A program made the position numbers and the translations under genes. A model generated the notes under the pieces. The model ran no database searches and had not been told where the DNA came from. It saw only the letters and a program-made list of their open reading frames with translations. From Bacilli bacterium (GTDB taxonomy: Bacteria; Bacillota_I; Bacilli_A; RF39; UBA660), in NCBI GenBank assembly GCA_017435485.1, contig JAFSEY010000004.1:62001-126000 (forward strand): 64,000 nt of DNA, in the 5' to 3' direction. Below, piece after piece: positions 1-64,000 of the stretch. The first letter of the stretch is position 1; each line of letters starts with the position of its first letter.

Positions 1-1
1 A

Positions 2-1570
2 AATTATTTATTATTAGAATTAGGTCAACCAATGCATTCATTTGATAAAGAATATGTTAAAGAAATAGTAGTTGAAAAAGCTAATGATAAAGATACATTT
101 GTTACTTTAGATGGAGAAACACGTAATTTAACAAGTGAAATGTTAATGATTAAAAATGGTAAAGAGTATTCAGCTGTAGCAGGTGTTATGGGTGGATTAG
201 ATTCAGAAATTACTGATAAAACTAATAGCGTATTTTTAGAAAGCGCTACATTTAATGCTGCTAGTATTAGAAAAACAGCAACTGCTTTAGGACTTAGAAC
301 AGAAGCTAGTGCTAGATATGAAAAGTCATTAGATCCAAACTATGCTGATATTGCAATTAAAAGATATATAAAATTATTAATGGATAACGATGAAGGAATT
401 GAAGTTTCTTCAAACTTAACTGATGTATATCCAACTGTACTAGAAGAAGGGCATATTACTTTATCTAAAGACTTATTAACAAAATATCTAGGATTTGCTT
501 TAGAAGAAGAAAGGGTTGTAAAAATTCTAACATCATTAGATTTTAAAGTAACTGTAACTGATGATGCTTATGAAGTTGTTGTTCCAACTTATAGAGCAAC
601 TAAAGATGTAACGTTGCCTGCTGATATTATTGAAGAAATAGCGAGAATCTATGGTTATGAAAATTTTGCTATTGAACCATTAAAATTAGACTTAACATTT
701 GAAGAACATGAAAATATCTTTACTAAAGAATATAATGTAAAAAATTACTTATCAACGAAATATTATTTAAGTGAAGTTCATTCATATATGTGGTATGAAA
801 CTAGTTTACTTAAAACTTTAGAATTAGAAAAAGATAATGTTAAATTAGTAGGTAAAAATGAAAATAATATTTTAAGAGATAATTTATCATTATCACTTCT
901 ACATATTGTTAAAGAAAACTTAAAACATGAAAGCAATGCTTTTGTTTACGAAATTGGAACTGTAATTGTTAATAATGAAAATGAAAGACATTTAGGAATT
1001 GTTTTGGCTGATAATGAAAATAGCTTAGAAAAGACTTATTATAAAGCTAAAGAGATCATCGTTAATTTATTTAAAGAATTTAAAAATAGTTCTTGTGAAT
1101 TTATTAAAAATGAAAATGCTGAATTATCTGAATTAGCTTATGATATAAATGTTAATAATGAAGTTATAGGAACATTATCTATATTAAGCTCAAAAGCAAC
1201 ATCAAAAATAGGTAAAAAGAAAGCGATTGTTTTAGTAGAAATTAACTTTGATAAATATTGTGAAATGGAAAAGAATACTTTAATTTATAAACCATTAAGT
1301 AAATATCCATTTACAACATTGGATTATACAATAATTATGTCTAAAGATAATAATTATGAAACTATTAAAGAAGTAGTTGAAAGTTTTGAAAATGAATATA
1401 TTATTGATTATAAATTAGTAGGCAAATTTGAACTTGAAAATGAAACTAAATATACTATTAGATTTACAGTGGGTTCATATGAAAAAACTTTAACTACGGA
1501 AGATTTACAACAATTTAAAGATAGCTTTATTAACTTAATAAAAGAAAAAGGATTAAACATTATTGAATAA
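2..1570 (+). CDS. pheT: Phenylalanyl-tRNA synthetase beta subunit (5' partial)
   Basis: Beta subunit of the tetrameric ligase that charges tRNA-Phe. The reading frame is open from the window edge, and the first visible residues (LELGQPMHSFD) match the conserved B3/B4 editing-domain motif. Judging by the usual length near 800 residues, roughly 280 N-terminal residues lie outside. Next come a B5-type segment with the PADIIEEIARIYGYENF signature, a degenerate catalytic-like module, and a C-terminal ferredoxin-fold anticodon-binding domain beginning around the YKPLSKYPFTTLDYTI stretch. pheS is expected just upstream but is not visible. The stop codon lies inside the terminator hairpin. The family assignment is secure; only the N-terminus is unknown. 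Confidence 0.96.
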   Translation, partial: NYLLLELGQPMHSFDKEYVKEIVVEKANDKDTFVTLDGETRNLTSEMLMIKNGKEYSAVAGVMGGLDSEITDKTNSVFLESATFNAASIRKTATALGLRTEASARYEKSLDPNYADIAIKRYIKLLMDNDEGIEVSSNLTDVYPTVLEEGHITLSKDLLTKYLGFALEEERVVKILTSLDFKVTVTDDAYEVVVPTYRATKDVTLPADIIEEIARIYGYENFAIEPLKLDLTFEEHENIFTKEYNVKNYLSTKYYLSEVHSYMWYETSLLKTLELEKDNVKLVGKNENNILRDNLSLSLLHIVKENLKHESNAFVYEIGTVIVNNENERHLGIVLADNENSLEKTYYKAKEIIVNLFKEFKNSSCEFIKNENAELSELAYDINVNNEVIGTLSILSSKATSKIGKKKAIVLVEINFDKYCEMEKNTLIYKPLSKYPFTTLDYTIIMSKDNNYETIKEVVESFENEYIIDYKLVGKFELENETKYTIRFTVGSYEKTLTTEDLQQFKDSFINLIKEKGLNIIE

Positions 1571-1580
1571 TCCTTTTTTT
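1545..1580 (+). terminator. Intrinsic terminator of pheT
   Basis: An 11-bp stem (arms 1545-1555 and 1568-1578) is followed by a T run. The TAA stop of pheT sits in the 3' arm. Confidence 0.85.
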
Positions 1581-1637
1581 GTTGCTTAAAACACTTGTAT
1601 ATAGTAGAATATATATCTAATGGAAGGAATGAATTTA

Positions 1638-2357
1638 ATGAATTTTATAAATTCAGAAGATCAAAAAAATATTTATTATGGTGCTTTAGCAGCAATAATT
1701 AGTTTTAAATTTAATTATGCTGGAAGCGAATATGAGATATCTTATTGTTTGAAAGATCCAATAAAAGAAAAAGCCTTTATAGAATCTTTTTTAGCTGAGC
1801 TGGAACTATCAGATTTAGATGTGGAAGTTAAGGATATGTTTATTAGATGTTTTATGTCTACTAATGATAATAATATAATGATGAATTATATGATGTTTAT
1901 TGACTTGTTGAAATCAAAAGGAAGATTTGTAAAATGGTTTAATAGAGGATTAAAACAATATGATAAAGTTATTGATCCGTTAGTTTTAAATCTGGAAAAA
2001 AGACTTGGGGTAAAAGAAAATGGGGCTATTTTTGCTGATGAAATTAAATATGCTGATTTAGTAGAAAATCGTAATACAAATAGTGATAATGCATTTTTGT
2101 TAGACAAATTTATTAAATTGTATACTCAGTATGTAACAGGGAAATGTGTTGAACAAGAAAATCAAATTTTTGATTCTGAAACAAGAGTTTATGCTAATTT
2201 AAACGATTATCGAAAATTAAATCCACATGAATTTAATAGGATTGGTATTAAAGTTAGAAATAATCCAGTATATCCAATTAAAAAAAGAAGTATTTTACAA
2301 CGTGTAAGATCAAAAGTAATACTAAATAAGTTAAATAAATTAGATATAAAACATTAA
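1638..2357 (+). CDS. Hypothetical cytoplasmic protein
   Basis: I do not recognise this protein of about 239 residues. The start is set at 1638 because the Shine-Dalgarno-like GGAAGGA (1622-1628) sits nine bases upstream; two in-frame ATGs at 1620 and 1629 overlap that motif and are less likely. It has no signal peptide or membrane segment. The middle is rich in helix-forming residues, and the C-terminal 30 residues are strongly basic (KKRSILQRVRSKVILNKLNK). It lies alone between the pheT terminator and a bidirectional terminator, so it is probably monocistronic. No function is proposed. Confidence 0.7.
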   Translation: MNFINSEDQKNIYYGALAAIISFKFNYAGSEYEISYCLKDPIKEKAFIESFLAELELSDLDVEVKDMFIRCFMSTNDNNIMMNYMMFIDLLKSKGRFVKWFNRGLKQYDKVIDPLVLNLEKRLGVKENGAIFADEIKYADLVENRNTNSDNAFLLDKFIKLYTQYVTGKCVEQENQIFDSETRVYANLNDYRKLNPHEFNRIGIKVRNNPVYPIKKRSILQRVRSKVILNKLNKLDIKH

Positions 2358-2363
2358 TAAAAA

Positions 2364-2390
2364 AACACCGGATAAAGGTGTTATTTTAAT
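2364..2390. terminator. Bidirectional terminator
   Basis: A 6-bp stem (AACACC 2364-2369, GGTGTT 2377-2382) has an A run on its left and a T-rich stretch on its right. It serves two convergent genes. Confidence 0.7.
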
Positions 2391-2797
2391 TTTATTGTAT
2401 CTATACTTGAAGCATTTTCACTTTTACATTCTAAATATACTACTAATGAATATTCTTTATTATTTATTTTAGTTACTTTAGCATAACTTTGTTCTTTATT
2501 ACAACTATCTGATTCTAAATTAACGCTTTTATCTATTAAGTTTTCTTCAATTAAGGTACTTAATTTAACGTAGCTTATGTTACCAGTGCTGCTAGGTAAT
2601 TTATCTTCTGTATAGTAAGTTTTAGCTGCCGCAACTAATGCTTTTAGACTTTTACTAAAATCAGTTTCAGCATAGCTTTCTTTTCCTGGATTAAACATAA
2701 CTAAACAAACAATAAAAATTACAATTACTAAAACTCCTAATTTAGTAAAAGCTTTTTTCCAATCAATTCTTCTTTTTATTTGGATTTCTTCGTACAT
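2381..2797 (-). CDS. Membrane-anchored small exported protein, pseudopilin-like outline
   Basis: A 138-residue protein with a basic cytoplasmic N-terminus (residues 1-20), one membrane helix (about 21-37, GVLVIVIFIVCLVMF) and an outside domain of about 100 residues with two cysteines (in ESDSCNKEQ and YLECKSEN) that could form a disulfide. The helix just outside the membrane (SLKALVAAAKTYYTEDKLP) resembles the N-terminal helix of type II/IV pseudopilins, but I see no prepilin peptidase site. The start has a GGGGGA ribosome site. The gene is transcribed alone, divergent from the next gene. The pilin link is inference from outline only. Confidence 0.72.
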   Translation of the reverse strand: MYEEIQIKRRIDWKKAFTKLGVLVIVIFIVCLVMFNPGKESYAETDFSKSLKALVAAAKTYYTEDKLPSSTGNISYVKLSTLIEENLIDKSVNLESDSCNKEQSYAKVTKINNKEYSLVVYLECKSENASSIDTIKLK

Positions 2798-2848
2798 ATT
2801 AAATCCCCCTTTTTGGATAGGAGATTATCTTATCACAAAGTTAGATGT

Positions 2849-2877
2849 TTGTCAAATTTAGTCGGATATGCTACAAT
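2849..2877 (+). promoter_or_regulatory. Promoter for the gene at 2910
   Basis: -35 TTGTCA (2849-2854), a 17-bp spacer, and -10 TACAAT (2872-2877), about 30 bases upstream of the start. Confidence 0.6.
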
Positions 2878-2909
2878 GAATATAGTAAATACTTGAAAGG
2901 TGGGTTTTG

Positions 2910-4070
2910 ATGAGAAGTTTTGGACCAACAATAATAGATTTTAAAAATTTAGGATTAACTGATTCTCAAATTGATAATTTAGTAACTTATGAAAACTCTC
3001 GGCATGGTTTTCAAAATAGTTTAAAAAGTGATAGCTATTCTTTTAGCGAACCTCAATGTTTATTCTTTTTGGATATTAAAGATACGTTATATCATTGTAA
3101 AGGACATGGGGGATCTGGTGTTTTAGGACGCCCTGGAGATGCTGCTCCAATATATATGAGAGATATAATGGCTTTAGGTAGGTTATTATCAAATTGCCAA
3201 GGTGGACAATTAAATATGGATAATTATAGCTTAGGCGACGGAGCCTATATTAGATATAATTTTCCTGAAGATAAAGAAAATGCTAAATATAAATTAGATT
3301 TACCAACCTCTAGTTTTAGACCGGCTTTTTCTAATGTAGAAGTTAGATATAATACTAACAAAGGACCTTATAAAACAATTTTTGTTTCATCTGATCCTAT
3401 TGAAGTGCAAAGAAATATTATTTTATTTTTCTTAATAATTTATGAGATTATGTATAATAATAAATTTTTATCTAATAATGAAATAATAGAATTATCAGAG
3501 TTGTTTGAAAAATGTAGTTGTGACTATGATAGTTTTGTGGAAAATATACCAGATAAATATAAAGTTGCTTTTAAATTTTGCTATGACGATGTAAAGAATA
3601 ATATATTTAAAAAATTAAACAATGCTAGTTTCTTGACCACTAATAATTCTTCATTAAATAAGGCTCAACTAATGGAATCATTTTTAGATAATTATAATGA
3701 AGAAAATGGTTTATCGTATGATGATTATAATATTTTTGCGTGTGGGGATAATTATAGTGTTGATGGACCTATGATTGAAACCGCATTCAAATTAGGTGGT
3801 TACGGTTGTTTAAATAGTCCAGGCTTTGCTGTATATTGTGAAAGTGAAACCCTAAGAAAAGAAATTTATTTAAAGTATGGAATAGATGTACAAGGTTCAA
3901 TTTTATCATTTGGTTTTGCAGATTTTTATAATAAAGCTATGGATATGAATTCATATCAAAGAACATGGCATTTAGCAGAAACAATGTATGATGTTAACTC
4001 ACACAAACAAGAAGTTATTTTAAATAGATTTAAAAAGACGAATCATTATATAGAAGTAAAAAGAAAATAA
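2910..4070 (+). CDS. Hypothetical protein, 386 aa
   Basis: Not recognised. The start at ATG 2910 follows an AGGTGG ribosome site at 2898-2903; an in-frame TTG one codon upstream is unlikely. There is no signal peptide or membrane helix, so it is probably cytoplasmic. A glycine-rich stretch near residues 70-85 (CKGHGGSGVLGRPGDAAP) and a second conserved-looking block near 285-310 (GGYGCLNSPGFAVYCESETL) suggest a folded enzyme-like domain, but I cannot name a family. It is flanked by its own promoter and a bidirectional terminator, so it is a single-gene unit. Confidence 0.7.
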   Translation: MRSFGPTIIDFKNLGLTDSQIDNLVTYENSRHGFQNSLKSDSYSFSEPQCLFFLDIKDTLYHCKGHGGSGVLGRPGDAAPIYMRDIMALGRLLSNCQGGQLNMDNYSLGDGAYIRYNFPEDKENAKYKLDLPTSSFRPAFSNVEVRYNTNKGPYKTIFVSSDPIEVQRNIILFFLIIYEIMYNNKFLSNNEIIELSELFEKCSCDYDSFVENIPDKYKVAFKFCYDDVKNNIFKKLNNASFLTTNNSSLNKAQLMESFLDNYNEENGLSYDDYNIFACGDNYSVDGPMIETAFKLGGYGCLNSPGFAVYCESETLRKEIYLKYGIDVQGSILSFGFADFYNKAMDMNSYQRTWHLAETMYDVNSHKQEVILNRFKKTNHYIEVKRK

Positions 4071-4097
4071 AAACACTTTTAACAGAGTGTTTTAGTT
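4070..4097. terminator. Bidirectional terminator
   Basis: An 8-bp stem, AAAACACT (4070-4077) and AGTGTTTT (4086-4093), lies between two convergent genes. It overlaps the end of the minus-strand gene. Confidence 0.75.
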
Positions 4098-5375
4098 TAC
4101 GTTCATGTCTAGATTAGCATTTTGACTATAGTTATAGCACATCTGACCAATTAGCTCTATACATTCTTGGTCCATAACATTTGGGTTTGGAATACCTTTT
4201 TTTTGGTTGGCTAAAATACTTTTTAATTTTTGATCAAGATATCTGGCAAATTTATTCCAAGCTTCACCAAATTTTTCGGTTAATAATTCTGGTTTGTTAT
4301 TTATAGCACTTTCAGAAAATACTTTTTCATATTGATCAAAAAATTCTGCTGAATAGGCAAATAATTCATTAGCAATAGTATGGCTTTTAACAATCGTTCT
4401 TTCATTATCCGCTATATATATCCCGTTGTTATGTAATTTTTGCGCTAGTTTAAGAGCTAGGTTTTCGGTTCTTGCTTCATAGGCCATTGTATTTGGATCA
4501 TTCTCATTGTATTTTCTAAATCCAGCTTTTTTACCGTTACCTTCAATGGCTTGGATAAGTTTATTTATAATAAATACATCAATACTATTTATTCCTTTTT
4601 TTGCTAAACTAGCTATAGGCATTTTTATTAGAGTATAAAAATCAGGTTTTTCTTTATTAAAAATAGAGATGTTTTCTAATTGGTAATGATATGGTTCTTC
4701 TTTTAGGGCGAAATCAAATAGTAAATTTGCTTGAGACAATATACCATTTTCCCCAATTTTTGTGGATAAATCTGTTTTTAATTTATTTAATGTTGGAATG
4801 GCTTGAACTTTTTCTTTTTGTATTTCTTGGATTAGTAAAGTACGGGCCTTAATAAATTTATCAACATCAACCGGATTAAGATTTCCCATTCTAAATCCGG
4901 CATCTTTAGCCACATTTATTATTTGTTGACGTGCTTCATTTATTGATAGTTTAGTAGTCATAGGAGTTTGGGGATTTTTTAATGTTTCTTCATATTCAGA
5001 ACTAAAAAGATCAATAAATGGTTGTTTTTCATTAATTAAAAAAGTTTTTATTAATTCTTCATTGATATTTTTAGGTGAAATATTAGGAAAAATCGTTTTA
5101 AAAAGAATTTTTATTTCTTCAAATAATTTTTGATTACATTGATTATTTATATTTTGAAATGTTTGGGCATTCTGATATGTAACGGTATCTAATTCGTTAT
5201 TTTCTTTGGCATAGGCATATGTTGTTAATGGGTGACTTGTAAAATCGATATAAGTATTGTTAATTTTTTGAGTAATTAATTGACGATATTCTTCACCATA
5301 ATGTTCAATAAATAATTCGATTATATCATTTTTATTATCATTGAAATTTTTTTGAACTTTATTTGCATAGTACAT
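4092..5375 (-). CDS. Hypothetical helical protein, 427 aa
   Basis: Not recognised. It is almost entirely helix-forming and hydrophilic, without a signal peptide or membrane segment. An AAGGTGAT ribosome site precedes the ATG. Its size, all-helical character and position as an isolated gene resemble the other unknown proteins of this window at 12831-14087 and 15512-16636, but I see no clear shared motif. It runs convergent to the gene at 2910 and divergent from uvrA. No function is proposed. Confidence 0.7.
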   Translation of the reverse strand: MYYANKVQKNFNDNKNDIIELFIEHYGEEYRQLITQKINNTYIDFTSHPLTTYAYAKENNELDTVTYQNAQTFQNINNQCNQKLFEEIKILFKTIFPNISPKNINEELIKTFLINEKQPFIDLFSSEYEETLKNPQTPMTTKLSINEARQQIINVAKDAGFRMGNLNPVDVDKFIKARTLLIQEIQKEKVQAIPTLNKLKTDLSTKIGENGILSQANLLFDFALKEEPYHYQLENISIFNKEKPDFYTLIKMPIASLAKKGINSIDVFIINKLIQAIEGNGKKAGFRKYNENDPNTMAYEARTENLALKLAQKLHNNGIYIADNERTIVKSHTIANELFAYSAEFFDQYEKVFSESAINNKPELLTEKFGEAWNKFARYLDQKLKSILANQKKGIPNPNVMDQECIELIGQMCYNYSQNANLDMNVN

Positions 5376-5437
5376 TTTATCACCTTAATTTTATTATACC
5401 AAAATTATTTTAGATATTACAAAGATTATAAGACAGG

Positions 5438-5466
5438 TTGACATAAAGTACATTTGTTCGTATAAT
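5438..5466 (+). promoter_or_regulatory. uvrA promoter with candidate LexA box in the spacer
   Basis: Consensus -35 TTGACA (5438-5443), a 17-bp spacer and -10 TATAAT (5461-5466). The spacer contains AGTACATTTGTTCG (5447-5460), two mismatches from the Gram-positive SOS operator CGAAC-N4-GTTCG. A repressor bound there would block RNA polymerase directly. LexA regulation of uvrA is established in Bacillus; its use here is inferred. Confidence 0.7.
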
Positions 5467-5547
5467 AAATAATATAAAAATATAATTAAAATCAATAAAT
5501 TTTTGATTTTGTGGTAGAATAATTACTGATTTAAAGGATGTGTATTT

Positions 5548-8352
5548 ATGGATAAGATTATTGTTAAAGGAGCAAGAGAAAATAATTTAAAAAATATAGA
5601 TTTAGAACTTCCTAAAAATAAACTGATTGTTATGACTGGAGTATCTGGATCAGGAAAAAGTAGCTTGGCGTTTGATACTATCTATGCGGAAGGACAAAGA
5701 AGATATGTCGAAAGCTTAAGTGCTTATGCTAGACAGTTTATTGGCAATAGTGACAAGCCAGATGTAGATTCTATTGAAGGATTAAGTCCAAGTATTTCTA
5801 TTGACCAAAAAACTACTAATAAAAATCCTCGTAGTACAGTGGGAACAATTACGGAAATATATGATTATTTGCGTCTTTTATATGCGAGAATTGGTGTTCC
5901 ATATTGTCCTAAACATAAACATCCAATTAAAAGTCAAAGTATTGAAGAAATGACTAATAAAGTTTTAAATCTAGATGAAGGAACTAAAATTGAAGTAATG
6001 GCTCCTATTGTTCATGGAGAAAAAGGAACACATAAAGATTTACTAAGTCATTTACAAAAAGAAGGTTATACAAGAGTTCGAATTGATGGAGAATTATATC
6101 TAATTGATGATGAAATTAATTTAGAAAAGAATCTTAAACATAATATTGATGTTATCGTTGATAGAATTGTTGTTAGTAATGATGAAAGAAGCAGAATATT
6201 TGAAGCGATTGAAACTTCAACTAATTTAGCTGATGGAAAAGTAGTTATCAACATTTTGGAAGATAAAGAATTATTAATGAGCGAAAAATATGCTTGTTTG
6301 GAATGTGATTTTAGTATTCCAGAACTAGAACCAAGATTATTTTCATTTAATGCTCCTTATGGTGCTTGTGAAGATTGTAAAGGATTAGGTAAAAAGTTAA
6401 AGATTGATGTTGATTTAGTAATTCCAGATAAAAGCAAAAGTATTATTGATGGAGCGATTGCCCCGCTTAGTTTAGACAATAATACTTATATGACGGCTTT
6501 ATCGACAGTTTGTGAGTACTATATGATTGATATGAATAAACCAGTTGAAGAATTGACTAAAAAAGAGTTAGATATCATTTTATATGGAACAAAAGAACCA
6601 ATTGATTTTAAATATGTCTCTAAGACAGGTAGTGTAAGATATACAAAAGACTATTATGAAGGAGTTATCAACAATTTAGAAAGACGTTATGTTGAAACTA
6701 AAAGTACTTGGATTAGAGAATGGCTAGAGCATTATATGATGGAAACTGATTGTAAGGTTTGTCATGGATCTAGATTAAAAGAAAGTGTTTTATCAATATA
6801 TATAAACAAGAAAAACATTTATGATATGACATTAATGAGTATCGATGAATTAAGAGATTTTTTGAATAATTTAAAACTGAGCGAGGAAGAAAAAGAAATT
6901 AGTTTCTTAATTTTAAAAGAAATAATTAATCGCCTTAATTTCTTAATTGATGTTGGACTAAGTTATTTAACCTTAAATCGTGAGGCTGGAACACTATCTG
7001 GTGGAGAAAGTCAACGTATTAGACTAGCTACCCAAATAGGAAGTAAATTATCAGGCGTATTATATGTTTTAGATGAACCAAGTATTGGACTGCATCAAAA
7101 AGACAATGAAAGACTTATTAATTCTTTAAAAGAAATGCGTGATTTAGGTAATACCTTAATTGTTGTAGAACATGATACTGATACAATGTTAGCGGCTGAT
7201 TATTTAGTTGATATTGGTCCTAAAGCGGGAGAAGAAGGTGGCCAAATATTAGCTTGTGGAACTGTAGATGAAGTGATGGCTAATCCAAATAGTATTACGG
7301 GAAGATATTTGTCTGGTAAAGATAAAATAGAAGTTCCTAAAACGCGCCATAAAGGAAATAAAAAATCAATTGAAATTATTGGTGCTAAAGAAAATAATTT
7401 AAAAAATATAAATGTTAAAATACCTTTAAATAAATTTGTTTGTGTAACAGGTGTTTCTGGGTCTGGAAAAAGTAGTCTAATTAATGAAATACTTTATAAA
7501 TCCCTAGCGAGTACATTATATCGTTCAAAAGTAATTCCGGGTAAACATAAAGAAATCAAGGGCTTAGATAATATTGATAAAGTTGTTATGATTACCCAAG
7601 ATGCTATTGGTAGAACCCCAAGAAGTAACCCAGCAACTTATGTAGGAGTATTTGATGATATTCGTGATTTATTTGCTGATTTAAAGGAAAGTAAAATAAG
7701 AGGGTATAGTAAGAGTAGATTTTCTTTCAACGTTAAAGGTGGGCGTTGTGAAGCTTGCTGGGGAGATGGCGTAAAGAAAATAGAGATGCATTTTTTACCA
7801 GATGTATATGTTCCTTGTGAAGTATGTAAGGGAAAAAGATATAATAAAGAAACTCTAGATGTAAAATTTAAGGGAAAAAATATATCAGAAGTATTAGATA
7901 TGCGAGTTAGTGAAGCAATCGAATTTTTTGAAAATGTTCCTAAAATATATAATAAATTAAAAGTAATGATGGATGTTGGATTGTCTTATATTACATTAGG
8001 TCAAAGTGCTCCAACTTTATCAGGAGGAGAAGCAGGCCGAGTAAAACTTGCTAAAGAGCTACAAAAGAAACCAACTGGAAAAAGTTTGTTTATTTTAGAT
8101 GAACCAACTACTGGGCTTCATATGGAAGATATTAAAAAGTTATTAGATATATTACAACGAATTGTTGATAATGGGGATACAGTTTTAGTTATAGAACATA
8201 ACTTAGATGTTATCAAAGTTGCTGATTATATTATCGATTTAGGTCCTGATGGCGGAAAAAATGGGGGAATGATTGTTGCTACGGGAACGCCGGAAGAAGT
8301 TGCTGATAATTCTAAGTCATATACTGGTGAATTTCTTAAAAAGGTGCTATAA
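5548..8352 (+). CDS. uvrA: UvrABC excinuclease subunit A
   Basis: DNA-damage recognition ATPase of nucleotide excision repair; it dimerises and loads UvrB at lesions. The 934 residues are normal for the family. Both ABC modules are complete: Walker A GVSGSGKSS at about residues 31-39 and again near 635, signature LSGGE in each half, and Walker B LYVLDEPS and LFILDEPT. Zinc-binding CxxC pairs are visible (CLEC, CEDC, CEAC, CEVC). The ribosome site AAGGATG precedes the ATG at 5548. lgt follows after 25 bases and then trxB, so the three probably share transcription from the SOS-like promoter. uvrB is not in the window. Confidence 0.98.
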   Translation: MDKIIVKGARENNLKNIDLELPKNKLIVMTGVSGSGKSSLAFDTIYAEGQRRYVESLSAYARQFIGNSDKPDVDSIEGLSPSISIDQKTTNKNPRSTVGTITEIYDYLRLLYARIGVPYCPKHKHPIKSQSIEEMTNKVLNLDEGTKIEVMAPIVHGEKGTHKDLLSHLQKEGYTRVRIDGELYLIDDEINLEKNLKHNIDVIVDRIVVSNDERSRIFEAIETSTNLADGKVVINILEDKELLMSEKYACLECDFSIPELEPRLFSFNAPYGACEDCKGLGKKLKIDVDLVIPDKSKSIIDGAIAPLSLDNNTYMTALSTVCEYYMIDMNKPVEELTKKELDIILYGTKEPIDFKYVSKTGSVRYTKDYYEGVINNLERRYVETKSTWIREWLEHYMMETDCKVCHGSRLKESVLSIYINKKNIYDMTLMSIDELRDFLNNLKLSEEEKEISFLILKEIINRLNFLIDVGLSYLTLNREAGTLSGGESQRIRLATQIGSKLSGVLYVLDEPSIGLHQKDNERLINSLKEMRDLGNTLIVVEHDTDTMLAADYLVDIGPKAGEEGGQILACGTVDEVMANPNSITGRYLSGKDKIEVPKTRHKGNKKSIEIIGAKENNLKNINVKIPLNKFVCVTGVSGSGKSSLINEILYKSLASTLYRSKVIPGKHKEIKGLDNIDKVVMITQDAIGRTPRSNPATYVGVFDDIRDLFADLKESKIRGYSKSRFSFNVKGGRCEACWGDGVKKIEMHFLPDVYVPCEVCKGKRYNKETLDVKFKGKNISEVLDMRVSEAIEFFENVPKIYNKLKVMMDVGLSYITLGQSAPTLSGGEAGRVKLAKELQKKPTGKSLFILDEPTTGLHMEDIKKLLDILQRIVDNGDTVLVIEHNLDVIKVADYIIDLGPDGGKNGGMIVATGTPEEVADNSKSYTGEFLKKVL

Positions 8353-8377
8353 TAATTTTTGAAAGTAGGTTAGATAA

Positions 8378-9172
8378 ATGAACCCAATTATGTTTTCAAT
8401 AGGCAGTATCGATATAAGATGGTATTCAGTTTTAATTTTAGTAGGAGCTTTAATTGGAATTGGCATTTTATTAAAGGAAGCAAAACGTTTTGATATAAGT
8501 AGCGATTTTATAATTAATCTTAGCTTCTATACCTTAGTTTTTGGAATAATTGGAGCCAGACTTTATTATGTTTTATTTAACTTTGAAATGTATAAAGATG
8601 ATTTATTAAGCATATTAAAAATATGGAATGGTGGTCTTGCTATTCATGGTGGTTTAATTGCTGGATTTATAACGATTGTATTATATTGCAAAAGATATAA
8701 TGTTAGATTTTTAAAAATTATGGATATGGCAGCTCCTGGAATAATATTAGCTCAAGCAATTGGACGCTGGGGAAATTTCTTTAATAGTGAGGCTCATGGT
8801 GCAGTTACAACTTTAGCAACCTTAAAAAATATGTTAATTCCTGATTTTGTAATTGATGGAATGAATATTGGTGGTTTTTATTATCATCCAACATTCTATT
8901 ATGAATTTTTATGGTGTGTAGCTGGATTTATAATACTTTTAATATTACGAAGAAGAAAATATTTGAAGGTTGGTCAGCTAACAAGTACTTATTTCATGTG
9001 GTATAGTGTGGGCAGATTCTTTATTGAATCATTAAGAACTGATTCTTTGATGTTAGGTGGTTTTAAAGTTGCTCAGCTTGTATCAGTATTACTATTTCTG
9101 ATAGCTTTAGGAGCTATGATGATTATTAGTCGTAAAGGTAAATTTGAAGATTTATATAATGAGGAGTTATAA
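8378..9172 (+). CDS. lgt: Phosphatidylglycerol--prolipoprotein diacylglyceryl transferase
   Basis: Membrane enzyme that attaches diacylglycerol to the lipobox cysteine of prolipoproteins, the first step of lipoprotein maturation. The 264 residues, with about seven hydrophobic segments, are typical. Family landmarks are visible: GGLAIHGG near residue 88, the signature GRWGNFFNSEAHG near 128-140, HPTFYYE near 170, and RTDSL with its arginine in the late membrane segment. trxB starts one base after its stop, so the two are co-translated or nearly so. The gene implies that this organism makes lipoproteins, although the ABC-importer binding protein in this window lacks a lipobox. Confidence 0.96.
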   Translation: MNPIMFSIGSIDIRWYSVLILVGALIGIGILLKEAKRFDISSDFIINLSFYTLVFGIIGARLYYVLFNFEMYKDDLLSILKIWNGGLAIHGGLIAGFITIVLYCKRYNVRFLKIMDMAAPGIILAQAIGRWGNFFNSEAHGAVTTLATLKNMLIPDFVIDGMNIGGFYYHPTFYYEFLWCVAGFIILLILRRRKYLKVGQLTSTYFMWYSVGRFFIESLRTDSLMLGGFKVAQLVSVLLFLIALGAMMIISRKGKFEDLYNEEL

Positions 9173-10075
9173 ATGGATAAAAAAGTATATGATTTAATTA
9201 TTATTGGAATGGGTATTTCAGGTATTAGTGCTGCTATTTATGCCAAAAGAGCCAATTTAGATGTTTTAATTATTGATAAATCTATGCCAGGAGGACTATT
9301 AAATACAATTGAAAGTATTGATAATTTTCCAAGTTATACGAAAATTTCTGGCCCAGATTTAGCGATGAAATTAAAAGAACAATTAGATGCTTTAGAAGTA
9401 GAATGTAAATATGAAGAAGTAAGAGATTTAGTAGATAATAAGCAAACTAAAGAAGTTGTTACAAATAATGCAATTTATGTTACTAAATATGTTTTGATTG
9501 CGACGGGAAGAAGTCAAAGAACTTTGGGTTTACCAAATGAACAAGAGTTGCTTGGTAGAGGAATAAGTACTTGTGCTTTATGTGATGCAAACTTCTTTAA
9601 AGGAAAAGATATTGCTGTTGTTGGTGGAGGAAATAGTGCTTTACAAGAAGCGTTATACTTAGCAAAAATTGTTAATAAAATTTATTTAATTCATCGTAAA
9701 GATAAATTTACTGCTAATGCTTCTTTAATTGATAAAATAAATAATACAGAAAATATTGAAATCATATACAAAGCAAATATAACCGAATTAGTTAGTAAAG
9801 ATGAATGTTTAGAGGGAGTTATTTTAAACGATGGAACAAAGCTTGATGTAAGTGGATTGTTTGTTTATATCGGATTTACTCCTAAAACAAAGTTTATTGA
9901 TAATTTAGATATAACTAATGAAAGAGGTTATATTGTAGTTAATGAAAAAGGGGAAACTAAAGTTAGTGGCATCTATGCTTCTGGAGATATTGTTGATAAA
10001 AAAGTTTATCAATTAATTAATGCTGCTAGTGAGGGTGTACTAGCAACACTTGATATTATAGATAAATTAAAGTAA
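9173..10075 (+). CDS. trxB: Thioredoxin reductase (NADPH, FAD)
   Basis: Low-molecular-weight thioredoxin reductase moving electrons from NADPH through FAD and a disulfide to thioredoxin. The FAD-binding GxGxxG-like motif GMGISGISAA lies near residue 12, the redox-active CALC disulfide near 138 (ISTCALCDANFF), the NADPH-binding GGGNSALQEA near 158, and the C-terminal FAD segment SGIYASGDI near 270. Length (300) is a little short but complete. It follows lgt immediately, as in several Firmicutes. There is no terminator between it and the next small gene, which may be cotranscribed. Confidence 0.95.
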   Translation: MDKKVYDLIIIGMGISGISAAIYAKRANLDVLIIDKSMPGGLLNTIESIDNFPSYTKISGPDLAMKLKEQLDALEVECKYEEVRDLVDNKQTKEVVTNNAIYVTKYVLIATGRSQRTLGLPNEQELLGRGISTCALCDANFFKGKDIAVVGGGNSALQEALYLAKIVNKIYLIHRKDKFTANASLIDKINNTENIEIIYKANITELVSKDECLEGVILNDGTKLDVSGLFVYIGFTPKTKFIDNLDITNERGYIVVNEKGETKVSGIYASGDIVDKKVYQLINAASEGVLATLDIIDKLK

Positions 10076-10112
10076 AATATATTATATAAAATATTTATTG
10101 TTGGGGGATATT

Positions 10113-10667
10113 ATGGATTTATTTAGTATTTTAAAAAATCAGTATAAAGGAAAGATAGGAGATTGTCTTTTTGAAATAATTAATCCTATCACAGAAAATC
10201 ATGTGGCGATATTTGCATATATTGGTGATGATTTTATTCTTTCTTTTAATGATGTTGAGAGAAAAATCAAAATAAGAAATTATCAAGATTGGGTTGATGT
10301 TGAAGCAAAACTAAAAGATATTCAATGTAAAATAGATATTTCATTAAATATGGATGATTTTGCTAATGATGCAGCATTATATACTTTAAAATTTTACGAT
10401 GAAGAAAACAATTTAATAAAAATGATTGTTAGCGGTGGTTATACTTTTCCTTCAAGTGTGTTTGTAATTGAAGGAGATGTTTTAGCTAATTATGTAGCTT
10501 TTTATGGTGATGTTGAAAGTGAGTTTATTATCGAAGATTTTTTAGATGTATATCCCGAAGCTGCTAAATGTGAAAAAAGCTTAGAAGGCGGAAATTTACA
10601 ATATTTACCTGAATTAATAAAAAAAGTTTTAGCTAATGGAATGTCAAGAATAAGAAAAGATAATTAA
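10113..10667 (+). CDS. Hypothetical acidic protein, 184 aa
   Basis: Not recognised. The start is ATG 10113, five bases after GGGGGA (10103-10108); an in-frame TTG at 10098 would put the ribosome site inside the gene. The protein is acidic, soluble, and looks like alternating strand and helix with no catalytic motif I can identify. It lies 38 bases after trxB and ends at a terminator, so it probably closes the uvrA-lgt-trxB transcript. No function is proposed. Confidence 0.68.
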   Translation: MDLFSILKNQYKGKIGDCLFEIINPITENHVAIFAYIGDDFILSFNDVERKIKIRNYQDWVDVEAKLKDIQCKIDISLNMDDFANDAALYTLKFYDEENNLIKMIVSGGYTFPSSVFVIEGDVLANYVAFYGDVESEFIIEDFLDVYPEAAKCEKSLEGGNLQYLPELIKKVLANGMSRIRKDN

Positions 10668-10690
10668 GACTATTAAAAGTAGTCTTTTTT
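10666..10690 (+). terminator. Terminator closing the uvrA-lgt-trxB group
   Basis: A 7-bp stem, AAGACTA (10666-10672) and TAGTCTT (10680-10686), followed by T residues. Confidence 0.75.
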
Positions 10691-10744
10691 TAATATATAT
10701 GTTAAAATAAGGGCATAATTAATATAATTTAAGTAGGTGGATTT

Positions 10745-12145
10745 ATGAAATTTTTTAATACTTTAAGCAAATCTGTAGAAGAATTTATTCCTCATGATGG
10801 CAAGAATGTTTCTTTTTATACTTGTGGACCAACCGTATATCATGATCAACATATAGGTAATATGCGTAATTATATTGGGCACGATATCTTAGACAAAACT
10901 TTAAGATATTTAGGGTACAATGTAACTAGAATTATGAATATTACTGATGTGGGACATTTAACAGGAGACTCGGATACTGGCGAAGATAAGATGGTTAAAA
11001 GTGCTAAGGAAAAAAAGCAAACAGTTTTAGATATTGCTAAATTATATACTGAAGCATTTTTTAAGGATTTCGAACTTTTAAATAATCGTCGTCCTGATAT
11101 TGTATCTCCTGCTACTAATCATATTGATGATTATATTAAAATTATTAGTACTTTATTAGAAAAAGGCTATGCATATCAAAGTGGTGGTAATGTTTATTTT
11201 GATGTTAGTAAGTTAGATGATTATTATAAACTAACTAATCATAAAGAAGATGAGCTAGCTGTTGGAGTTAGAGACGGAGTTACGACTGATGATAGCAAGA
11301 GAAATCAAGCAGATTTTGCTTTATGGTTTACTAAATCAAAATTTGACGATCAAGAATTAAAATGGGAAAGTCCTTTTGGAATTGGTTATCCAGGATGGCA
11401 TATTGAATGTTCAGGAATAAGTATGCACTATGTTGGAGAATATTTAGATATCCATGGTGGTGGAGTAGATAATATATTTCCACATCATACTAACGAAATT
11501 GCTCAAAGTGAAGCTTACGTAGGTCATAAATGGTGTAATTATTGGTTTCATAATGAACACTTAATGGATGAATCCGGTAAGATGAGTAAAAGTAAAGGAG
11601 CTACATTAACTGTTTCTTTATTAAAAGAAAAAGGATATAATCCATTAGCGTTTAGATACATGTGTTTAACAAGTCATTATCGTAAGCAATTAGTGTTTTC
11701 TTATGAAGGACTAGATGTAGCTGCATCTGCCTATCAAAAATTGAAATCAAGAATAGCTAATTTAAAAAGTGATGGAGAAATAGACAAAGATAAGTTTAAT
11801 ATATATGTTGATAAGTTTAAAGAAATATTAGCAAATGATTTAAATACTGCTAATACTTTAACTTTAATATATGATTTATTAAAAGATGATGAAGTAAATG
11901 ATCTAACTAAGAAAACTATTATTGAAGATTTTGATAAAGTCTTATCGTTAGATTTATTAAAACAAGAAGTTAAAGAAATTGATGAAGAACTAATTACATA
12001 TATAAATGAAATGATTGAAAAAAGAAAAGAAGCTAAGTTAAATAAAGACTATGCTTTAGCAGATCAAATTAGAAATGAATTATTAGAAAAAAATATTATT
12101 TTAAAAGATACTCGAGAAGGAACTACTTTTGAACTAGGAGAATAA
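10745..12145 (+). CDS. cysS: Cysteinyl-tRNA synthetase
   Basis: Class I synthetase that charges tRNA-Cys; the cognate tRNA-Cys gene lies at 17.8 kb. The 466 residues are normal. The signature HIGH appears as HIGN (residues 36-39) after YTCGPTVY, whose Cys27 is a zinc ligand. The other expected ligands are in WHIECSG and in FPHHTNE. KMSKS lies near residue 279. The C-terminal helical anticodon-binding region is complete. The ribosome site AGGTGG precedes the ATG, and an extended -10 motif TGTTAAAAT is at 10700-10708. I see no T-box leader. In Bacillus cysS is followed by mrnC and rlmB; here rlmB is 42 kb away. Confidence 0.97.
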   Translation: MKFFNTLSKSVEEFIPHDGKNVSFYTCGPTVYHDQHIGNMRNYIGHDILDKTLRYLGYNVTRIMNITDVGHLTGDSDTGEDKMVKSAKEKKQTVLDIAKLYTEAFFKDFELLNNRRPDIVSPATNHIDDYIKIISTLLEKGYAYQSGGNVYFDVSKLDDYYKLTNHKEDELAVGVRDGVTTDDSKRNQADFALWFTKSKFDDQELKWESPFGIGYPGWHIECSGISMHYVGEYLDIHGGGVDNIFPHHTNEIAQSEAYVGHKWCNYWFHNEHLMDESGKMSKSKGATLTVSLLKEKGYNPLAFRYMCLTSHYRKQLVFSYEGLDVAASAYQKLKSRIANLKSDGEIDKDKFNIYVDKFKEILANDLNTANTLTLIYDLLKDDEVNDLTKKTIIEDFDKVLSLDLLKQEVKEIDEELITYINEMIEKRKEAKLNKDYALADQIRNELLEKNIILKDTREGTTFELGE

Positions 12146-12146
12146 G

Positions 12147-12809
12147 ATGGATAAATATTTATTAATTACTTTAATAATTGTTCTTGGGTTTGCATTATAT
12201 AAATTAATTGCTTTGTATAATAAATATAAAAATATAAGTTGTAATGATAATTTAACTGGTTATGATGTCGCAAGAAAGATTTTAGATAAAAACAAGCTGG
12301 AAGATCTTTATATAGTTGAGACAAAAGGGATTTTTAATGATCACTTTGATTTCAAACAAAAGGTGGTCAGACTTTCTTCGCAGGTTTATCATGATACAAG
12401 TATATATTCGTATGTAATAGCTTCGTTTATAGCAATGCAAGCAGTTTTACAAAAAGAAAATAATCAAAGTTATATGGTTAAAAAAGAGATAGAACCAATT
12501 TATAAAATACTTCTAGTATTTAGTTATCTTTTAATGATAGTTGGTCTTTTATTAGGAATGAATGGTTTATTACTTGGAACAGTCTTTTTAACTATTTGTT
12601 TGTTATATCATATTATTTTCTTAAATGTTAATACTGAAATAAAAAATAGTTTAGAAGAAGAACTTATGAAATTAAAAATTGTAAAAAAGTCTAATGAAGA
12701 AGAGTTAAAAGAATGTTTGGAGATAATTAATTATTATGATATTGCTGGATTGATTTTATATATTAAAGTTGTAATAGATTTTATTGTTGAAAAATTAAAA
12801 AAGATATAG
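12147..12809 (+). CDS. YugP-like membrane protein with destroyed metalloprotease motif
   Basis: A 220-residue membrane protein that follows the layout of the YugP family (Zn_peptidase_2): an N-terminal membrane helix (4-23), the conserved block LTGYDVARKILDKN (36-49), then FDFKQKVVRLSSQVYHD (67-83), and two hydrophobic helices after residue 120. In YugP the next segment is V-A-A-H-E-A-G-H-A; here residues 90-99 are VIASFIAMQA, so both zinc-binding histidines and the catalytic glutamate are replaced (F94, I95, Q98). It is therefore unlikely to be a protease. It starts one base after the cysS stop, so it is translated with cysS. The fold assignment is by motif pattern only. Confidence 0.75.
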   Translation: MDKYLLITLIIVLGFALYKLIALYNKYKNISCNDNLTGYDVARKILDKNKLEDLYIVETKGIFNDHFDFKQKVVRLSSQVYHDTSIYSYVIASFIAMQAVLQKENNQSYMVKKEIEPIYKILLVFSYLLMIVGLLLGMNGLLLGTVFLTICLLYHIIFLNVNTEIKNSLEEELMKLKIVKKSNEEELKECLEIINYYDIAGLILYIKVVIDFIVEKLKKI

Positions 12810-12832
12810 TTCATTGTAAAACTATATCTTTT
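12799..12832. terminator. Bidirectional terminator
   Basis: A 12-bp stem (arms 12799-12810 and 12821-12832) with an A run before and T residues after, between convergent genes. Confidence 0.85.
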
Positions 12833-14087
12833 AATTTCTCTTAGGTGGAGTTTCGCCATACATTAGGTCTGCATCAAATATTCCTACTACTTGGGAGTTT
12901 TTATGTTTGTTAAATTCTATGAAGATAAATAGGTTTGGGTCAAAAATATCTTTTTTAAAAGCTTCTTCAATAAGATTTTTTAGATTTTTTTGAAATTGTT
13001 TTATATCTTCTGGGACGTTTTGGTTGTGTTGTAAGTCTCGTAGTTTATATTGTTTTATTACTGGGGCAGGATCTATGCCTTTGGCATTTGCTATCGTTAT
13101 AAAACTTTTTAACGTTAAATCTTCTTTATGACCTTTTTTAGTTTCGTTATATAAAATATCAGCAGGTTCTAGTTTTATGTTAAATATTATATTTAAACCT
13201 TTTTCTTTAATTATTTGTTCAAAAATATCGTAAGTATCATAAAATTTATCATCAATTTCAAAAATAGATTTATGTGATTCGGAATATTGATAACAATATT
13301 CTTCGATACAAAACCTTTTTTGCATATTTACCTTTTTTATATAATTCTGCCAATTGTTTTTGATTTTTTCAATATTATTTTTTAAAAATTTGAAAAAACC
13401 AGTTGGTATTTTAGGCGTAATATAATCTGCTAAGCGACTATCTTTTTTTCTAATAGTTTCTAATAAGAAACTATTGGGGTTACTTATTGCCTCGTAACTT
13501 TTATAATGTTTATGAAATAAATTTTCTAATTCTTCATTATTGTTGTTAGGACATAAAATATCTAATACCATTTTTTTAGCAATATAAGTTAAAATTGTTG
13601 GGTTTTCTCGATAGTCTTTTCGAACTAGAAAAAAACCATATCCATAATTAGGCTCGTTTTTTTGTTCTTTTGCTTTGGTAATTTCGACAATTTCTCTTTG
13701 ATAGTATGCTTCAGCTCTTAGTCCAAATTTAATTATTATTTCATTATCGTAATAATTTCTTAAGGATTCAAAAATTAAAATAGAAATTTCAAAATCATTT
13801 TTTCCGTTTTGTTCGGTTTCTAAATAATTAGTTGCTACTGTATAAATAAAGTTTTGATCATCTTTAAAACTTTCTATTAGAAGTTTAATTGTTTTATAAT
13901 CACTTTTAATAATATCAAGAAAATAATTTTCATAATAGTTTTTAGCTTCAGATAAATCTTTTTTTACATTAATAACATAATTTAAAAAATTATAAATAAA
14001 CTCATGATTATTTTCAGCTTCATCAATATTAAAACCAACATCATCGCCATTGTAATAGGCTTCAAAATCTTTTGTAGTATATTCCAT
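12831..14087 (-). CDS. Hypothetical protein, 418 aa
   Basis: Not recognised. It is soluble, highly charged and helix-rich, without a signal peptide. The N-terminal half shows regularly spaced helices that could be a degenerate alpha-solenoid. The C-terminal part (about 300-418) includes more strand-forming segments, such as NLFIFIEFNKH and VVGIFDADLMYGETPP, and may be a separate domain. An AAGGTGAT ribosome site precedes the ATG. It is divergent from the amidase at 14197 with about 110 bases between, and has its own terminator. No function is proposed. Confidence 0.7.
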   Translation of the reverse strand: MEYTTKDFEAYYNGDDVGFNIDEAENNHEFIYNFLNYVINVKKDLSEAKNYYENYFLDIIKSDYKTIKLLIESFKDDQNFIYTVATNYLETEQNGKNDFEISILIFESLRNYYDNEIIIKFGLRAEAYYQREIVEITKAKEQKNEPNYGYGFFLVRKDYRENPTILTYIAKKMVLDILCPNNNNEELENLFHKHYKSYEAISNPNSFLLETIRKKDSRLADYITPKIPTGFFKFLKNNIEKIKNNWQNYIKKVNMQKRFCIEEYCYQYSESHKSIFEIDDKFYDTYDIFEQIIKEKGLNIIFNIKLEPADILYNETKKGHKEDLTLKSFITIANAKGIDPAPVIKQYKLRDLQHNQNVPEDIKQFQKNLKNLIEEAFKKDIFDPNLFIFIEFNKHKNSQVVGIFDADLMYGETPPKRN

Positions 14088-14196
14088 ATTATCACCTTAT
14101 TAATTATTGTATCATAATTGTGTTGTAATTTGTAAAATCTGTGAATGTTAGTTATTTTTTATGTAAAGCTATGATATACTAATTATGGTGGTTTAG

Positions 14197-15489
14197 ATGA
14201 GTAATAAATATGACTTTTATCAAAAACAAGAAGTTGATGTAACTTTTGAAAAAAGATTGTTACCTGAAGGCTTTCCTAATCGAAGTGGGGAAAAACAAGT
14301 ACCAGAATATATTGTAATTCATGAAGTTTCTTTAGGTCTTGGCAAAAGTCCACGTCGTTTTAATATGGATCGTTATTTAAAAAAGATATTTTTAGATGGT
14401 TTTAAAGGAAGTACTATAGGTTATCATTTTTTAGTGGGTGATGAAAAAATATATCAGTATTTATTAGAAGATGAAGTAACTCATCATACTGGAACTAAAG
14501 AAGGAAATAGAAATAGTATAGGTGTTGAAAGATTGATTTGTGAAGGCATTAATCATGAAAGCGCTTTATTTAATCAAGCTAAATTAATTGCAACATTAAT
14601 GGTAAAATATAATATACCTTTGGATCATGTCGTAACTCATAGAGCGATGCAAAAAGACATATATAACCCGGCCTTTAAGAACTATAAACTTCAAATGACT
14701 GGAGGAAATGATCATCTTAAAATAAGTAAAGAGTCCTTTGTAATAGAAGTTAGTTACTTATTTGAGCTTTATTCAAATCTGTTAAATGATTTTCCTGAAG
14801 TATTTGCGAAGGATGAAAAAGGCAATTACAAGACACAATTAATTAAAGCCTTTAATAATTGGAGTGCTGATTTTAATAATACAATAACTAATTTTGATGG
14901 ATTAAACGACAAACAAAAATTATTTCATTTAAATAATGTAATTAATTTTAGATGTTTATTAAATAGGTTATATAATGGTAAAAAGAAAATACCAGTAGAA
15001 CCATATAGGAAAAATATAGATGGGATTTTATTCGAAGAAGTCCTTGATATTAAAAGTTGTCCTAATAGATTGTTAGCAGGTCAACGAGGTGGGCTAGAAA
15101 AATTTAAAAGGCAGATACAACATTGTTTAAATAATGGCTGGTTGATTGAAGAAGTTTTAAATGGTAGTAAAGATGTAGAAGAAAATAATATTATGGATGT
15201 TAAACCTTCTGATAGAACTTTAAAAGAAGTTTTATCGCTGCCAAAAGTTGATGAAGCTTTAAAGACTCCTTCATTTGATAGAGAAACGCCTTTTGCTAAG
15301 CTAGTAACAATGTGTTTAATGGATTATGATGAAAATAATATAAATGAGATTTTAAAACCAGCTGAAGTAGTTGGGTTAGTAGAAAGTGGTTATGTAGTTC
15401 CAACTGAAGAAGAATGGGCAAAATTTGTAGCTATTTATAATCGAATAGGAGATATTTTAGATAAACCTTTAGGAATAACAAGAAAATAA
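14197..15489 (+). CDS. PGRP/Amidase_2-type N-acetylmuramoyl-L-alanine amidase
   Basis: Predicted zinc amidase that cuts between muramic acid and the stem peptide. The Amidase_2 domain covers about residues 36-165: strand with zinc ligand His42 (YIVIHEVS), TIGYHFLV, HHTGTKEGNRNSIGVE, and the late histidine His148 (VVTHRAMQ). The usual third ligand (Cys or Asp in the HRxxxxKxCP region) is not evident; the segment reads KDIYNP. The remaining 260 residues are an unrecognised helical region. There is no signal peptide or membrane helix, so export would need another route, or it acts inside. A GGTGG ribosome site precedes the start. It is followed after 22 bases by an unknown gene that is probably cotranscribed. 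Confidence 0.85.
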   Translation: MSNKYDFYQKQEVDVTFEKRLLPEGFPNRSGEKQVPEYIVIHEVSLGLGKSPRRFNMDRYLKKIFLDGFKGSTIGYHFLVGDEKIYQYLLEDEVTHHTGTKEGNRNSIGVERLICEGINHESALFNQAKLIATLMVKYNIPLDHVVTHRAMQKDIYNPAFKNYKLQMTGGNDHLKISKESFVIEVSYLFELYSNLLNDFPEVFAKDEKGNYKTQLIKAFNNWSADFNNTITNFDGLNDKQKLFHLNNVINFRCLLNRLYNGKKKIPVEPYRKNIDGILFEEVLDIKSCPNRLLAGQRGGLEKFKRQIQHCLNNGWLIEEVLNGSKDVEENNIMDVKPSDRTLKEVLSLPKVDEALKTPSFDRETPFAKLVTMCLMDYDENNINEILKPAEVVGLVESGYVVPTEEEWAKFVAIYNRIGDILDKPLGITRK

Positions 15490-15511
15490 TATAATAAAAA
15501 AGAGTGGTAAC

Positions 15512-16636
15512 ATGACTTATATAAAAATAGATGGATTAATTAAACCAGCTGATCCAAATAAAATTGAAGAATTGTTTAAAAGTATATTGGACTTTTGTCA
15601 AATCAATAATAAAGATTTGACAGAAGGATTAGTATATGACTTTTTACGTTTTTATGGTCTTGAATCAATTGATAAAAAAAACAATATTCCAAAAGATATA
15701 AGTTTCATGTTTGAAAAATGGACTAAGAAAGTTAATAGTAAACTATTTGGCAAAAAAAATATTTATCATTATCTTTTTCCTAATAGGGATTTTTGGGGTT
15801 TTAAAAGTCGTAAAGAGGATAGTTCTAATAAAGAATGGTTTAAAATATATGTGGCTGTTGATTCTAATCATATATATAAAAGTGTTAATTCATTAATTGA
15901 TTTTTTGAATAGCCAAACTGAATTTGTTTATGATATGAAAGTTGCTAAGAAAATGCGTAGTGACAATATTGTTATAAGAGTAAAGAATGAAAATCATGTA
16001 CAAGGTATCTTAGATTTTATTAAGGCAAATTTAACTATTCAGAAAGGATTAAATGCACAAAATCCTTTAATGCCTAACATTAATGGGATAGGACTAATTA
16101 ATGATTTGGGTGGCAGTTATAATGATTTTATAGCTGGGATAGTTTGTGATTTTTTAAAACAGAATGATGATCTTAGTTATGAATCATTTGTTAATTATTT
16201 AAAAAAAGTACCTCCTCACTGGCAATATCTTAATGTCATGGAAAATTACTTTGGTTATAAAAATGAATATAAAAAAGAAGAAAAGATTGAAATGAAAAAC
16301 AATTATGTTGATAATTTAATATCAAAAGTAGAGGCTTTATTTCAAGCTTCTTATAAAACATTAGTTAAATATGAAAAAGAAGGTAATCTAGTAGGAGTTA
16401 ATCAGTTAAAAGCCGCTTTAATGTATCTTTTGAAACAATGTGATTATAATTATTTTACAAACGATGATAACATAAGAACAATTTTACAACAAAGTGTATT
16501 ACCAACAGAGTTGATTTCTGTAATTAAAATGTCTATTAATACACCAATTGATGATATTGAATTACTTATAAATACTTATGTTAATAATATTTATGAATAT
16601 TATAAAAAAAATTCTAATTTAAATAAGTTAGATTAG
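15512..16636 (+). CDS. Hypothetical protein, 374 aa
   Basis: Not recognised. It is soluble, without a signal peptide. A block near 88-115 (HYLFPNRDFWGFKSRK) is rich in aromatic and basic residues, and residues 270-374 are predicted mostly helical. It follows the amidase by 22 bases in the same direction with no terminator between, so the two are probably an operon and may be functionally paired. Its last bases overlap tail-to-tail with the nucleotidyltransferase gene on the other strand (16633-16636). No function is proposed. Confidence 0.68.
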   Translation: MTYIKIDGLIKPADPNKIEELFKSILDFCQINNKDLTEGLVYDFLRFYGLESIDKKNNIPKDISFMFEKWTKKVNSKLFGKKNIYHYLFPNRDFWGFKSRKEDSSNKEWFKIYVAVDSNHIYKSVNSLIDFLNSQTEFVYDMKVAKKMRSDNIVIRVKNENHVQGILDFIKANLTIQKGLNAQNPLMPNINGIGLINDLGGSYNDFIAGIVCDFLKQNDDLSYESFVNYLKKVPPHWQYLNVMENYFGYKNEYKKEEKIEMKNNYVDNLISKVEALFQASYKTLVKYEKEGNLVGVNQLKAALMYLLKQCDYNYFTNDDNIRTILQQSVLPTELISVIKMSINTPIDDIELLINTYVNNIYEYYKKNSNLNKLD

Positions 16637-17277
16637 TTTACGGAAATAGTTTTTATTTTTCTATGTTTGCTTAATCCTGAAAGGTTATTAAGAATATCTT
16701 CGTTGATATGATTTTCTAATTTTTGAATATCAAACAAATCTTTTTTGCGGTTCATAATTTTTTTGTTTTTATATATTAGTTCTTTTCGGACTGACTTTAG
16801 ATTAATTCCACAATAATTTTTGGGTTCATTGTTATATTGAAAGTAAAAATATTTTATTGGAAGTGTTCTTTCTAATTTCTTTATTTCATTATTTTCTTTA
16901 AAATAGTCAATTATTGTGTAATCTTGGCGATTTTTTCTAAATAGAAAAAATCCTATATGAAAATTGTTGTATTTATAGTTTGCTATTACTTCATGTTCAC
17001 CGTCTGGATATCCATAATGGTTTAAAACTTTATTGTTTTTTAGTCTATTATCATAAAAAATATAATCAGTATTTTCAAATACTTTTGACAACTTATTAAC
17101 ACTTTTTTCTTCAATAAGAATATCTAAATCTTCATGAATTCTTTCTAAGGGAATATTGGCGTCAATGTAGGCGCCAATTGCTCCAACAATGTAATAATTA
17201 ATTTTTAGTTCATTTAGTTTTTGGCATGTAAATATAATTGCATCATTAATAAATTTTAAATTTAAATCTTTTTCCAT
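16633..17277 (-). CDS. Nucleotidyltransferase-fold protein (LinB/AbiEii-like outline)
   Basis: A 214-residue protein with the landmarks of the DNA polymerase beta-like nucleotidyltransferase superfamily: the strand-turn YYIVGAIGAYID near residues 28-39, then IHEDLDILI near 47-55, whose E-D-x-D pair would bind metal. A later segment with FHIGFFLFRK could supply the third acidic-strand region. Such stand-alone proteins include lincosamide nucleotidyltransferases and the AbiEii antitoxin-system toxin; no AbiEi-like partner is visible here. It overlaps convergently with the preceding gene. The fold is moderately sure; substrate unknown. Confidence 0.7.
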   Translation of the reverse strand: MEKDLNLKFINDAIIFTCQKLNELKINYYIVGAIGAYIDANIPLERIHEDLDILIEEKSVNKLSKVFENTDYIFYDNRLKNNKVLNHYGYPDGEHEVIANYKYNNFHIGFFLFRKNRQDYTIIDYFKENNEIKKLERTLPIKYFYFQYNNEPKNYCGINLKSVRKELIYKNKKIMNRKKDLFDIQKLENHINEDILNNLSGLSKHRKIKTISVN

Positions 17278-17316
17278 TTTTATTTTCCCCTTTTATAAAT
17301 TTCATATTTTTTTAAT

Positions 17317-17727
17317 TTATACACAATATTTTTTGAATTGTTTTTCTATTTTTGTTTTATATTCAAAATGTTTTCTGTTTTGTAAGTTTGTTAAAACAGT
17401 ATTTTTTAACTCATCTAGCCCAATTATTTTTAAATCATTTTCTAATTGTTTTTCTATATTCGGCCATCTTTCGTCATTTGTACTAAATGATTTATATTTA
17501 TTTTTATAAGATCCATAATATATTTTATAATTCCATATTATATTGGTATATTCTACAATTATTAGTATTTTTTCTTTGGCGCTTATTAACTTTAATCCAT
17601 ATTTTTTTTCTTGTTCTTTTATAAAGTCAGAAAAACTTTCTTTATCCCAGGCGGTTATTCCCGCACTTTGATTAATTCTATCTAATGTAAAAATAGTAGT
17701 CACATATCTTGTTTTTTTATTATTCAT
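17317..17727 (-). CDS. Hypothetical protein, 136 aa
   Basis: Not recognised. I chose ATG at 17727 because GGTGA lies just upstream of it; an in-frame GTG at 17745 would swallow that ribosome site. It is a small basic soluble protein; residues such as YKIYYGSYKNKYKSF suggest a beta-rich middle. It is probably cotranscribed with the nucleotidyltransferase gene 40 bases downstream on the same strand. No function is proposed. Confidence 0.6.
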   Translation of the reverse strand: MNNKKTRYVTTIFTLDRINQSAGITAWDKESFSDFIKEQEKKYGLKLISAKEKILIIVEYTNIIWNYKIYYGSYKNKYKSFSTNDERWPNIEKQLENDLKIIGLDELKNTVLTNLQNRKHFEYKTKIEKQFKKYCV

Positions 17728-17750
17728 ATATTCACCAACTAACACTTTTT

Positions 17751-17788
17751 ATAAAAAACAAACCATTGCAGTTTCTGACAATGGTTTG
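17751..17788 (-). terminator. Terminator of tRNA-Cys
   Basis: A perfect 10-bp stem, CAAACCATTG (17759-17768) and CAATGGTTTG (17779-17788); on the minus strand it is followed by a T run. Confidence 0.88.
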
Positions 17789-17825
17789 AATTTATAACTA
17801 CAACATTTTGTAGGTATTTTTAATT

Positions 17826-17899
17826 TGGAGGAGCCTACCAGATTCGAACTGGTGCTCAGGGAGTTGCAGTCCCACGCCTTACCACTTGGCTAAAGCTCC
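17826..17899 (-). tRNA. tRNA-Cys (anticodon GCA)
   Basis: 74 bases including an encoded CCA. The acceptor stem GGAGCTT pairs with AGGCTCC (one G-U), the D-arm is GCC/GGC, the anticodon loop is CTGCAAC with GCA, and the T-arm is ACCAG/CTGGT. The discriminator is U, as required for tRNA-Cys. The outermost anticodon-stem pair is a T-T mismatch. Confidence 0.95.
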
Positions 17900-17911
17900 A
17901 AGACAAGTACT

Positions 17912-17940
17912 ATTTTATTATAAATCTTTCATAAAGTCAA
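17912..17940 (-). promoter_or_regulatory. Promoter of tRNA-Cys
   Basis: On the minus strand, -35 TTGACT (17940-17935), a 17-bp spacer and -10 TAAAAT (17917-17912), about 13 bases before the tRNA 5' end. Confidence 0.65.
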
Positions 17941-18017
17941 ATTAATTTAACTTTCAATATATTATATTAAAATTATTTTTAAAATATGCTATACTTACAT
18001 AGGAAAGTAAGGTAGTT

Positions 18018-20138
18018 ATGAATACACAAATTATTGAAGAATTAAGCAAAGAATTAAATGTAAGAGTAGGTCAGGTGTCTACTGTTTTAAAATTATTAGA
18101 AGAAGGAAATACAATTCCTTTTATTGCTAGATATCGTAAGGAAATGACTGGTTCATTAGATGAAGAACAAATAAGATCTATAAATGAAAGATATGAATAT
18201 CAAGTTAATTTATTAAAAAGAAAAGAAGATGTAATTAGATTAATTGATGAAAAAGGAATGCTTACCGAAGAATTAAAGACTAGTATTTTAAAGTGTCAAA
18301 AATTAGTAGAAGTAGAAGATTTATATCGTCCTTATAAAGAGAAGAAAAAGACGAAAGCTACAGAAGCAATTGCTAATGGTTTAGAACCACTTGCTAAAGC
18401 TATTTTGGCATACAAAGATAATATTTATGAGGAAGCTAAAAAATATTTTAATGAAAAAGTTAAAACTGTAGAAGAAGCAATAACTGGAGCAAGTTATATT
18501 ATTGCTGAAAATATTAGCGATAATGCTAAGTATCGTAGCTATATTAGAAAACAGACTTTCTTTAATTATGAGATTGCTTCAAAGAAAAAGAAAAATGCTG
18601 AGGATGACCAAGCAGTTTATCAAATGTATTATGATTATCATGAGCTAATCAAACAAATTAAACCTCACCGTATTTTAGCTTTAAATAGAGGAGAAAAAGC
18701 AGAAGTATTAAGTGTTAGTGTTTTATTTGATGAAACTTTCTTTGTTAACTATTTAAAAAAGGAATTAAAAGTTAAAGAAAATACTTGTGGTAATATAATA
18801 ACTAAAGCAATTGAAGATAGTTTAAAAAGATTAATATTACCAAGTATTGAAAGAGAAATAAGAAGTGAATTGTCAGAAAAAGCTGAGGAAGTAGCAATAA
18901 ATAATTTTGGTAAAAATTTAGAAAAAATATTGTTACAAGCACCAATGAAAGAAAAAAACATTCTGGGTTTGGATCCTGCCTATCGCACGGGGTGTAAATT
19001 GGCGGTGATAGATGCTAATGGAGCTGTACAAAAGATTAGTGTTATTTATCCTCATGAACCACTTAATAAATATGAGGAAGCTAAAAAAATTGTAAAAGAC
19101 TTAATTTTAAAACATGATATTTCTTTGGTGGCAATAGGAAATGGAACTGCTTCTAGAGAAAGTGAATTTTTTATTGCTGATGTTTTAAAAGATATTGATA
19201 AAGAAGTTGCTTATGTGTTAGTAAGTGAAGCCGGAGCTAGTGTTTATTCAGCCAGCAAGTTGGCTATTCAAGAATTTCCAGATTTACACGTTGAAGAGCG
19301 TAGTGCAATTTCGATTGCAAGAAGACTACAAGATCCATTAAGTGAATTAGTTAAAATAGATCCCAAAAGTATTGGCGTAGGGCTTTATCAACATGATGTA
19401 ACTGCTAAAAGATTAAATGAAACTTTAGATTTTGTGGTAAAAAAGACTGTTAATAGTGTGGGTGTTAATGTGAATACTGCTAGTGAGTCACTACTTTCTT
19501 ATGTATCTGGGTTAACAAAGTCTAGTATAAAAAAAATAATGGATTACAAAGAAAAAGTTGGAAAGATTATGACTCGTGAAGAGCTTAAAAAGAAAAAAGT
19601 ATTGTCTGATAAAGTTTATGAACAAGCTATTGGTTTTTTAAGAATTATTGATGGATTTGATGCTTTTGATAAAACAAGTATTCATCCTGAAAGTTATGAA
19701 ATAGCTAAGAAAATATTGAAAATTAATGATTTAACTAAGGATGATATTGGTACTGAAAAAATCAAAGTATTAAATGATAGTAATGCATTAAATGAAACGG
19801 AAATAGATATTTATGCATCTTTAATATCTCCGATGCGCGATCCTCGTGACGAAGTGGAAAAACCAATTCTTCGTAAAGATGTGGTTAAGTTAGAAAATCT
19901 AGAAGTAGGAATGAAACTTCAAGGAACGGTGCGTAATGTTGTAGATTTTGGTGCGTTCATTGATATCGGAATAAAAAACGATGGGCTTGTACATATTTCG
20001 CAAATATGTAAAGATTATATCAAGCATCCTTCAGAAGTGTTAAGTGTTGGCGATATAGTTGACTGCTATGTACTTGAGGTGTTTACACAAAAAAACAAGG
20101 TTGCACTAACCTTAATAAATAATAATGATAATTTATGA
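18018..20138 (+). CDS. tex: Tex-family S1 RNA-binding transcription accessory protein
   Basis: The 706-residue protein has the full Tex layout: an N-terminal helical region with FIARYRKEMTGSLDEEQ near residue 35, a YqgF/RuvC-like domain beginning with LGLDPAYRTGCKLAVID near 315, a helix-hairpin-helix segment (VGVNVNTASESLLSYVSGL) near 485, and a C-terminal S1 RNA-binding domain (LQGTVRNVVDFGAFIDIG) from about 635. Tex binds nucleic acid and influences transcription and ribosome function; its exact role differs among species. It appears monocistronic, reading away from the tRNA-Cys gene. It ends in TGA, one of the clear standard-code stops in this window. Confidence 0.96.
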   Translation: MNTQIIEELSKELNVRVGQVSTVLKLLEEGNTIPFIARYRKEMTGSLDEEQIRSINERYEYQVNLLKRKEDVIRLIDEKGMLTEELKTSILKCQKLVEVEDLYRPYKEKKKTKATEAIANGLEPLAKAILAYKDNIYEEAKKYFNEKVKTVEEAITGASYIIAENISDNAKYRSYIRKQTFFNYEIASKKKKNAEDDQAVYQMYYDYHELIKQIKPHRILALNRGEKAEVLSVSVLFDETFFVNYLKKELKVKENTCGNIITKAIEDSLKRLILPSIEREIRSELSEKAEEVAINNFGKNLEKILLQAPMKEKNILGLDPAYRTGCKLAVIDANGAVQKISVIYPHEPLNKYEEAKKIVKDLILKHDISLVAIGNGTASRESEFFIADVLKDIDKEVAYVLVSEAGASVYSASKLAIQEFPDLHVEERSAISIARRLQDPLSELVKIDPKSIGVGLYQHDVTAKRLNETLDFVVKKTVNSVGVNVNTASESLLSYVSGLTKSSIKKIMDYKEKVGKIMTREELKKKKVLSDKVYEQAIGFLRIIDGFDAFDKTSIHPESYEIAKKILKINDLTKDDIGTEKIKVLNDSNALNETEIDIYASLISPMRDPRDEVEKPILRKDVVKLENLEVGMKLQGTVRNVVDFGAFIDIGIKNDGLVHISQICKDYIKHPSEVLSVGDIVDCYVLEVFTQKNKVALTLINNNDNL

Positions 20139-20211
20139 CAAAAAAATGAAATTTCTTCTTGAAATGGAAAATATTTTTTGCTAAGCTTTTATTATAGGAG
20201 GTGAAAACAAG

Positions 20212-20859
20212 ATGGAAAAGAAATCAGGTAATACTATTATGTTAACTGTAATTGCTATCGCTACTTTATTAGTTGCTGTAGTTGGTGCAACATTTGCATA
20301 TTTCTCAGCTAATACTACTGGTAACGCTGGTAAAACAACAGTAGAAGTAAATACTGCTGCTGCAGCTGATACATTCTTAACTGAAGGAAACAGTGTTGTT
20401 ACTTTAGATGTTACAGCTGATAAAATGCAACAAGCTGATGGAAATAATGATTATAGTGTAAAAATCACTAATGATGTAGAATCTACAATCGATGTTAAAT
20501 TAACTGCAGGTTCTAGTAAAGCAACTTGTACTTATGATTTAACTTATACTCCAAGCGCTGCATTTAATGCATCTGCTAAAGCTGCTGAAGCTTCATTAAA
20601 GGAATTTACTTTAGTTGGTACAAGTACTGATGGTAATGAATTTGAAGAAAAAGATTTAGCTGGAGTTACTGATGCTATCGTTTTAGGAAGTTATTCAATT
20701 TCTGATGAATATGCTGATGCTTTAGTTGAATCAGTTGACACTTGGACATTTACTGCTAATTTCTATAATTTAGCTGTAGATCAAAATGATAATATCAATA
20801 AAACATTTGGTGGTGTTGTATCTGTAACTAATGTTAAATGTACAAATGCTGCTAATTAA
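20212..20859 (+). CDS. SipW-dependent-type surface protein (TasA/camelysin-like)
   Basis: A 215-residue exported protein. Residues 8-30 form a hydrophobic signal segment ending in GATFAYFSA, the motif typical of TasA/camelysin-type proteins cut by SipW-class signal peptidases. The mature part is beta-rich and low in cysteine (CTY and KCTN, which could pair), as expected for a fibre or matrix subunit. The ribosome site AGGAGGTGA is the strongest in the window, and codon use is smoother than in its neighbours, both signs of high expression (inference). It is first of three related genes and is closed by its own terminator. A SipW-type peptidase lies at 52.8 kb. Confidence 0.82.
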   Translation: MEKKSGNTIMLTVIAIATLLVAVVGATFAYFSANTTGNAGKTTVEVNTAAAADTFLTEGNSVVTLDVTADKMQQADGNNDYSVKITNDVESTIDVKLTAGSSKATCTYDLTYTPSAAFNASAKAAEASLKEFTLVGTSTDGNEFEEKDLAGVTDAIVLGSYSISDEYADALVESVDTWTFTANFYNLAVDQNDNINKTFGGVVSVTNVKCTNAAN

Positions 20860-20902
20860 TAATTAAAGTAGTTACTATAAGTAACGGTTATTTTTAGTAA
20901 TT

Positions 20903-20936
20903 AACTAGATAAAGATTAAATTTATCTAGTTTTTTA
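20903..20936 (+). terminator. Terminator after the TasA-like gene
   Basis: A perfect 11-bp stem, AACTAGATAAA (20903-20913) and TTTATCTAGTT (20921-20931), plus T run. It separates the first, probably highly expressed client gene from the next two. Confidence 0.85.
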
Positions 20937-20982
20937 TTTGCTATAATTATTATATTTTGATATTATATATATGGTGGATAAT

Positions 20983-21570
20983 ATGAATAATAGTAACGTA
21001 AGAAAATATGTAATCACAGCTATTGTTACTCTACTAATATTAGTATGTGTAATTGGGGTAACTTATGCATTTTTTAATCCGACAGTTAATTCAAATGGGA
21101 TAACAACAGTTAATATTGAGTCTTCTGAACAGGCAACTATATCTTTTACCGGTGGGAATGATATTACCGTTAATGCATATCAACCTGGTGTATCTGGAGA
21201 GCTTTATTTCAGTGTTGGGCTTAAAAGTGATGGTGGAGATATATCTGCTGCTTATGATATTATATGGAATATTACAGAGAATACTTTTATTAAAGATGTG
21301 AGCAATGCTGATGATAAAGAGCTATTGTATTCATTATATATAAGTACTGATAATACTAATTGGGAACCATTAATAACTGATGCTGAAGCAGCTACCTTAA
21401 TTGGTGAAGTGAAATTAGCTACTAACGAATTAATCTTAGCACCTGAGAATAGTGAGAAAGTTAATTATTATAAATTTGTAATTACATATCCTAGTTTAGA
21501 TAAAGATCAAAGTTATAATATGGAAGCTAGTTTAAATAGCTATGTTGAAGTAAAACAAAGTGAAGAGTAA
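20983..21570 (+). CDS. Second SipW-dependent-type exported protein
   Basis: About 195 residues. The start is ATG 20983 after GGTGG (20973-20977); the upstream in-frame ATG at 20971 overlaps the ribosome site. The signal segment (about residues 8-29) ends in GVTYAFFNP, the same client motif as the preceding gene. The mature part is beta-rich, without cysteine (last residues VEVKQSEE), and resembles the TasA/camelysin fold in outline: an early strand repeat NGITTVNIESSE, then YFSVGLKSDGGDI, and a terminal strand. The next client gene starts 16 bases downstream, so the two are probably one operon. Confidence 0.78.
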   Translation: MNNSNVRKYVITAIVTLLILVCVIGVTYAFFNPTVNSNGITTVNIESSEQATISFTGGNDITVNAYQPGVSGELYFSVGLKSDGGDISAAYDIIWNITENTFIKDVSNADDKELLYSLYISTDNTNWEPLITDAEAATLIGEVKLATNELILAPENSEKVNYYKFVITYPSLDKDQSYNMEASLNSYVEVKQSEE

Positions 21571-21585
21571 AAGGAGTAGGCAATT

Positions 21586-22908
21586 ATGAATGAAGAAATC
21601 AAAAGTGAAATTCAAAATGATTATGAAGAACAATATATGATATTAGAAGAGGAAGAGAGAAAGGAAGAAAGACGAAAAACAATCATAATTATAATTTTAT
21701 TAATATTAATTATTTTAGTGTCTTTAATTGGAGCATCTTTTTCTTATTATAGGTATCATAAAAATGAAGAACATAGGAACTGTAAGTTAGATTGTCATTT
21801 TGACAAAGATGATAAATGTGATAAAAATTGTGATATAAATAAAGACGGAAAAGCTGAACTTAATATTGATAAAAATAATGATGGAATTTGTGATGTAAAT
21901 TGTGACTCTGATAAAGATGGTAAACCAGATTATAATGTAGATTATTTTTATAACAGAGATGAAATGTTTAATATTGACACAAATAAAGATAATAAACCAG
22001 ATTTTAATTTTGTAAATCAAGATACAAATAGTGATGGTTTGTGTGATATCAATTGTGATACAAACGATGATGGCTGGCCAGATACTAATATTGATTTAGA
22101 TGGTGATGGAAAAGCTGACTTAAATTTAGATACAAACAATGATAAAAAGCCAGATTTCAATATTGATACAGATAAAGATGGTTATGCTGATGTTAATGTT
22201 GATTTAGATCGTAATGGAGTTTGTGATGTAAATTGTGATACAAACAAGGATAATAAACCAGATAATAATATAGACTATTGTCATGATTATAAAGCTCATT
22301 TTAATTTAGATACTAATGGTGATGGAAAAGCTGATGCTAATCTTATTACTAATAGAGAAAATGTTGATACAGACAAGAATGGTTGGCCAAATATTAATAT
22401 CGATTTAAATGGCGATAAAGTTTGTGATGTAAATTGTGATACTAATAATGATGGAAAAGCTGACAAAAATATTGCTACTTCTTGTTTGGATAAAACAGGT
22501 AATGATGTAATATTGTCTATTGATAGCAAGAAAAATCAAAAGATTTTCTTACATAGTATTAAAAGTATTAATGCAAAAGATATTATTCCAGGATGGAGCG
22601 ATACTCAAATATTTGCAATTGAAAATAAGTCTGATAATAGTGTCATTGTTGATCTATTATGGAAAAATGTAAAAAATGAATTTACAGAAGTAAATAATTT
22701 AACTTATAAATTGGATAATGGAACTACTGTGTTAAAAACTGATGCAAAAGTTCCTTATCAAGATGATATTTTACTTGAAAATGTTTTAATTCCTGCAAAT
22801 CATACATATTATTATACGGTTACATATGAATTTAAAGAAACTGGAGTAAATCAAGATATTGATCAAGATAAGAATTTTACAGCAAGTATTGTTGTTAGTA
22901 TAAAATAG
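21586..22908 (+). CDS. Calcium-repeat stalk protein with TasA/camelysin-like tip
   Basis: A 440-residue protein. Residues 1-28 are acidic and basic (cytoplasmic); a membrane segment (about 29-52) ends in GASFSYYRY, close to the client motif of its two neighbours. Residues 62-305 are tandem repeats of about 13 residues on the pattern D-x-N-x-D-G-x-x-D-x-N-x-D, as in thrombospondin type 3, dockerin or EF-hand-like calcium loops, with CDVNCD-type cysteine pairs at intervals. The last 130 residues are a beta-rich domain (IFAIENKSDNSVIVDLLW, then YYYTVTYEF) resembling camelysin/TasA. I infer a calcium-stiffened stalk presenting a fibre-like domain. It follows the previous gene by 15 bases. Confidence 0.8.
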   Translation: MNEEIKSEIQNDYEEQYMILEEEERKEERRKTIIIIILLILIILVSLIGASFSYYRYHKNEEHRNCKLDCHFDKDDKCDKNCDINKDGKAELNIDKNNDGICDVNCDSDKDGKPDYNVDYFYNRDEMFNIDTNKDNKPDFNFVNQDTNSDGLCDINCDTNDDGWPDTNIDLDGDGKADLNLDTNNDKKPDFNIDTDKDGYADVNVDLDRNGVCDVNCDTNKDNKPDNNIDYCHDYKAHFNLDTNGDGKADANLITNRENVDTDKNGWPNINIDLNGDKVCDVNCDTNNDGKADKNIATSCLDKTGNDVILSIDSKKNQKIFLHSIKSINAKDIIPGWSDTQIFAIENKSDNSVIVDLLWKNVKNEFTEVNNLTYKLDNGTTVLKTDAKVPYQDDILLENVLIPANHTYYYTVTYEFKETGVNQDIDQDKNFTASIVVSIK

Positions 22909-22917
22909 TGGGTTTTT

Positions 22918-23388
22918 ATGGCAAAGAAAAAAGATAGTATAGAAGAATTTGTTGATAACGTAAAAGAGACAGCTGAAGACATTTTAAATACACCAGATGA
23001 AACTGATAAGTTTAAGAAGAAAGATATTAAAACAAATAAGGGAATGGCAATGCTTGCTTATATCTTTGTGCCAATTCCATTAATTTTTGAAAGAGAAAGT
23101 GAGTTTGTTAAGTTTCACATAAATCAAGGATTAAATTTATTTATAGCTTTTATTGCTTATTCAGTTATTTATGGTCTTCTTTCAAAGATTACCTTAGTTG
23201 AGCAAATGTGTACGATTAATGGGTTAGAATTTCATTGTGGTAGATATGAAGTCCCATGGTTTGTTGAGTTGCCATTTTTACTTATAGGTTTATGCATAAT
23301 AATAGCTATTATATATGGTATAGTCAATGTTATAAATGGTAAGGCTAAACAAATTCCGATAATCGGGAAATTTAATTTAATAAAATAA
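22918..23388 (+). CDS. DUF4870/Tic20-like small membrane protein
   Basis: A 156-residue membrane protein with a charged N-terminal tail of about 40 residues and three to four hydrophobic segments. The block MLAYIFVPIPLIFERES followed by FVKFHINQGLNLFI matches the pattern of the DUF4870/Tic20-like family (an aromatic, F-x-x-FH-x-x-Q-x-L turn between helices). Function in bacteria is not established. It begins 10 bases after the calcium-stalk gene and ends at a terminator, so it is probably the last gene of that operon and may help assemble or anchor it (inference). Confidence 0.75.
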   Translation: MAKKKDSIEEFVDNVKETAEDILNTPDETDKFKKKDIKTNKGMAMLAYIFVPIPLIFERESEFVKFHINQGLNLFIAFIAYSVIYGLLSKITLVEQMCTINGLEFHCGRYEVPWFVELPFLLIGLCIIIAIIYGIVNVINGKAKQIPIIGKFNLIK

Positions 23389-23389
23389 G

Positions 23390-23416
23390 AAACTATAATC
23401 ATTATAGTTTTTTTAA
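23390..23416 (+). terminator. Terminator of the client operon
   Basis: A nine-base stem (arms from 23390 and to 23410) with a three-base loop, then a T run. Confidence 0.75.
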
Positions 23417-23451
23417 TGGAAAAATGTTAAAATAATCATATGGTGAAAAAT

Positions 23452-24543
23452 ATGAAAAAGTTAGTGTTAATGATCAGTGTTATAGTTTTTCTTTTTGGGA
23501 TTTTTTTATTTATATATATAACGCCAAGAAACTATGAAAAAGAATATAAGTTAAATAATTTTATTATTAATGAGGAATATAAAAAAGAAGAAGAAGCTTA
23601 TTATTATAGGTTTAATTATGATAATAGTTTATTTGAATATGTTTTACATTCTAAATATTCTAATAAAAGAAAATTAATTAATAATATTAATTTTATAGAA
23701 ATTTCAAATGGATATTGTTTTATTCCAGAAAGTAATTATCTATCCTTAGTTCCTCTTTGTAAAGTTAATGGTGTTATAACCGAATATCATTTAGTAAGTG
23801 AATTAAATGATAAAATAGCGAATAAATATTATGATAATGCTTCTAGTTTAAATAGAAAATATAAAAGTATTTTGATTAATAATTTAAATAATAGAAAATT
23901 TTTAGTTTGGAATTATAAATCTTTTTATTATATTGATCAAAATGTATCAAAAGAAATTAAAATGTTTGATACAGATCATTATCAAATACCTTTAGCTACA
24001 AAAATAAATAGTTATTTATTTATACCTAATTATGATAATGAATATAATTTTTCTGATGCTTTTGTTATAAATGTAAATAATCAAAAAGTGAATAAGTGGG
24101 ATTTAGAACGTGAAATATATTTTGAAAGTCGTGTTTTAGGGACGTATGATAAAAGTATTTATTTAGTAGATGAAAAAGAAGAATTGCTATATGAAATTGT
24201 TCCGCATAAAGAGAAGTTGCGAAAAATAAAGGGACAACTATTAACTGATGGGGAATTTGTAAAAACTGATATAAAAGATATTATTAATAAAAAATTAAAA
24301 TTTGAAACACAAAATTTATTTGATTATGAACTTGTTGAAGGAAAATTATATAAATCATTTAATGAAACCAAAATATTATTATCTCAAAAAGAAGTGACTA
24401 ATATAGTTGATGTTATTGATAATGAAATCTATTATATTAGTGATGATACATTATATTTATATAGTGAACTTAAAGGAGAAGTTAAGTTGCTTACAAATTT
24501 TGAGTGGTCTTTTAATAATGATAATTTGATATTTATTTATTAA
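23452..24543 (+). CDS. Membrane-anchored extracytoplasmic protein, unknown
   Basis: About 363 residues. The start is ATG 23452 after GGTGA (23442-23446). The N-terminus is a signal anchor (KKLVLMISVIVFLFGIFLFI) followed by a large outside domain with abundant Tyr and Asn, and repeated strand-like segments (YYIDQNV, SIYLVDEKEELLYEI, IYYISDDTLYLYSEL). The regular alternation suggests a beta-propeller-like fold, which is inference. One cysteine pair (YCFIPES, PLCKVNG) may form a disulfide. No lipobox is present. An extended -10 TGTTAAAAT lies at 23425-23433. Not assigned to a family. Confidence 0.68.
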   Translation: MKKLVLMISVIVFLFGIFLFIYITPRNYEKEYKLNNFIINEEYKKEEEAYYYRFNYDNSLFEYVLHSKYSNKRKLINNINFIEISNGYCFIPESNYLSLVPLCKVNGVITEYHLVSELNDKIANKYYDNASSLNRKYKSILINNLNNRKFLVWNYKSFYYIDQNVSKEIKMFDTDHYQIPLATKINSYLFIPNYDNEYNFSDAFVINVNNQKVNKWDLEREIYFESRVLGTYDKSIYLVDEKEELLYEIVPHKEKLRKIKGQLLTDGEFVKTDIKDIINKKLKFETQNLFDYELVEGKLYKSFNETKILLSQKEVTNIVDVIDNEIYYISDDTLYLYSELKGEVKLLTNFEWSFNNDNLIFIY

Positions 24544-24586
24544 CCAATTTTAACATGTGTCATATCCTATTATAGGAAGTGATTAT

Positions 24587-25036
24587 ATGTTAGATGTTTA
24601 TAAAATTCAAAAGGGCGATTCTTTGAAATCAATAGCTGAGAGGTTTAATGTTACTGTTGAAAAAATATGTGAGGTTAATCAAATTTATTATCCAAATGAA
24701 TTGAGGGCTGGAATGGATATTATTATTCCTCAAGATAAACAAGCTTATTTTAATACTTATGTAATTGAAAAAGGAGATAATTTATATGCGATAGCAAGAA
24801 GATATAATATTAATCCTGATTTGTTGGCTGCTATGAATGGTCTTAATGATGATGATTATATTTATCCTAATCAAGAAATATTAATCCCTAAAAGTGGATA
24901 TAGTTATTATTTAACTGCTGAGGGAGATACAATTGATACAGTAGCTAATATGTTTAAGGTTAGTAAAGATAAAGTTATAAGAGAGAACCAAACATTATAT
25001 TTAATGCCAGATCAGTTAATCGTAAATAAAAAATAA
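24587..25036 (+). CDS. Triple LysM protein
   Basis: About 149 residues made almost entirely of three LysM repeats: 3-44 (YKIQKGDSLKSIAERFNVT), 52-98 (YVIEKGDNLYAIARRYNIN) and a more divergent third (YYLTAEGDTIDTVANMFKVS). LysM binds N-acetylglucosamine in peptidoglycan or chitin-like glycans. The start is ATG 24587 after AGGAAGTGAT; a GTG at 24557 in frame is less likely. No signal peptide is visible, so either it is released by an unusual route or it acts inside, as some spore-coat-type LysM proteins do. It lies just downstream of the anchored protein gene and ends at a terminator. Confidence 0.9.
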   Translation: MLDVYKIQKGDSLKSIAERFNVTVEKICEVNQIYYPNELRAGMDIIIPQDKQAYFNTYVIEKGDNLYAIARRYNINPDLLAAMNGLNDDDYIYPNQEILIPKSGYSYYLTAEGDTIDTVANMFKVSKDKVIRENQTLYLMPDQLIVNKK

Positions 25037-25060
25037 TATGATGAAAATCATATTTTTTTA
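25035..25060 (+). terminator. Terminator of the LysM gene
   Basis: An 8-bp stem, AATATGAT (25035-25042) and ATCATATT (25047-25054), with a GAAA loop, then T run. Confidence 0.85.
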
Positions 25061-25093
25061 TGATAAAATATTAGAAGAATAGAAGGAGTTATT

Positions 25094-26701
25094 ATGATAT
25101 TTAAAAAACCTTTTGCATTTTTAATTAAAAACTTTAAAAAAATACATTTAATATTAGTAGTAACTATGAGTTTCTTATTATATAGGTCTTATAATATTTT
25201 TAGCTTTTTTAGCGATGCAATTAGTAATAATTATTCAATTTCTGTATTATCTGATACAAGTTCTTATTATGTAAATGGTTTAATATATTTAATTTTAATA
25301 TTTACATTAAGTATTTTAATTGCTATATATTACTTATTGCGTCATAAAAATAAGCCGAGAAAATTTTATCGAAATGCCATTATATATTATTTAATTTTAT
25401 TGTTCTTTTTTGTTTTTATATCAGGTGTTTTTCAAGATCTAATTGGAGCTGCAGTAGAATCAAAAACAATTATAGCTTACCGTGATATTTCATTAATAAT
25501 GATGGTGCCACAAATAGGTTTTATAATTTACTCAATAATAACAGTGGTAGGATTTAATATTAAAAAATTTAATTTTGGTGAAGATTTAAAAGAATTTGAG
25601 ATAAGCGAAGATGATAATGAAGAATTTGAACTTAATGTTGGATTTGAAGGATATAAAACAAAAAGATCAATCAGAAAAACGATGAGAGAATTAAGATATT
25701 ATGTTTTAGAAAATAAATTTATTATTAGTTGTATTGGAATTGTTCTAACTATATTTCTTAGTTTTTACTTAGTATCATCTTTACAAAAAAAAGATAATAA
25801 TCTTAATATAAATGCAAGTGCTATAAATAATAACTTTTCAATAAAAGTAATAGATAGCATTATATCTAATTTAAAACCCAATGGGGATACCATTGAAAAT
25901 GGAAAATATTATTTAGCAGTTAAAATTGACATAACTAATATTGCGGATAGTAAGGTGAGTCTAGATTATAGTAATTATCGTTTAGTAACAAAAAATAGAA
26001 AAATTTATCCAAATTTGCAAGCTTCACATTATTTTTTTGATTTTGCTTCACCTTATATAGGTGATAAATTAAGAATAGATGAGTCAAGAACGATAGTATT
26101 AGCTTATGAGGTTACAGAAGAAGAATTAAATGATAATTTTATATTAAAAATATATAAAGGGACAATTAATAGGAATAATAAATTAGTAGATGATTATAAT
26201 GACGTGAAGTTAAATCCAAAAAAACAATTAGATAAAGGAGATGCAAGCATTGTTTCTCTTAATGAAGAATTGTTGTTTAGTAGTTCTAATGTAGGAAATA
26301 CTAAATTTAAATTAACTTCATATGAATATACTAATAAATATATTTATACGTATGACTCATGCCATAATGATGAATGTTCTGTTAAAAAGGATATTGTTAC
26401 TATTGATTATTTAAATACTATCCGAGATGCTGTGTTGATGGTGGTTGATTATGATTTTATTCTAGATGAAAAAACTACTTATTATAAGTATAACAGCAAA
26501 GTGAATGATTTTGTGAGTAATTTTATGAAAATTAAATATGTTATAAATGGTGAAATAAGGTACTCAGTAGTTGTTGATAGGACACCAGCAAAAATAACAG
26601 ATAAATTAATAATACAAGTAGATAAAGATATAAGTTTAGCTGAAGAAGTTCAAGCTATATTTACGATAAGAAATAAAAACTATATTATAAAATTGAAGTA
26701 A
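25094..26701 (+). CDS. Polytopic membrane protein with DUF4352-like outer domain
   Basis: A 535-residue protein. The N-terminal part has about four membrane helices (15-35, 55-78, 95-117, 130-152), then an acidic cytoplasmic stretch (EFEISEDDNEEFEL), another helix near 210-232, and a C-terminal outside region of about 300 residues. The segment beginning IKVIDSIISNLKP and GKYYLAVKIDITNIADSKV resembles DUF4352-type immunoglobulin-like domains, and a second beta-rich copy may follow. Two cysteines (SCHNDECS) probably bond. It is followed by the P-type ATPase after 20 bases, so cotranscription is likely. Function unknown. Confidence 0.72.
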   Translation: MIFKKPFAFLIKNFKKIHLILVVTMSFLLYRSYNIFSFFSDAISNNYSISVLSDTSSYYVNGLIYLILIFTLSILIAIYYLLRHKNKPRKFYRNAIIYYLILLFFFVFISGVFQDLIGAAVESKTIIAYRDISLIMMVPQIGFIIYSIITVVGFNIKKFNFGEDLKEFEISEDDNEEFELNVGFEGYKTKRSIRKTMRELRYYVLENKFIISCIGIVLTIFLSFYLVSSLQKKDNNLNINASAINNNFSIKVIDSIISNLKPNGDTIENGKYYLAVKIDITNIADSKVSLDYSNYRLVTKNRKIYPNLQASHYFFDFASPYIGDKLRIDESRTIVLAYEVTEEELNDNFILKIYKGTINRNNKLVDDYNDVKLNPKKQLDKGDASIVSLNEELLFSSSNVGNTKFKLTSYEYTNKYIYTYDSCHNDECSVKKDIVTIDYLNTIRDAVLMVVDYDFILDEKTTYYKYNSKVNDFVSNFMKIKYVINGEIRYSVVVDRTPAKITDKLIIQVDKDISLAEEVQAIFTIRNKNYIIKLK

Positions 26702-26721
26702 TTAAAAGAGGAGATATTTGA

Positions 26722-29337
26722 ATGAAAAACGCTCATAGTTTAAGTAAAGAAGAATTATTTAAAAAAATGAATGTTAGTGAAAGTGGTTTAAAAGATACTG
26801 AATTAAAAGAATTGCAACAAAAATATGGAAGAAATATTTTAATAGAACAGCATAAGAAAAGTAAATTAGTTATATTTTTTGATCAATTTAAAAATGTTAT
26901 GGTTATTTTGTTATTAGTTGTTGGTATATTATCTTTAATTTATTCGATTATTAATGATCAGGATTTTTTAGAACCTATTGTTATTTTGGGAACCTCATTA
27001 ATTAATTGTTTTATGGGTTATTTTCAAGAATCAAAAGCGGAAGATGCTGTTGGAAAATTAAAGAAATATTCTGTTTCACATTCTATTGTTAAAAGAAATG
27101 GTGTTTTTCAAAAAATTAATTCAAAAAATATTGTAGTAGGTGATTATTTAGTTTTAGAAGCGGGAGATAAAATACCAGCGGATGCGAGAATTATAGATAG
27201 TTTTTTTGCTAAATGTGATGAATCTATTTTAACTGGGGAAAGTATGTGTGTAGAAAAGACTGAGGATGTATTAGATGAAAATATTCCTATATCAGAAATG
27301 TCAAATATGGTTTTTTCAGGAACGGTATTAGTAGCGGGAAAAGTAAACGCGATTGTCACTAATGTGGGAATGCAAACTGAGTTGGGAAAGATTGCTGATA
27401 CTTTATTGAGCGGTGAAGAAGCTGTGACTCCGTTACAAGTAAAAATAAAAAAGATAAGTACGATGATTTCGTTTGTAGCTGCTTTTTTAGTAGCATTTGT
27501 TTTAGGATATGGCTTAATAAAAGGTTATACTTTACTTAACGTAATTATGTTATGTATTTCGATGATAGTTGCAAGTGTTCCAGAATGTTTGCCGATTGCT
27601 ATTACAGCAACATTATCAATTGGAGTTGGGCAAATGGCCAAGAAAAAGTCTGTTGTTAGAAATTTAGCGGCAATTGAAACGCTTGGGGCAACTGAAGTTA
27701 TTTGTACCGATAAAACAGGTACTTTAACGGAAAATAAAATGGAAGTTATCAGGGTGTTTATTGGAAATGGAAATATATCGCTAGAAAATATTAAAGACTA
27801 TCCTGAATTAGTAAATGTAATAGCTTTATGTAATAATGCTCATGAAGAGGAAAAAGGAAAATTTGCTGGAGATTCTGTTGAAGTAGCTTTAAAAAATTAT
27901 TTAAAGAAATATAAAGTAAAAAGTGAAATATCTGAAAAAGATAAAGTAATAGAATTACCTTTTGATTCAGATCGGAAAATGATGAGTGTTGTTTATAACA
28001 TTGATAAGCAAAATATAATTTATACTAAAGGAAGTTTAGAATCTATTATTGTTAGGTCAAACGGAATCTTAATAGATGGAAAAGTTAAAAAAATATCTAA
28101 GAAACTAAAAGATAACTTAATGTCTGCCGAAATGGAAATGTCTAAAGAAGCATTAAAAGTATTAGCTTTTGCTTATAAAAAAATTGATAATAAAGTTAAA
28201 GATGATTATGGCTATTATGAAGAAGAAGATAATTTGGTATTTGTTGGTTTAGTTGGATTTAAAGATCCAGCAAGAAAAAATGTTAAAGAGTCAATAAGTG
28301 AATGTTTATCTGCTCATATAAGACCAATAATGATAACTGGAGATAACTTAGAGACAGCATTGGCAATTGCTAAAGAAGTTGGAATATGTGCTGATGATAG
28401 TGAGGGAATAAATGCATCAGTGCTATCTGACATGAAAGAAAAAGATATAATTAAATATGTTAATAAGTATTCCGTTTTCGCAAGAGTTAGTCCTGAAAAT
28501 AAAGTGCAAATAGTTAAAGCTTTACAAAAAACTGGTAAAGTTGTAGCTATGAGTGGTGATGGGGTTAATGATGCTCCAGCCCTGAAACTTGCTAATGTTG
28601 GGGTTGGAATGGGAAAAAGCGGTACCGATGTTACAAAAAGTGTAGCTGATCTAATATTATTAGATGATAGTTATGCAACAATAACTACTGCTGTTTCCGA
28701 AGGTAGAAGAATATACGATAATGTTATTACAAATGTTTTATATAACTTATCAAGTAATTTTACCGAAATATTAATTATTTTAATTGGAATGTTGACGGGA
28801 AATACTATTATTTCAGCCATACATGTTTTATATATCGATTTAGTTGCTGATACTGTCCCTTCGATAGCATTAGCTTTCGAAAAAGCTTCTAAAAATAATA
28901 TGAAAAATAAGCCTAATGGTTTAAATAAGAAAATATTTACAAAATTTTTTACTGCTTTCTTAGCTATTTCAGTTTTATTAGAAACTTTTATAAGTTTATT
29001 TGTGTATTATATGTTTTTGAAATTTGGACAAGATATTGCTCAGACATTGGCTTTATTAAGTATCATCATAAATGAATTTGTTTTTGCCTATAATTGTCGA
29101 TCTCTAAAAGAACAAATACATGAAAGAGGATTATTTTCAAATAAGCATTTAAATATTGGTATTTTAATCTTATTAGCTATTCAGATTTTAGTGTTTTTTA
29201 CTCCAATTGGTAAGTTATTTGGTCTTCAAATAATTACATTGGCTCAATTTATGTTTGTAGTATTTATTAATATTATATCGTTTATGATTTTAGAATTATT
29301 AAAACCGATAATTAATAAGTTTTTTGAAGACAGATAA
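26722..29337 (+). CDS. P2A-type cation-transporting ATPase (calcium-type)
   Basis: An 871-residue P-type ATPase, complete. The actuator TGES motif lies near residue 172, the phosphorylated aspartate is D330 in DKTGTLTENKM, and the hinge motif GDGVNDAP is near 613. The M4 segment reads VASVPECLPIA, a variant of the PEGLP found in calcium pumps, with the ion-binding Glu kept. M5 has SSNFTE and M6 has YIDLVADTVPS, both consistent with the SERCA/PMR1-like P2A group (Asn, Glu and Asp ligands). I infer Ca2+ (possibly Mn2+) export. Ten membrane helices are expected. It sits between a membrane protein and dagK. Confidence 0.92.
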   Translation: MKNAHSLSKEELFKKMNVSESGLKDTELKELQQKYGRNILIEQHKKSKLVIFFDQFKNVMVILLLVVGILSLIYSIINDQDFLEPIVILGTSLINCFMGYFQESKAEDAVGKLKKYSVSHSIVKRNGVFQKINSKNIVVGDYLVLEAGDKIPADARIIDSFFAKCDESILTGESMCVEKTEDVLDENIPISEMSNMVFSGTVLVAGKVNAIVTNVGMQTELGKIADTLLSGEEAVTPLQVKIKKISTMISFVAAFLVAFVLGYGLIKGYTLLNVIMLCISMIVASVPECLPIAITATLSIGVGQMAKKKSVVRNLAAIETLGATEVICTDKTGTLTENKMEVIRVFIGNGNISLENIKDYPELVNVIALCNNAHEEEKGKFAGDSVEVALKNYLKKYKVKSEISEKDKVIELPFDSDRKMMSVVYNIDKQNIIYTKGSLESIIVRSNGILIDGKVKKISKKLKDNLMSAEMEMSKEALKVLAFAYKKIDNKVKDDYGYYEEEDNLVFVGLVGFKDPARKNVKESISECLSAHIRPIMITGDNLETALAIAKEVGICADDSEGINASVLSDMKEKDIIKYVNKYSVFARVSPENKVQIVKALQKTGKVVAMSGDGVNDAPALKLANVGVGMGKSGTDVTKSVADLILLDDSYATITTAVSEGRRIYDNVITNVLYNLSSNFTEILIILIGMLTGNTIISAIHVLYIDLVADTVPSIALAFEKASKNNMKNKPNGLNKKIFTKFFTAFLAISVLLETFISLFVYYMFLKFGQDIAQTLALLSIIINEFVFAYNCRSLKEQIHERGLFSNKHLNIGILILLAIQILVFFTPIGKLFGLQIITLAQFMFVVFINIISFMILELLKPIINKFFEDR

Positions 29338-29392
29338 CGGTTGCTTTTTAAAAAAGGTTTATATATAATATTACCTTGGAGATGGTGTATTT

Positions 29393-30355
29393 ATGTCAAA
29401 AAAGACATGTGCAGTTATTTATAATCCCAAAGCTACAAAGTTTAGTAAAAATAAATTATCAAAAATATGTTTAGAGTTGTCTAAAACTTATTCGGTTTGG
29501 GAAATGGAAAGTACAGCACCAGGGAAAACGATTGATTTAACAAAAGAAGCTAATAATAATAGTGATTTAATCGTTTCTTGTGGAGGCGATGGAACTTTTG
29601 GTGAAGTAATTAAAGGAATGCTTGAAGTAGAACAAAAAGCTATAATCAGTCATAATTCAATGGGGACAGCAAATGATGTTAGGAATATGCTTGGTTTAAC
29701 AAAAAATCCAGTTAAAAATGCTAAATTAATTGCTAATGGTGTTGATAAAAATTTAGATATATTTACTTTAAATGGTGAACCATTTTCTTATGTTGCGGCC
29801 TTCGGTTATTTAGCTAATGTGCCTTGTAATACTAGTTCAGAGTTAAAGAAAAGGCTGAAATACTTAGCGTATTTAATACAAGCGGTAAAAGAATATAAAA
29901 ACGAAAATCCTATCGAATATGATATGTGCTTTATTGATGGCGATGGTGGTATGCATACAGAGAGTGCAATTATAGCTACATTTACTAATTCTTTAGGTTT
30001 TGGTGGTATGCCATTGTTTAAAGATGTTAGTTTAGATGATGGCATGTTTGAGGTTACTTTTATTAAAAATTTAAAAAAGTTAGATATGTTAAAAGTGGTG
30101 GCTGATATTGGAATGGGTTTATTGCGTAAAGATGTGGATTTACAAAAATATCCAAATCTTATTACTCATTTTAAAACTAGTTCTTTAGATTTAAGGTTTT
30201 TAGGAGAAAATGTTTTAAATAATCCATTAGATGTTGATGGTGATCCTAGATATTGTTTTGATGGACTATCTAAAGATAAAGCAAAAATTAGAAATATAAA
30301 AATAGAAAGGGCTGGTCAAGTTAAAATTAGAGTGCCAAATTCTCCAAGAGCTTGA
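29393..30355 (+). CDS. dagK: Diacylglycerol/lipid kinase (DagK/YegS family)
   Basis: A 320-residue soluble lipid kinase that probably phosphorylates diacylglycerol and returns it to phospholipid synthesis. The N-terminal domain holds YNPKA near residue 10, the nucleotide-binding GGDGTFGEV near 62, and SMGTANDVR near 88. The C-terminal beta-domain contains DVSLDDGMFEV and the closing GDPR motif. The start at ATG 29393 has GGAGATGG upstream. The TGA stop lies in the loop of its terminator. Diacylglycerol accumulates when lipoteichoic-acid-like glycerophosphate polymers are made, so its presence fits a Gram-positive envelope (known of the family). Confidence 0.93.
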   Translation: MSKKTCAVIYNPKATKFSKNKLSKICLELSKTYSVWEMESTAPGKTIDLTKEANNNSDLIVSCGGDGTFGEVIKGMLEVEQKAIISHNSMGTANDVRNMLGLTKNPVKNAKLIANGVDKNLDIFTLNGEPFSYVAAFGYLANVPCNTSSELKKRLKYLAYLIQAVKEYKNENPIEYDMCFIDGDGGMHTESAIIATFTNSLGFGGMPLFKDVSLDDGMFEVTFIKNLKKLDMLKVVADIGMGLLRKDVDLQKYPNLITHFKTSSLDLRFLGENVLNNPLDVDGDPRYCFDGLSKDKAKIRNIKIERAGQVKIRVPNSPRA

Positions 30356-30368
30356 GCTCTTTTTTTTA
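30346..30368 (+). terminator. Terminator of dagK
   Basis: A 6-bp stem, AAGAGC (30346-30351) and GCTCTT (30356-30361), then T run; the stop codon is in the loop. Confidence 0.85.
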
Positions 30369-30466
30369 TGAAATAAATTTATGTTGATTAAATTAAAATT
30401 TAAATATTTTTCCTTTTTAAAAGGAAATTCGTATTTTTTTAGAAATAATAATAGTAGGAGGTAAAA

Positions 30467-31228
30467 ATGAATGAAATAAATGGTTTTGATAATGAATATG
30501 AGTTTGTAAAAAAATTGAATGGAAGAAAAGTTAATGAGATAGGCCCATTATTAGAAATTATGGTAAAAGATTTATTTCCTGAAACGTGTTATAGTTCTTA
30601 TATTAAATGTTGGAGAAATCATTATAGACAAAAATCAGATATATTTCTAAAAATAAACGGTATTATAAAAGGAATAAGTATAAAAAAAGGTTTTAGAAAT
30701 TCTGTGCATGTGGAAAGTATTTATAGTTTTACAGATTTTTTAATTAAAAATGGAGTTGATAAAAAAAGTGTAGTAGATTTTTTGAAGTATCATTATGCTG
30801 ACGGGACTTTAAATGGTACAGGAACGAATAGAATTTCCGCAAATAAATATAAAGAGGAAAACTTGGAAAATATAGACAAGTTAAATCAAATATTTAATAA
30901 TGAAGAATTAATAAGAGCGGCGATTGATAGGTTTGTAATTAAAGGAGTCAACTCCGAATTTTTTATCGATGGTATCATTTATGGAGAAGTTGATGACTTT
31001 TTGTGGATAAATCGTCAAGATATTATTAAATCTATATTAGCTAGTAAAGACGTATATTCTACTGCAATACATTTTGGATCTTTAACTTGTCAACCTAAAA
31101 ACAGGTGTTTAAACTATAATAAAAAATATGAGCGCGATAGGCACTTTATTCAAATCAAATGGTATAGTTTATTTGATGATATAATTGAAAATATGAATAA
31201 TAAAGCTTCAGCCGAATTTGAAAATTGA
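30467..31228 (+). CDS. PD-(D/E)XK-like nuclease, orphan
   Basis: A 253-residue soluble protein, probably of the restriction-endonuclease fold. The helix Glu is E30 (GPLLEIMVKD), followed by QKSDIFLKINGIIKGISIKKG, where D58 and S71-I72-K73 fit the D-x(n)-(D/E/S)-x-K pattern with the hairpin between. NSVHVESI directly after it is also common in such nucleases. No methyltransferase or specificity subunit is adjacent, so it is not a classic type II pair. The ribosome site AGGAGGT is strong. A tRNA relic begins five bases after its stop. It may be defence cargo on the accessory segment. Fold moderately sure, role inferred. Confidence 0.65.
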   Translation: MNEINGFDNEYEFVKKLNGRKVNEIGPLLEIMVKDLFPETCYSSYIKCWRNHYRQKSDIFLKINGIIKGISIKKGFRNSVHVESIYSFTDFLIKNGVDKKSVVDFLKYHYADGTLNGTGTNRISANKYKEENLENIDKLNQIFNNEELIRAAIDRFVIKGVNSEFFIDGIIYGEVDDFLWINRQDIIKSILASKDVYSTAIHFGSLTCQPKNRCLNYNKKYERDRHFIQIKWYSLFDDIIENMNNKASAEFEN

Positions 31229-31553
31229 TTCTTTCTAAGCTGATAACATGGGTTCAAGTTATATAAAATAAAAAAACAAACTCTTTAAAGTTTGCTTAAT
31301 TATTTAAATGGAGCAATAGATAAGATAATTTGAAACCTATTACTTATAAGAAAAGTTGTTAATACAACTAATTTCTAAAACAATAATATCATAATTTTTA
31401 AAAATATCAAATACATATGACAAAAATTATAAAAATAGTGATATAATTTATATAGATTAGTGCAAATTGTTATTAACTGAAGATAAGTAAAAACAAACAA
31501 AATATCAATAAAATACAACTATAAAATATAATTGTTTTAAAAGGAGAGATAAA
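31229..31553. other. Intergenic accessory gap of 325 bases
   Basis: It holds the tRNA relic (31233-31257), then a hairpin with CAAACT/AGTTTG arms near 31274-31291 that reads best as a minus-strand terminator because the A run is on its left. A TATAAT at 31442-31447 could serve the TPR/ankyrin gene. I see no open frame with a ribosome site. Confidence 0.45.
31233..31257 (+). pseudogene. tRNA-Gly-like relic (anticodon loop to T-loop)
   Basis: Twenty-five bases match the anticodon loop to T-loop part of the tRNA-Gly at 37699-37772 with only three differences, all transitions. The 3' T-stem strand and acceptor are missing, and no 5' half is present. It lies in the opposite orientation to that tRNA gene. 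Confidence 0.65.
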
Positions 31554-32906
31554 ATGCAAAAATTAATAAATGAAGCACAAAAATATTTTGAAGAAAAAAA
31601 TTATGATAAAGCATTAGTAGGCTTTAAAGAAGCGTATAAAAATGCAGAAAACCAAGATAAAAAAAATAATATTTCTTTAAAGATTGGTGAGTGTTATTTT
31701 GAAATGAAAAATAATAAAAAAGCTTTAAATGAATTTACAAATGTATATGTTTTTGAAGGAAAAAAGGCTTTCTCAAATGAAGATAAAAAATATTTTGAAT
31801 TTTTTAAGAATAATGTTTTAGATAGCAAAAAAAGAACCCAATTATTAGATTGTTTATCTACTTATTGGTTTGATCCTGATTTAGAGGTTTTTAAGAGAAT
31901 ATTTGAAATATGCGAAATTAATGCTACTTATAAAGGAATAAATGCATTTGGATATACAAGAAGAAAAGAAAATCTAAAGTTTCTTGTAGAAAACGGATTA
32001 AATCCAAATGAAGATTGTGGAGAAGGATATCCGGCTATAATTTATCAATTGGCTTCAAATTATGATTGTATTATTTATTTAAAAGAGCAAGGTGCTGATT
32101 TAGATTTAGCGATGAAATATGCAATAAAAAACAATCATTTAGCTGGTATGTGTAATTTAATGAAATGTGGTGCACCCAAAGGAAAAAATCTTAAAATCGC
32201 AATGAAATTAGCAAAAGAAAATAATAACTTAAATATAATTGGGCGATTATTAGATTTGGGAGCAAACCCAGGTTTTATAAATATAAGTGAAGTTCTAGAA
32301 AAAGCAAATAATTGTGATATAATAACTATTTCAAAACTATCTAAAATTAAGTTTAGTAAAGGTTTAAAAATTATTACTCCGAGAATGAAAAAAACTGTAA
32401 GAAAAATTGGAGAAAGATTTGAATTTTATAGAGATTCTTTTAGTAAGGAACTTATACAAGAAGCAAGTTTAGCGCTTGAAGAATTATATAAAATATATGG
32501 AGTTGAACCAGTCCCAAGAAGAGATATTAATAATATTACAAAAATTACTGTAAAATCACAAACATGGCAAGAGCAACACGAAGAATTATGGCAAATGTTA
32601 GTTCCGGGTCAAGGCACAGCATCTACAATTCAAGGAGAACTTATTAGAATAGTTGGTAAAGTTTCAGATGAAATTTATAGAAACGGTGGAATCAATTGGG
32701 AAAATGGTTATCAAAAAATGTTAGATTCTATCCCTAAATATGTAAAGAAAGGTCAATTTGATAAAAATGAACAAATTATTAAATTGTCAAAAGAAATAAA
32801 TATTAATTCTGATACTGAGTTAGAACTTCTAACTCAATTAATTGTTGAATGGATTCTAGCAAATCCAGATTTAATTAAATTAGACAATGTAGATTATAAA
32901 ATATAA
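31554..32906 (+). CDS. TPR-ankyrin protein with conserved C-terminal domain
   Basis: A 450-residue soluble protein. Residues 1-75 form about two TPR units (AQKYFEEKNYDKALVGFKEA; then IGECYFEMKNNKKALNEF). Residues 120-240 carry degenerate ankyrin-type repeats (LKFLVENGLNPNED; IIYLKEQGADLD; IGRLLDLGANPG). The C-terminal 100 residues contain ELWQMLVPGQGTASTIQGEL and EIYRNGGINWENGY, which I recognise as a recurring module in bacterial proteins of unknown role, often near phage or defence genes. An AGGAGAGAT ribosome site precedes the start. It reads towards the relaxase gene and shares a bidirectional terminator with it. It is possibly cargo of the mobile element. Confidence 0.72.
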   Translation: MQKLINEAQKYFEEKNYDKALVGFKEAYKNAENQDKKNNISLKIGECYFEMKNNKKALNEFTNVYVFEGKKAFSNEDKKYFEFFKNNVLDSKKRTQLLDCLSTYWFDPDLEVFKRIFEICEINATYKGINAFGYTRRKENLKFLVENGLNPNEDCGEGYPAIIYQLASNYDCIIYLKEQGADLDLAMKYAIKNNHLAGMCNLMKCGAPKGKNLKIAMKLAKENNNLNIIGRLLDLGANPGFINISEVLEKANNCDIITISKLSKIKFSKGLKIITPRMKKTVRKIGERFEFYRDSFSKELIQEASLALEELYKIYGVEPVPRRDINNITKITVKSQTWQEQHEELWQMLVPGQGTASTIQGELIRIVGKVSDEIYRNGGINWENGYQKMLDSIPKYVKKGQFDKNEQIIKLSKEININSDTELELLTQLIVEWILANPDLIKLDNVDYKI

Positions 32907-32915
32907 TTTAAATAT

Positions 32916-32948
32916 AAAACCTGTTCCTTTTTTTGAACAGGTTTTATT
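32916..32948. terminator. Bidirectional terminator
   Basis: A perfect 11-bp stem (32916-32926 and 32935-32945) with A and T runs on either side, between the TPR/ankyrin gene and mob. Confidence 0.88.
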
Positions 32949-32949
32949 A

Positions 32950-34275
32950 TTAAAGTGATAAATCGTCTTTTTCTTTTTTATTTGAATAAAATTCTTCAGT
33001 TGATTTTTCCGTTTCATCATTGATGTGTTTTAATGATTTGTTGATTTCTTTTTTATTAAATAGATTAGAAATTCTTCTAGATTCAAAAACCTTTTTTTCT
33101 TTTTCTTTAATTTTAGGATCGTATTGTTGTTTAAAATATTTTAAATCAATATTACATTGGTTAAATAATCTATCAATTATATTTTGAATAAATTCAGGTA
33201 GTTTTTTAATAATTTTATTTAAATGATAAATTAAATAATCGTTCTTTTCTTTTAAATCATTATATCTAGTTTTATATTGGTAATTCATGGATTTTAAGTG
33301 TTCATTTTCTTCTTGTAGCTTTTTGTTATCATCTAGTAATTGATTTTTAGGCTTAATAATAATTTTATTGTTAAGTTTTTTCTTTTTATGAATTTCATCA
33401 GTTATATTTTCTTTATTTTTATTAAGGTTAGTTATTTCCTTACTAATTGATTTTTTATTATCTTCTAAATCTAAAATTTCATTTCGAAGATTAGTTAATT
33501 CTTTTTTTAGTTCATTAGCTTTTTCATTAAACTTTAATCTTTCGTAAGGAGTATAATCTTTATTTTTTCCTTTTTGTTTTTCTTTAAGTTTAGAATCTAA
33601 TTCATAAATATTATTAAATTCTTCAATGCATTTTTCTCTCATTTTATCTTGAATAATAACTAATGATTCTTTAGTGAATATAGAAGTTTTTCCAACTTGT
33701 TTTGATAATCCTGTTTTACAATTTTCTTTAACAGGAACACCAACAATATGAAGGTGTGGAGAATGTTCATCAAAATGGCAAGTAGCATTTGCTATATAAA
33801 AGTTAGGAACTATTTCTTTTAAATAATCAAGTTGTTTTTCAAATACATTTATCATTTTATATTTTTCTTCTAAACTTTTATTTTCCCAATAAGACATATC
33901 TCCAAGCTCAATTATAATCTCACAAGCTAAATCGTGTTTATCATCATTAGATATTTTATTAAAGTAGTTATCTATTTTCCTATCATCTCTTACTTGTTTA
34001 TTATTATATTCTAATCTGGATTCTTCAAACAAGTCTAAATATAATTCTTTTACATCTTTAACAATATCGTTAGAACCTTTAATTGTTTTTATTAGTTCTT
34101 GATTATTATTGTATTGCCTTAAATTATGATTATTTACTTTTCCTAAATGTTTAATATTTTGTATTGCGTTGTTTCCTTTTGATGTAGTTCCAGAAGTTGT
34201 ATTTTTTGATTGCTGTCTTGCTTTAATAGTTTTATTACTATCATTACCTAAATGAAATGAATAAGATAATTCCAT
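32950..34275 (-). CDS. mob: MobV-family relaxase (Pre/Mob)
   Basis: A 441-residue relaxase that would nick the element's oriT and pilot the strand during conjugative mobilization by a helper. The N-terminal domain (about 1-230) carries the histidine cluster CHFDEHSPHLHIVGVPV, the hallmark of Pre/Mob relaxases, and KTSIFTKESL shortly after. Residues 255-360 are a long coiled coil. No transfer (T4SS) genes are visible, so the element is mobilizable rather than self-transmissible. A full AGGAGGTG ribosome site lies upstream, and beyond it are stacked inverted repeats that could be oriT. Confidence 0.93.
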   Translation of the reverse strand: MELSYSFHLGNDSNKTIKARQQSKNTTSGTTSKGNNAIQNIKHLGKVNNHNLRQYNNNQELIKTIKGSNDIVKDVKELYLDLFEESRLEYNNKQVRDDRKIDNYFNKISNDDKHDLACEIIIELGDMSYWENKSLEEKYKMINVFEKQLDYLKEIVPNFYIANATCHFDEHSPHLHIVGVPVKENCKTGLSKQVGKTSIFTKESLVIIQDKMREKCIEEFNNIYELDSKLKEKQKGKNKDYTPYERLKFNEKANELKKELTNLRNEILDLEDNKKSISKEITNLNKNKENITDEIHKKKKLNNKIIIKPKNQLLDDNKKLQEENEHLKSMNYQYKTRYNDLKEKNDYLIYHLNKIIKKLPEFIQNIIDRLFNQCNIDLKYFKQQYDPKIKEKEKKVFESRRISNLFNKKEINKSLKHINDETEKSTEEFYSNKKEKDDLSL

Positions 34276-34294
34276 ATATTTACACCTCCTTAAA

Positions 34295-34336
34295 ATGAAT
34301 ATTGAAATGACGCGAAAGCGGCTTTGTCATTATTCA
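34295..34336. repeat. oriT-like inverted repeat upstream of mob
   Basis: Nested inverted repeat: ATGAAT outside and AATGAC (34306-34311) inside, paired with GTCATT (34326-34331) and ATTCAT, around a GC-GAAA-GC mini-hairpin. Position directly upstream of a relaxase suggests oriT; no nic site is identified. Confidence 0.45.
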
Positions 34337-34339
34337 TAA

Positions 34340-34394
34340 CTTCCTATATATCTTGTCATAAACAAGATATGGAAGCTAAGGTTAACCACCTTAG
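34340..34394. repeat. Pair of hairpins in the mob-int gap
   Basis: The first has arms CTTCC+ATCTTGT (34340-34356) and ACAAGATAT+GGAAG (34362-34375) with a three-base bulge. The second is CTAAGG (34376-34381) with CCTTAG (34389-34394). They may belong to the transfer origin. Confidence 0.45.
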
Positions 34395-34444
34395 AAACCG
34401 TATTAATTTAAATACTATCGCCACTTTCATTTACTATCGTAAAC

Positions 34445-34461
34445 AAAACGTGCCACGTTTT
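34445..34461 (-). terminator. Possible terminator of the serine recombinase gene
   Basis: AAAACGT (34445-34451) pairs with ACGTTTT (34455-34461) around GCC; on the minus strand it ends in T residues just after the int stop. Confidence 0.45.
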
Positions 34462-34465
34462 TAAA

Positions 34466-36322
<1,857 letters not shown>

Positions 36323-36338
36323 TCAATTGTTTGGCACT

Positions 36339-36452
36339 TTATATAGAAAAATTCAGGGTTAATTTCAAAAAAAGAGGAGACAAAAGCATTAACAAGTAAT
36401 ACTCTTGACTTCCTCTAAAATTCATTTTCATTAAGTAATTAAAATAGTGCAT
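36339..36452 (-). CDS. Candidate leader peptide of the recombinase gene (37 aa)
   Basis: A 37-codon frame on the minus strand begins with ATG at 36452, preceded by AAAGGAGGG, and stops 34 bases before int. It has a hydrophobic C-terminal half (LLMLLSPLFLKLTLNF). A strong hairpin with a T run lies inside the frame, so translation and termination would interact as in attenuators. No known homologue; the role is inferred from the arrangement only. Confidence 0.5.
   Translation of the reverse strand: MHYFNYLMKMNFRGSQEYYLLMLLSPLFLKLTLNFSI
36367..36416 (-). terminator. Attenuator-like terminator inside the leader frame
   Basis: On the minus strand, arms AGAGGA (36416-36411) and TCCTCT (36378-36373), extended by CAAGAG/CTTTTG pairing, are followed by a run of T (36372-36366). 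It stands between the leader start and int. Confidence 0.65.
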
Positions 36453-36503
36453 AGTATCCCTCCTTTAATAAAGACGATACTGCATGTCATTTATTGGTTT
36501 TAT

Positions 36504-36532
36504 ATATTACATTTTTATTTTAGATTTGTCAA
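36504..36532 (-). promoter_or_regulatory. Promoter of leader and int
   Basis: On the minus strand, consensus -35 TTGACA (36532-36527), a 17-bp spacer and -10 TAATAT (36509-36504). Between it and the leader ATG, AGTATC/GATACT arms (36452-36478 region) could fold over the GGAGGG ribosome site. Confidence 0.65.
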
Positions 36533-36579
36533 GATTTGTAAATTTATATGGTATAATTTTAATGAGAGGAGTGATGTTT

Positions 36580-37290
36580 ATGTGTATAAAACATCAATTA
36601 AATGAGATAATAGAAATTCTAAAGGATAACAACATTTCTAATATAATTGCTTTGGTTTCCACAATAATTGCATTGGCAGCTTTAATCGTAACAATTGCTT
36701 CAAATAATAAAAATAATAAAAGATATATTGATAGTTTGAAACCATTATTATCATTTGAATTTTATCAGATAAATGGAATGCTTATATTAGCTATAAAAAA
36801 TACTGGAATGAGTGAAGCAAAAAATATTAATTTAAAAATAAAAAAACTTAAAAATAATGGAGATAATAACAAATTAATGCTAGATGACTTATTTAAAAGT
36901 GAATTTATGTTATATCCAACAGAAGAAGTTCAAGGAATAATTGGTATCTATGGTGAGAGAATTGATAAGGAAGTATTCCCTATGTTAGATATAGAAATTT
37001 CTTATATTGAAGGCAATGATAATAAAAATATAAATTATTCTAGAACTATATTTTTAAAAAAAAATATATATGGTAGAAATCATTTATCGAGAATAGAAGA
37101 CTCAATTGAATCAATATCATATTCAAATAATAGATTAGCTAATTATATTGAGGGAAGAACTCTATTTGCGTTTGATAGAATAAATGTCTTCCCACATAAT
37201 TCGCTATATAAAGATATGAAAGATGCGATAAATAATGTTGATAGACCTGAAGACACAGAAAATATTGATGATGTTAACACTAAATCTTAA
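36580..37290 (+). CDS. Single-pass membrane protein, unknown
   Basis: A 236-residue protein. ATG 36580 fits an AGGAG ribosome site at the usual spacing; upstream in-frame codons are less likely. One membrane helix (about residues 24-43, IIALVSTIIALAALIVTIA) is followed by a soluble domain of about 180 residues with a strand-rich start (LKPLLSFEFYQINGMLILAIKNTG), a pattern seen in small membrane-anchored proteins carried by mobile elements. It runs divergent from int and overlaps the 3' end of the next gene by 11 bases. No function is proposed. Confidence 0.65.
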   Translation: MCIKHQLNEIIEILKDNNISNIIALVSTIIALAALIVTIASNNKNNKRYIDSLKPLLSFEFYQINGMLILAIKNTGMSEAKNINLKIKKLKNNGDNNKLMLDDLFKSEFMLYPTEEVQGIIGIYGERIDKEVFPMLDIEISYIEGNDNKNINYSRTIFLKKNIYGRNHLSRIEDSIESISYSNNRLANYIEGRTLFAFDRINVFPHNSLYKDMKDAINNVDRPEDTENIDDVNTKS

Positions 37291-37304
37291 GATTTAGTGT
37301 TTTT
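37276..37304. terminator. Perfect 26-base palindrome, bidirectional terminator
   Basis: Arms 37276-37288 and 37289-37301 are exact complements with no spacer. It contains the stop codons of both convergent genes, and a T run follows. Confidence 0.75.
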
Positions 37305-37564
37305 AAATAATCTTCTAATTCAGATAGTTTTATTTTATTTGATAAGTTTTCAATAAATATCTCATTAGAATAATTAAAAGCAAGAAATGTTATATCATTA
37401 ATTATTATTCTATGAGGTTCAACATAGGTTAAGTTAGTTCTATCAATTTTTCTTATACTACCATTTATGATTTGCATGTTAGTATTTGAAAATTCACATA
37501 TTAGTTCTAACTTTTTCTTTAATGATTCTTCAATAACTATTTCTTGCTTAATAATATTTACCAT
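37280..37564 (-). CDS. Small hypothetical protein, 94 aa
   Basis: Not recognised. I chose ATG 37564 because AAAGGATGG lies upstream of it; longer in-frame starts would include that site. It is a soluble beta-rich protein (INGSIRKIDRTNLTYVEPHR; IIINDITFLAFNYSNEIF). It is convergent with, and overlaps, the membrane protein gene. It may belong to the mobile element or mark its right side. No function is proposed. Confidence 0.55.
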   Translation of the reverse strand: MVNIIKQEIVIEESLKKKLELICEFSNTNMQIINGSIRKIDRTNLTYVEPHRIIINDITFLAFNYSNEIFIENLSNKIKLSELEDYLKTLNLKI

Positions 37565-37632
37565 AGAAACCATCCTTTCTTTAATAGGATAGTCTTTGTA
37601 TGACTTCCAAGCTAAACGTGGAGTTCGATACA

Positions 37633-37662
37633 CAAAAAAACTAATCCATTTCTGAATTAGTT
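37633..37662 (-). terminator. Terminator of tRNA-Gly
   Basis: On the minus strand AACTAAT arms (37662-37656 and 37645-37639) with one internal mismatch are followed by seven T. Confidence 0.75.
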
Positions 37663-37698
37663 GTATTTAAACTCGAAAAGTTCGAGCGTATTTCCTTA

Positions 37699-37772
37699 TG
37701 GAGCGGGTGATGGGAATCGAACCCACGTTATCAGCTTGGAAGGCTGAAGCTCTACCATTAAACTACACCCGC
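37699..37772 (-). tRNA. tRNA-Gly (anticodon TCC)
   Basis: 74 bases with encoded CCA. Acceptor GCGGGTG pairs with CACCCGC, anticodon stem TCAGC/GCTGA with loop CTTCCAA, T-arm GTGGG/CCCAT, discriminator T. Part of it is duplicated as the relic at 31233-31257. Confidence 0.95.
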
Positions 37773-37818
37773 ATCTGTAGACAATATTAATTATATCAAC
37801 ATTGTCTAAAAAAATCAA

Positions 37819-38673
37819 CTATATTTTTTTAACTTTATTAATTTTTTTCAAAATTATAGAAATCATTATTACTAATGTACTTCCAATTAAAGCAGTCCAA
37901 ATTGAGAAGAAACCTCCTGTATCGGGAGAAGCAACTTGACATTCACTTTCCCAAACAGCTTTACTAACAATATTTCCGTTACTTCCAAAGTAAGTTCCGT
38001 CTAATATTTTACAATAATGAACGTTACATTGTTTATCGTATTCAACTTCAGTAACGGCTTTTCCGCTTTTGTCATAGTAAATACCATCTATTATTTTACA
38101 ACTTGGAGTTGTACATTGTTTTTCGTATTCTTCTTTAGACACTACATTATTATTTTTATCATAATAAGTACCATCTATTATTTCGCATGAATGTGTTTTA
38201 CATTGTTTATTATATTCGATTTCATTAACAATGTTACCATTTAAGTCATAAAAGTATCCGTTTTTATTTTCACAATAATATACATTGTAATCATTTGGTA
38301 TCCAATCGGCTCTACATTCTTTTCCGTTTGTCGCAAAATAAAGTGTAAATTTTGTTAATCTTATTGTTTCGTTTTTTATTGGTGTTGTTGTTGTAAAAAC
38401 ATAACTATCGCCATTTCTTATCATTTTAATTCTTGAATCTGTTACTTCAGGTTCAGATTTAAAAGAAGTGTTTGTTAGTTTTAAAGATCCAGTAACAGTT
38501 TGAAATGTATCCGTTCCAGATATTTCCAAATCTAAATAGCAAGTTTTAACTTTTCGACCGCTTTCGTCAATGATTGGGGCATCGCATGGTGTTAAAGTTC
38601 TGGGAGTTGCCATAGTTATTATAGGTACAAATAAAATTGTTGCTATAATTATTGTATAAATAAATTTTTTCAT
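37819..38673 (-). CDS. Sortase-type surface protein with cysteine repeats (SPDTG signal)
   Basis: A 284-residue surface protein. The start at 38673 follows AAAGGG. A signal peptide (about 1-23, IYTIIIATILFVPIITMA) is followed by a beta-rich domain to residue 125, then four repeats of about 32 residues built on C-x-I-I-D-G-T-Y-Y-D-x-x-G-x-V-x-x-x-E-Y with a closing Q-C. The C-terminus has SPDTG (variant LPxTG), a membrane helix and a KKINKVKK tail, which is a cell-wall sorting signal. Each repeat has two cysteines that could bond. It stands alone with a consensus promoter. No sortase gene is in this window. Confidence 0.88.
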   Translation of the reverse strand: MKKFIYTIIIATILFVPIITMATPRTLTPCDAPIIDESGRKVKTCYLDLEISGTDTFQTVTGSLKLTNTSFKSEPEVTDSRIKMIRNGDSYVFTTTTPIKNETIRLTKFTLYFATNGKECRADWIPNDYNVYYCENKNGYFYDLNGNIVNEIEYNKQCKTHSCEIIDGTYYDKNNNVVSKEEYEKQCTTPSCKIIDGIYYDKSGKAVTEVEYDKQCNVHYCKILDGTYFGSNGNIVSKAVWESECQVASPDTGGFFSIWTALIGSTLVIMISIILKKINKVKKI

Positions 38674-38700
38674 AAATTTCAACCCTTTCGTCAAGGTAGT

Positions 38701-38729
38701 ATTCTAATCTATTTTAGGCTTTTTGTCAA
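38701..38729 (-). promoter_or_regulatory. Promoter of the SPDTG surface protein
   Basis: On the minus strand, -35 TTGACA (38729-38724), a 17-bp spacer, and -10 TAGAAT (38706-38701). Confidence 0.7.
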
Positions 38730-38787
38730 GAAATAATAATGGACAATGGATTATATTGTGTGATAAACTTTTGATAGTGAGGTATAT

Positions 38788-39672
38788 ATGAAAAATAAAC
38801 GTAGATTTGGTGATAGAAAAGATGCGAGAAAAGTTCGTAATCTTGATGGGATGCATAATATTATGGTTGATTTAAAACCTAATAGATGTGATTCTGATGT
38901 TTACATAAATCAAAAGATTGATGTAACTAATCTAATAAAGTATATGGATAAAATTAAAAAAAATAACCCAGATAAGCACATTACTTATTTTCATGCTTTT
39001 GTGACTGCTATTGGAAAACTTTTTTATAATCGCCCTTATTTAAATAGGTTTATAACTAATAGAACTTATTATGAGCATAAAGAAGTTAAAATAGCTTTTG
39101 TAGCTAAAACAGAATTTAAAGATAATGCTCAGGAATTATTATGTGTTTTACCTATTAAAGAAAATGATAATATTATGACAATTAGTGATTTGATCTCTAA
39201 GAAGGTAAATAAAATTAGGAGTAATACAAAAAGTGATACTAATGATTTAATAGATATTATTGGTAAACTTCCTAAGTTAATTAGAATGCTTGTAGTAGGA
39301 ATAGTAAAAATATTGGATCGTCATGGATGGTTACCTGCTAGTATGGTTAATGATAATATTTATTATAGTTCGGCTATTGTTTCAAATTTGGGTAGTATTA
39401 AATGTGGATCTATTTATCATAATATTACAAATTTTGGGACTAGTTCAATGTTGGCAACAATGGGGCCAATTCATAAAGAAAAAGTTGTTGATGAAAAGGG
39501 AAAAGAAGTTATACGTGATGTGTGTGACTTTGGAATTAATTGTGATGAACGAATTGCAGATGGTTTATACTTTGCTAAATCTATTCAATTACTTCAATAT
39601 ATTTTAGAAAATCCAGAATTATTAGAAACTAAGGCAAGTGAAAAAATTTATGAAAATAAAGAAAATAAATAA
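38788..39672 (+). CDS. E2-like acyltransferase-fold protein
   Basis: A 294-residue protein related to the catalytic domain of 2-oxoacid dehydrogenase E2 (chloramphenicol-acetyltransferase fold). The opening RFGDRKDARKVRNLDGMH, the middle VSNLGSI and the closing CDERIADGLYFAKS match a subgroup of Clostridia and Bacilli proteins that I recall having DER instead of the classical DHR, so the His of true E2 enzymes is absent. No lipoyl domain is present and no E1/E3 genes are nearby. It overlaps the next gene, an AMP-ligase, which would supply an acyl-CoA or acyl-adenylate (inference). Promoter not identified. Confidence 0.8.
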   Translation: MKNKRRFGDRKDARKVRNLDGMHNIMVDLKPNRCDSDVYINQKIDVTNLIKYMDKIKKNNPDKHITYFHAFVTAIGKLFYNRPYLNRFITNRTYYEHKEVKIAFVAKTEFKDNAQELLCVLPIKENDNIMTISDLISKKVNKIRSNTKSDTNDLIDIIGKLPKLIRMLVVGIVKILDRHGWLPASMVNDNIYYSSAIVSNLGSIKCGSIYHNITNFGTSSMLATMGPIHKEKVVDEKGKEVIRDVCDFGINCDERIADGLYFAKSIQLLQYILENPELLETKASEKIYENKENK

Positions 39673-41383
39673 AAAGTTATTAAAAAATAGACCATGGTTG
39701 GAATTTTATAAAGATGTTCCAGCAACTTTAGAATATCCAAATATATCGATAGTTGACTTAATTAAGGAAACTGCTTTAAAAAGACCAGAACAAATAGCAT
39801 ATGAATATTTTGGATATAAAACTAATTATAGAGATTTTATTTTGAAAATCGAAGCAGTAGCAAAAGCTTTAAAAAGTTATGGTGTAGAAAAAAATGATCG
39901 AGTAACAATTTGTATGCCCAATACACCGGAAGGAATTATTTCTTTTTATGCGGTTAATATGATTGGGGCTATTGCTTGTATGGTTCATCCATTATCAAGT
40001 GAGAAAGAATTGGAATTTTATTTAAAATTATCTAAATCTAAAATTGTTATTACACTAGATGTTGCTTTTGAAAAAATATATAATATAAAGAAAAATACTA
40101 AACTAGAAAAAATAATTGTGGCTAGTGCTGCTGAAGAATTTAAAATAGTTATGAGTTCTTTATATTGGCTAAAAGAAGGAAGAAAAGTAAATATTCCTTA
40201 TGATGAAGTTGTTACTTCATGGAAAACTTTCTTAAAATCTTCTCATTTTTATAAAGGAAAATATGAAGCGCATAGGAAAGCTTCTGATGCGGCTGTAATG
40301 TTATTTACGGGAGGTACAACGGGGCGGCCTAAGGGGGTGCTACTTTCAAACCTTAATTTTAATGCGTTAGCGATGCAAGCTAAAATGATGGTTTTATCTG
40401 ATTATGAAAAAACTTCAATCTTAGCTATAATGCCAATATTTCATGGTTTTGGTTTGAGTGTAGGTATTCATACACCTTTATATGTAGGAATAAAATGTAT
40501 TTTAATACCGGCATTTAGTTTTAAAGATTTTGCTAATTTAATTAAAAAGTATCGGCCAAGTTTCTTAGTAGGTGTTCCAGCTTTATTTGAGTCTTTAATG
40601 CGTAATAAGTTTGCTAAAAATGATTTAAGCTGCATAAAGTGTATTATATCAGGCGGAGATTACATGAATAGTGAGTTAAAGAAAAAGGTTGATGCATTTT
40701 TATCTTATTATGGTTGTAGTGCAAGTGTAAGACAAGGATATGGTCTTACTGAATCAGCTGGAGCAACATGTTTAACACCAAGCGATATCTATAAAGAAGG
40801 AACTATAGGGATTCCTTTTCCAGATATTGAGTATAAAATAGTAAAAATAGGTACTCATGAAAGAGCTAATGTTAATGAAGATGGTGAGATATGTATATCA
40901 GGGCCTACTGTTATGATGAAATATGTTGATAATCCAGAAGAAACATTCCAAGTTTTGAGAACTCATAAAGATAAAAAAGTGTGGTTACATACAGGAGATT
41001 TAGGCTCTATGGATGAACATGGTTTTATTTTCTTTAAACAACGTTTAAAAAGAGTCATTATTTCGTCGGGGTATAATATATATCCTTCTCATATTGAAAA
41101 TGTTATTAACACTCATCCAGATGTATTAACTACAACAGTTATTGGAGTAGCTCATCCATATAAAACGCAAGTAGCTAAAGCTTTTATTGTTTTAAAAGAG
41201 GGCATTAAGCCTACAACAGAAATAAAGAAAGAAATAAAAAGGTTGTGTGAGAAAAATATTTCGAGGTATGCTCTTCCTTATGAATATGAATTTAGAAAAG
41301 CTTTACCAAAAACGGCAGTAGGAAAAGTTGCTTATTCTGTTTTAGAAGAAGAGGAAAGAAATAAGAAAATAGGGGAAGATTAA
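39650..41383 (+). CDS. AMP-forming acyl-CoA synthetase/ligase
   Basis: About 577 residues. It activates a carboxylic acid as acyl-AMP and probably transfers it to CoA. The P-loop LFTGGTTGRPKG lies near residue 220, the GYGLTESAG motif near 364, the hinge-aspartate TGDLGSMDEHG near 450, and KVAYSVLEEEE near the C-terminus with the conserved lysine. The 5' end overlaps the acyltransferase-like gene; a GTG at 39638 is an equally possible start because AAGG precedes it. It also overlaps the next gene by one base. Substrate unknown; the pair suggests an acyl-transfer step. Confidence 0.92.
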   Translation: MKIKKINKKLLKNRPWLEFYKDVPATLEYPNISIVDLIKETALKRPEQIAYEYFGYKTNYRDFILKIEAVAKALKSYGVEKNDRVTICMPNTPEGIISFYAVNMIGAIACMVHPLSSEKELEFYLKLSKSKIVITLDVAFEKIYNIKKNTKLEKIIVASAAEEFKIVMSSLYWLKEGRKVNIPYDEVVTSWKTFLKSSHFYKGKYEAHRKASDAAVMLFTGGTTGRPKGVLLSNLNFNALAMQAKMMVLSDYEKTSILAIMPIFHGFGLSVGIHTPLYVGIKCILIPAFSFKDFANLIKKYRPSFLVGVPALFESLMRNKFAKNDLSCIKCIISGGDYMNSELKKKVDAFLSYYGCSASVRQGYGLTESAGATCLTPSDIYKEGTIGIPFPDIEYKIVKIGTHERANVNEDGEICISGPTVMMKYVDNPEETFQVLRTHKDKKVWLHTGDLGSMDEHGFIFFKQRLKRVIISSGYNIYPSHIENVINTHPDVLTTTVIGVAHPYKTQVAKAFIVLKEGIKPTTEIKKEIKRLCEKNISRYALPYEYEFRKALPKTAVGKVAYSVLEEEERNKKIGED

Positions 41384-42210
41384 TGAGAAACTTTATTTAT
41401 GGAATAATTATTGGCTTAGCTTTTATCATTCCAGGAGTTAGTGGTGGTACTTTGGCGGTAATGCTGGGAATTTATGATAAGATGATTAATAGTATTACAA
41501 GTTTTTTTAAGGATAAAAAAAATAATGCAATATTTATATTAACCTTAGGAGCAGGAATTGTAATTGGAATCTTATTGTTTAGTAAGTTGCTAAATTATTT
41601 ACTTACATATTATGAGTATCCAGTAAAATATGCTTTCATGGGACTTATTATCGGTGGAGTGCCAGCCTTATATCAATCAATAAAAAAAGAAAAAGGTACT
41701 AAAATTGATTTTAGAATAACGATAATAGCAATCCTTCTTTGTGTAGGATTATTCTGCATCGAAAAGTATTTTGTCAATTATTCTATCGAAGAAAATATTA
41801 TAATGGGAAATATTCCTTATCTGGGATTAATAATAGCGGGATTTTTATATGCTAGTGGTAAGATTGTTCCAGGTATAAGTGGTACAGCTCTTCTTATGCT
41901 TATTGGAATGTATGATTATTTAATTGATATGGTTGCTAATGTAACAAATATAACCATGAATCAGTTAATGATCTTAGTTCCTTTTGGAATTAGTTTTATA
42001 GTTAGTGCCATAATTTTATTTGTTATAATCAATTATTTAATAAAAAAACATTACAGCAAAACTTATAGTGCTATATTTGGATTTGTTTTAGGATCATTAA
42101 TATATGTATTTCCTGGTTTTGGAAATGATAAATTGCTGTTATCATTAGTATTATTTGTTTTATCAACAATTTTAACGGCATATTTAAGCAACAAAAAAGT
42201 AATAGAATAA
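41383..42210 (+). CDS. popT: DUF368 / undecaprenyl phosphate translocase (PopT-type)
   Basis: A 275-residue polytopic protein with about eight hydrophobic segments. The opening GIAFIIPGVSGGT-like motif (here GLAFIIPGVSGGTLAVMLGIYD) and its repeat KIVPGISGTALLMLIGMYD are characteristic of DUF368 proteins, which are now understood to recycle undecaprenyl phosphate across the membrane for peptidoglycan and teichoic acid synthesis. Its start overlaps the AMP-ligase stop by one base (TAATG), so translation is coupled. The three-gene unit may act on an envelope lipid (inference). It ends at a bidirectional terminator. Confidence 0.88.
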   Translation: MRNFIYGIIIGLAFIIPGVSGGTLAVMLGIYDKMINSITSFFKDKKNNAIFILTLGAGIVIGILLFSKLLNYLLTYYEYPVKYAFMGLIIGGVPALYQSIKKEKGTKIDFRITIIAILLCVGLFCIEKYFVNYSIEENIIMGNIPYLGLIIAGFLYASGKIVPGISGTALLMLIGMYDYLIDMVANVTNITMNQLMILVPFGISFIVSAIILFVIINYLIKKHYSKTYSAIFGFVLGSLIYVFPGFGNDKLLLSLVLFVLSTILTAYLSNKKVIE

Positions 42211-42231
42211 ATTTTAATCTATTACTTTTTT
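42194..42231. terminator. Bidirectional terminator between popT and murE
   Basis: A perfect 13-bp stem, arms 42194-42206 and 42219-42231, with an A run and a T run. Confidence 0.85.
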
Positions 42232-43586
42232 ATATGTTTTTTAACTTCTTCGCTATCATCTAAGTGAATTTTTTCGTGTCCAATAATTTGATAATCTTCG
42301 TGTCCTTTTCCTAAGATTAATAAGATATCTTCTTTTTCTAATTTAGAAATAGCTTTAGCGATGGCTTCTTTACGATCAAAGATAATTTCATAATTTGTTT
42401 TATCAACACCAGCTATAATATCTTGCATTATCTTTTTAGGATCTTCAGTGCGAGGATTGTCATTGGTAAAAATAACATAATCCGATAATTCTGTAGCAAT
42501 ATTACCCATAATTGGTCTTTTTTTGTTATCACGATCCCCGCCACAGCCAACTATTGTAATAAGTTTGTTTGTCTTTAATAAGGTGTAGGCTTCAATTACT
42601 TTTTCTACTGCATCAGGGGTGTGGGCATAATCAATAACGGCATATCCATTATTTACTTCATATGTTTCGCATCTTCCTTTAGGAGGATAAATGTCTTTGG
42701 TTATTTTTAGAATGACATCAATACTATAACCTAACTTATTTGTTATAGCCAAAGCAAGTAGATAGTTATAAACATTAAATTTACTCGTTAAGTTGGTTGT
42801 AATTTGATAATTTGTATTATCAAAAGAAAAGCTAATCGTTGTTTTACTAGGAGTTACATCATAGTTTGTGGCTGTATAATCACAATTACTAGTTCCATAT
42901 GTTAAGCATGGATAAACATCCAAGAATTTTTGATGAGTTTCGTCGTCTTTGTTTACTAACATTATTGCATCATCAGTCAAATAATTAATTATTTTTAATT
43001 TAGCGATGGCATAATCATCCATATCTTTGTGGAAATCTAAGTGATCTTCAGTTAGGTTAGTAAAGCCAGCAACTTTGAATTTTATTCCAGCAATTCTTTC
43101 TAAGCATAAAGCGTGAGAACTAACTTCCATAACTATAGTTTTAATACCATTTTCTTTGGCTTCTAATATTAGCTTATAAAAAGTGAGAATATCAGGAGTA
43201 GTATTATTTAAAATAATTTTTTTGTCATTATAATAAAAACCAATAGTTCCCATATAGGCAACTTTTTCGCCTAAGTTTTTTAACATTTGGTAAATTAAGT
43301 AACAAGTTGTAGTTTTACCATTTGTGCCAGTTACTCCAATAAAATTCAAATCATTAAAATTAGATGAGTATTCTTTGACTAAAGCTTCTTTTAGATATTT
43401 TTCAGTATCATTTACTAATTCATAAGGAATAGAGTAATCGCCTGGTTTACTAACAATTAATTTTTCAGCGCCGTTAGTAATAGCACTTTCGATATAATCA
43501 TGGCCATCAACTGTATGACCAACTATAGCTACAAAAGTTTGACCTTTAGTAACTTTACGAGAATCAGTTTCGTATTTAATTAACAT
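42222..43586 (-). CDS. murE: UDP-MurNAc-tripeptide synthetase (mDAP-adding type)
   Basis: ATP-dependent ligase that adds the third amino acid of the peptidoglycan stem. The Mur central domain begins with GVTGTNGKTTT near residue 99, and the carbamylated-lysine region lies near 200. The C-terminal substrate motif reads TNDNPRTEDP; DNPR is the signature of meso-diaminopimelate-adding enzymes, unlike the lysine type. At 454 residues it is slightly short, mostly in the N-terminal domain, but complete (KGQTFVAIVGHTVDGHDYI near 15). It is encoded opposite popT, alone, not in a dcw cluster here. The organism probably has mDAP cross-links (inference). Confidence 0.95.
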   Translation of the reverse strand: MLIKYETDSRKVTKGQTFVAIVGHTVDGHDYIESAITNGAEKLIVSKPGDYSIPYELVNDTEKYLKEALVKEYSSNFNDLNFIGVTGTNGKTTTCYLIYQMLKNLGEKVAYMGTIGFYYNDKKIILNNTTPDILTFYKLILEAKENGIKTIVMEVSSHALCLERIAGIKFKVAGFTNLTEDHLDFHKDMDDYAIAKLKIINYLTDDAIMLVNKDDETHQKFLDVYPCLTYGTSNCDYTATNYDVTPSKTTISFSFDNTNYQITTNLTSKFNVYNYLLALAITNKLGYSIDVILKITKDIYPPKGRCETYEVNNGYAVIDYAHTPDAVEKVIEAYTLLKTNKLITIVGCGGDRDNKKRPIMGNIATELSDYVIFTNDNPRTEDPKKIMQDIIAGVDKTNYEIIFDRKEAIAKAISKLEKEDILLILGKGHEDYQIIGHEKIHLDDSEEVKKHIKK

Positions 43587-43701
43587 TAAAACACATCCTT
43601 TATAAAAATATTATACCACAGCTTTTAATTTAATGATAAAATTAGACAAATATTTTACTTTGGAAGTAAAGTTATTCATATAATAAATGAATGGTGATTA
43701 A

Positions 43702-43779
43702 ATGATTTATATATTTTTAATCGTATTATTATCATTAATATTTAGTTTTTATTTATCAATTAAAAATTATTATAGTTAA
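43702..43779 (+). CDS. Possible 25-residue membrane peptide
   Basis: A short frame with ATG at 43702 after GGTGATTA, encoding an almost wholly hydrophobic helix (IFLIVLLSLIFSFYL) with a charged tail, stop at 43779. Such small single-helix proteins exist in Firmicutes, but the A+T-rich setting makes a chance frame possible. It lies just before tRNA-Thr. Confidence 0.35.
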   Translation: MIYIFLIVLLSLIFSFYLSIKNYYS

Positions 43780-43811
43780 AACAAACAAAATTATGATATA
43801 ATGTTTTTGAT

Positions 43812-43885
43812 GCCGATTTAGTATAATGGTAGAACAAATCACTCGTAATGATTAAATGTAAGTTCGATTCTTACAATCGGCACCA
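43812..43885 (+). tRNA. tRNA-Thr (anticodon CGT)
   Basis: 74 bases with encoded CCA. Acceptor GCCGATT/AATCGGC, anticodon stem AATCA/TGATT with loop CTCGTAA, T-arm GTAAG/CTTAC. The D-stem is weak. TATAAT at 43797-43802 looks too close to be a usual -10, leaving the promoter uncertain. Confidence 0.88.
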
Positions 43886-43924
43886 TGATAAAATCTGTTC
43901 GATTTATTCGAATTTTAAATAAAA

Positions 43925-43961
43925 ATGAATCAGAAGTCTAAATTCTGGTTCATTTTTTTTA
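43925..43961. terminator. Bidirectional terminator after tRNA-Thr
   Basis: An 11-bp stem with one G-T pair (43925-43935 and 43943-43953), then a run of T. It also serves the convergent nucleotidyltransferase gene. Confidence 0.85.
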
Positions 43962-44768
43962 TCTATTGCTTAAATTAATATTGGTAGGATCATTTCTAGA
44001 TTTAACCCTAATTCGATAGTCATTTGGATTTAAATTTATATCTTTTTTGGTATAGTCAAATATTTTATAAGCCATTTTCATTTTATCTTCTTTATTAGTT
44101 TGGGTTAGGGCATCAAAATATAATGAAATAAATTCTTTGTCAGGAATATTGCTTTTACAAAATGCTTGGCGGTATTCTTCATCTGAATAGACTCTAACAG
44201 CTTTTTCTGGTGGTATATCAGAACATCCGCATCTTCTTGAATAAAATTTTCTAATCCTTTCGATTAATAAAAAATAACTACTTTCAAAGGCGATATCATT
44301 ATTGTCATACATATCTTGAAGTTTAATAAGACGATTATCTAAAATTGCAACCATCTCTTTTGCGTCGTCTCCTTCTAAATGAGGAAGAGGATTAGCATAT
44401 TTTTCTAATATGTGTTGTTGTAATTTTTTTATTTCGCCATTTCTATCAAAAAGTATAATTCCATAACCTATCATAGTAAGTAAAGCGTTTCTTTGGTTTT
44501 TAAAACTTATATCTACTTCTTTATATACGTCTTCGATTGGTCTTTCAAAATATTCAAATTTATTATTATCAATAGTTATAACTCCTCTTATTAAATCTTT
44601 GACATTATTAGAAGTAATAATGTGGATATCTATATCAGAATTAGCATGGGTATATCCAGTAATTGAACTACCATACAAAACAATACCTAAAATATCTTTG
44701 TTAGACAAATAATTCATTTTATCTATAAATTTAGTTACTGCGTCATTAATAGAGTTGTTCTTTTTCAT
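43959..44768 (-). CDS. Nucleotidyltransferase-fold protein (aminoglycoside adenylyltransferase-like outline)
   Basis: A 269-residue protein. The N-terminal domain has the nucleotidyltransferase signature IVLYGSSITGYTHANSDIDI (residues 29-48) with the metal-binding D-x-D and G-S pair. A helical C-terminal domain (about 125-240) with QHILEKYANPLPH resembles the C-terminal substrate domain of ANT-type and related enzymes. A cysteine cluster RRCGCSD near 182 is unusual. GGAGG precedes the start. A resistance or regulatory nucleotidyl transfer is possible; the substrate is unknown. It is a single gene, convergent with tRNA-Thr. Confidence 0.78.
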   Translation of the reverse strand: MKKNNSINDAVTKFIDKMNYLSNKDILGIVLYGSSITGYTHANSDIDIHIITSNNVKDLIRGVITIDNNKFEYFERPIEDVYKEVDISFKNQRNALLTMIGYGIILFDRNGEIKKLQQHILEKYANPLPHLEGDDAKEMVAILDNRLIKLQDMYDNNDIAFESSYFLLIERIRKFYSRRCGCSDIPPEKAVRVYSDEEYRQAFCKSNIPDKEFISLYFDALTQTNKEDKMKMAYKIFDYTKKDINLNPNDYRIRVKSRNDPTNINLSNR

Positions 44769-44885
44769 GTGTATGACCTCCAGTGTGTTTTTTATTTTAA
44801 CAATTACTTAAAAATTATGCAATAGTTTGATATTCAACCCCTTTGATTTATGTTAAAATATAATTATAAATAAAAAAGGTGAGTT

Positions 44886-46097
44886 ATGAAATTAGAAAAC
44901 AAGTATATTGAATTACTATTAAAAAAATGTATTTATTCTAAAAGTAAGTCATTATTTATTTCATACGATAAATGTAATATTGATTTTATAAACAAATTAA
45001 TTATTAAAGCTAAAGAATATGGTTTTAAAAATATCTATAAGGATGAAAATGATATAACTTTGGAATTAGAACTTTTAGAGAATTTATCTATTGAAGAAAT
45101 AAAAAATCATCCGTATTTTAAAAGAGAAACTTGGGATAAAGCGATAGAAGAACAATGTGTGTTTTTATTATCTTCAACTTCTTTTCCTAATTATTTTAAA
45201 AATGTAGAACCAACAAAATTAATGGCAGCTAGGGAAGCAAAGGCTTTAACTCAGGCTAAGTATCTTGAAAATGTTATGAATGATAATATTTCGTGGACTA
45301 TTTTTGGACTTCCTAATAAAATCTGGGCTGAACAATTATTTCCAGATGATGATAAGGCATTTGAAAAGTTAGAGAATCTTATTTATTCTTTTTGTATGCT
45401 TGATGACGAAAATCCTGTTGCTGTATGGAATCAATATATAAATACGGAAACTCTAAAAGCTACTTATTTAAATAATTTAAATATCAAAGAAATAATATTT
45501 CAAAATAGTCTAGGAACAAATTTAACTTTAGGTCTTGTTGATAACTATATTTTTAGATCATTAGAAAATAATCATTGTATAGAGAACATGCCTACTTATT
45601 CGATATGGACTTCTCCTCATAAATATATTGCTGATGGTATTGTGTATGGAAGTATGCCGATAAATTATAAGGGGTGTTATATAAATAATTATTGGTTTAA
45701 GTTCTCCAAGGGAAAAGTTATTGATTATGATGCTCGGGAAGGAAAACAATATCTAGATAGCTTTTTTTCAAAGGGAGATTCTTATAAACGTTTGGGGGAA
45801 ATAGCTTTGATTGATATTAATTCTCAAGTTGCTAAAACAAAATTAGTTTATAATAATACTTTGTTAGATGAAAATATTTCGACTCATTTAGCTTTTGGCA
45901 GCGCTTATCAAAATACATTAAAAAATGGTACTAGAATGAGTGGTGAACAGCTTAATAAAGCAGGCTGTAATGTTTGCGAAGAACATATGGATTTTAATAT
46001 AGGAACAGAAGATTTAAAAATAATTGTTAAAACTTATGATGGAAAAGAAATAACTATTTTTAAAAATGGTAATTTTGATTATAGTTTAATAAAGTGA
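44886..46097 (+). CDS. M29-type aminopeptidase-like protein lacking one metal ligand
   Basis: A 403-residue protein aligning with M29 (AmpS/PepS) peptidases. Conserved landmarks: LGEIALID (E305), ENISTHLAFGSAY (H334, Y341) and EEHMDFNIGT (H367, D369). These correspond, from memory, to AmpS E319, H348, Y355, H381 and D383. The remaining ligand, in the N-x-P-T-E-E motif, is replaced: residues 234-239 read NMPTYS, so the Glu is Ser239. One or both metals may bind poorly, so activity is uncertain. GGTGAG precedes the start, and an extended -10 TGTTAAAAT lies at 44851-44859. Confidence 0.85.
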   Translation: MKLENKYIELLLKKCIYSKSKSLFISYDKCNIDFINKLIIKAKEYGFKNIYKDENDITLELELLENLSIEEIKNHPYFKRETWDKAIEEQCVFLLSSTSFPNYFKNVEPTKLMAAREAKALTQAKYLENVMNDNISWTIFGLPNKIWAEQLFPDDDKAFEKLENLIYSFCMLDDENPVAVWNQYINTETLKATYLNNLNIKEIIFQNSLGTNLTLGLVDNYIFRSLENNHCIENMPTYSIWTSPHKYIADGIVYGSMPINYKGCYINNYWFKFSKGKVIDYDAREGKQYLDSFFSKGDSYKRLGEIALIDINSQVAKTKLVYNNTLLDENISTHLAFGSAYQNTLKNGTRMSGEQLNKAGCNVCEEHMDFNIGTEDLKIIVKTYDGKEITIFKNGNFDYSLIK

Positions 46098-46118
46098 TAT
46101 GCTGGCTAGTATTTTTTC

Positions 46119-46146
46119 TTGTGTTTTAAGATTAATACTGTATAAT
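46119..46146 (+). promoter_or_regulatory. Promoter of the gene pair at 46176-47566
   Basis: -35 TTGTGT (46119-46124), a 16-bp spacer and -10 TATAAT (46141-46146). Confidence 0.5.
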
Positions 46147-46175
46147 AAAGTCAATATAATTTAAGAGGTGATACT

Positions 46176-46859
46176 ATGTCTATTATTATTCCTTATGATG
46201 AAAAATTGGCAAATTCAGCTGGGGGGTTTATAACTTCTCAAGGAAAAATAATTTATACTGGTTTTAGTTGTCACGAAGGAGAAGCAGCTAGAATTTGTAA
46301 GGGTAGTTGTTATGATAGCATTAGTAATTTTTTATATAGAAATAAAACTAATCAACTATATTATCCTGGAGAATTAAATGAAGTTTTAAAAGAATATGGA
46401 GTTACCCGTGTTGAAGATTTAGATAAATATGCAACTTCTGAATTATCAAAGGAAGAATTAATTGCTTTTAAAAAATGGGCTAAATTAGTAATAGAAGATG
46501 ATAGTTTTGAAGTTTTTTTTCAGGAAATGTATAGTGGATTTCTACATAGATTTTTACGCTGGGATATATTTGAAACTATTAGAAGACGTGTTATTACAAC
46601 TACAAGCCCTTTTTATCATACAAAATATTTTGAATGGTTAGTAATGGGTTATAGAGTAGATCAAGTATGTTTCTTTAAATTTAATGATAAAGGTGAAGTA
46701 GAAGTTGTAGATCCATCACATGAAAAAGCTCCAGGATGGATTCATGACTTTCATGAAGATGAAAGATATAGAGAAACTTTTAATAGAATAGAAAAAGAAA
46801 ATTGGTCACGAGTTAGAAGATTAGAATATTTAGAGGAGTATAAAGAAACAAGAAAATAG
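46176..46859 (+). CDS. Hypothetical protein, 227 aa
   Basis: Not recognised. It is soluble, without a signal peptide. The middle has FHEGEAARICKGSCYD-like cysteine content (residues 30-45: SCHEGEAARICKGSCYDSI), and the C-terminal half is strongly charged with RRRVITTTSPFYHTKYFEW. AGAGGTGAT precedes the ATG. The next gene starts eight bases after its stop, so the two are a translation-linked pair. No function is proposed. Confidence 0.65.
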   Translation: MSIIIPYDEKLANSAGGFITSQGKIIYTGFSCHEGEAARICKGSCYDSISNFLYRNKTNQLYYPGELNEVLKEYGVTRVEDLDKYATSELSKEELIAFKKWAKLVIEDDSFEVFFQEMYSGFLHRFLRWDIFETIRRRVITTTSPFYHTKYFEWLVMGYRVDQVCFFKFNDKGEVEVVDPSHEKAPGWIHDFHEDERYRETFNRIEKENWSRVRRLEYLEEYKETRK

Positions 46860-46867
46860 GTGTGGTT

Positions 46868-47566
46868 ATGGATAATATTAATTATAAAGTAAACAGAGAT
46901 GAAATTTATGTAGGGTTACTATGTAATACAAAAAAGGATGCTATTACCGTATATCCAGATGGGTTATATGATTTTGAAATGTCAGATGAAGAAGATATAT
47001 ATCATTCTTTTGATAATCAACAATTTCTGTTTAAAAGAAAATCACATCTTTGTTATAACAATGGTTGTTTTACTTATGAAGACTTTGTGAGGACTATGCT
47101 TTTCGTTTTAGATGAAAACAAATGTGCAAATGATTTATTGTATGATTCTCCTCATTATCCAATTTTTAATATCAGCGATGATGAATTATGTATGCAAGAA
47201 ACAATAAGTTTAAAACATGATGTGTTTGAAATGGGGAGATTATTAAAACATTTTGACTATCCAGAACAATTAGGTTTTTTTGATATAGTTAAAATTAAGG
47301 AATTCTTTTTTGGGGATTTTTCTTTAAATAATTGTAATTTGTTTGGTATATATGAGACCGGTCCTGATCATTCTGGGGCAGAAACTTATGATTCTTTTGG
47401 CAAGCATCGTACTTTTAATGATAGTAGACGCGATGGAATATTACCAACTTGTTATTTTGAAATGTTTTGGGAAACAAGAAATTGTGGAAAAAGAAATGAA
47501 ATAGGTCTTTGTGATAGATTTGTGCCAAATGTTTTAGAAGGACCAATAAGAAAATTAGAACTTTAA
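46868..47566 (+). CDS. Hypothetical protein, 232 aa
   Basis: Not recognised. The start is ATG 46868 after AGGTGTGG; a GTG at 46862 is inside the ribosome site. It is acidic and soluble, with SDEEDIYHSFDNQQFLF near the start and FGIYETGPDHSGAETYDSFG (about residues 160-179) as its most distinctive stretch. It is paired with the preceding unknown gene and probably cotranscribed. No function is proposed. Confidence 0.65.
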   Translation: MDNINYKVNRDEIYVGLLCNTKKDAITVYPDGLYDFEMSDEEDIYHSFDNQQFLFKRKSHLCYNNGCFTYEDFVRTMLFVLDENKCANDLLYDSPHYPIFNISDDELCMQETISLKHDVFEMGRLLKHFDYPEQLGFFDIVKIKEFFFGDFSLNNCNLFGIYETGPDHSGAETYDSFGKHRTFNDSRRDGILPTCYFEMFWETRNCGKRNEIGLCDRFVPNVLEGPIRKLEL

Positions 47567-47638
47567 AATTAGTCTGTAAAAGATTAATTTTTTTATGTTA
47601 TTTTTATTGGTAATATTGCATATACTAATATAAAATAG

Positions 47639-47667
47639 TTGACGTACACAAAAATGTACATTATAAT
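47639..47667 (+). promoter_or_regulatory. Promoter and operator of the YefM-YoeB operon
   Basis: -35 TTGACG (47639-47644), a 17-bp spacer and -10 TATAAT (47662-47667). The spacer holds an inverted repeat, GTACA (47644-47648) and TGTAC (47655-47659), a likely binding site for the antitoxin or antitoxin-toxin complex (inference). Confidence 0.7.
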
Positions 47668-47686
47668 GTTTGTGAGGTGATAAAAG

Positions 47687-47944
47687 ATGGGTACTATTAA
47701 CATAACAAATGCTAGAAAAAATCTTTTTCAATTAGTTGCAGATGTAAATGTAGGTTTTAACCCAATCACTATTGTAAATAATAAGGGAAAGAATGCAGTA
47801 TTAATCTCTGAAGATGAATGGAAAAATATTGAAGAGACATTATATTTATCAAGTATTCTAGGTTTAGTTGATAATATAAATTCCATAAAAAATAATGAAA
47901 ATTGGGATGAGGCTAGGGAGTTTAATGCTGATGAAGAATGGTAA
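47687..47944 (+). CDS. yefM: YefM/Phd-family antitoxin
   Basis: An 85-residue antitoxin. The N-terminal part INITNARKNLFQLVADV is the Phd/YefM DNA-binding and dimerisation segment, followed by PITIVNNKGKNAVLISEDEW typical of the family. The acidic C-terminus (NWDEAREFNADEEW) would bind and block the toxin. GTGAGGTGAT precedes the start. The toxin gene overlaps its end by 14 bases. It probably represses its own promoter at the TGTAC palindrome between -35 and -10. Confidence 0.92.
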   Translation: MGTINITNARKNLFQLVADVNVGFNPITIVNNKGKNAVLISEDEWKNIEETLYLSSILGLVDNINSIKNNENWDEAREFNADEEW

Positions 47945-48209
47945 TAATTATAAAATTAAATTCTCTAAGCAGGCTGAAAAAGATAAATTAAAATTAAAAA
48001 ATGCTGGTTTAGAAAAGGCTTGTAAAAATATTTTGATATTAATGCAAGATAATCCTTTTTGTTATCCTCCTTCATATGAGAAATTGGTTGGAGATTTGAA
48101 TGGTTTGTATTCGAGAAGGATAAATAGGCAACATCGTATTGTATATGAAGTATTAGAAGAAAACAAAGAAATTCATATAATAAGAATGTGGACTCATTAC
48201 GATTTATGA
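47931..48209 (+). CDS. yoeB: YoeB/Txe-family mRNA endoribonuclease toxin
   Basis: A 92-residue toxin that cleaves mRNA at the ribosome. The core NPFCYPPSYEKLVGDLNG and YSRRINRQHRIVYEV is close to the family consensus. Catalytic-type residues are present: E50 (PPSYE), the SRRIN arginines near 62 and the terminal H89 (MWTHYDL). The start at 47931 is inside the end of yefM, so translation is coupled. The stop overlaps the start of the pentapeptide protein gene by four bases. All key residues look intact, so it should be active. Confidence 0.93.
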   Translation: MKNGNNYKIKFSKQAEKDKLKLKNAGLEKACKNILILMQDNPFCYPPSYEKLVGDLNGLYSRRINRQHRIVYEVLEENKEIHIIRMWTHYDL

Positions 48210-48838
48210 AAACGATAATAAATAATCCAAAAATAAAGCAAGTTACGGATAGCGCTTTTACTAAATTAATGGATGAAAATGATTTTAATAATTTTAGATT
48301 TAATAAAAATGTTGATGAAAAAATTATTATTAAAGATATTACAATTGATAGTTGTATTTTTGAAAAAATTAATTTTTCTAATATAGAACTTATCGATATA
48401 GATTTAATAGATGTTATATTTGATGGTTGTGATTTATCAAATAAGTGTTTTGATAATAAATTATTAAAGAGAGTTATATTTAATAATTGTAAAATGTTAA
48501 ATACTTCTTTTGTGGGTGCTTCATTAAAAGATGTTCAATTTAATAATAGTAATGCAAAGTATTTAAATTTTTCAAATTCTAAAATCAGTAATACTTCTTT
48601 TAAAGATACTAATCTAGCAGAATCAACCTTTATGGAAGTAGATATAAAAAATTTTTTATTTGATAATGTTAATTTATCTAAAGCTGAATTTATAAAAACG
48701 AATCTATCTGGAATTGATTTTTCAGCATCAGATATAACAGGAACTATTTTTGATTTATATTCTTTAAAAGGAATTATTGTAGATAGTGTTCAAAGTCAAA
48801 ATTTAGTAGGAATGTTAGGGGTTCAAGTTAAAGATTAA
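48206..48838 (+). CDS. Pentapeptide-repeat protein coupled to YoeB
   Basis: About 210 residues of right-handed beta-helix repeats (A/S/N-x-L/F pattern) from about residue 40 to 180, for example CIFEKINFSNIELIDIDL, NLNFSNSKISNTSFKDTNL-like rows, then a C-terminal cap VDSVQSQNLVGMLGVQV. Such proteins often mimic DNA or bind gyrase-like partners (Qnr, MfpA), but many have no known role. ATG 48206 lies within the toxin stop region (ATGA overlap), so it is the third gene of the toxin-antitoxin operon. That arrangement is uncommon. Its contribution is unknown. Confidence 0.82.
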   Translation: MKTIINNPKIKQVTDSAFTKLMDENDFNNFRFNKNVDEKIIIKDITIDSCIFEKINFSNIELIDIDLIDVIFDGCDLSNKCFDNKLLKRVIFNNCKMLNTSFVGASLKDVQFNNSNAKYLNFSNSKISNTSFKDTNLAESTFMEVDIKNFLFDNVNLSKAEFIKTNLSGIDFSASDITGTIFDLYSLKGIIVDSVQSQNLVGMLGVQVKD

Positions 48839-48845
48839 CAAATTA

Positions 48846-48874
48846 TTAACATTTTAAATTGAATATGTTAAAAT
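48846..48874 (+). promoter_or_regulatory. Promoter of the first Nudix gene
   Basis: -35 TTAACA (48846-48851), a 17-bp spacer, and -10 TAAAAT (48869-48874) with extended TGT before it. Confidence 0.55.
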
Positions 48875-48906
48875 GAGATAGTAAATATTTGAAGGGGATG
48901 AGATGA

Positions 48907-49455
48907 ATGAAAGAAGAATTAATTGATGTTTTAGACGAAAATGGTATTAAAACTGGCGAAATATTACCAAGAAGTGTTGTGCACAAACAAGGATTATGGC
49001 ATAGAATCATTGTTGTTGCTATTGTTAATGAGAAAAATGAAATATTAATGCAACAGAGAAGCAATAATAAGGATAAGAATCCTGGAAAATGGGATATTTC
49101 TGTAACAGGTCATCTTTCAGCTGGTCAAGATTCGTTAACAGCAGCAACAAGAGAAATAAGCGAGGAAGTTAGTGTAAGTCTTGGTTATAGTGTAGAAGTA
49201 AAAGATTTTAGATTTATGTTTTCGTATCGAAAAGAAGAACAAGTTAGTAATGACCATTATGATCGTCAGTACTATGATTTCTTTATTTTAAGACAAAAAG
49301 GTTTATCTGCGGATAATATCAGATTTCAAGCAAGTGAAGTTCAAGCGATTAAATTTGTAAATATTTCAGAACTTAATGAGATGAGAGAACAAGGAGTTTT
49401 AGTTCCAAGAGATGAATGTTATGATGAATTAGCTAATTATTTATTTAGAATGTAA
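48907..49455 (+). CDS. Nudix hydrolase (IPP-isomerase-like YfcD group)
   Basis: A 182-residue Nudix-fold protein. The opening LDENGIKTGEILPRSVVHKQ and GLWHRIIVVAIV match the isopentenyl-diphosphate isomerase-like branch of Nudix proteins. The Nudix box is GHLSAGQDSLTAATREISEE (residues 66-85), with the first conserved Glu replaced by Gln but the REIxEE metal site intact. Substrate is not predicted; members cleave nucleoside diphosphate derivatives or isomerise IPP. GGGGATGAG lies upstream. A terminator follows, and a paralogue comes next. Confidence 0.88.
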   Translation: MKEELIDVLDENGIKTGEILPRSVVHKQGLWHRIIVVAIVNEKNEILMQQRSNNKDKNPGKWDISVTGHLSAGQDSLTAATREISEEVSVSLGYSVEVKDFRFMFSYRKEEQVSNDHYDRQYYDFFILRQKGLSADNIRFQASEVQAIKFVNISELNEMREQGVLVPRDECYDELANYLFRM

Positions 49456-49471
49456 TTAGTTAAATAACAAG

Positions 49472-49500
49472 TAATTAACTTTAATGGTTAATTATTTTTT
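49472..49500 (+). terminator. Terminator between the two Nudix genes
   Basis: Stem TAATTAAC (49472-49479) and GTTAATTA (49487-49494), then T run. Confidence 0.75.
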
Positions 49501-49537
49501 TTATTTATGTTAAAATTTAATAAGAGAAGGTGAAGAT

Positions 49538-50158
49538 ATGGAGTACTTGGATGTTTATGATGAGAATGGAATTTATGTAGGAAAAGAAACGAGAGATATG
49601 GTACATACTAAGGCTTTGTGGCATAATACAGTTCATTGTTGGTTATATGATTCTATGGGTAATGTTTATTTTCAAATCCGCAAAGATGAAGGAACCTTTT
49701 ATACAACTGCATCCGGTCATATTTTAGCGGGAGAATCAATAAAAGAAGGATTTGGAAGAGAAATAAAAGAAGAAATTGGAATAGATATTGATTATGAAAA
49801 AGCTGTTTTAGTTAATGTAAATAAATTTGTGATGGATAAAGTAAAAAAAGATGGGAGTATTTTTAAAGATAGAGCTTTTGCTAATGTTTATGTTTGTTTA
49901 TATGATGGAAATGATAAAAACTTTAATTTTGATATAAATGAAGTTGATGGACTTATTAAAGTAAATGCTTTAGAAACATCAGAGTTATTAAATGGAAAAA
50001 TTAATAACATAGTTGGTAAAGAAATAAAAAGGGAAAATGATAAAATAATAGAAAAAGAAAGAGTAATTTATTTAACTGATTTTTTAGTTTGTGCTGGAGA
50101 AATAGCTTCAGAAAAATATGGCGCTATATTAGAAAAAGTAATATCTTTAACTAACTGA
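49538..50158 (+). CDS. Second Nudix hydrolase, paralogue of the first
   Basis: A 206-residue Nudix protein with the same layout as its neighbour: LDVYDENGIYVGKETRDMVH, then ALWHNTVHCWLYD, and a full Nudix box GHILAGESIKEGFGREIKEE (residues 67-86) with the first Glu present. The C-terminal 60 residues are different and more charged. GAAGGTGA precedes the start. An extended -10 TGTTAAAAT is at 49508-49516. The tandem pair looks like an old duplication with substrate divergence (inference). Confidence 0.88.
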   Translation: MEYLDVYDENGIYVGKETRDMVHTKALWHNTVHCWLYDSMGNVYFQIRKDEGTFYTTASGHILAGESIKEGFGREIKEEIGIDIDYEKAVLVNVNKFVMDKVKKDGSIFKDRAFANVYVCLYDGNDKNFNFDINEVDGLIKVNALETSELLNGKINNIVGKEIKRENDKIIEKERVIYLTDFLVCAGEIASEKYGAILEKVISLTN

Positions 50159-50188
50159 TTATTTTTGAATATTAAAAATCAGTTTTTA
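50153..50188 (+). terminator. Terminator after the second Nudix gene
   Basis: AACTGATT (50153-50160) pairs with AATCAGTT (50177-50184); T residues follow. Confidence 0.65.
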
Positions 50189-50274
50189 ATTTTATTATGT
50201 TATAAACTTATAAGTAGATAAAAATATAATTATTTTGTTATTATTATAGCGCATTAATAGTTGTGGTGATTAGG

Positions 50275-52032
50275 ATGATTAAAGAAAATTTAATAATTAT
50301 TAGAGATTTTTTTAAATTAGTTAAAGGTAATAAAAAATGGATATGTATGTTATTTTTTGCTTCTATTATGGGCCATATATCTAGTTTATTAATTCCTGTA
50401 TTTACATCAAATATCGTGTATGAAGTAACGGAAACAAATGCTTCTGGGACTTATCTAAATATTGGACTTCTTGCTATAACTTATATATCTTATAACTTAT
50501 TTTGGTATCTAAACTATTTATCTTATTCTCATAATTTTCAATATAGTTATAAAAATTTAAGATCAAGAATTATTGATAAGATTTATACTTTTGATAGTGA
50601 TTTTACTAATAAACTGTCTAAAGGAGCTATTTTAAATACTATTAATTCTGATACAGGTAGCTTATCGGAAATGATTGATCAAATATGTGAAATAATGGTC
50701 GTATTTGTAAAAGTTATTATTATGATTATTGTTTTTCTGAAAACTAATATTCTTATTGGGTTATTAGTTATTGGTTTAGAATATTTTTATATTAAATCAT
50801 TTGATTATTGTAATTTAGGAAGTACTAAGTATTTAAGAGGACAACAAAAGTATCGAGATAAATTAACTGATAATTTATCACAGATATTAAATGGTTTGGC
50901 AGAAATAAAAGTATTTAATATCTATGATAAAATAAAGCATAATTTTAATGTGTTAGCTAACAAATGGGCTGAACAATATATGTCTCGTCGAAAATATATT
51001 AATATTAGAGCTTGTCTTTTGCCGTTTATAATCCATTTTGGGAAGATAGTTTTATATTTAATATTAGTTTATTTAGTTTTAAAAGGAAAATATAATGTTA
51101 GTTTGTTAGTTTTATTAATTACTTATTTTGAAAATATTATGACTAATACGAAAGATTTAATGAATTATTCTCGTCAGATTAGAGAATGGTCAATTTCAAT
51201 TACGAGAATTAATAAAATATTAAATTATACTAGTGCAGAACAAATTACTTTTGGAGAAGATGAAACAAATAATATAAGTGGATTAGTCGAATTTAAAAAT
51301 GTTTCTTTTGGCTATAAAAGTAGAAATAAAGGATTTGTGAAAAACATCAGCTTTAAAGCTGAACCTAATCAAATAACCACTTTAGTTGGTCATAGTGGTA
51401 GTGGAAAAACAACTTTAATTAATTTATTGCTCCGAAAATATAAATTAGATGAAGGTAGTATATTAATAGATGATATAAATATTTATGATTTTACAAATAA
51501 TGTTTTTGCCAAAAATATTGTAGGAGTAAATCAAGTGCCATTTATCTTTAATATGAGTATTAAGAAAAATTTAGGGTTAATTGATCCAAACGTGGAAAAT
51601 CAGATAGAGGCTTGTAAAAGAGTAGGAATACATGATTACATTATGACTTTACCTAAAGGATATGATACTATTTTAAGTGAAAATGCTACTAATTTTTCTG
51701 GTGGTCAAAGACAATTGTTGGCTATAGCACGAACGCTGCTTTCAAAAGCTGAAATATTAGTATTTGATGAAGTAACAAGTTCACTTGATCCTATACTAGT
51801 AGAAAAGATAAAAGGAATTTTTGAGGATTTAAAACAAGATCATACAATCATTGTTATTACTCATAAAAAAGATGTAATGAAAATGGCTGATAAATTAATT
51901 GTTTTAAATAAAGGAGAACTTGTTGGGATAGGTAGCCATGAAAATTTAATGAAAACAAATGAATATTATATAGATATTCAAACTCATAATTATTCAAGTT
52001 CAAATAAAAATATGGAGGATGAGGTTAAATGA
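50275..52032 (+). CDS. ABC exporter half-transporter (TMD-NBD fusion)
   Basis: A 585-residue exporter-type half-transporter. About six membrane helices fill residues 15-310, then the nucleotide-binding domain: Walker A GHSGSGKTT near 370, signature NFSGGQRQ near 475, Walker B ILVFDEVTSS near 500, and the switch histidine in VITHKK. It must dimerise. The MsbA/LmrA-like layout cannot tell lipid, drug or peptide substrates. ATG 50275 follows GGTGAT; a GTG at 50263 is in frame but less likely. The stop overlaps the next gene (ATGA), a cell-wall peptidase, which suggests a linked envelope or peptide function. Confidence 0.92.
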   Translation: MIKENLIIIRDFFKLVKGNKKWICMLFFASIMGHISSLLIPVFTSNIVYEVTETNASGTYLNIGLLAITYISYNLFWYLNYLSYSHNFQYSYKNLRSRIIDKIYTFDSDFTNKLSKGAILNTINSDTGSLSEMIDQICEIMVVFVKVIIMIIVFLKTNILIGLLVIGLEYFYIKSFDYCNLGSTKYLRGQQKYRDKLTDNLSQILNGLAEIKVFNIYDKIKHNFNVLANKWAEQYMSRRKYINIRACLLPFIIHFGKIVLYLILVYLVLKGKYNVSLLVLLITYFENIMTNTKDLMNYSRQIREWSISITRINKILNYTSAEQITFGEDETNNISGLVEFKNVSFGYKSRNKGFVKNISFKAEPNQITTLVGHSGSGKTTLINLLLRKYKLDEGSILIDDINIYDFTNNVFAKNIVGVNQVPFIFNMSIKKNLGLIDPNVENQIEACKRVGIHDYIMTLPKGYDTILSENATNFSGGQRQLLAIARTLLSKAEILVFDEVTSSLDPILVEKIKGIFEDLKQDHTIIVITHKKDVMKMADKLIVLNKGELVGIGSHENLMKTNEYYIDIQTHNYSSSNKNMEDEVK

Positions 52033-52607
52033 TGAAATATGATATGTTAGTAAATAAAGAAAATCCTTTGTCAAACGATTATGTTCCAGAAGGTTTAGTG
52101 GAATATCCTGAATATAATGGTCCTAAGATCGATCCTACGCATAAAACGTTAGTGGAAAAAGAAACCTTAGAAGCTTTTTGGGAGTTGCAAGCTGCTGCTA
52201 AAGCTGATGGTTATCATATTATTATTGATTCGGCTTATCGTAGTTATGATTATCAAGTAAAAGTTTTAAATCATTGGCTAGAAAAAGAAGGAGAAAAAGC
52301 TTATACTTTTGTAGCTATGCCAGGAACAAGCGAGCATCAAACTGGTCTTGCTTTTGATATAGCCTTATATCGTAATGGAGAATATACTGATGATCTTAAT
52401 GAAAAAATGCCAGAGATTTTGTGGATGAATGAAAATGCTTGGCGTTTTGGCTTTATTTTAAGGTATCCAAAAGGAACACAGGATATTACGGGTTTTAAAT
52501 ATGAATATTGGCATTTTAGGTATGTTGGAAGAGAAGTGGCATTAATGATGCATGATGATGGAATAGTTACCTTAGAAGAATATCATCAAAGAAAAAGAAG
52601 TAGATGA
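52029..52607 (+). CDS. VanY-type M15 peptidase without signal peptide
   Basis: A 192-residue zinc carboxypeptidase of the D-Ala-D-Ala/LD-carboxypeptidase family (M15B). The zinc motif GTSEHQTGLAFDIAL (SxHxxGxAxD) lies near residue 98-112, and the catalytic-base and third-ligand motif EYWHFRYVG near 155-165. The substrate-binding YRSYDYQ is near 74. No N-terminal signal or anchor is visible: the protein starts MMKYDMLVNKENPLSND. It overlaps the ABC exporter by four bases, so translation is coupled. It could act on imported wall peptides inside the cell (inference). Confidence 0.9.
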   Translation: MMKYDMLVNKENPLSNDYVPEGLVEYPEYNGPKIDPTHKTLVEKETLEAFWELQAAAKADGYHIIIDSAYRSYDYQVKVLNHWLEKEGEKAYTFVAMPGTSEHQTGLAFDIALYRNGEYTDDLNEKMPEILWMNENAWRFGFILRYPKGTQDITGFKYEYWHFRYVGREVALMMHDDGIVTLEEYHQRKRSR

Positions 52608-52640
52608 TAAGGTATATTTAAAAATTTTTAATAAATACTA

Positions 52641-52668
52641 AAAAAGAATAATCTATTATTCTTTTTTT
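52641..52668 (+). terminator. Terminator of the ABC-peptidase operon
   Basis: AAAGAATAAT pairs with ATTATTCTTT (52643-52664) around a two-base centre, followed by T residues. Confidence 0.75.
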
Positions 52669-52755
52669 TATGTAAACAATAAAATATTAAGTTTTATTTT
52701 CCTTGAGTTTTTATTGTTGATAAATTATAATAATTTTAGAATAGAAGGGTGCTAT

Positions 52756-53439
52756 ATGAAACAAGAAACATATACTGGTACAAGACAAACACTAAAAGTC
52801 ATATCAAAAGTTTTTAGTACAACTATACTGGTTTTACTTATAGGTGTAGCAGCTTTTTTGCTTTATATTGGTGTAGCAACTAGACTTTATGCAACTAAAG
52901 GGGAGAGATTTGAACCGAAGTTTTCTTTATATACAATAATAAGTCCGAGCATGAAACCTAATTTAAATGTATATGATCTTATTGTTGATGTTAGAGTTGA
53001 TGATCCCAAAAGTATTAAAATAGGAGATGTTATTACTTTTATATCAACTAGTAGTATTTCGCAAGGAATGACTATAACTCACCGAGTAATAGATATAGTT
53101 CCGGCTGAAGATGGTTCTTTACAGTATCAAACTAAAGGCGACAATAACATGAATGCTGATGGAGCATATGTACCCTTTGATAATGTTTTGGGTAAAGTTG
53201 CTTTGCGTATTCCACAATTTGGGCGTATTCAATACTTTTTGGCTCAAAAAGGTGGATGGTTATTAGTTATTGTAATTCCGGCATTGTTTGTTATTATAAA
53301 AAATATTGTAAAACTAGTTAATTTAGTTAATGTAAAAGATAAAGCTGAAAAAGCAAGCTACGTTCCGCCAAAAGATCCTAACAAAAAAATAAAAGAAGAA
53401 AAGCGCAAAAAAGCCCTTAAAAATAAGCTTAAGAAATAA
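52756..53439 (+). CDS. sipW: SipW-type (ER/archaeal-type) signal peptidase I
   Basis: A 227-residue membrane signal peptidase. The start is ATG 52756 after GAAGGGTG. A membrane helix (about 20-40) precedes the catalytic serine S65 in IISPSMKP. The general base is a histidine, H109 in ITHRVID, not the lysine of ordinary bacterial enzymes, and D129 (TKGDNN) completes the set, as in SipW. A second helix lies near 180-200, and the tail is highly basic (KKIKEEKRKKALKNKLKK). Its expected clients are TasA/camelysin-like proteins, of which one is two genes downstream and three are at 20-23 kb. Confidence 0.93.
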   Translation: MKQETYTGTRQTLKVISKVFSTTILVLLIGVAAFLLYIGVATRLYATKGERFEPKFSLYTIISPSMKPNLNVYDLIVDVRVDDPKSIKIGDVITFISTSSISQGMTITHRVIDIVPAEDGSLQYQTKGDNNMNADGAYVPFDNVLGKVALRIPQFGRIQYFLAQKGGWLLVIVIPALFVIIKNIVKLVNLVNVKDKAEKASYVPPKDPNKKIKEEKRKKALKNKLKK

Positions 53440-53466
53440 TGAGTTTGCATTATTTCTTTTTTTGTG
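53431..53466 (+). terminator. Terminator overlapping the sipW stop
   Basis: An 11-bp stem (53431-53441 and 53448-53458) and T run; the TAA stop is in the 5' arm. Confidence 0.85.
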
Positions 53467-53497
53467 TTAAAATAGTCATCAATTTATGGGGGTTATT

Positions 53498-53986
53498 ATG
53501 AATAAAATTGATAAGATGATTGTAAATACTATTTTACAAACAATTTTTGTTATTTTAATATGTATATTTAGTTTTATTATGTTTGATAATTTAAAATTAG
53601 AAGATGTTCAAGAAGAGTTGGCTTATACTAATATGGAAATTAGTAAGAATGAAGATGCTTATATAGCAATAGATGAATTTTCTAATGAAGAACAAATTAC
53701 AATAACTATAATTAATGAGAGTAATTCTTATGAAAATTATAATGTTTTATTAACGAGTGAGATAAATTTAGAACAAATGGATGAACATATTTATATAAAA
53801 ATTGATGAAGCTAGTTATACTTTAGAACAACTATTATTAAAAGATAATTATTATCAGATTATGAGCGGAAAACTAAAAGCTTCTAATAAGCAAGTTAAAA
53901 TATATTTGGCGATAGATAATGAGTATATAGATTTATTTAATGATAATGTTAGTTTTAGCTTTGTAAATGAAAATATTGTAATTTAA
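53498..53986 (+). CDS. Membrane-anchored protein of the sipW locus
   Basis: About 162 residues. ATG 53498 follows GGGGG. One N-terminal membrane helix (about 7-30, ILQTIFVILICIFSFIMF) lacks the client motif of its neighbour, so it probably stays anchored. The outer part is beta-rich and acidic with no cysteine (EEQITITIINESN; NVSFSFVNENIVI at the end) and could be a TasA-like or anchoring domain. It lies between sipW and a client gene, the position of an accessory such as TapA in Bacillus, but there is no sequence similarity I can see. An extended -10 TGTTAAAAT is at 53465-53473. Confidence 0.65.
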   Translation: MNKIDKMIVNTILQTIFVILICIFSFIMFDNLKLEDVQEELAYTNMEISKNEDAYIAIDEFSNEEQITITIINESNSYENYNVLLTSEINLEQMDEHIYIKIDEASYTLEQLLLKDNYYQIMSGKLKASNKQVKIYLAIDNEYIDLFNDNVSFSFVNENIVI

Positions 53987-54041
53987 TTGTTTGTTCTTGA
54001 GTTTTAACTTTGTTTTTGCTATTATTAAAATGGTGAATGAT

Positions 54042-54686
54042 ATGAACTATAAATCAATCATAAAAAAACAAAGTTTTGTTATAGCAATTTGTGTAATTTG
54101 TTTAGCTATATTACTGACTGGTACTAGTTATGCTTTATTTTTTCAAGTAAATACAAATACAGAAAATCAAGTGGTGGAAACAGGAACTTTATCAGTAACT
54201 TATGGCTCTCAGAGTCAAATGATTACCGAAACTAATTTAGTTCCCATGTTTGATACCGATGCTTTACAATCTTCAACGGTTTCATCAACAATATTTATTG
54301 AGAATAATGGTACTTTACCTGCCACTTATGTTTTGAAGATAGGGGAAGATCGGGAAACTTTTAGTAAAAGAGCTGATTTTTTAGAAACAGACGAACTTGT
54401 GAATTTAGATTATGTTAAAGTTGCTGCATATATTGATGGAAAAGTTATAGTTAATCCGACAACAATTTCTAGTCTTGTTGTATCGGATGATGATGCTTCT
54501 ATGTATGTTTTAAAAACAGGCGCTTTAGATGTTTCAAGTACAGGGAATACTACTGAAACATTAGTTGTTAAGGTTTGGCTTGATAGTTCGATCCCTACAA
54601 CAGAAATTGGCAAGTTTTTATATTTAAAATTAGATGTAACGAGTTTAGTTGATGAAGCCAATACACCAGAAGGAAATGCTCAATAA
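54042..54686 (+). CDS. SipW-dependent-type exported protein (TasA/camelysin-like)
   Basis: About 214 residues. The start is ATG 54042 after GGTGA; upstream in-frame ATGs overlap the site. The signal segment (about 12-32) ends in GTSYALFFQ, the client motif. The mature part is beta-rich with a repeat-like series (ETGTLSVTYGS; TIFIENNGTLPATYVLKIG; TLVVKVWLDSS), no cysteine, as in camelysin/TasA-type fibre subunits. It is the client most closely linked to sipW. It ends at a terminator just before rlmB. Confidence 0.8.
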   Translation: MNYKSIIKKQSFVIAICVICLAILLTGTSYALFFQVNTNTENQVVETGTLSVTYGSQSQMITETNLVPMFDTDALQSSTVSSTIFIENNGTLPATYVLKIGEDRETFSKRADFLETDELVNLDYVKVAAYIDGKVIVNPTTISSLVVSDDDASMYVLKTGALDVSSTGNTTETLVVKVWLDSSIPTTEIGKFLYLKLDVTSLVDEANTPEGNAQ

Positions 54687-54710
54687 AACAGCTTATGCTG
54701 TCTTTTTTTT
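54686..54710 (+). terminator. Terminator of the sipW locus
   Basis: ACAGC (54688-54692) and GCTGT (54697-54701) with a TTAT loop, then T run. Confidence 0.8.
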
Positions 54711-54743
54711 GTTATTCATGATATACTTGGTTTGGTGATTTAA

Positions 54744-55415
54744 ATGTTAATATATGGAAGAAATCCTTTAAAAGAAACAAGTCCAAAAGATATTAAAAAA
54801 ATTTACTTAAATAAAAATTTAGTCAATAAAGAAATTTTTGATTATATACGTGAACAAAAAATAAAATATGATTTAGTAGAAACTAAGGTTTTAGATAAAA
54901 TGGTTGGTCCAAATCACCAAGGTTTGGTGATTGATGTTTTCGATTATGAGTATTATAATATGGACGCAGTTACAGAAGATTTTATAGTAATGTTAGATCA
55001 TATTGAAGATCCGCATAATTTTGGAGCAATTATTAGAAGTTGTGAATGTGCTGGAGTAAAAACAATTATAATTCCCAAAAATCGTTCCTGTTTAGTAAAT
55101 AGTACTGTTGTTAAGGTTAGCTGTGGTGCAATTAGTAATGTTAAAATAGTTATGGTAAATAATCTTTTAGATGCTATAAATAAGTTAAAAAAAGACAATT
55201 ATTTTATTTATGGTGCTGATATGGTTGGAGAGGATTTTCATACCGTTGATTATTCAGGGAAAAAATGTTTAGTTGTAGGAAATGAGGGAAAAGGAATTAG
55301 TAAGCTAATTAAAGATAATTGTGATTTTATGATTAAGATTCCAATGAAGGGGGAAATTAATAGTTTAAACGCTTCTGTAGCTACAGGTATAATATTATTT
55401 GAAATGATTAGATAA
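54744..55415 (+). CDS. rlmB: 23S rRNA 2'-O-methyltransferase (RlmB/TrmH family)
   Basis: A 223-residue SPOUT methyltransferase that would methylate guanosine 2251 of 23S rRNA. The N-terminal substrate domain (LIYGRNPLKET) is followed by the SPOUT core: HIEDPHNFGAIIRSCECAG near 90, VVGNEGKGISKL near 180, and IPMKGEINSLNASVATGIIL near 200, which contains the knot and SAM-binding loops. The start has GGTGATTTAA upstream. It is ten bases before sigH. In Bacillus the order is rlmB-yacP-sigH-rpmGB-secE-nusG; here yacP is missing. Confidence 0.93.
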   Translation: MLIYGRNPLKETSPKDIKKIYLNKNLVNKEIFDYIREQKIKYDLVETKVLDKMVGPNHQGLVIDVFDYEYYNMDAVTEDFIVMLDHIEDPHNFGAIIRSCECAGVKTIIIPKNRSCLVNSTVVKVSCGAISNVKIVMVNNLLDAINKLKKDNYFIYGADMVGEDFHTVDYSGKKCLVVGNEGKGISKLIKDNCDFMIKIPMKGEINSLNASVATGIILFEMIR

Positions 55416-55424
55416 GGTGAAAAT

Positions 55425-56039
55425 ATGGAATACAAAGACTTTGATGATGGTGAGCTTTTTATGCTTGTTTGTGAAGAAGATGAAACTGCAAAAGAAATTT
55501 TATTTAATAAATATAAACATGTTATTGATATAATTATTAAAAAATATACTTATAGTGCTAAAATGTCAGGGATAGAATATAAAGATTTATATAGTGAAGC
55601 TCTGATTGGGTTTACTGATGCTTTAACTAATTATGATATGAATAAAGAATCAAGTTTAAAAACATTTATTTCTATGTGTGTTAATAGTAGTTTACAAAAA
55701 GCTATCATTAGGGCTAAAGCACAAAAAAATAAAATTAATAATGAAACTTACTCTTTGGAACATGTGTATGGCGAATTAGGTCTTCCTTTAGAGGATATCA
55801 TAAGTGATAATAATAAAAATGATCCTTTAACATCTATGATGGATGAAGAAGGATATCTTGAATTAATCGAAACAATAAAAAGTACTTTATCTGATTTTGA
55901 GGTGCAGGTATTTGAACTAATGATTTGTAATTTTAATTATGTTGAAATAGCTAATTTATTAGATAAAACACCTAAACAAATTGATAATACAATTCAAAGA
56001 ATTAAATCTAAAGCAAAAAAAGTAATAGAAGATAAATAA
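55425..56039 (+). CDS. sigH: Sigma-70 family factor, SigH-like
   Basis: A 204-residue sigma factor. Region 2 (about 20-85) includes YKDLYSEALIGFTDALTNYD, and region 4 (about 145-200) is a helix-turn-helix (VEIANLLDKTPKQIDNTIQR). It is close to SigH (Spo0H) in size and place: rlmB upstream, secE-nusG downstream. SigH drives early stationary-phase and competence genes in Bacillus; whether this organism sporulates is unknown, and nothing in this window shows it. Assigned by synteny and domain layout. Confidence 0.85.
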   Translation: MEYKDFDDGELFMLVCEEDETAKEILFNKYKHVIDIIIKKYTYSAKMSGIEYKDLYSEALIGFTDALTNYDMNKESSLKTFISMCVNSSLQKAIIRAKAQKNKINNETYSLEHVYGELGLPLEDIISDNNKNDPLTSMMDEEGYLELIETIKSTLSDFEVQVFELMICNFNYVEIANLLDKTPKQIDNTIQRIKSKAKKVIEDK

Positions 56040-56120
56040 TACTTGATTTTGAGCTTGCTTTATGATAAATTAATGATGAACACGAAAGTGTTTTTTAATT
56101 TGGGGAAAATGAGGTGCTTT

Positions 56121-56369
56121 ATGAAAGCAAAGGAAGAAAAAAAAGTTGCGAAAGCAAAAAAAACAAAAAACACTAAAAACACAAAATCGAAAAAGAAAAA
56201 ACAAAGTTTTTTCAAAGCTGTTAAAACAGAGTTAAGTAAGGTTGTATGGCCAAAGAAAAATGAAGTATTAAAATATACTATTGCTACAATTGTATTTGTA
56301 GTCATCTTAATTGTATTTTTCTTATTATTAAATTTAGGATTATCTGTAATAAAGGGGATATTTGCATAA
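56121..56369 (+). CDS. secE: Preprotein translocase subunit SecE
   Basis: An 82-residue single-helix subunit of the SecYEG translocon. ATG 56121 follows GAGGTG. The conserved FFKAVKTELSKVVWPKKNEV cytoplasmic helix lies near residue 30-49 and one membrane helix near 56-76. The N-terminal 28 residues are almost wholly lysine-rich (KAKKTKNTKNTKSKKKK), longer and more basic than usual. The stop overlaps the nusG start by one base (TAATG). The gene before is 80 bases away; rpmG is absent from this spot. Confidence 0.93.
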   Translation: MKAKEEKKVAKAKKTKNTKNTKSKKKKQSFFKAVKTELSKVVWPKKNEVLKYTIATIVFVVILIVFFLLLNLGLSVIKGIFA

Positions 56370-56899
56370 TGGAAAAAGAATGGTATGTTGTTAACACTTA
56401 TAGTGGACATGAAAGTAAAGTTAAAGAAAAATTAGAAATGCGTACTGAAAGTATGGGTATGCAAGATTATATTTATAGAGTTATTGTGCCAGAAACTACA
56501 GTAGTAGAAGTAAAAGATGGTGTAAAAAAGGAAAAAAGTAAAAAGATGTTTCCTGGTTATGTACTAGTGGAAATGATTATGAGCGATGAAGCTTGGTATA
56601 TTGTTCGTAATACACCAGGAGTTACTGGATTTATTGGCTCAAGCGGAAGAGGAGCAAAGCCAACCCCATTATTACCACAAGAAATTGATCGTATCTTAGC
56701 TAATATGGGTATGACAAGATTAGATGCAGAAACTGAACTTGCTGTTGGAGATAAAGTGAGTATTACTGATGGACCATTTAAAGGTATGATGGGACAAGTT
56801 GATACAATTGATCAAGAAACTAATCGTTTAACAGTATTAATTGATTTATTTGGACAAGAAACACCAGTTGAAGTTGAATTATATCAAGTATCAAAATAA
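56369..56899 (+). CDS. nusG: Transcription elongation/antitermination factor NusG
   Basis: A 176-residue factor that binds RNA polymerase and couples it to the ribosome or Rho. The NGN domain opens WYVVNTYSGHESKVKEKLE and contains KKMFPGYVLVEM and NTPGVTGFIGSSGRGAKP. The KOW motif GDKVSITDGPFKGMMG lies near 125-140, and the protein ends VEVELYQVSK. It is of normal size. It is translationally coupled to secE and closed by a terminator. The ribosomal-protein genes rplK/rplA that often follow are absent. Confidence 0.96.
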   Translation: MEKEWYVVNTYSGHESKVKEKLEMRTESMGMQDYIYRVIVPETTVVEVKDGVKKEKSKKMFPGYVLVEMIMSDEAWYIVRNTPGVTGFIGSSGRGAKPTPLLPQEIDRILANMGMTRLDAETELAVGDKVSITDGPFKGMMGQVDTIDQETNRLTVLIDLFGQETPVEVELYQVSK

Positions 56900-56926
56900 T
56901 ATGTATTTAAATGTACATATTTTTTT
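56899..56926 (+). terminator. Terminator of nusG
   Basis: ATATGTA (56899-56905) and TACATAT (56914-56920), then T run, directly after the stop. Confidence 0.8.
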
Positions 56927-56993
56927 GTGATTTAATTAACTCTATTTTTAATAATTTCATATAATAAAATGAAATCTTAAAGGGGGATGTATT

Positions 56994-57989
56994 TTGAAAA
57001 GAAGATTTTTAATATTTATGCTCATTTTTTTAGTACTTATAATTGGAGTAGTTACTTATGCAAAAATAATTTCAACGGATAACAAATCCGATAATGGTAA
57101 AATCAGTGTTGCGGAAGTTACTCATTCAGCTTTTTATGCACCATTATATGTTGCACTTGAAAATGGTTATTTTGAAGATGAAGGTATTGAGATTGATTTA
57201 GTTTTAACTCCTGGAGCAGACAAAGTTTCTGCTGCAGTATTATCAAACGATGTCCAAATTGGATTTGCTGGAGCCGAATCGGCTATCTATGTATATACAG
57301 GTGGAGAAAATGATTATTTACAATTATTTAGTGGACTTACTAAAAGAGATGGGCAATTTATTTTAGCTCGAGAAGAAGATAAAAATTTTACTTTAGAAGA
57401 TTTAAAAGGTAAAGAAATTTTAGTAGGTAGAAAAGGTGGAATGCCAGCATTAAATTTCTTAAATGCTTTAAAAAAAGCTGGGTTAGATGAAAAGGATATT
57501 AATATAAATTATTCTGTAGATTTTGCAGCTTTAGGGGGAACTTTTATAGGTAATGTTGGAGATTATGTTAATTTATTTGAACCAACTGCAACAGCTTTAG
57601 AAAATGAAGGGGCAGGCTATATTGTAGCTAGCATAGGAGAGTTATCTGGTGAAATGCCATATACGGCATTTTATGCTCGCAAAAGCTATATAAATGAAAA
57701 TCAAGAAGTAATAAAGGGATTTACAAAGGCGATTAAAAGGGGAATAGATTTTACTCTTCAAAGTGATGCTAAAACAATAGCAAATGTTATCTTACCGCAG
57801 TTTCCTAGTTTATCATTAAATGATTTGGAAAAAATTGTGGATAACTATAAGCAAGCTGATTCATGGTTACAAACACCATATATTAGTGAGGAATATTTAG
57901 AAAATTTAGAAGATATAATGATAGATAATGACTTGTTAACGAGTTATGTTCCATACAAAGATTTAGTTAATAATTTCTATAATGAATAA
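56994..57989 (+). CDS. ABC-importer substrate-binding protein (NMT1/ThiY-like)
   Basis: A 331-residue periplasmic-binding-like protein, anchored by an N-terminal membrane helix (5-24) with no lipobox cysteine. It opens in VAEVTHSAFYAPLYVALENGYFEDEGIEI, as in NMT1/SsuA-like binders (VALENGYFEDEG is the core), and contains VGRKGGMPALNF. It starts with TTG (56994), preceded by GGGGGATG, because no in-frame ATG fits. The next gene overlaps it by eight bases. Ligands of the group include sulfonates, nitrate, and thiamine or riboflavin precursors. I see no riboswitch upstream, so the ligand is open. Confidence 0.85.
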   Translation: MKRRFLIFMLIFLVLIIGVVTYAKIISTDNKSDNGKISVAEVTHSAFYAPLYVALENGYFEDEGIEIDLVLTPGADKVSAAVLSNDVQIGFAGAESAIYVYTGGENDYLQLFSGLTKRDGQFILAREEDKNFTLEDLKGKEILVGRKGGMPALNFLNALKKAGLDEKDININYSVDFAALGGTFIGNVGDYVNLFEPTATALENEGAGYIVASIGELSGEMPYTAFYARKSYINENQEVIKGFTKAIKRGIDFTLQSDAKTIANVILPQFPSLSLNDLEKIVDNYKQADSWLQTPYISEEYLENLEDIMIDNDLLTSYVPYKDLVNNFYNE

Positions 57990-58737
57990 TGATATTTTAA
58001 AAGTACGTGATTTGCAAAAAATATACCATACAAAAAAGGGAGAGATTAAAGCTATCGATAACATTTCTTTTAGTATTCAAGATCAAGAATTCGTTTGTAT
58101 AGTTGGGTCTTCTGGATGTGGAAAATCAACGTTGCTATCTATCTTGGCTGGATTAGAGGAAAAAACAGCAGGAGAAGTAAGTTGGCATAAGTCAGATGTA
58201 AGAATTGGGTATATGCTGCAAAATGACGCTTTATTTCCTTGGCTAACGGTATTGGATAATGCGCTTCTAGGTTTAAAAATAAAAAAAGAAGATACTAAGG
58301 AAAACAAAAAATATGTAGTATCTTTGTTAAAAACTTACGGATTAGGAGATTTTATCAATAAATATCCTAGTGAACTATCAGGTGGTATGCGTCAGCGCGT
58401 AGCCCTTATCAGAACGATGGCAATAAAACCGGATATCTTGCTTTTAGATGAACCTTTTAGTGCTTTAGACTATCAAACTAGATTGGCGGTTAGTGATGAT
58501 GTTTATAAAATTATTAAAAAAGAGAAAAAAACAGTTATCATGATTACCCATGATATTGCTGAAGCAATATCTTTAGCTGATCGCATTATTGTTTTATCTA
58601 AAAGACCAGGAACAATCAAAAAAATATATGATGTTAACTTAACTGAAGCAGAAAGTCCGATTACCAAAAGAAATGCCAAAGAATTTAGTACTTATTATAG
58701 TACTATTTGGAAGGATTTAGATATCAATGTCAGCTGA
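57982..58737 (+). CDS. ABC-importer ATPase (SsuB/TauB-like)
   Basis: A 251-residue ATP-binding subunit. Walker A is GSSGCGKST near residue 40-48, the Q-loop ALFPW near 85, signature LSGGMRQR near 132, Walker B ILLLDEPFSALD near 152, and switch His in MITHDIAEA near 190. The LSGGM variant and overall layout are typical of the sulfonate/nitrate/taurine/thiamine-precursor group. It overlaps both neighbours (8 and 11 bases), so the three are one translationally coupled unit. Confidence 0.94.
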   Translation: MNNDILKVRDLQKIYHTKKGEIKAIDNISFSIQDQEFVCIVGSSGCGKSTLLSILAGLEEKTAGEVSWHKSDVRIGYMLQNDALFPWLTVLDNALLGLKIKKEDTKENKKYVVSLLKTYGLGDFINKYPSELSGGMRQRVALIRTMAIKPDILLLDEPFSALDYQTRLAVSDDVYKIIKKEKKTVIMITHDIAEAISLADRIIVLSKRPGTIKKIYDVNLTEAESPITKRNAKEFSTYYSTIWKDLDINVS

Positions 58738-59512
58738 TCAACAAAAATATTTAAAAAAAATTAAAATAGAAAAATTTTTGATTCTTGTTATTCAAATAAT
58801 GATAGTTTTAATATTTGTTTTCTTATGGGAATACTGCTCAAATCACGAAATAATTAACTCGTTTATTTATTCAAGTCCAACAAAAATAATAGCTACTTTA
58901 AAAGAATTAATCGTTACTAACAATTTATTGCCACATATTCTTTGTACTTTAAAAGAAGTTGTAATATCATTTTTAGGAGGAATATTTTTAGGATTAATAA
59001 TATCTTTATTGCTTTATGAATTTAAATTCTTATCTAAAGTTTGTGAACCGTTTTTAGTAACATTAAATTCTTTACCTAAAGTTGCCTTGGGGCCAGTAAT
59101 TATCATTATCGCTGGAGCAAACTTAAAAAGTATTATAATGATGGCTTTATTAATTAATTTAATAGTTACGATTATGAACTTTTATAATGGTTTTATCAAC
59201 ATAGATGATAATAAACAATTGCTTATGAAAACATTTAATGCTAGTAAATTACAAACCTTAAAGTATTTAGTAATACCAGGTTCTTTAAATACTATAATAT
59301 CATCTCTTAAAATAAATATTTCAATGACATTAATTGGAGTAATTATGGGAGAATTCTTGGTTAGTAAACAAGGAGTAGGTTATTTAATTATTTATGGTAC
59401 CCAAATATTTAATATGAACTTAGTAATGGCAGGAATAGTAATTTTAGTTATTATGTCAATTATTCTATATAAAATGGTTTTATTATTTGAAAAGAAATAT
59501 TGTAAAAATTAA
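58727..59512 (+). CDS. ABC-importer permease (SsuC-like)
   Basis: A 261-residue permease with about six membrane helices. The binding-protein-dependent transport signature appears as EAxxxG-like LLMKTFNASKLQTLKYLVIPG near residues 165-185 (shortened core: FNASKLQTLKYLVIPG), which docks on the ATPase. It follows the usual SsuC length. The start is inside the ATPase gene. It closes the operon at a terminator. Transport specificity depends on the binding protein and is not predicted. Confidence 0.93.
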   Translation: MSADQQKYLKKIKIEKFLILVIQIMIVLIFVFLWEYCSNHEIINSFIYSSPTKIIATLKELIVTNNLLPHILCTLKEVVISFLGGIFLGLIISLLLYEFKFLSKVCEPFLVTLNSLPKVALGPVIIIIAGANLKSIIMMALLINLIVTIMNFYNGFINIDDNKQLLMKTFNASKLQTLKYLVIPGSLNTIISSLKINISMTLIGVIMGEFLVSKQGVGYLIIYGTQIFNMNLVMAGIVILVIMSIILYKMVLLFEKKYCKN

Positions 59513-59535
59513 AAAGGCAGTAGAATGCCTTTTTT
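59511..59535 (+). terminator. Terminator of the ABC importer operon
   Basis: AAAAAGGCA (59511-59519) and TGCCTTTTT (59526-59534), T run. Confidence 0.85.
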
Positions 59536-59632
59536 TAGTTAACTATATTAAGAATAATAGGATATTTTTAGATCCAAGAAGTAGTAAAAAAAGATGATAT
59601 ATGGTAAAATGTTATATGTGAGGTGACTTTTT

Positions 59633-60808
59633 ATGAAATGTATACTTATGAATAAAAATACGGAAGTATTAATTGCTGAATATGATGTAATAGTAAAAGG
59701 TTTTAATAAGTTGTATGACATAAAAAATATAAATTTTGCACCACTTATTATAGAAAATTTATATAATAAAAATAAAGATGAAATAAAATTACTAGAACAA
59801 TTATCAGAATGGTTTAAAGGAAGAGGTATACCTTCTTGGCGAGATGATTTGGATTTATTATTAGCAAAGTTAAATGTTTCTACACCGACAGAATTACTAG
59901 ATAAAGCATTGGGGTTATCGTTATCAGATCAGTATTGGGTAAAACCATTTGATTCTAAAATAGAATATAAAGATATTAATTTTTTTGAGCATGATTTTGA
60001 AGATTCAGAGTTTACCAGTGCAACATTTTCAAATACTAGAGAGTCAAATTGTAAAATAAGTTTGATATCTCCAAATAATACAACCGATGGAAGATTAAAG
60101 AAAACTTGGATAATTGAAAATGGTAAAAGATATTTACTTAAAGGTGGATATAAAAATGAAGTTATGCAACCTTTTAATGAAGTACTAGCTACGATGATTT
60201 GTAACCGTTTAGGTTTTAAACATATTCCGTATACTATAGATGTAATCAAAAATAAAATTGTATCTAAATGTGAATGTTTTATAGATAAAGATACTGAATT
60301 AGTTTCGGCTTATCAAATATTACACAATAATTGTAATAAAGATGATGCTTATGCGACTTATATAAAGATTTTAGAAAATAATGGTATCGTTAATGCGCGA
60401 GAAGAAATTGAAAACATGTTTATTTTAGATTTTATAATGTTAAATGAAGATAGGCATTTAAATAATTTTGGTATTATTAGAAATGTTGAAAACTTAGAGT
60501 GGGTAGGAACTGCCCCTATATTTGATACAGGCCAATCATTAAATATACTAGATTATAATGATGAGGAATTAATAATTAATGGAGATGGTAGATTTTTCTA
60601 TGATGTTGATAAGTTCGACGCTATCATTGGTTATATACAAGATATAAAAAGATTTGATTTAACAAAATTAGATGGTCTGTGTGAAGAGTTTGATGATTTA
60701 TTACATAGGTATCAGAATATTACTAAAATGACTGATAGAAGAATTAATAAAATCTGCACATTACTTTCTAGTAGAATAAACAATTTAAAAAATATATGTA
60801 ATTCATAA
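59633..60808 (+). CDS. HipA-like kinase-fold protein, orphan
   Basis: A 391-residue protein with a HipA-C-type kinase fold. The N-terminal 100 residues contain a conserved block (EWFKGRGIPSWRDDLD; GLSLSDQYWVKP) seen in a widespread family of HipA-domain proteins. The kinase part has RYLLKGGYKN near 172 (ATP lysine), DFIMLNEDRHLNNFG near 268 (catalytic Asp and Asn) and PIFDTGQSL near 295 (metal Asp). No HipB-like antitoxin is beside it, so it is not a classic HipBA toxin. An extended -10 TGGTAAAAT lies upstream. Function unknown. Confidence 0.82.
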   Translation: MKCILMNKNTEVLIAEYDVIVKGFNKLYDIKNINFAPLIIENLYNKNKDEIKLLEQLSEWFKGRGIPSWRDDLDLLLAKLNVSTPTELLDKALGLSLSDQYWVKPFDSKIEYKDINFFEHDFEDSEFTSATFSNTRESNCKISLISPNNTTDGRLKKTWIIENGKRYLLKGGYKNEVMQPFNEVLATMICNRLGFKHIPYTIDVIKNKIVSKCECFIDKDTELVSAYQILHNNCNKDDAYATYIKILENNGIVNAREEIENMFILDFIMLNEDRHLNNFGIIRNVENLEWVGTAPIFDTGQSLNILDYNDEELIINGDGRFFYDVDKFDAIIGYIQDIKRFDLTKLDGLCEEFDDLLHRYQNITKMTDRRINKICTLLSSRINNLKNICNS

Positions 60809-60831
60809 AAAGGCAGATTCTGTCTTTTTTT
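60807..60831. terminator. Bidirectional terminator
   Basis: AAAAGGCA (60807-60814) pairs with TGTCTTTT (60821-60828), between convergent genes. Confidence 0.75.
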
Positions 60832-61438
60832 AGTTGTTAGTTCTTTTTCGGGATAAATCTTGCATTTCTTTTAAATAATTTTCAATGATGTCATCAGTTT
60901 GTTTTGGAGTATAATATGGTCCTTTTATAAGAATGTTAATAAATTCATCATTAAGAATTTTGTTTTGATACATTAAGTAATCATAAGGTAATTGATTAGT
61001 ATAATGGAAAACTAATTTGTTAAGAACTTCTTGGTATTTTGTCCATTCTCTTCTAGTTTCATATCTTTCAATAGGTTGTTTGCAAGGTCCGCCAACGTGA
61101 GTGGGAATTAGTGCTTTCCCGTAAGATGGGCGCTTTTCATCATCATATCCACAACCAGTGTCAGTTAGCATTCGACATCTACTTTTATTTCTAGTAAAAT
61201 CTACGATTTCTTGTTCAATATTGCGAGCTTTTAAAACTAAAATATAGGTCCATTCATCAGCGTGTAAAAATCCAGTGTGATAAAAGCCAGCTATAGTAAT
61301 AAATCCTTCATCTATTTTCTGTTTTAAGTATTCATATTCCATAGATTCAAAATCTTTGGGCATATACCAACATCCGCTTTTTTTACAACATGAGCCTTGG
61401 CATAACGAACACATTTCTTTGTTAATATTCTTTTCCAT
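60830..61438 (-). CDS. Cysteine-rich metal-binding protein (YkgJ-like N-terminus)
   Basis: A 202-residue soluble protein with nine cysteines, most of them in a CSLCQGSCC-KKSGC cluster at residues 10-23. That pattern recalls the YkgJ/UPF0153 cysteine cluster thought to bind iron-sulfur or zinc. Further cysteines are in KSRCRMLTDTGCGYD near 85-99 and GGPCKQP near 118. A gene-specific alignment would be needed to place it in YkgJ proper. GGTGATTTA lies upstream of the ATG. It is convergent with the HipA-like gene and shares its terminator. Confidence 0.75.
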   Translation of the reverse strand: MEKNINKEMCSLCQGSCCKKSGCWYMPKDFESMEYEYLKQKIDEGFITIAGFYHTGFLHADEWTYILVLKARNIEQEIVDFTRNKSRCRMLTDTGCGYDDEKRPSYGKALIPTHVGGPCKQPIERYETRREWTKYQEVLNKLVFHYTNQLPYDYLMYQNKILNDEFINILIKGPYYTPKQTDDIIENYLKEMQDLSRKRTNN

Positions 61439-61526
61439 TAAATCACCATAATTCTTTTCAAGATGTTATTATATTTGTTTTTATTTTATTTGTAAATCTT
61501 ATATTGGGGTAAAAATGCGGTATTTC

Positions 61527-61555
61527 TTGATTAGAACTAGGTAAAATGGTAATAT
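61527..61555 (+). promoter_or_regulatory. Promoter of asnB
   Basis: -35 TTGATT (61527-61532), a 17-bp spacer, and -10 TAATAT (61550-61555). Confidence 0.55.
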
Positions 61556-61578
61556 TAAATAGAGAATAGGTGATATAA

Positions 61579-63411
61579 ATGTGTGGATTTGTTGGTATTT
61601 TAGATAAAACATCTAAAAAAGAAAAGAAACAAAGTATTAAATTAATGGCTGATAAAATTATTCATAGAGGGCCAGATTCTGACGGTTATTATGTTGATGA
61701 TAATGTAGCTTTAGGTTTTAGAAGGCTTTCGATAATTGATTTGGAAGGTGGTTCACAACCTTTATATAACGAAAAGAAAGACATTGTTTTAGTCTTTAAT
61801 GGAGAAATTTATAACTATCAAGAAATAAAAAAAGACTTATTAGAAAAGAAACATAAATTTAGAACAAATACAGATAGTGAAGTAATTGTTCATGGCTATG
61901 AAGAATATGGCTGTGAAATATTTAGTAAATTAAGAGGTATGTTTGCTATTTTTATTTATGATAAAAGAAAAAATGTAGTAGTTGGTGCAAGAGATCATTT
62001 TGGAATTAAACCGTTTTATTATTATCATAATAAAGATAATTATATGTTTGGATCTGAAATTAAATCTTTTTTAGCTAATCCGAACTTTGTTAAAAATGTA
62101 AATAAAAAAGCCTTAAAAATGTATTTAGTTTTCCAGTATTCCATTTTTGAAGAAACTTTCTTTCAAAAAGTTTATAAGTTAAAACCAGGTCATTATTTTG
62201 AAATAAAAAATAATAAAATGAAAATAACTAAGTATTTTGATATATCTTTTGATAAAACCAATGAAAGTTATGATGATTATAAAACTAAATTAGAAAATAT
62301 TTTAGAAGAAAGTATTTATGCTCATCAAATCAGTAGTGATGTGGAAGTGGGATCTTACTTATCTGGTGGAGTTGATTCTTCTTATGTTGCTAGTGTGGCA
62401 AAACCTAATAAAACATTCTCGATTGGATTTAAAACGGAAGGTTTTGATGAAACAGTTAAAGCAAAGGAATTATCAACTATTTTAAAAATATCTAACAAAA
62501 GACAATATGTGACTCCGGATGATTTTTTTGATACTTTACCAACGATTCAATATTACACTGACGAACCTCATGCCAACCTTTCAACAGTTCCATTATTTTT
62601 CTTATCAGATTTAGCAAGTAAAGATGTTAAAGTTGTTTTATCTGGTGAAGGTGCTGATGAAATGTTTGGGGGCTATCCAGAATATAATGATCCATTAGCG
62701 GTAAGATTTTATGCAAGTTTACCAAGTTGCATTAAAAAGCCATTAGCTTCTTTAATTAAACCATTACCACATTTTCCAGGTAAAAATACTTTGGTTAAAT
62801 ATAGCAAGCCATTTTATGAACGTTATATTGGGCATGCTTTTGTTATGGATGAAGATGAAGCAAATGAAATATTAAATGATAAATTAAAAGATAATATGAC
62901 TTTAAAAGATGTTTTATATCCATATTATGAAAAAGTTAAAGATAAAGATGATTTAACGAAAAAGATGTATTTCGATTATCATTTTTGGTTACCGCAAGAT
63001 ATTTTGTTAAAAGCTGATAAGATGTCAATGGCCCATTCTTTGGAACTTAGAGTACCACTATTAGATATAAGATTATTTAATTATAGTAAGCAAATTCCAA
63101 GTAAATTTATGATTAAAGATAAACAAACTAAATTTATGTTTAGAGATATAGCTTTAAAGAAAATTCCTTTAGATTGGGCGAAGAGAAGAAAATTAGGTTT
63201 TCCAGTTCCTTTTTCCAAATGGATTAAAGAAGAAAAATATTATCATAAAGTAAAAGAGATGTTTAATGAATCTTTTGTTAGTGAATTTTTTGATAAAGAT
63301 GTAATTAATGATTTATTAGAAGATCATTATAATGGGAAAGCTAATAACGGAAGAAAGATTTATAATATTTATATTTTCTTAATTTGGTATAAAGTTTATT
63401 TTGGAGATTAA
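61579..63411 (+). CDS. asnB: Asparagine synthetase, glutamine-hydrolysing
   Basis: A 610-residue enzyme that makes asparagine from aspartate, ATP and glutamine. The N-terminal nucleophile Cys2 (MCGFVGI) is present, with the glutaminase motif FNGEIYNYQE near 75 and GARDHFGIKPFYY near 138. The synthetase domain has SYLSGGVDSSYVA near 256, the PP-loop, and LSGEGADEMFGGYPEY near 355. RVPLLDIRLF and RRKLGFPVPFSKW in the C-terminal part are typical of the AsnB group. GGTGATATAA is the ribosome site. No T-box or other leader is visible. It is transcribed alone. Confidence 0.97.
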   Translation: MCGFVGILDKTSKKEKKQSIKLMADKIIHRGPDSDGYYVDDNVALGFRRLSIIDLEGGSQPLYNEKKDIVLVFNGEIYNYQEIKKDLLEKKHKFRTNTDSEVIVHGYEEYGCEIFSKLRGMFAIFIYDKRKNVVVGARDHFGIKPFYYYHNKDNYMFGSEIKSFLANPNFVKNVNKKALKMYLVFQYSIFEETFFQKVYKLKPGHYFEIKNNKMKITKYFDISFDKTNESYDDYKTKLENILEESIYAHQISSDVEVGSYLSGGVDSSYVASVAKPNKTFSIGFKTEGFDETVKAKELSTILKISNKRQYVTPDDFFDTLPTIQYYTDEPHANLSTVPLFFLSDLASKDVKVVLSGEGADEMFGGYPEYNDPLAVRFYASLPSCIKKPLASLIKPLPHFPGKNTLVKYSKPFYERYIGHAFVMDEDEANEILNDKLKDNMTLKDVLYPYYEKVKDKDDLTKKMYFDYHFWLPQDILLKADKMSMAHSLELRVPLLDIRLFNYSKQIPSKFMIKDKQTKFMFRDIALKKIPLDWAKRRKLGFPVPFSKWIKEEKYYHKVKEMFNESFVSEFFDKDVINDLLEDHYNGKANNGRKIYNIYIFLIWYKVYFGD

Positions 63412-63422
63412 TTTAAAAATAG

Positions 63423-63451
63423 TTTACTTATTTTAAGGCTTTTGCTATAAT
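63423..63451 (+). promoter_or_regulatory. Promoter of the gene at 63481
   Basis: -35 TTTACT (63423-63428), a 17-bp spacer and -10 TATAAT (63446-63451). Confidence 0.6.
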
Positions 63452-63480
63452 AATTATTAGAATAAAGGGAGTGTGTAATA

Positions 63481-64000
63481 TGATTACATTAACTAGTGAA
63501 ATTAAAAGATTATTAGATAGATTATATAATTTACGTAGTGAGGATAGTGTTATACTAGCTAACATTGAAGAAAATAAAGCAGAAGCTGAAACAACCCTTG
63601 ATAGAACAAGTGCTGAAAAACAGGAGTTACAAGATAAAATTGCAAAATTAACAAATGAAGAAGGTGTTTTAAAAGAACAAAGCTCTCGTTTGTTAGAAGT
63701 TTTATCAGGAATTAACGCAGAAGATTTTTCTTTGGTTTTATCTAAATTAAATATTGCTTTTAATCCAAGAGAAATGGAAGAAAAATTAAATACTTCTTTA
63801 CCAGAAATGTTAGATAAAGTTTCTGATGAAACAACTAAAGCTAAAGATGAACTAAAAAATGTTGAAGAACAAATGCATGATGCTATTACTAAAATAGAAG
63901 AATTAGGTATTAGAAAAGATACGGCAATTGCTAATCAACAAAAACTAAATGAATATTTTGAATTAGCTTTAAATGGTAATTTAAACATTACGAGAGATTC
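63481..64000 (+). CDS. Coiled-coil protein, 3' partial
   Basis: A frame open from ATG 63481 (after AGGGAGTG) to the window edge, at least 173 codons. It starts MITLTSEIKRLLDRLYNLRS and is dominated by heptad-like charged stretches (EENKAEAETTLDRTSAEKQ; EEQMHDAITKIEELG), so it is a predicted coiled coil without signal peptide in the visible part. The C-terminal part is outside, and no family can be named. The promoter above suggests it begins a new transcript. Confidence 0.75.

Follow-up and report, generated by a model that had tools for sequence, protein, structure and literature searches.

The window, that is, the whole stretch of 64,000 nucleotides analysed here, belongs to a Bacilli genome of 1.1 Mb and carries a gene for a protein of 440 residues, hereafter the stalk protein, in which a cytoplasmic tail, a transmembrane (TM) helix, a stalk of about 235 residues made of 12-residue repeats and a beta-rich C-terminal domain, the tip, follow one another in that order. 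An AGGAG ribosome site precedes the open reading frame, and the camelysin-like gene upstream ends 15 bp before its start. The features concerned are the following, the slash in a signal motif marking the cleavage position:

20212..20859, + strand: small secreted protein with SipW-type signal GATFA/YF (motif read directly), candidate matrix subunit
20971..21570, + strand: camelysin/TasA-like protein, 15 bp upstream of the stalk gene, with signal motif GVTYA/FF and a tip-profile match at 6e-5
21586..22908, + strand: stalk protein gene, 440 aa, ATG start, relatives L001-L018
21586..21678, + strand: cytoplasmic tail with EEQYxxLEEE (alignment A3), a motif kept in much of the window's clade
21679..21756, + strand: TM segment (hydropathy and motif), with GASFS/YY at its end as a degenerate SipW-type cleavage motif
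21781..22485, + strand: stalk of 12-residue DxNxDGx[P/C]DxN[I/C] repeats with six CxxxC pairs, probable calcium loops (motif count, consensus and model)
21934..22119, + strand: conserved stalk module NxDYxxNRxxxFNIDTNxDxKPDFNxxNQDTNxDGxCDINCDTNDDGWPDxNIDLDGDGKAD (invariant columns of alignments A1 and A3, family-wide module search)
22507..22905, + strand: tip, TasA/camelysin-like beta-sandwich domain (model, fold search, BLASTP and profile comparison)
22588..22590, + strand: Pro335, counterpart of TasA Pro62 in the proline box, invariant in 17 of 17 tips and in the protein set A4
22918..23388, + strand: DUF4870-like membrane protein (Pfam match just under cut-off), next gene after a 9 bp gap, probable operon, same order in L001
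52714..53439, + strand: SipW-type (ER-type) signal peptidase of the window's genome (TIGR02228 at 98.9 bits, over cut-off, and a SipW profile match)
53991..54686, + strand: further small secreted protein with SipW-type signal motif GTSYA/LF, near the SipW gene

The stalk-plus-tip layout put forward by the original prediction is real and conserved: relatives keep it and it is under purifying selection, with a dN/dS against the same-genus relative L001 of 0.077 overall, 0.08 for the stalk and 0.075 for the tip. A scan of genome contigs returned 18 relatives, all in MAGs of uncultured Bacilli, Erysipelotrichaceae or Tenericutes, and about 40 relatives, all from uncultured Bacilli, retain the layout. 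Across the GTDB family, the tip domain was found in 102 of 243 genomes and the repeat module in 21 of 117 (at 1e-6). In the tree, the stalk tips form two well-supported clades separate from the subunits, the window's clade with 24 rows (support 99/98; a frame fragment and L097, which has no stalk, are among them) and a second one with 16 rows (support 99/99), to which L005, L007, L008, L012-L018 and others belong. With the whole stalk protein as query, Pfam gave no significant match, and sequence searches of the PDB with the protein, the tip profile and the full profile gave no useful one. At the N-terminus, a charged tail of about 30 residues is followed by a hydrophobic segment (residues 32-54) which lies, in the structure model, within a long predicted helix (residues 3-60). 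The hydrophobic part of the predicted membrane anchor is thus present, but the segment ends as the SipW-type motif GASFS/YY, so that cleavage of the window's stalk protein is possible.

The stalk agrees with the earlier description of about 240 residues of D-x-N-x-D-G repeats with paired cysteines. Between about residue 66 and residue 300, D-x-[DNS]-x-[DN]-G-like 12-mers were matched 15 times, with spacings of 12, 15, 19 and 24, compared with a mean of 2.2 and a maximum of 8 when the stalk residues are shuffled (2000 shuffles); self-identity in the autocorrelation peaks at lags 12, 24 and 36, and the 14 cysteines of the protein include six pairs exactly 4 apart. It is not a plain array, since the plain repeats are joined by the conserved module (residues 117-178) common to relatives. 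Collected from 40 stalk proteins, 981 repeats give the consensus D1-x-[DN]3-x-D5-G6-x-[PC]8-D9-x-N11-[CIL]12, in which Asp1 reaches 96%, Asp5 97%, Asp9 91% and Asn11 86%, position 3 being D or N. Cys8 and Cys12 occur together in 331 of these repeats, both are lacking in 583, Cys12 stands alone in 67, some of them probably out of register, and Cys8 alone in 0; as Cys8 is never seen without Cys12, a C8-C12 disulfide inside one repeat, in place of a Pro8-Ile12 contact, is suggested. Judging by this consensus, the repeats probably bind calcium. The predicted model of the stalk, made without ions, is regular, with beta bridges every 12 residues and a pLDDT of about 80-89 over most of it, and this regularity is what the stiffness ascribed to the stalk would rest on; used at full length in a Foldseek search, the model returned as top matches beta-sandwiches resembling the tip. 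We consider it very improbable that the repeats are an acidic, disordered spacer without ordered calcium binding: their failure to match thrombospondin type 3 or dockerin families speaks for such a spacer, but the Asp residues at positions 1, 5 and 9 in 91-97% of the repeats and the Asn at position 11, the dependence of Cys8 on Cys12 and the regular predicted model all speak against it.

The loops had originally been likened to those of thrombospondin type 3 or dockerin proteins, a kinship that the family profiles did not bear out. Thrombospondin type 3 repeats (PF02412, PF18884) share with the stalk the tandem D-x-[DN]-x-D-G-x-x-D loops and the cysteines, whereas the stalk has a strict 12-residue period, N at position 11, I or C at position 12 and the C8-C12 pair inside one repeat, and these two profiles match nothing in the window's genome at E <= 10. 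Dockerin type I (PF00404) has a similar DxNxDG calcium-loop consensus, but the stalk model contains no helices, and its loops run on as a long tandem series where a dockerin has two loop-helix units; PF00404 misses the stalk and matches two other proteins of the window's genome, where dockerin type I domains pass the Pfam cut-off at C6:112776-112946 and C13:165545-165718. The staphylococcal Sdr/Clf adhesins also place acidic repeats between the cell surface and a functional domain and gave weak NCBIfam matches, yet the stalk protein has no LPXTG and the opposite order, with its functional domain C-terminal; the SdrC/ClfA match (1e-14) is compositional, falls on the repeats and reaches 54 of the required 1700 bits. 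The repeat is a candidate for a new-looking, length-tunable calcium rod, and it is reused in other membrane proteins. The same module is indeed inserted between TM segments of a transporter of about 575 aa, presumably YfcC-like (L020, in the window's own genome at C6, about 79123-79419), where it takes the form NIDYxGSxxAxFNID..DGKADxNLxN..CxxNCDTNxDGYPDKNLDF. Such transporters also occur at L127, L136 and G020:C8:39736; three of them were read (own genome, G094 and G076), and the fourth, from the same-genus G020, is deduced from a match in a 576-aa frame.

The beta-rich terminal domain was confirmed by an AlphaFold2 model (17 aligned tips) in which residues 308-440 form nine strands, with a pLDDT of 83.6 and a pTM of 0.77. 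Searched against the PDB with Foldseek, this model finds TasA in the first and second places (5OF2, E 1.8e-4; 5OF1, E 2.0e-4), the TM-score to 5OF2 being 0.62 of the query, and viral and toxin beta-sandwiches rank behind TasA; the identity in the structural match with TasA is about 12%. In a direct Pfam scan of the tips, camelysin was matched in one relative only (E 0.053), and the window tip taken alone stayed under threshold. The connection is made through intermediates. L055, which passes the Pfam camelysin cut-off, shares 30% identity with the window tip in BLASTP (8e-14), and the tip profile aligns in hhalign with A4, a set of fifteen SipW-signal camelysin-like proteins, at 99.9% and E 6e-34. 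PF12389 matches 14 of the 15 A4 proteins, and the A4 profile in turn finds the TasA fibre 8AUR at 9e-4, with the P-G of A4 aligned to the KPG of TasA. Following this chain from the tip through L055 and A4 to PF12389 and 8AUR, the camelysin/TasA-like assignment of the original prediction is right at the superfamily level, and the profile comparison of the C-terminal domain does not lead to an unrelated family. As a separate observation, a camelysin-like domain with a SipW-type signal stands at the N-terminus of a 5628-aa frame with many tandem repeats (L086, G155:C35).

How far the tip resembles a fibre subunit can be read from the known TasA structures. In the TasA fibre, each subunit is completed by residues 28-38 of the one before it, while in the monomer the groove is filled by residues 48-61 (PMC9674648), and no part of the intersubunit interface is better conserved than the proline box around P62 (PMC10151520). 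The tip shares with TasA/camelysin of Bacillus (PF12389, NF046066) the fold, the profile kinship and the proline box, and it retains P335 together with the strand before this proline. It differs by a TM anchor, by the 235-residue stalk that precedes the domain and by the absence of a SipW-exposed N-terminal donor strand, the place of the free donor strand being taken by the stalk and a flexible-looking linker; the signal cut by SipW and the aromatic donor strand behind it, which together characterize TasA/camelysin subunits, were not found in the stalk protein.

The gene neighbourhood supports a role of the stalk protein with matrix fibres. In the window's genome, the two SipW-signal genes at 20212 and 20971 adjoin the stalk gene and the SipW gene lies 30 kb away from it. 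The product of 20212..20859 gave no match to the tip profile at 1e-4, and its signal and position suggest that it may nevertheless be camelysin-related. Among the 20 loci of the window's clade having downstream sequence, SipW directly follows the stalk gene in 13 and lies within 4 kb in 15. A gene for a TasA-like protein with a SipW-type signal is found immediately upstream of the stalk gene in 12 loci of this clade, one of which, L010, has too little sequence on its downstream side and is outside the 20; L073 presents the complete order of TasA-like gene, stalk gene and SipW. This arrangement resembles tapA-sipW-tasA, with the stalk protein in the place of TapA (YqxM, TIGR04087), to which it is also likened by the operon with SipW and TasA-like genes, seen in relatives (13/20) while the window has TasA-like neighbours only, and by the proposed role in anchoring or assembly. 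TapA, however, folds completely by itself and contributes its N-terminus as a donor, whereas the tip of the stalk protein looks like an acceptor, and the TIGR04087 profile does not match the window stalk protein. Small membrane-anchored proteins adjoin SipW in several genomes (window 53486-53986; L003:10185-10712; L006:5234-5824) and are possibly a further part of the system. With five penicillin-binding transpeptidase domains in the window's genome, the stalk probably has a cell wall to cross.

The ends of the signals separate stalk proteins from subunits. Subunit signals mostly end A/[YFW][FYW], while stalk proteins mostly have S/Y followed by a non-aromatic residue, although the window stalk protein itself carries S/YY; checked by eye on the segments, most stalk proteins have Ser or Thr at P1, where subunits have Ala, and their P2' is rarely aromatic. 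Together with the missing donor strand before the tip, these differences suggest that the stalk protein is an acceptor and not a donor, an anchor and not a subunit. If SipW did cut at GASFS/YY, the product would instead be a secreted minor fibre component or cap whose new N-terminus donates a strand like TapA. We regard this as unlikely: most of the window's clade retains the motif G-[AS]-[TS]-[FY]-[AS]-Y, four members have Ala at P1 and SipW lies next to the stalk gene, but the usual Ser at P1 and the rarity of aromatic residues at P2' are unlike the neighbouring subunits, the charged 30-residue tail with its conserved EEQYxxLEEE precedes the segment, and the residues after the site are hydrophilic in the window protein.

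We therefore favour, with a probability of roughly 55%, a reading in which the stalk protein is a membrane-held anchor or assembly protein of a TasA-type extracellular matrix system, uncleaved or poorly cleaved, which stands in the operon where Bacillus subtilis has TapA but is differently built. In this mechanism, the signal-peptide-like segment would remain in the membrane as anchor, calcium ions would occupy the D-N-D-D loops of the 12-residue repeats, and the C8-C12 disulfides would staple some of the repeats into a stiff rod of variable length that raises the tip through the wall. There the tip, a TasA-family domain with the proline box and presumably the acceptor groove and without a free N-terminal donor strand, would take the donor strand of a SipW-processed TasA-like subunit, thereby fixing one fibre end to the cell. 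Lacking that free strand, it could not serve as an inner fibre subunit. The original prediction had seen in the tip a nucleator of fibres; with no donor-strand segment in place, what the sequence favours is the narrower role of an acceptor or anchor. Against the anchor stand the 30 kb between SipW and the stalk gene in the window's genome, the Ala kept at the cleavage site in L004, L006, L010 and L100, the second stalk clade in an unrelated-looking operon and the polarity opposite to TapA that an acceptor anchor would have.

A stalked adhesin or receptor at the cell surface, with a TasA-like tip that recognizes some other ligand on the surface of a host or bacterium and is not involved in assembling fibres, seems to us distinctly improbable. 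Stalk length ranges widely in the relatives, as in adhesins, from no repeats to the 96 matches counted in L095 (1401 aa), and the same genomes carry the tip domain in many further large frames, both of which would suit an adhesin; the operon with SipW and TasA-like genes and the invariance of the proline box, an intersubunit surface in TasA, would not. Nor would the natural stalk-less version L097:5700-6380, which in 227 aa has the same tail, TM segment and tip and keeps its operon place between a TasA-like gene upstream and SipW downstream; being nested in the stalk clade, L097 has probably lost its stalk. At another locus (L010:842-3637), stalk and tip are separated by an additional domain, probably beta, of about 95 residues.

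The second stalk clade has a cytoplasmic domain of about 95 residues and a mostly fixed upstream operon of four genes in all (L005:1951-7305; equivalents in L008, L011-L018, L101, L102, L105 and L106), whose other products are a 358-aa protein, a 501-aa membrane protein and a DUF2357 protein. The 501-aa protein has a weak AAA match and a match to the PADLOC candidate PDC-M26A at 1e-38, and this operon is possibly a surface-linked defence or signalling complex. Since this operon, with its AAA-type and DUF2357 proteins, looks unrelated to that of the window's clade, the stalk-tip module has at least one other use. The cytoplasmic domain and the fixed operon with its ATPase-like membrane protein and DUF2357 protein would also suit a transmembrane sensor reading the outside with its tip and signalling through its cytoplasmic tail, but the window's clade has a short tail only and no such operon, and we give a sensor hardly any credence there.

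As to novelty, the original prediction knew of no described protein with this layout, and our literature search for TasA/camelysin proteins with calcium repeats likewise found none, so that, as far as this literature shows, the reuse of a TasA/camelysin domain as the tip of an anchored, repeat-stalked membrane protein at the operon position of TapA is undescribed. Even inside the genus Bacillus, TapA reportedly lacks conservation (PMC10151520), which leaves the anchoring of most TasA-type systems to be explained. The stalk protein, a membrane-bound TasA relative on a stalk in the operon place of TapA, conserved across uncultured gut Bacilli, is a concrete anchor candidate, and as its gene usually stands beside those of fibre proteins and SipW, it probably represents a new kind of matrix-fibre anchor, one that yields a testable prediction of donor and acceptor. 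We propose, more tentatively, that gut Bacilli of this family may anchor donor-strand fibres via an acceptor-only TasA-family domain, carried on a calcium-loaded, disulfide-stapled rod whose length is set by the number of repeats. If true, this would constitute a new anchoring mechanism with a polarity opposite to that of TapA, built on a type of repeat outside the thrombospondin type 3 and dockerin families.
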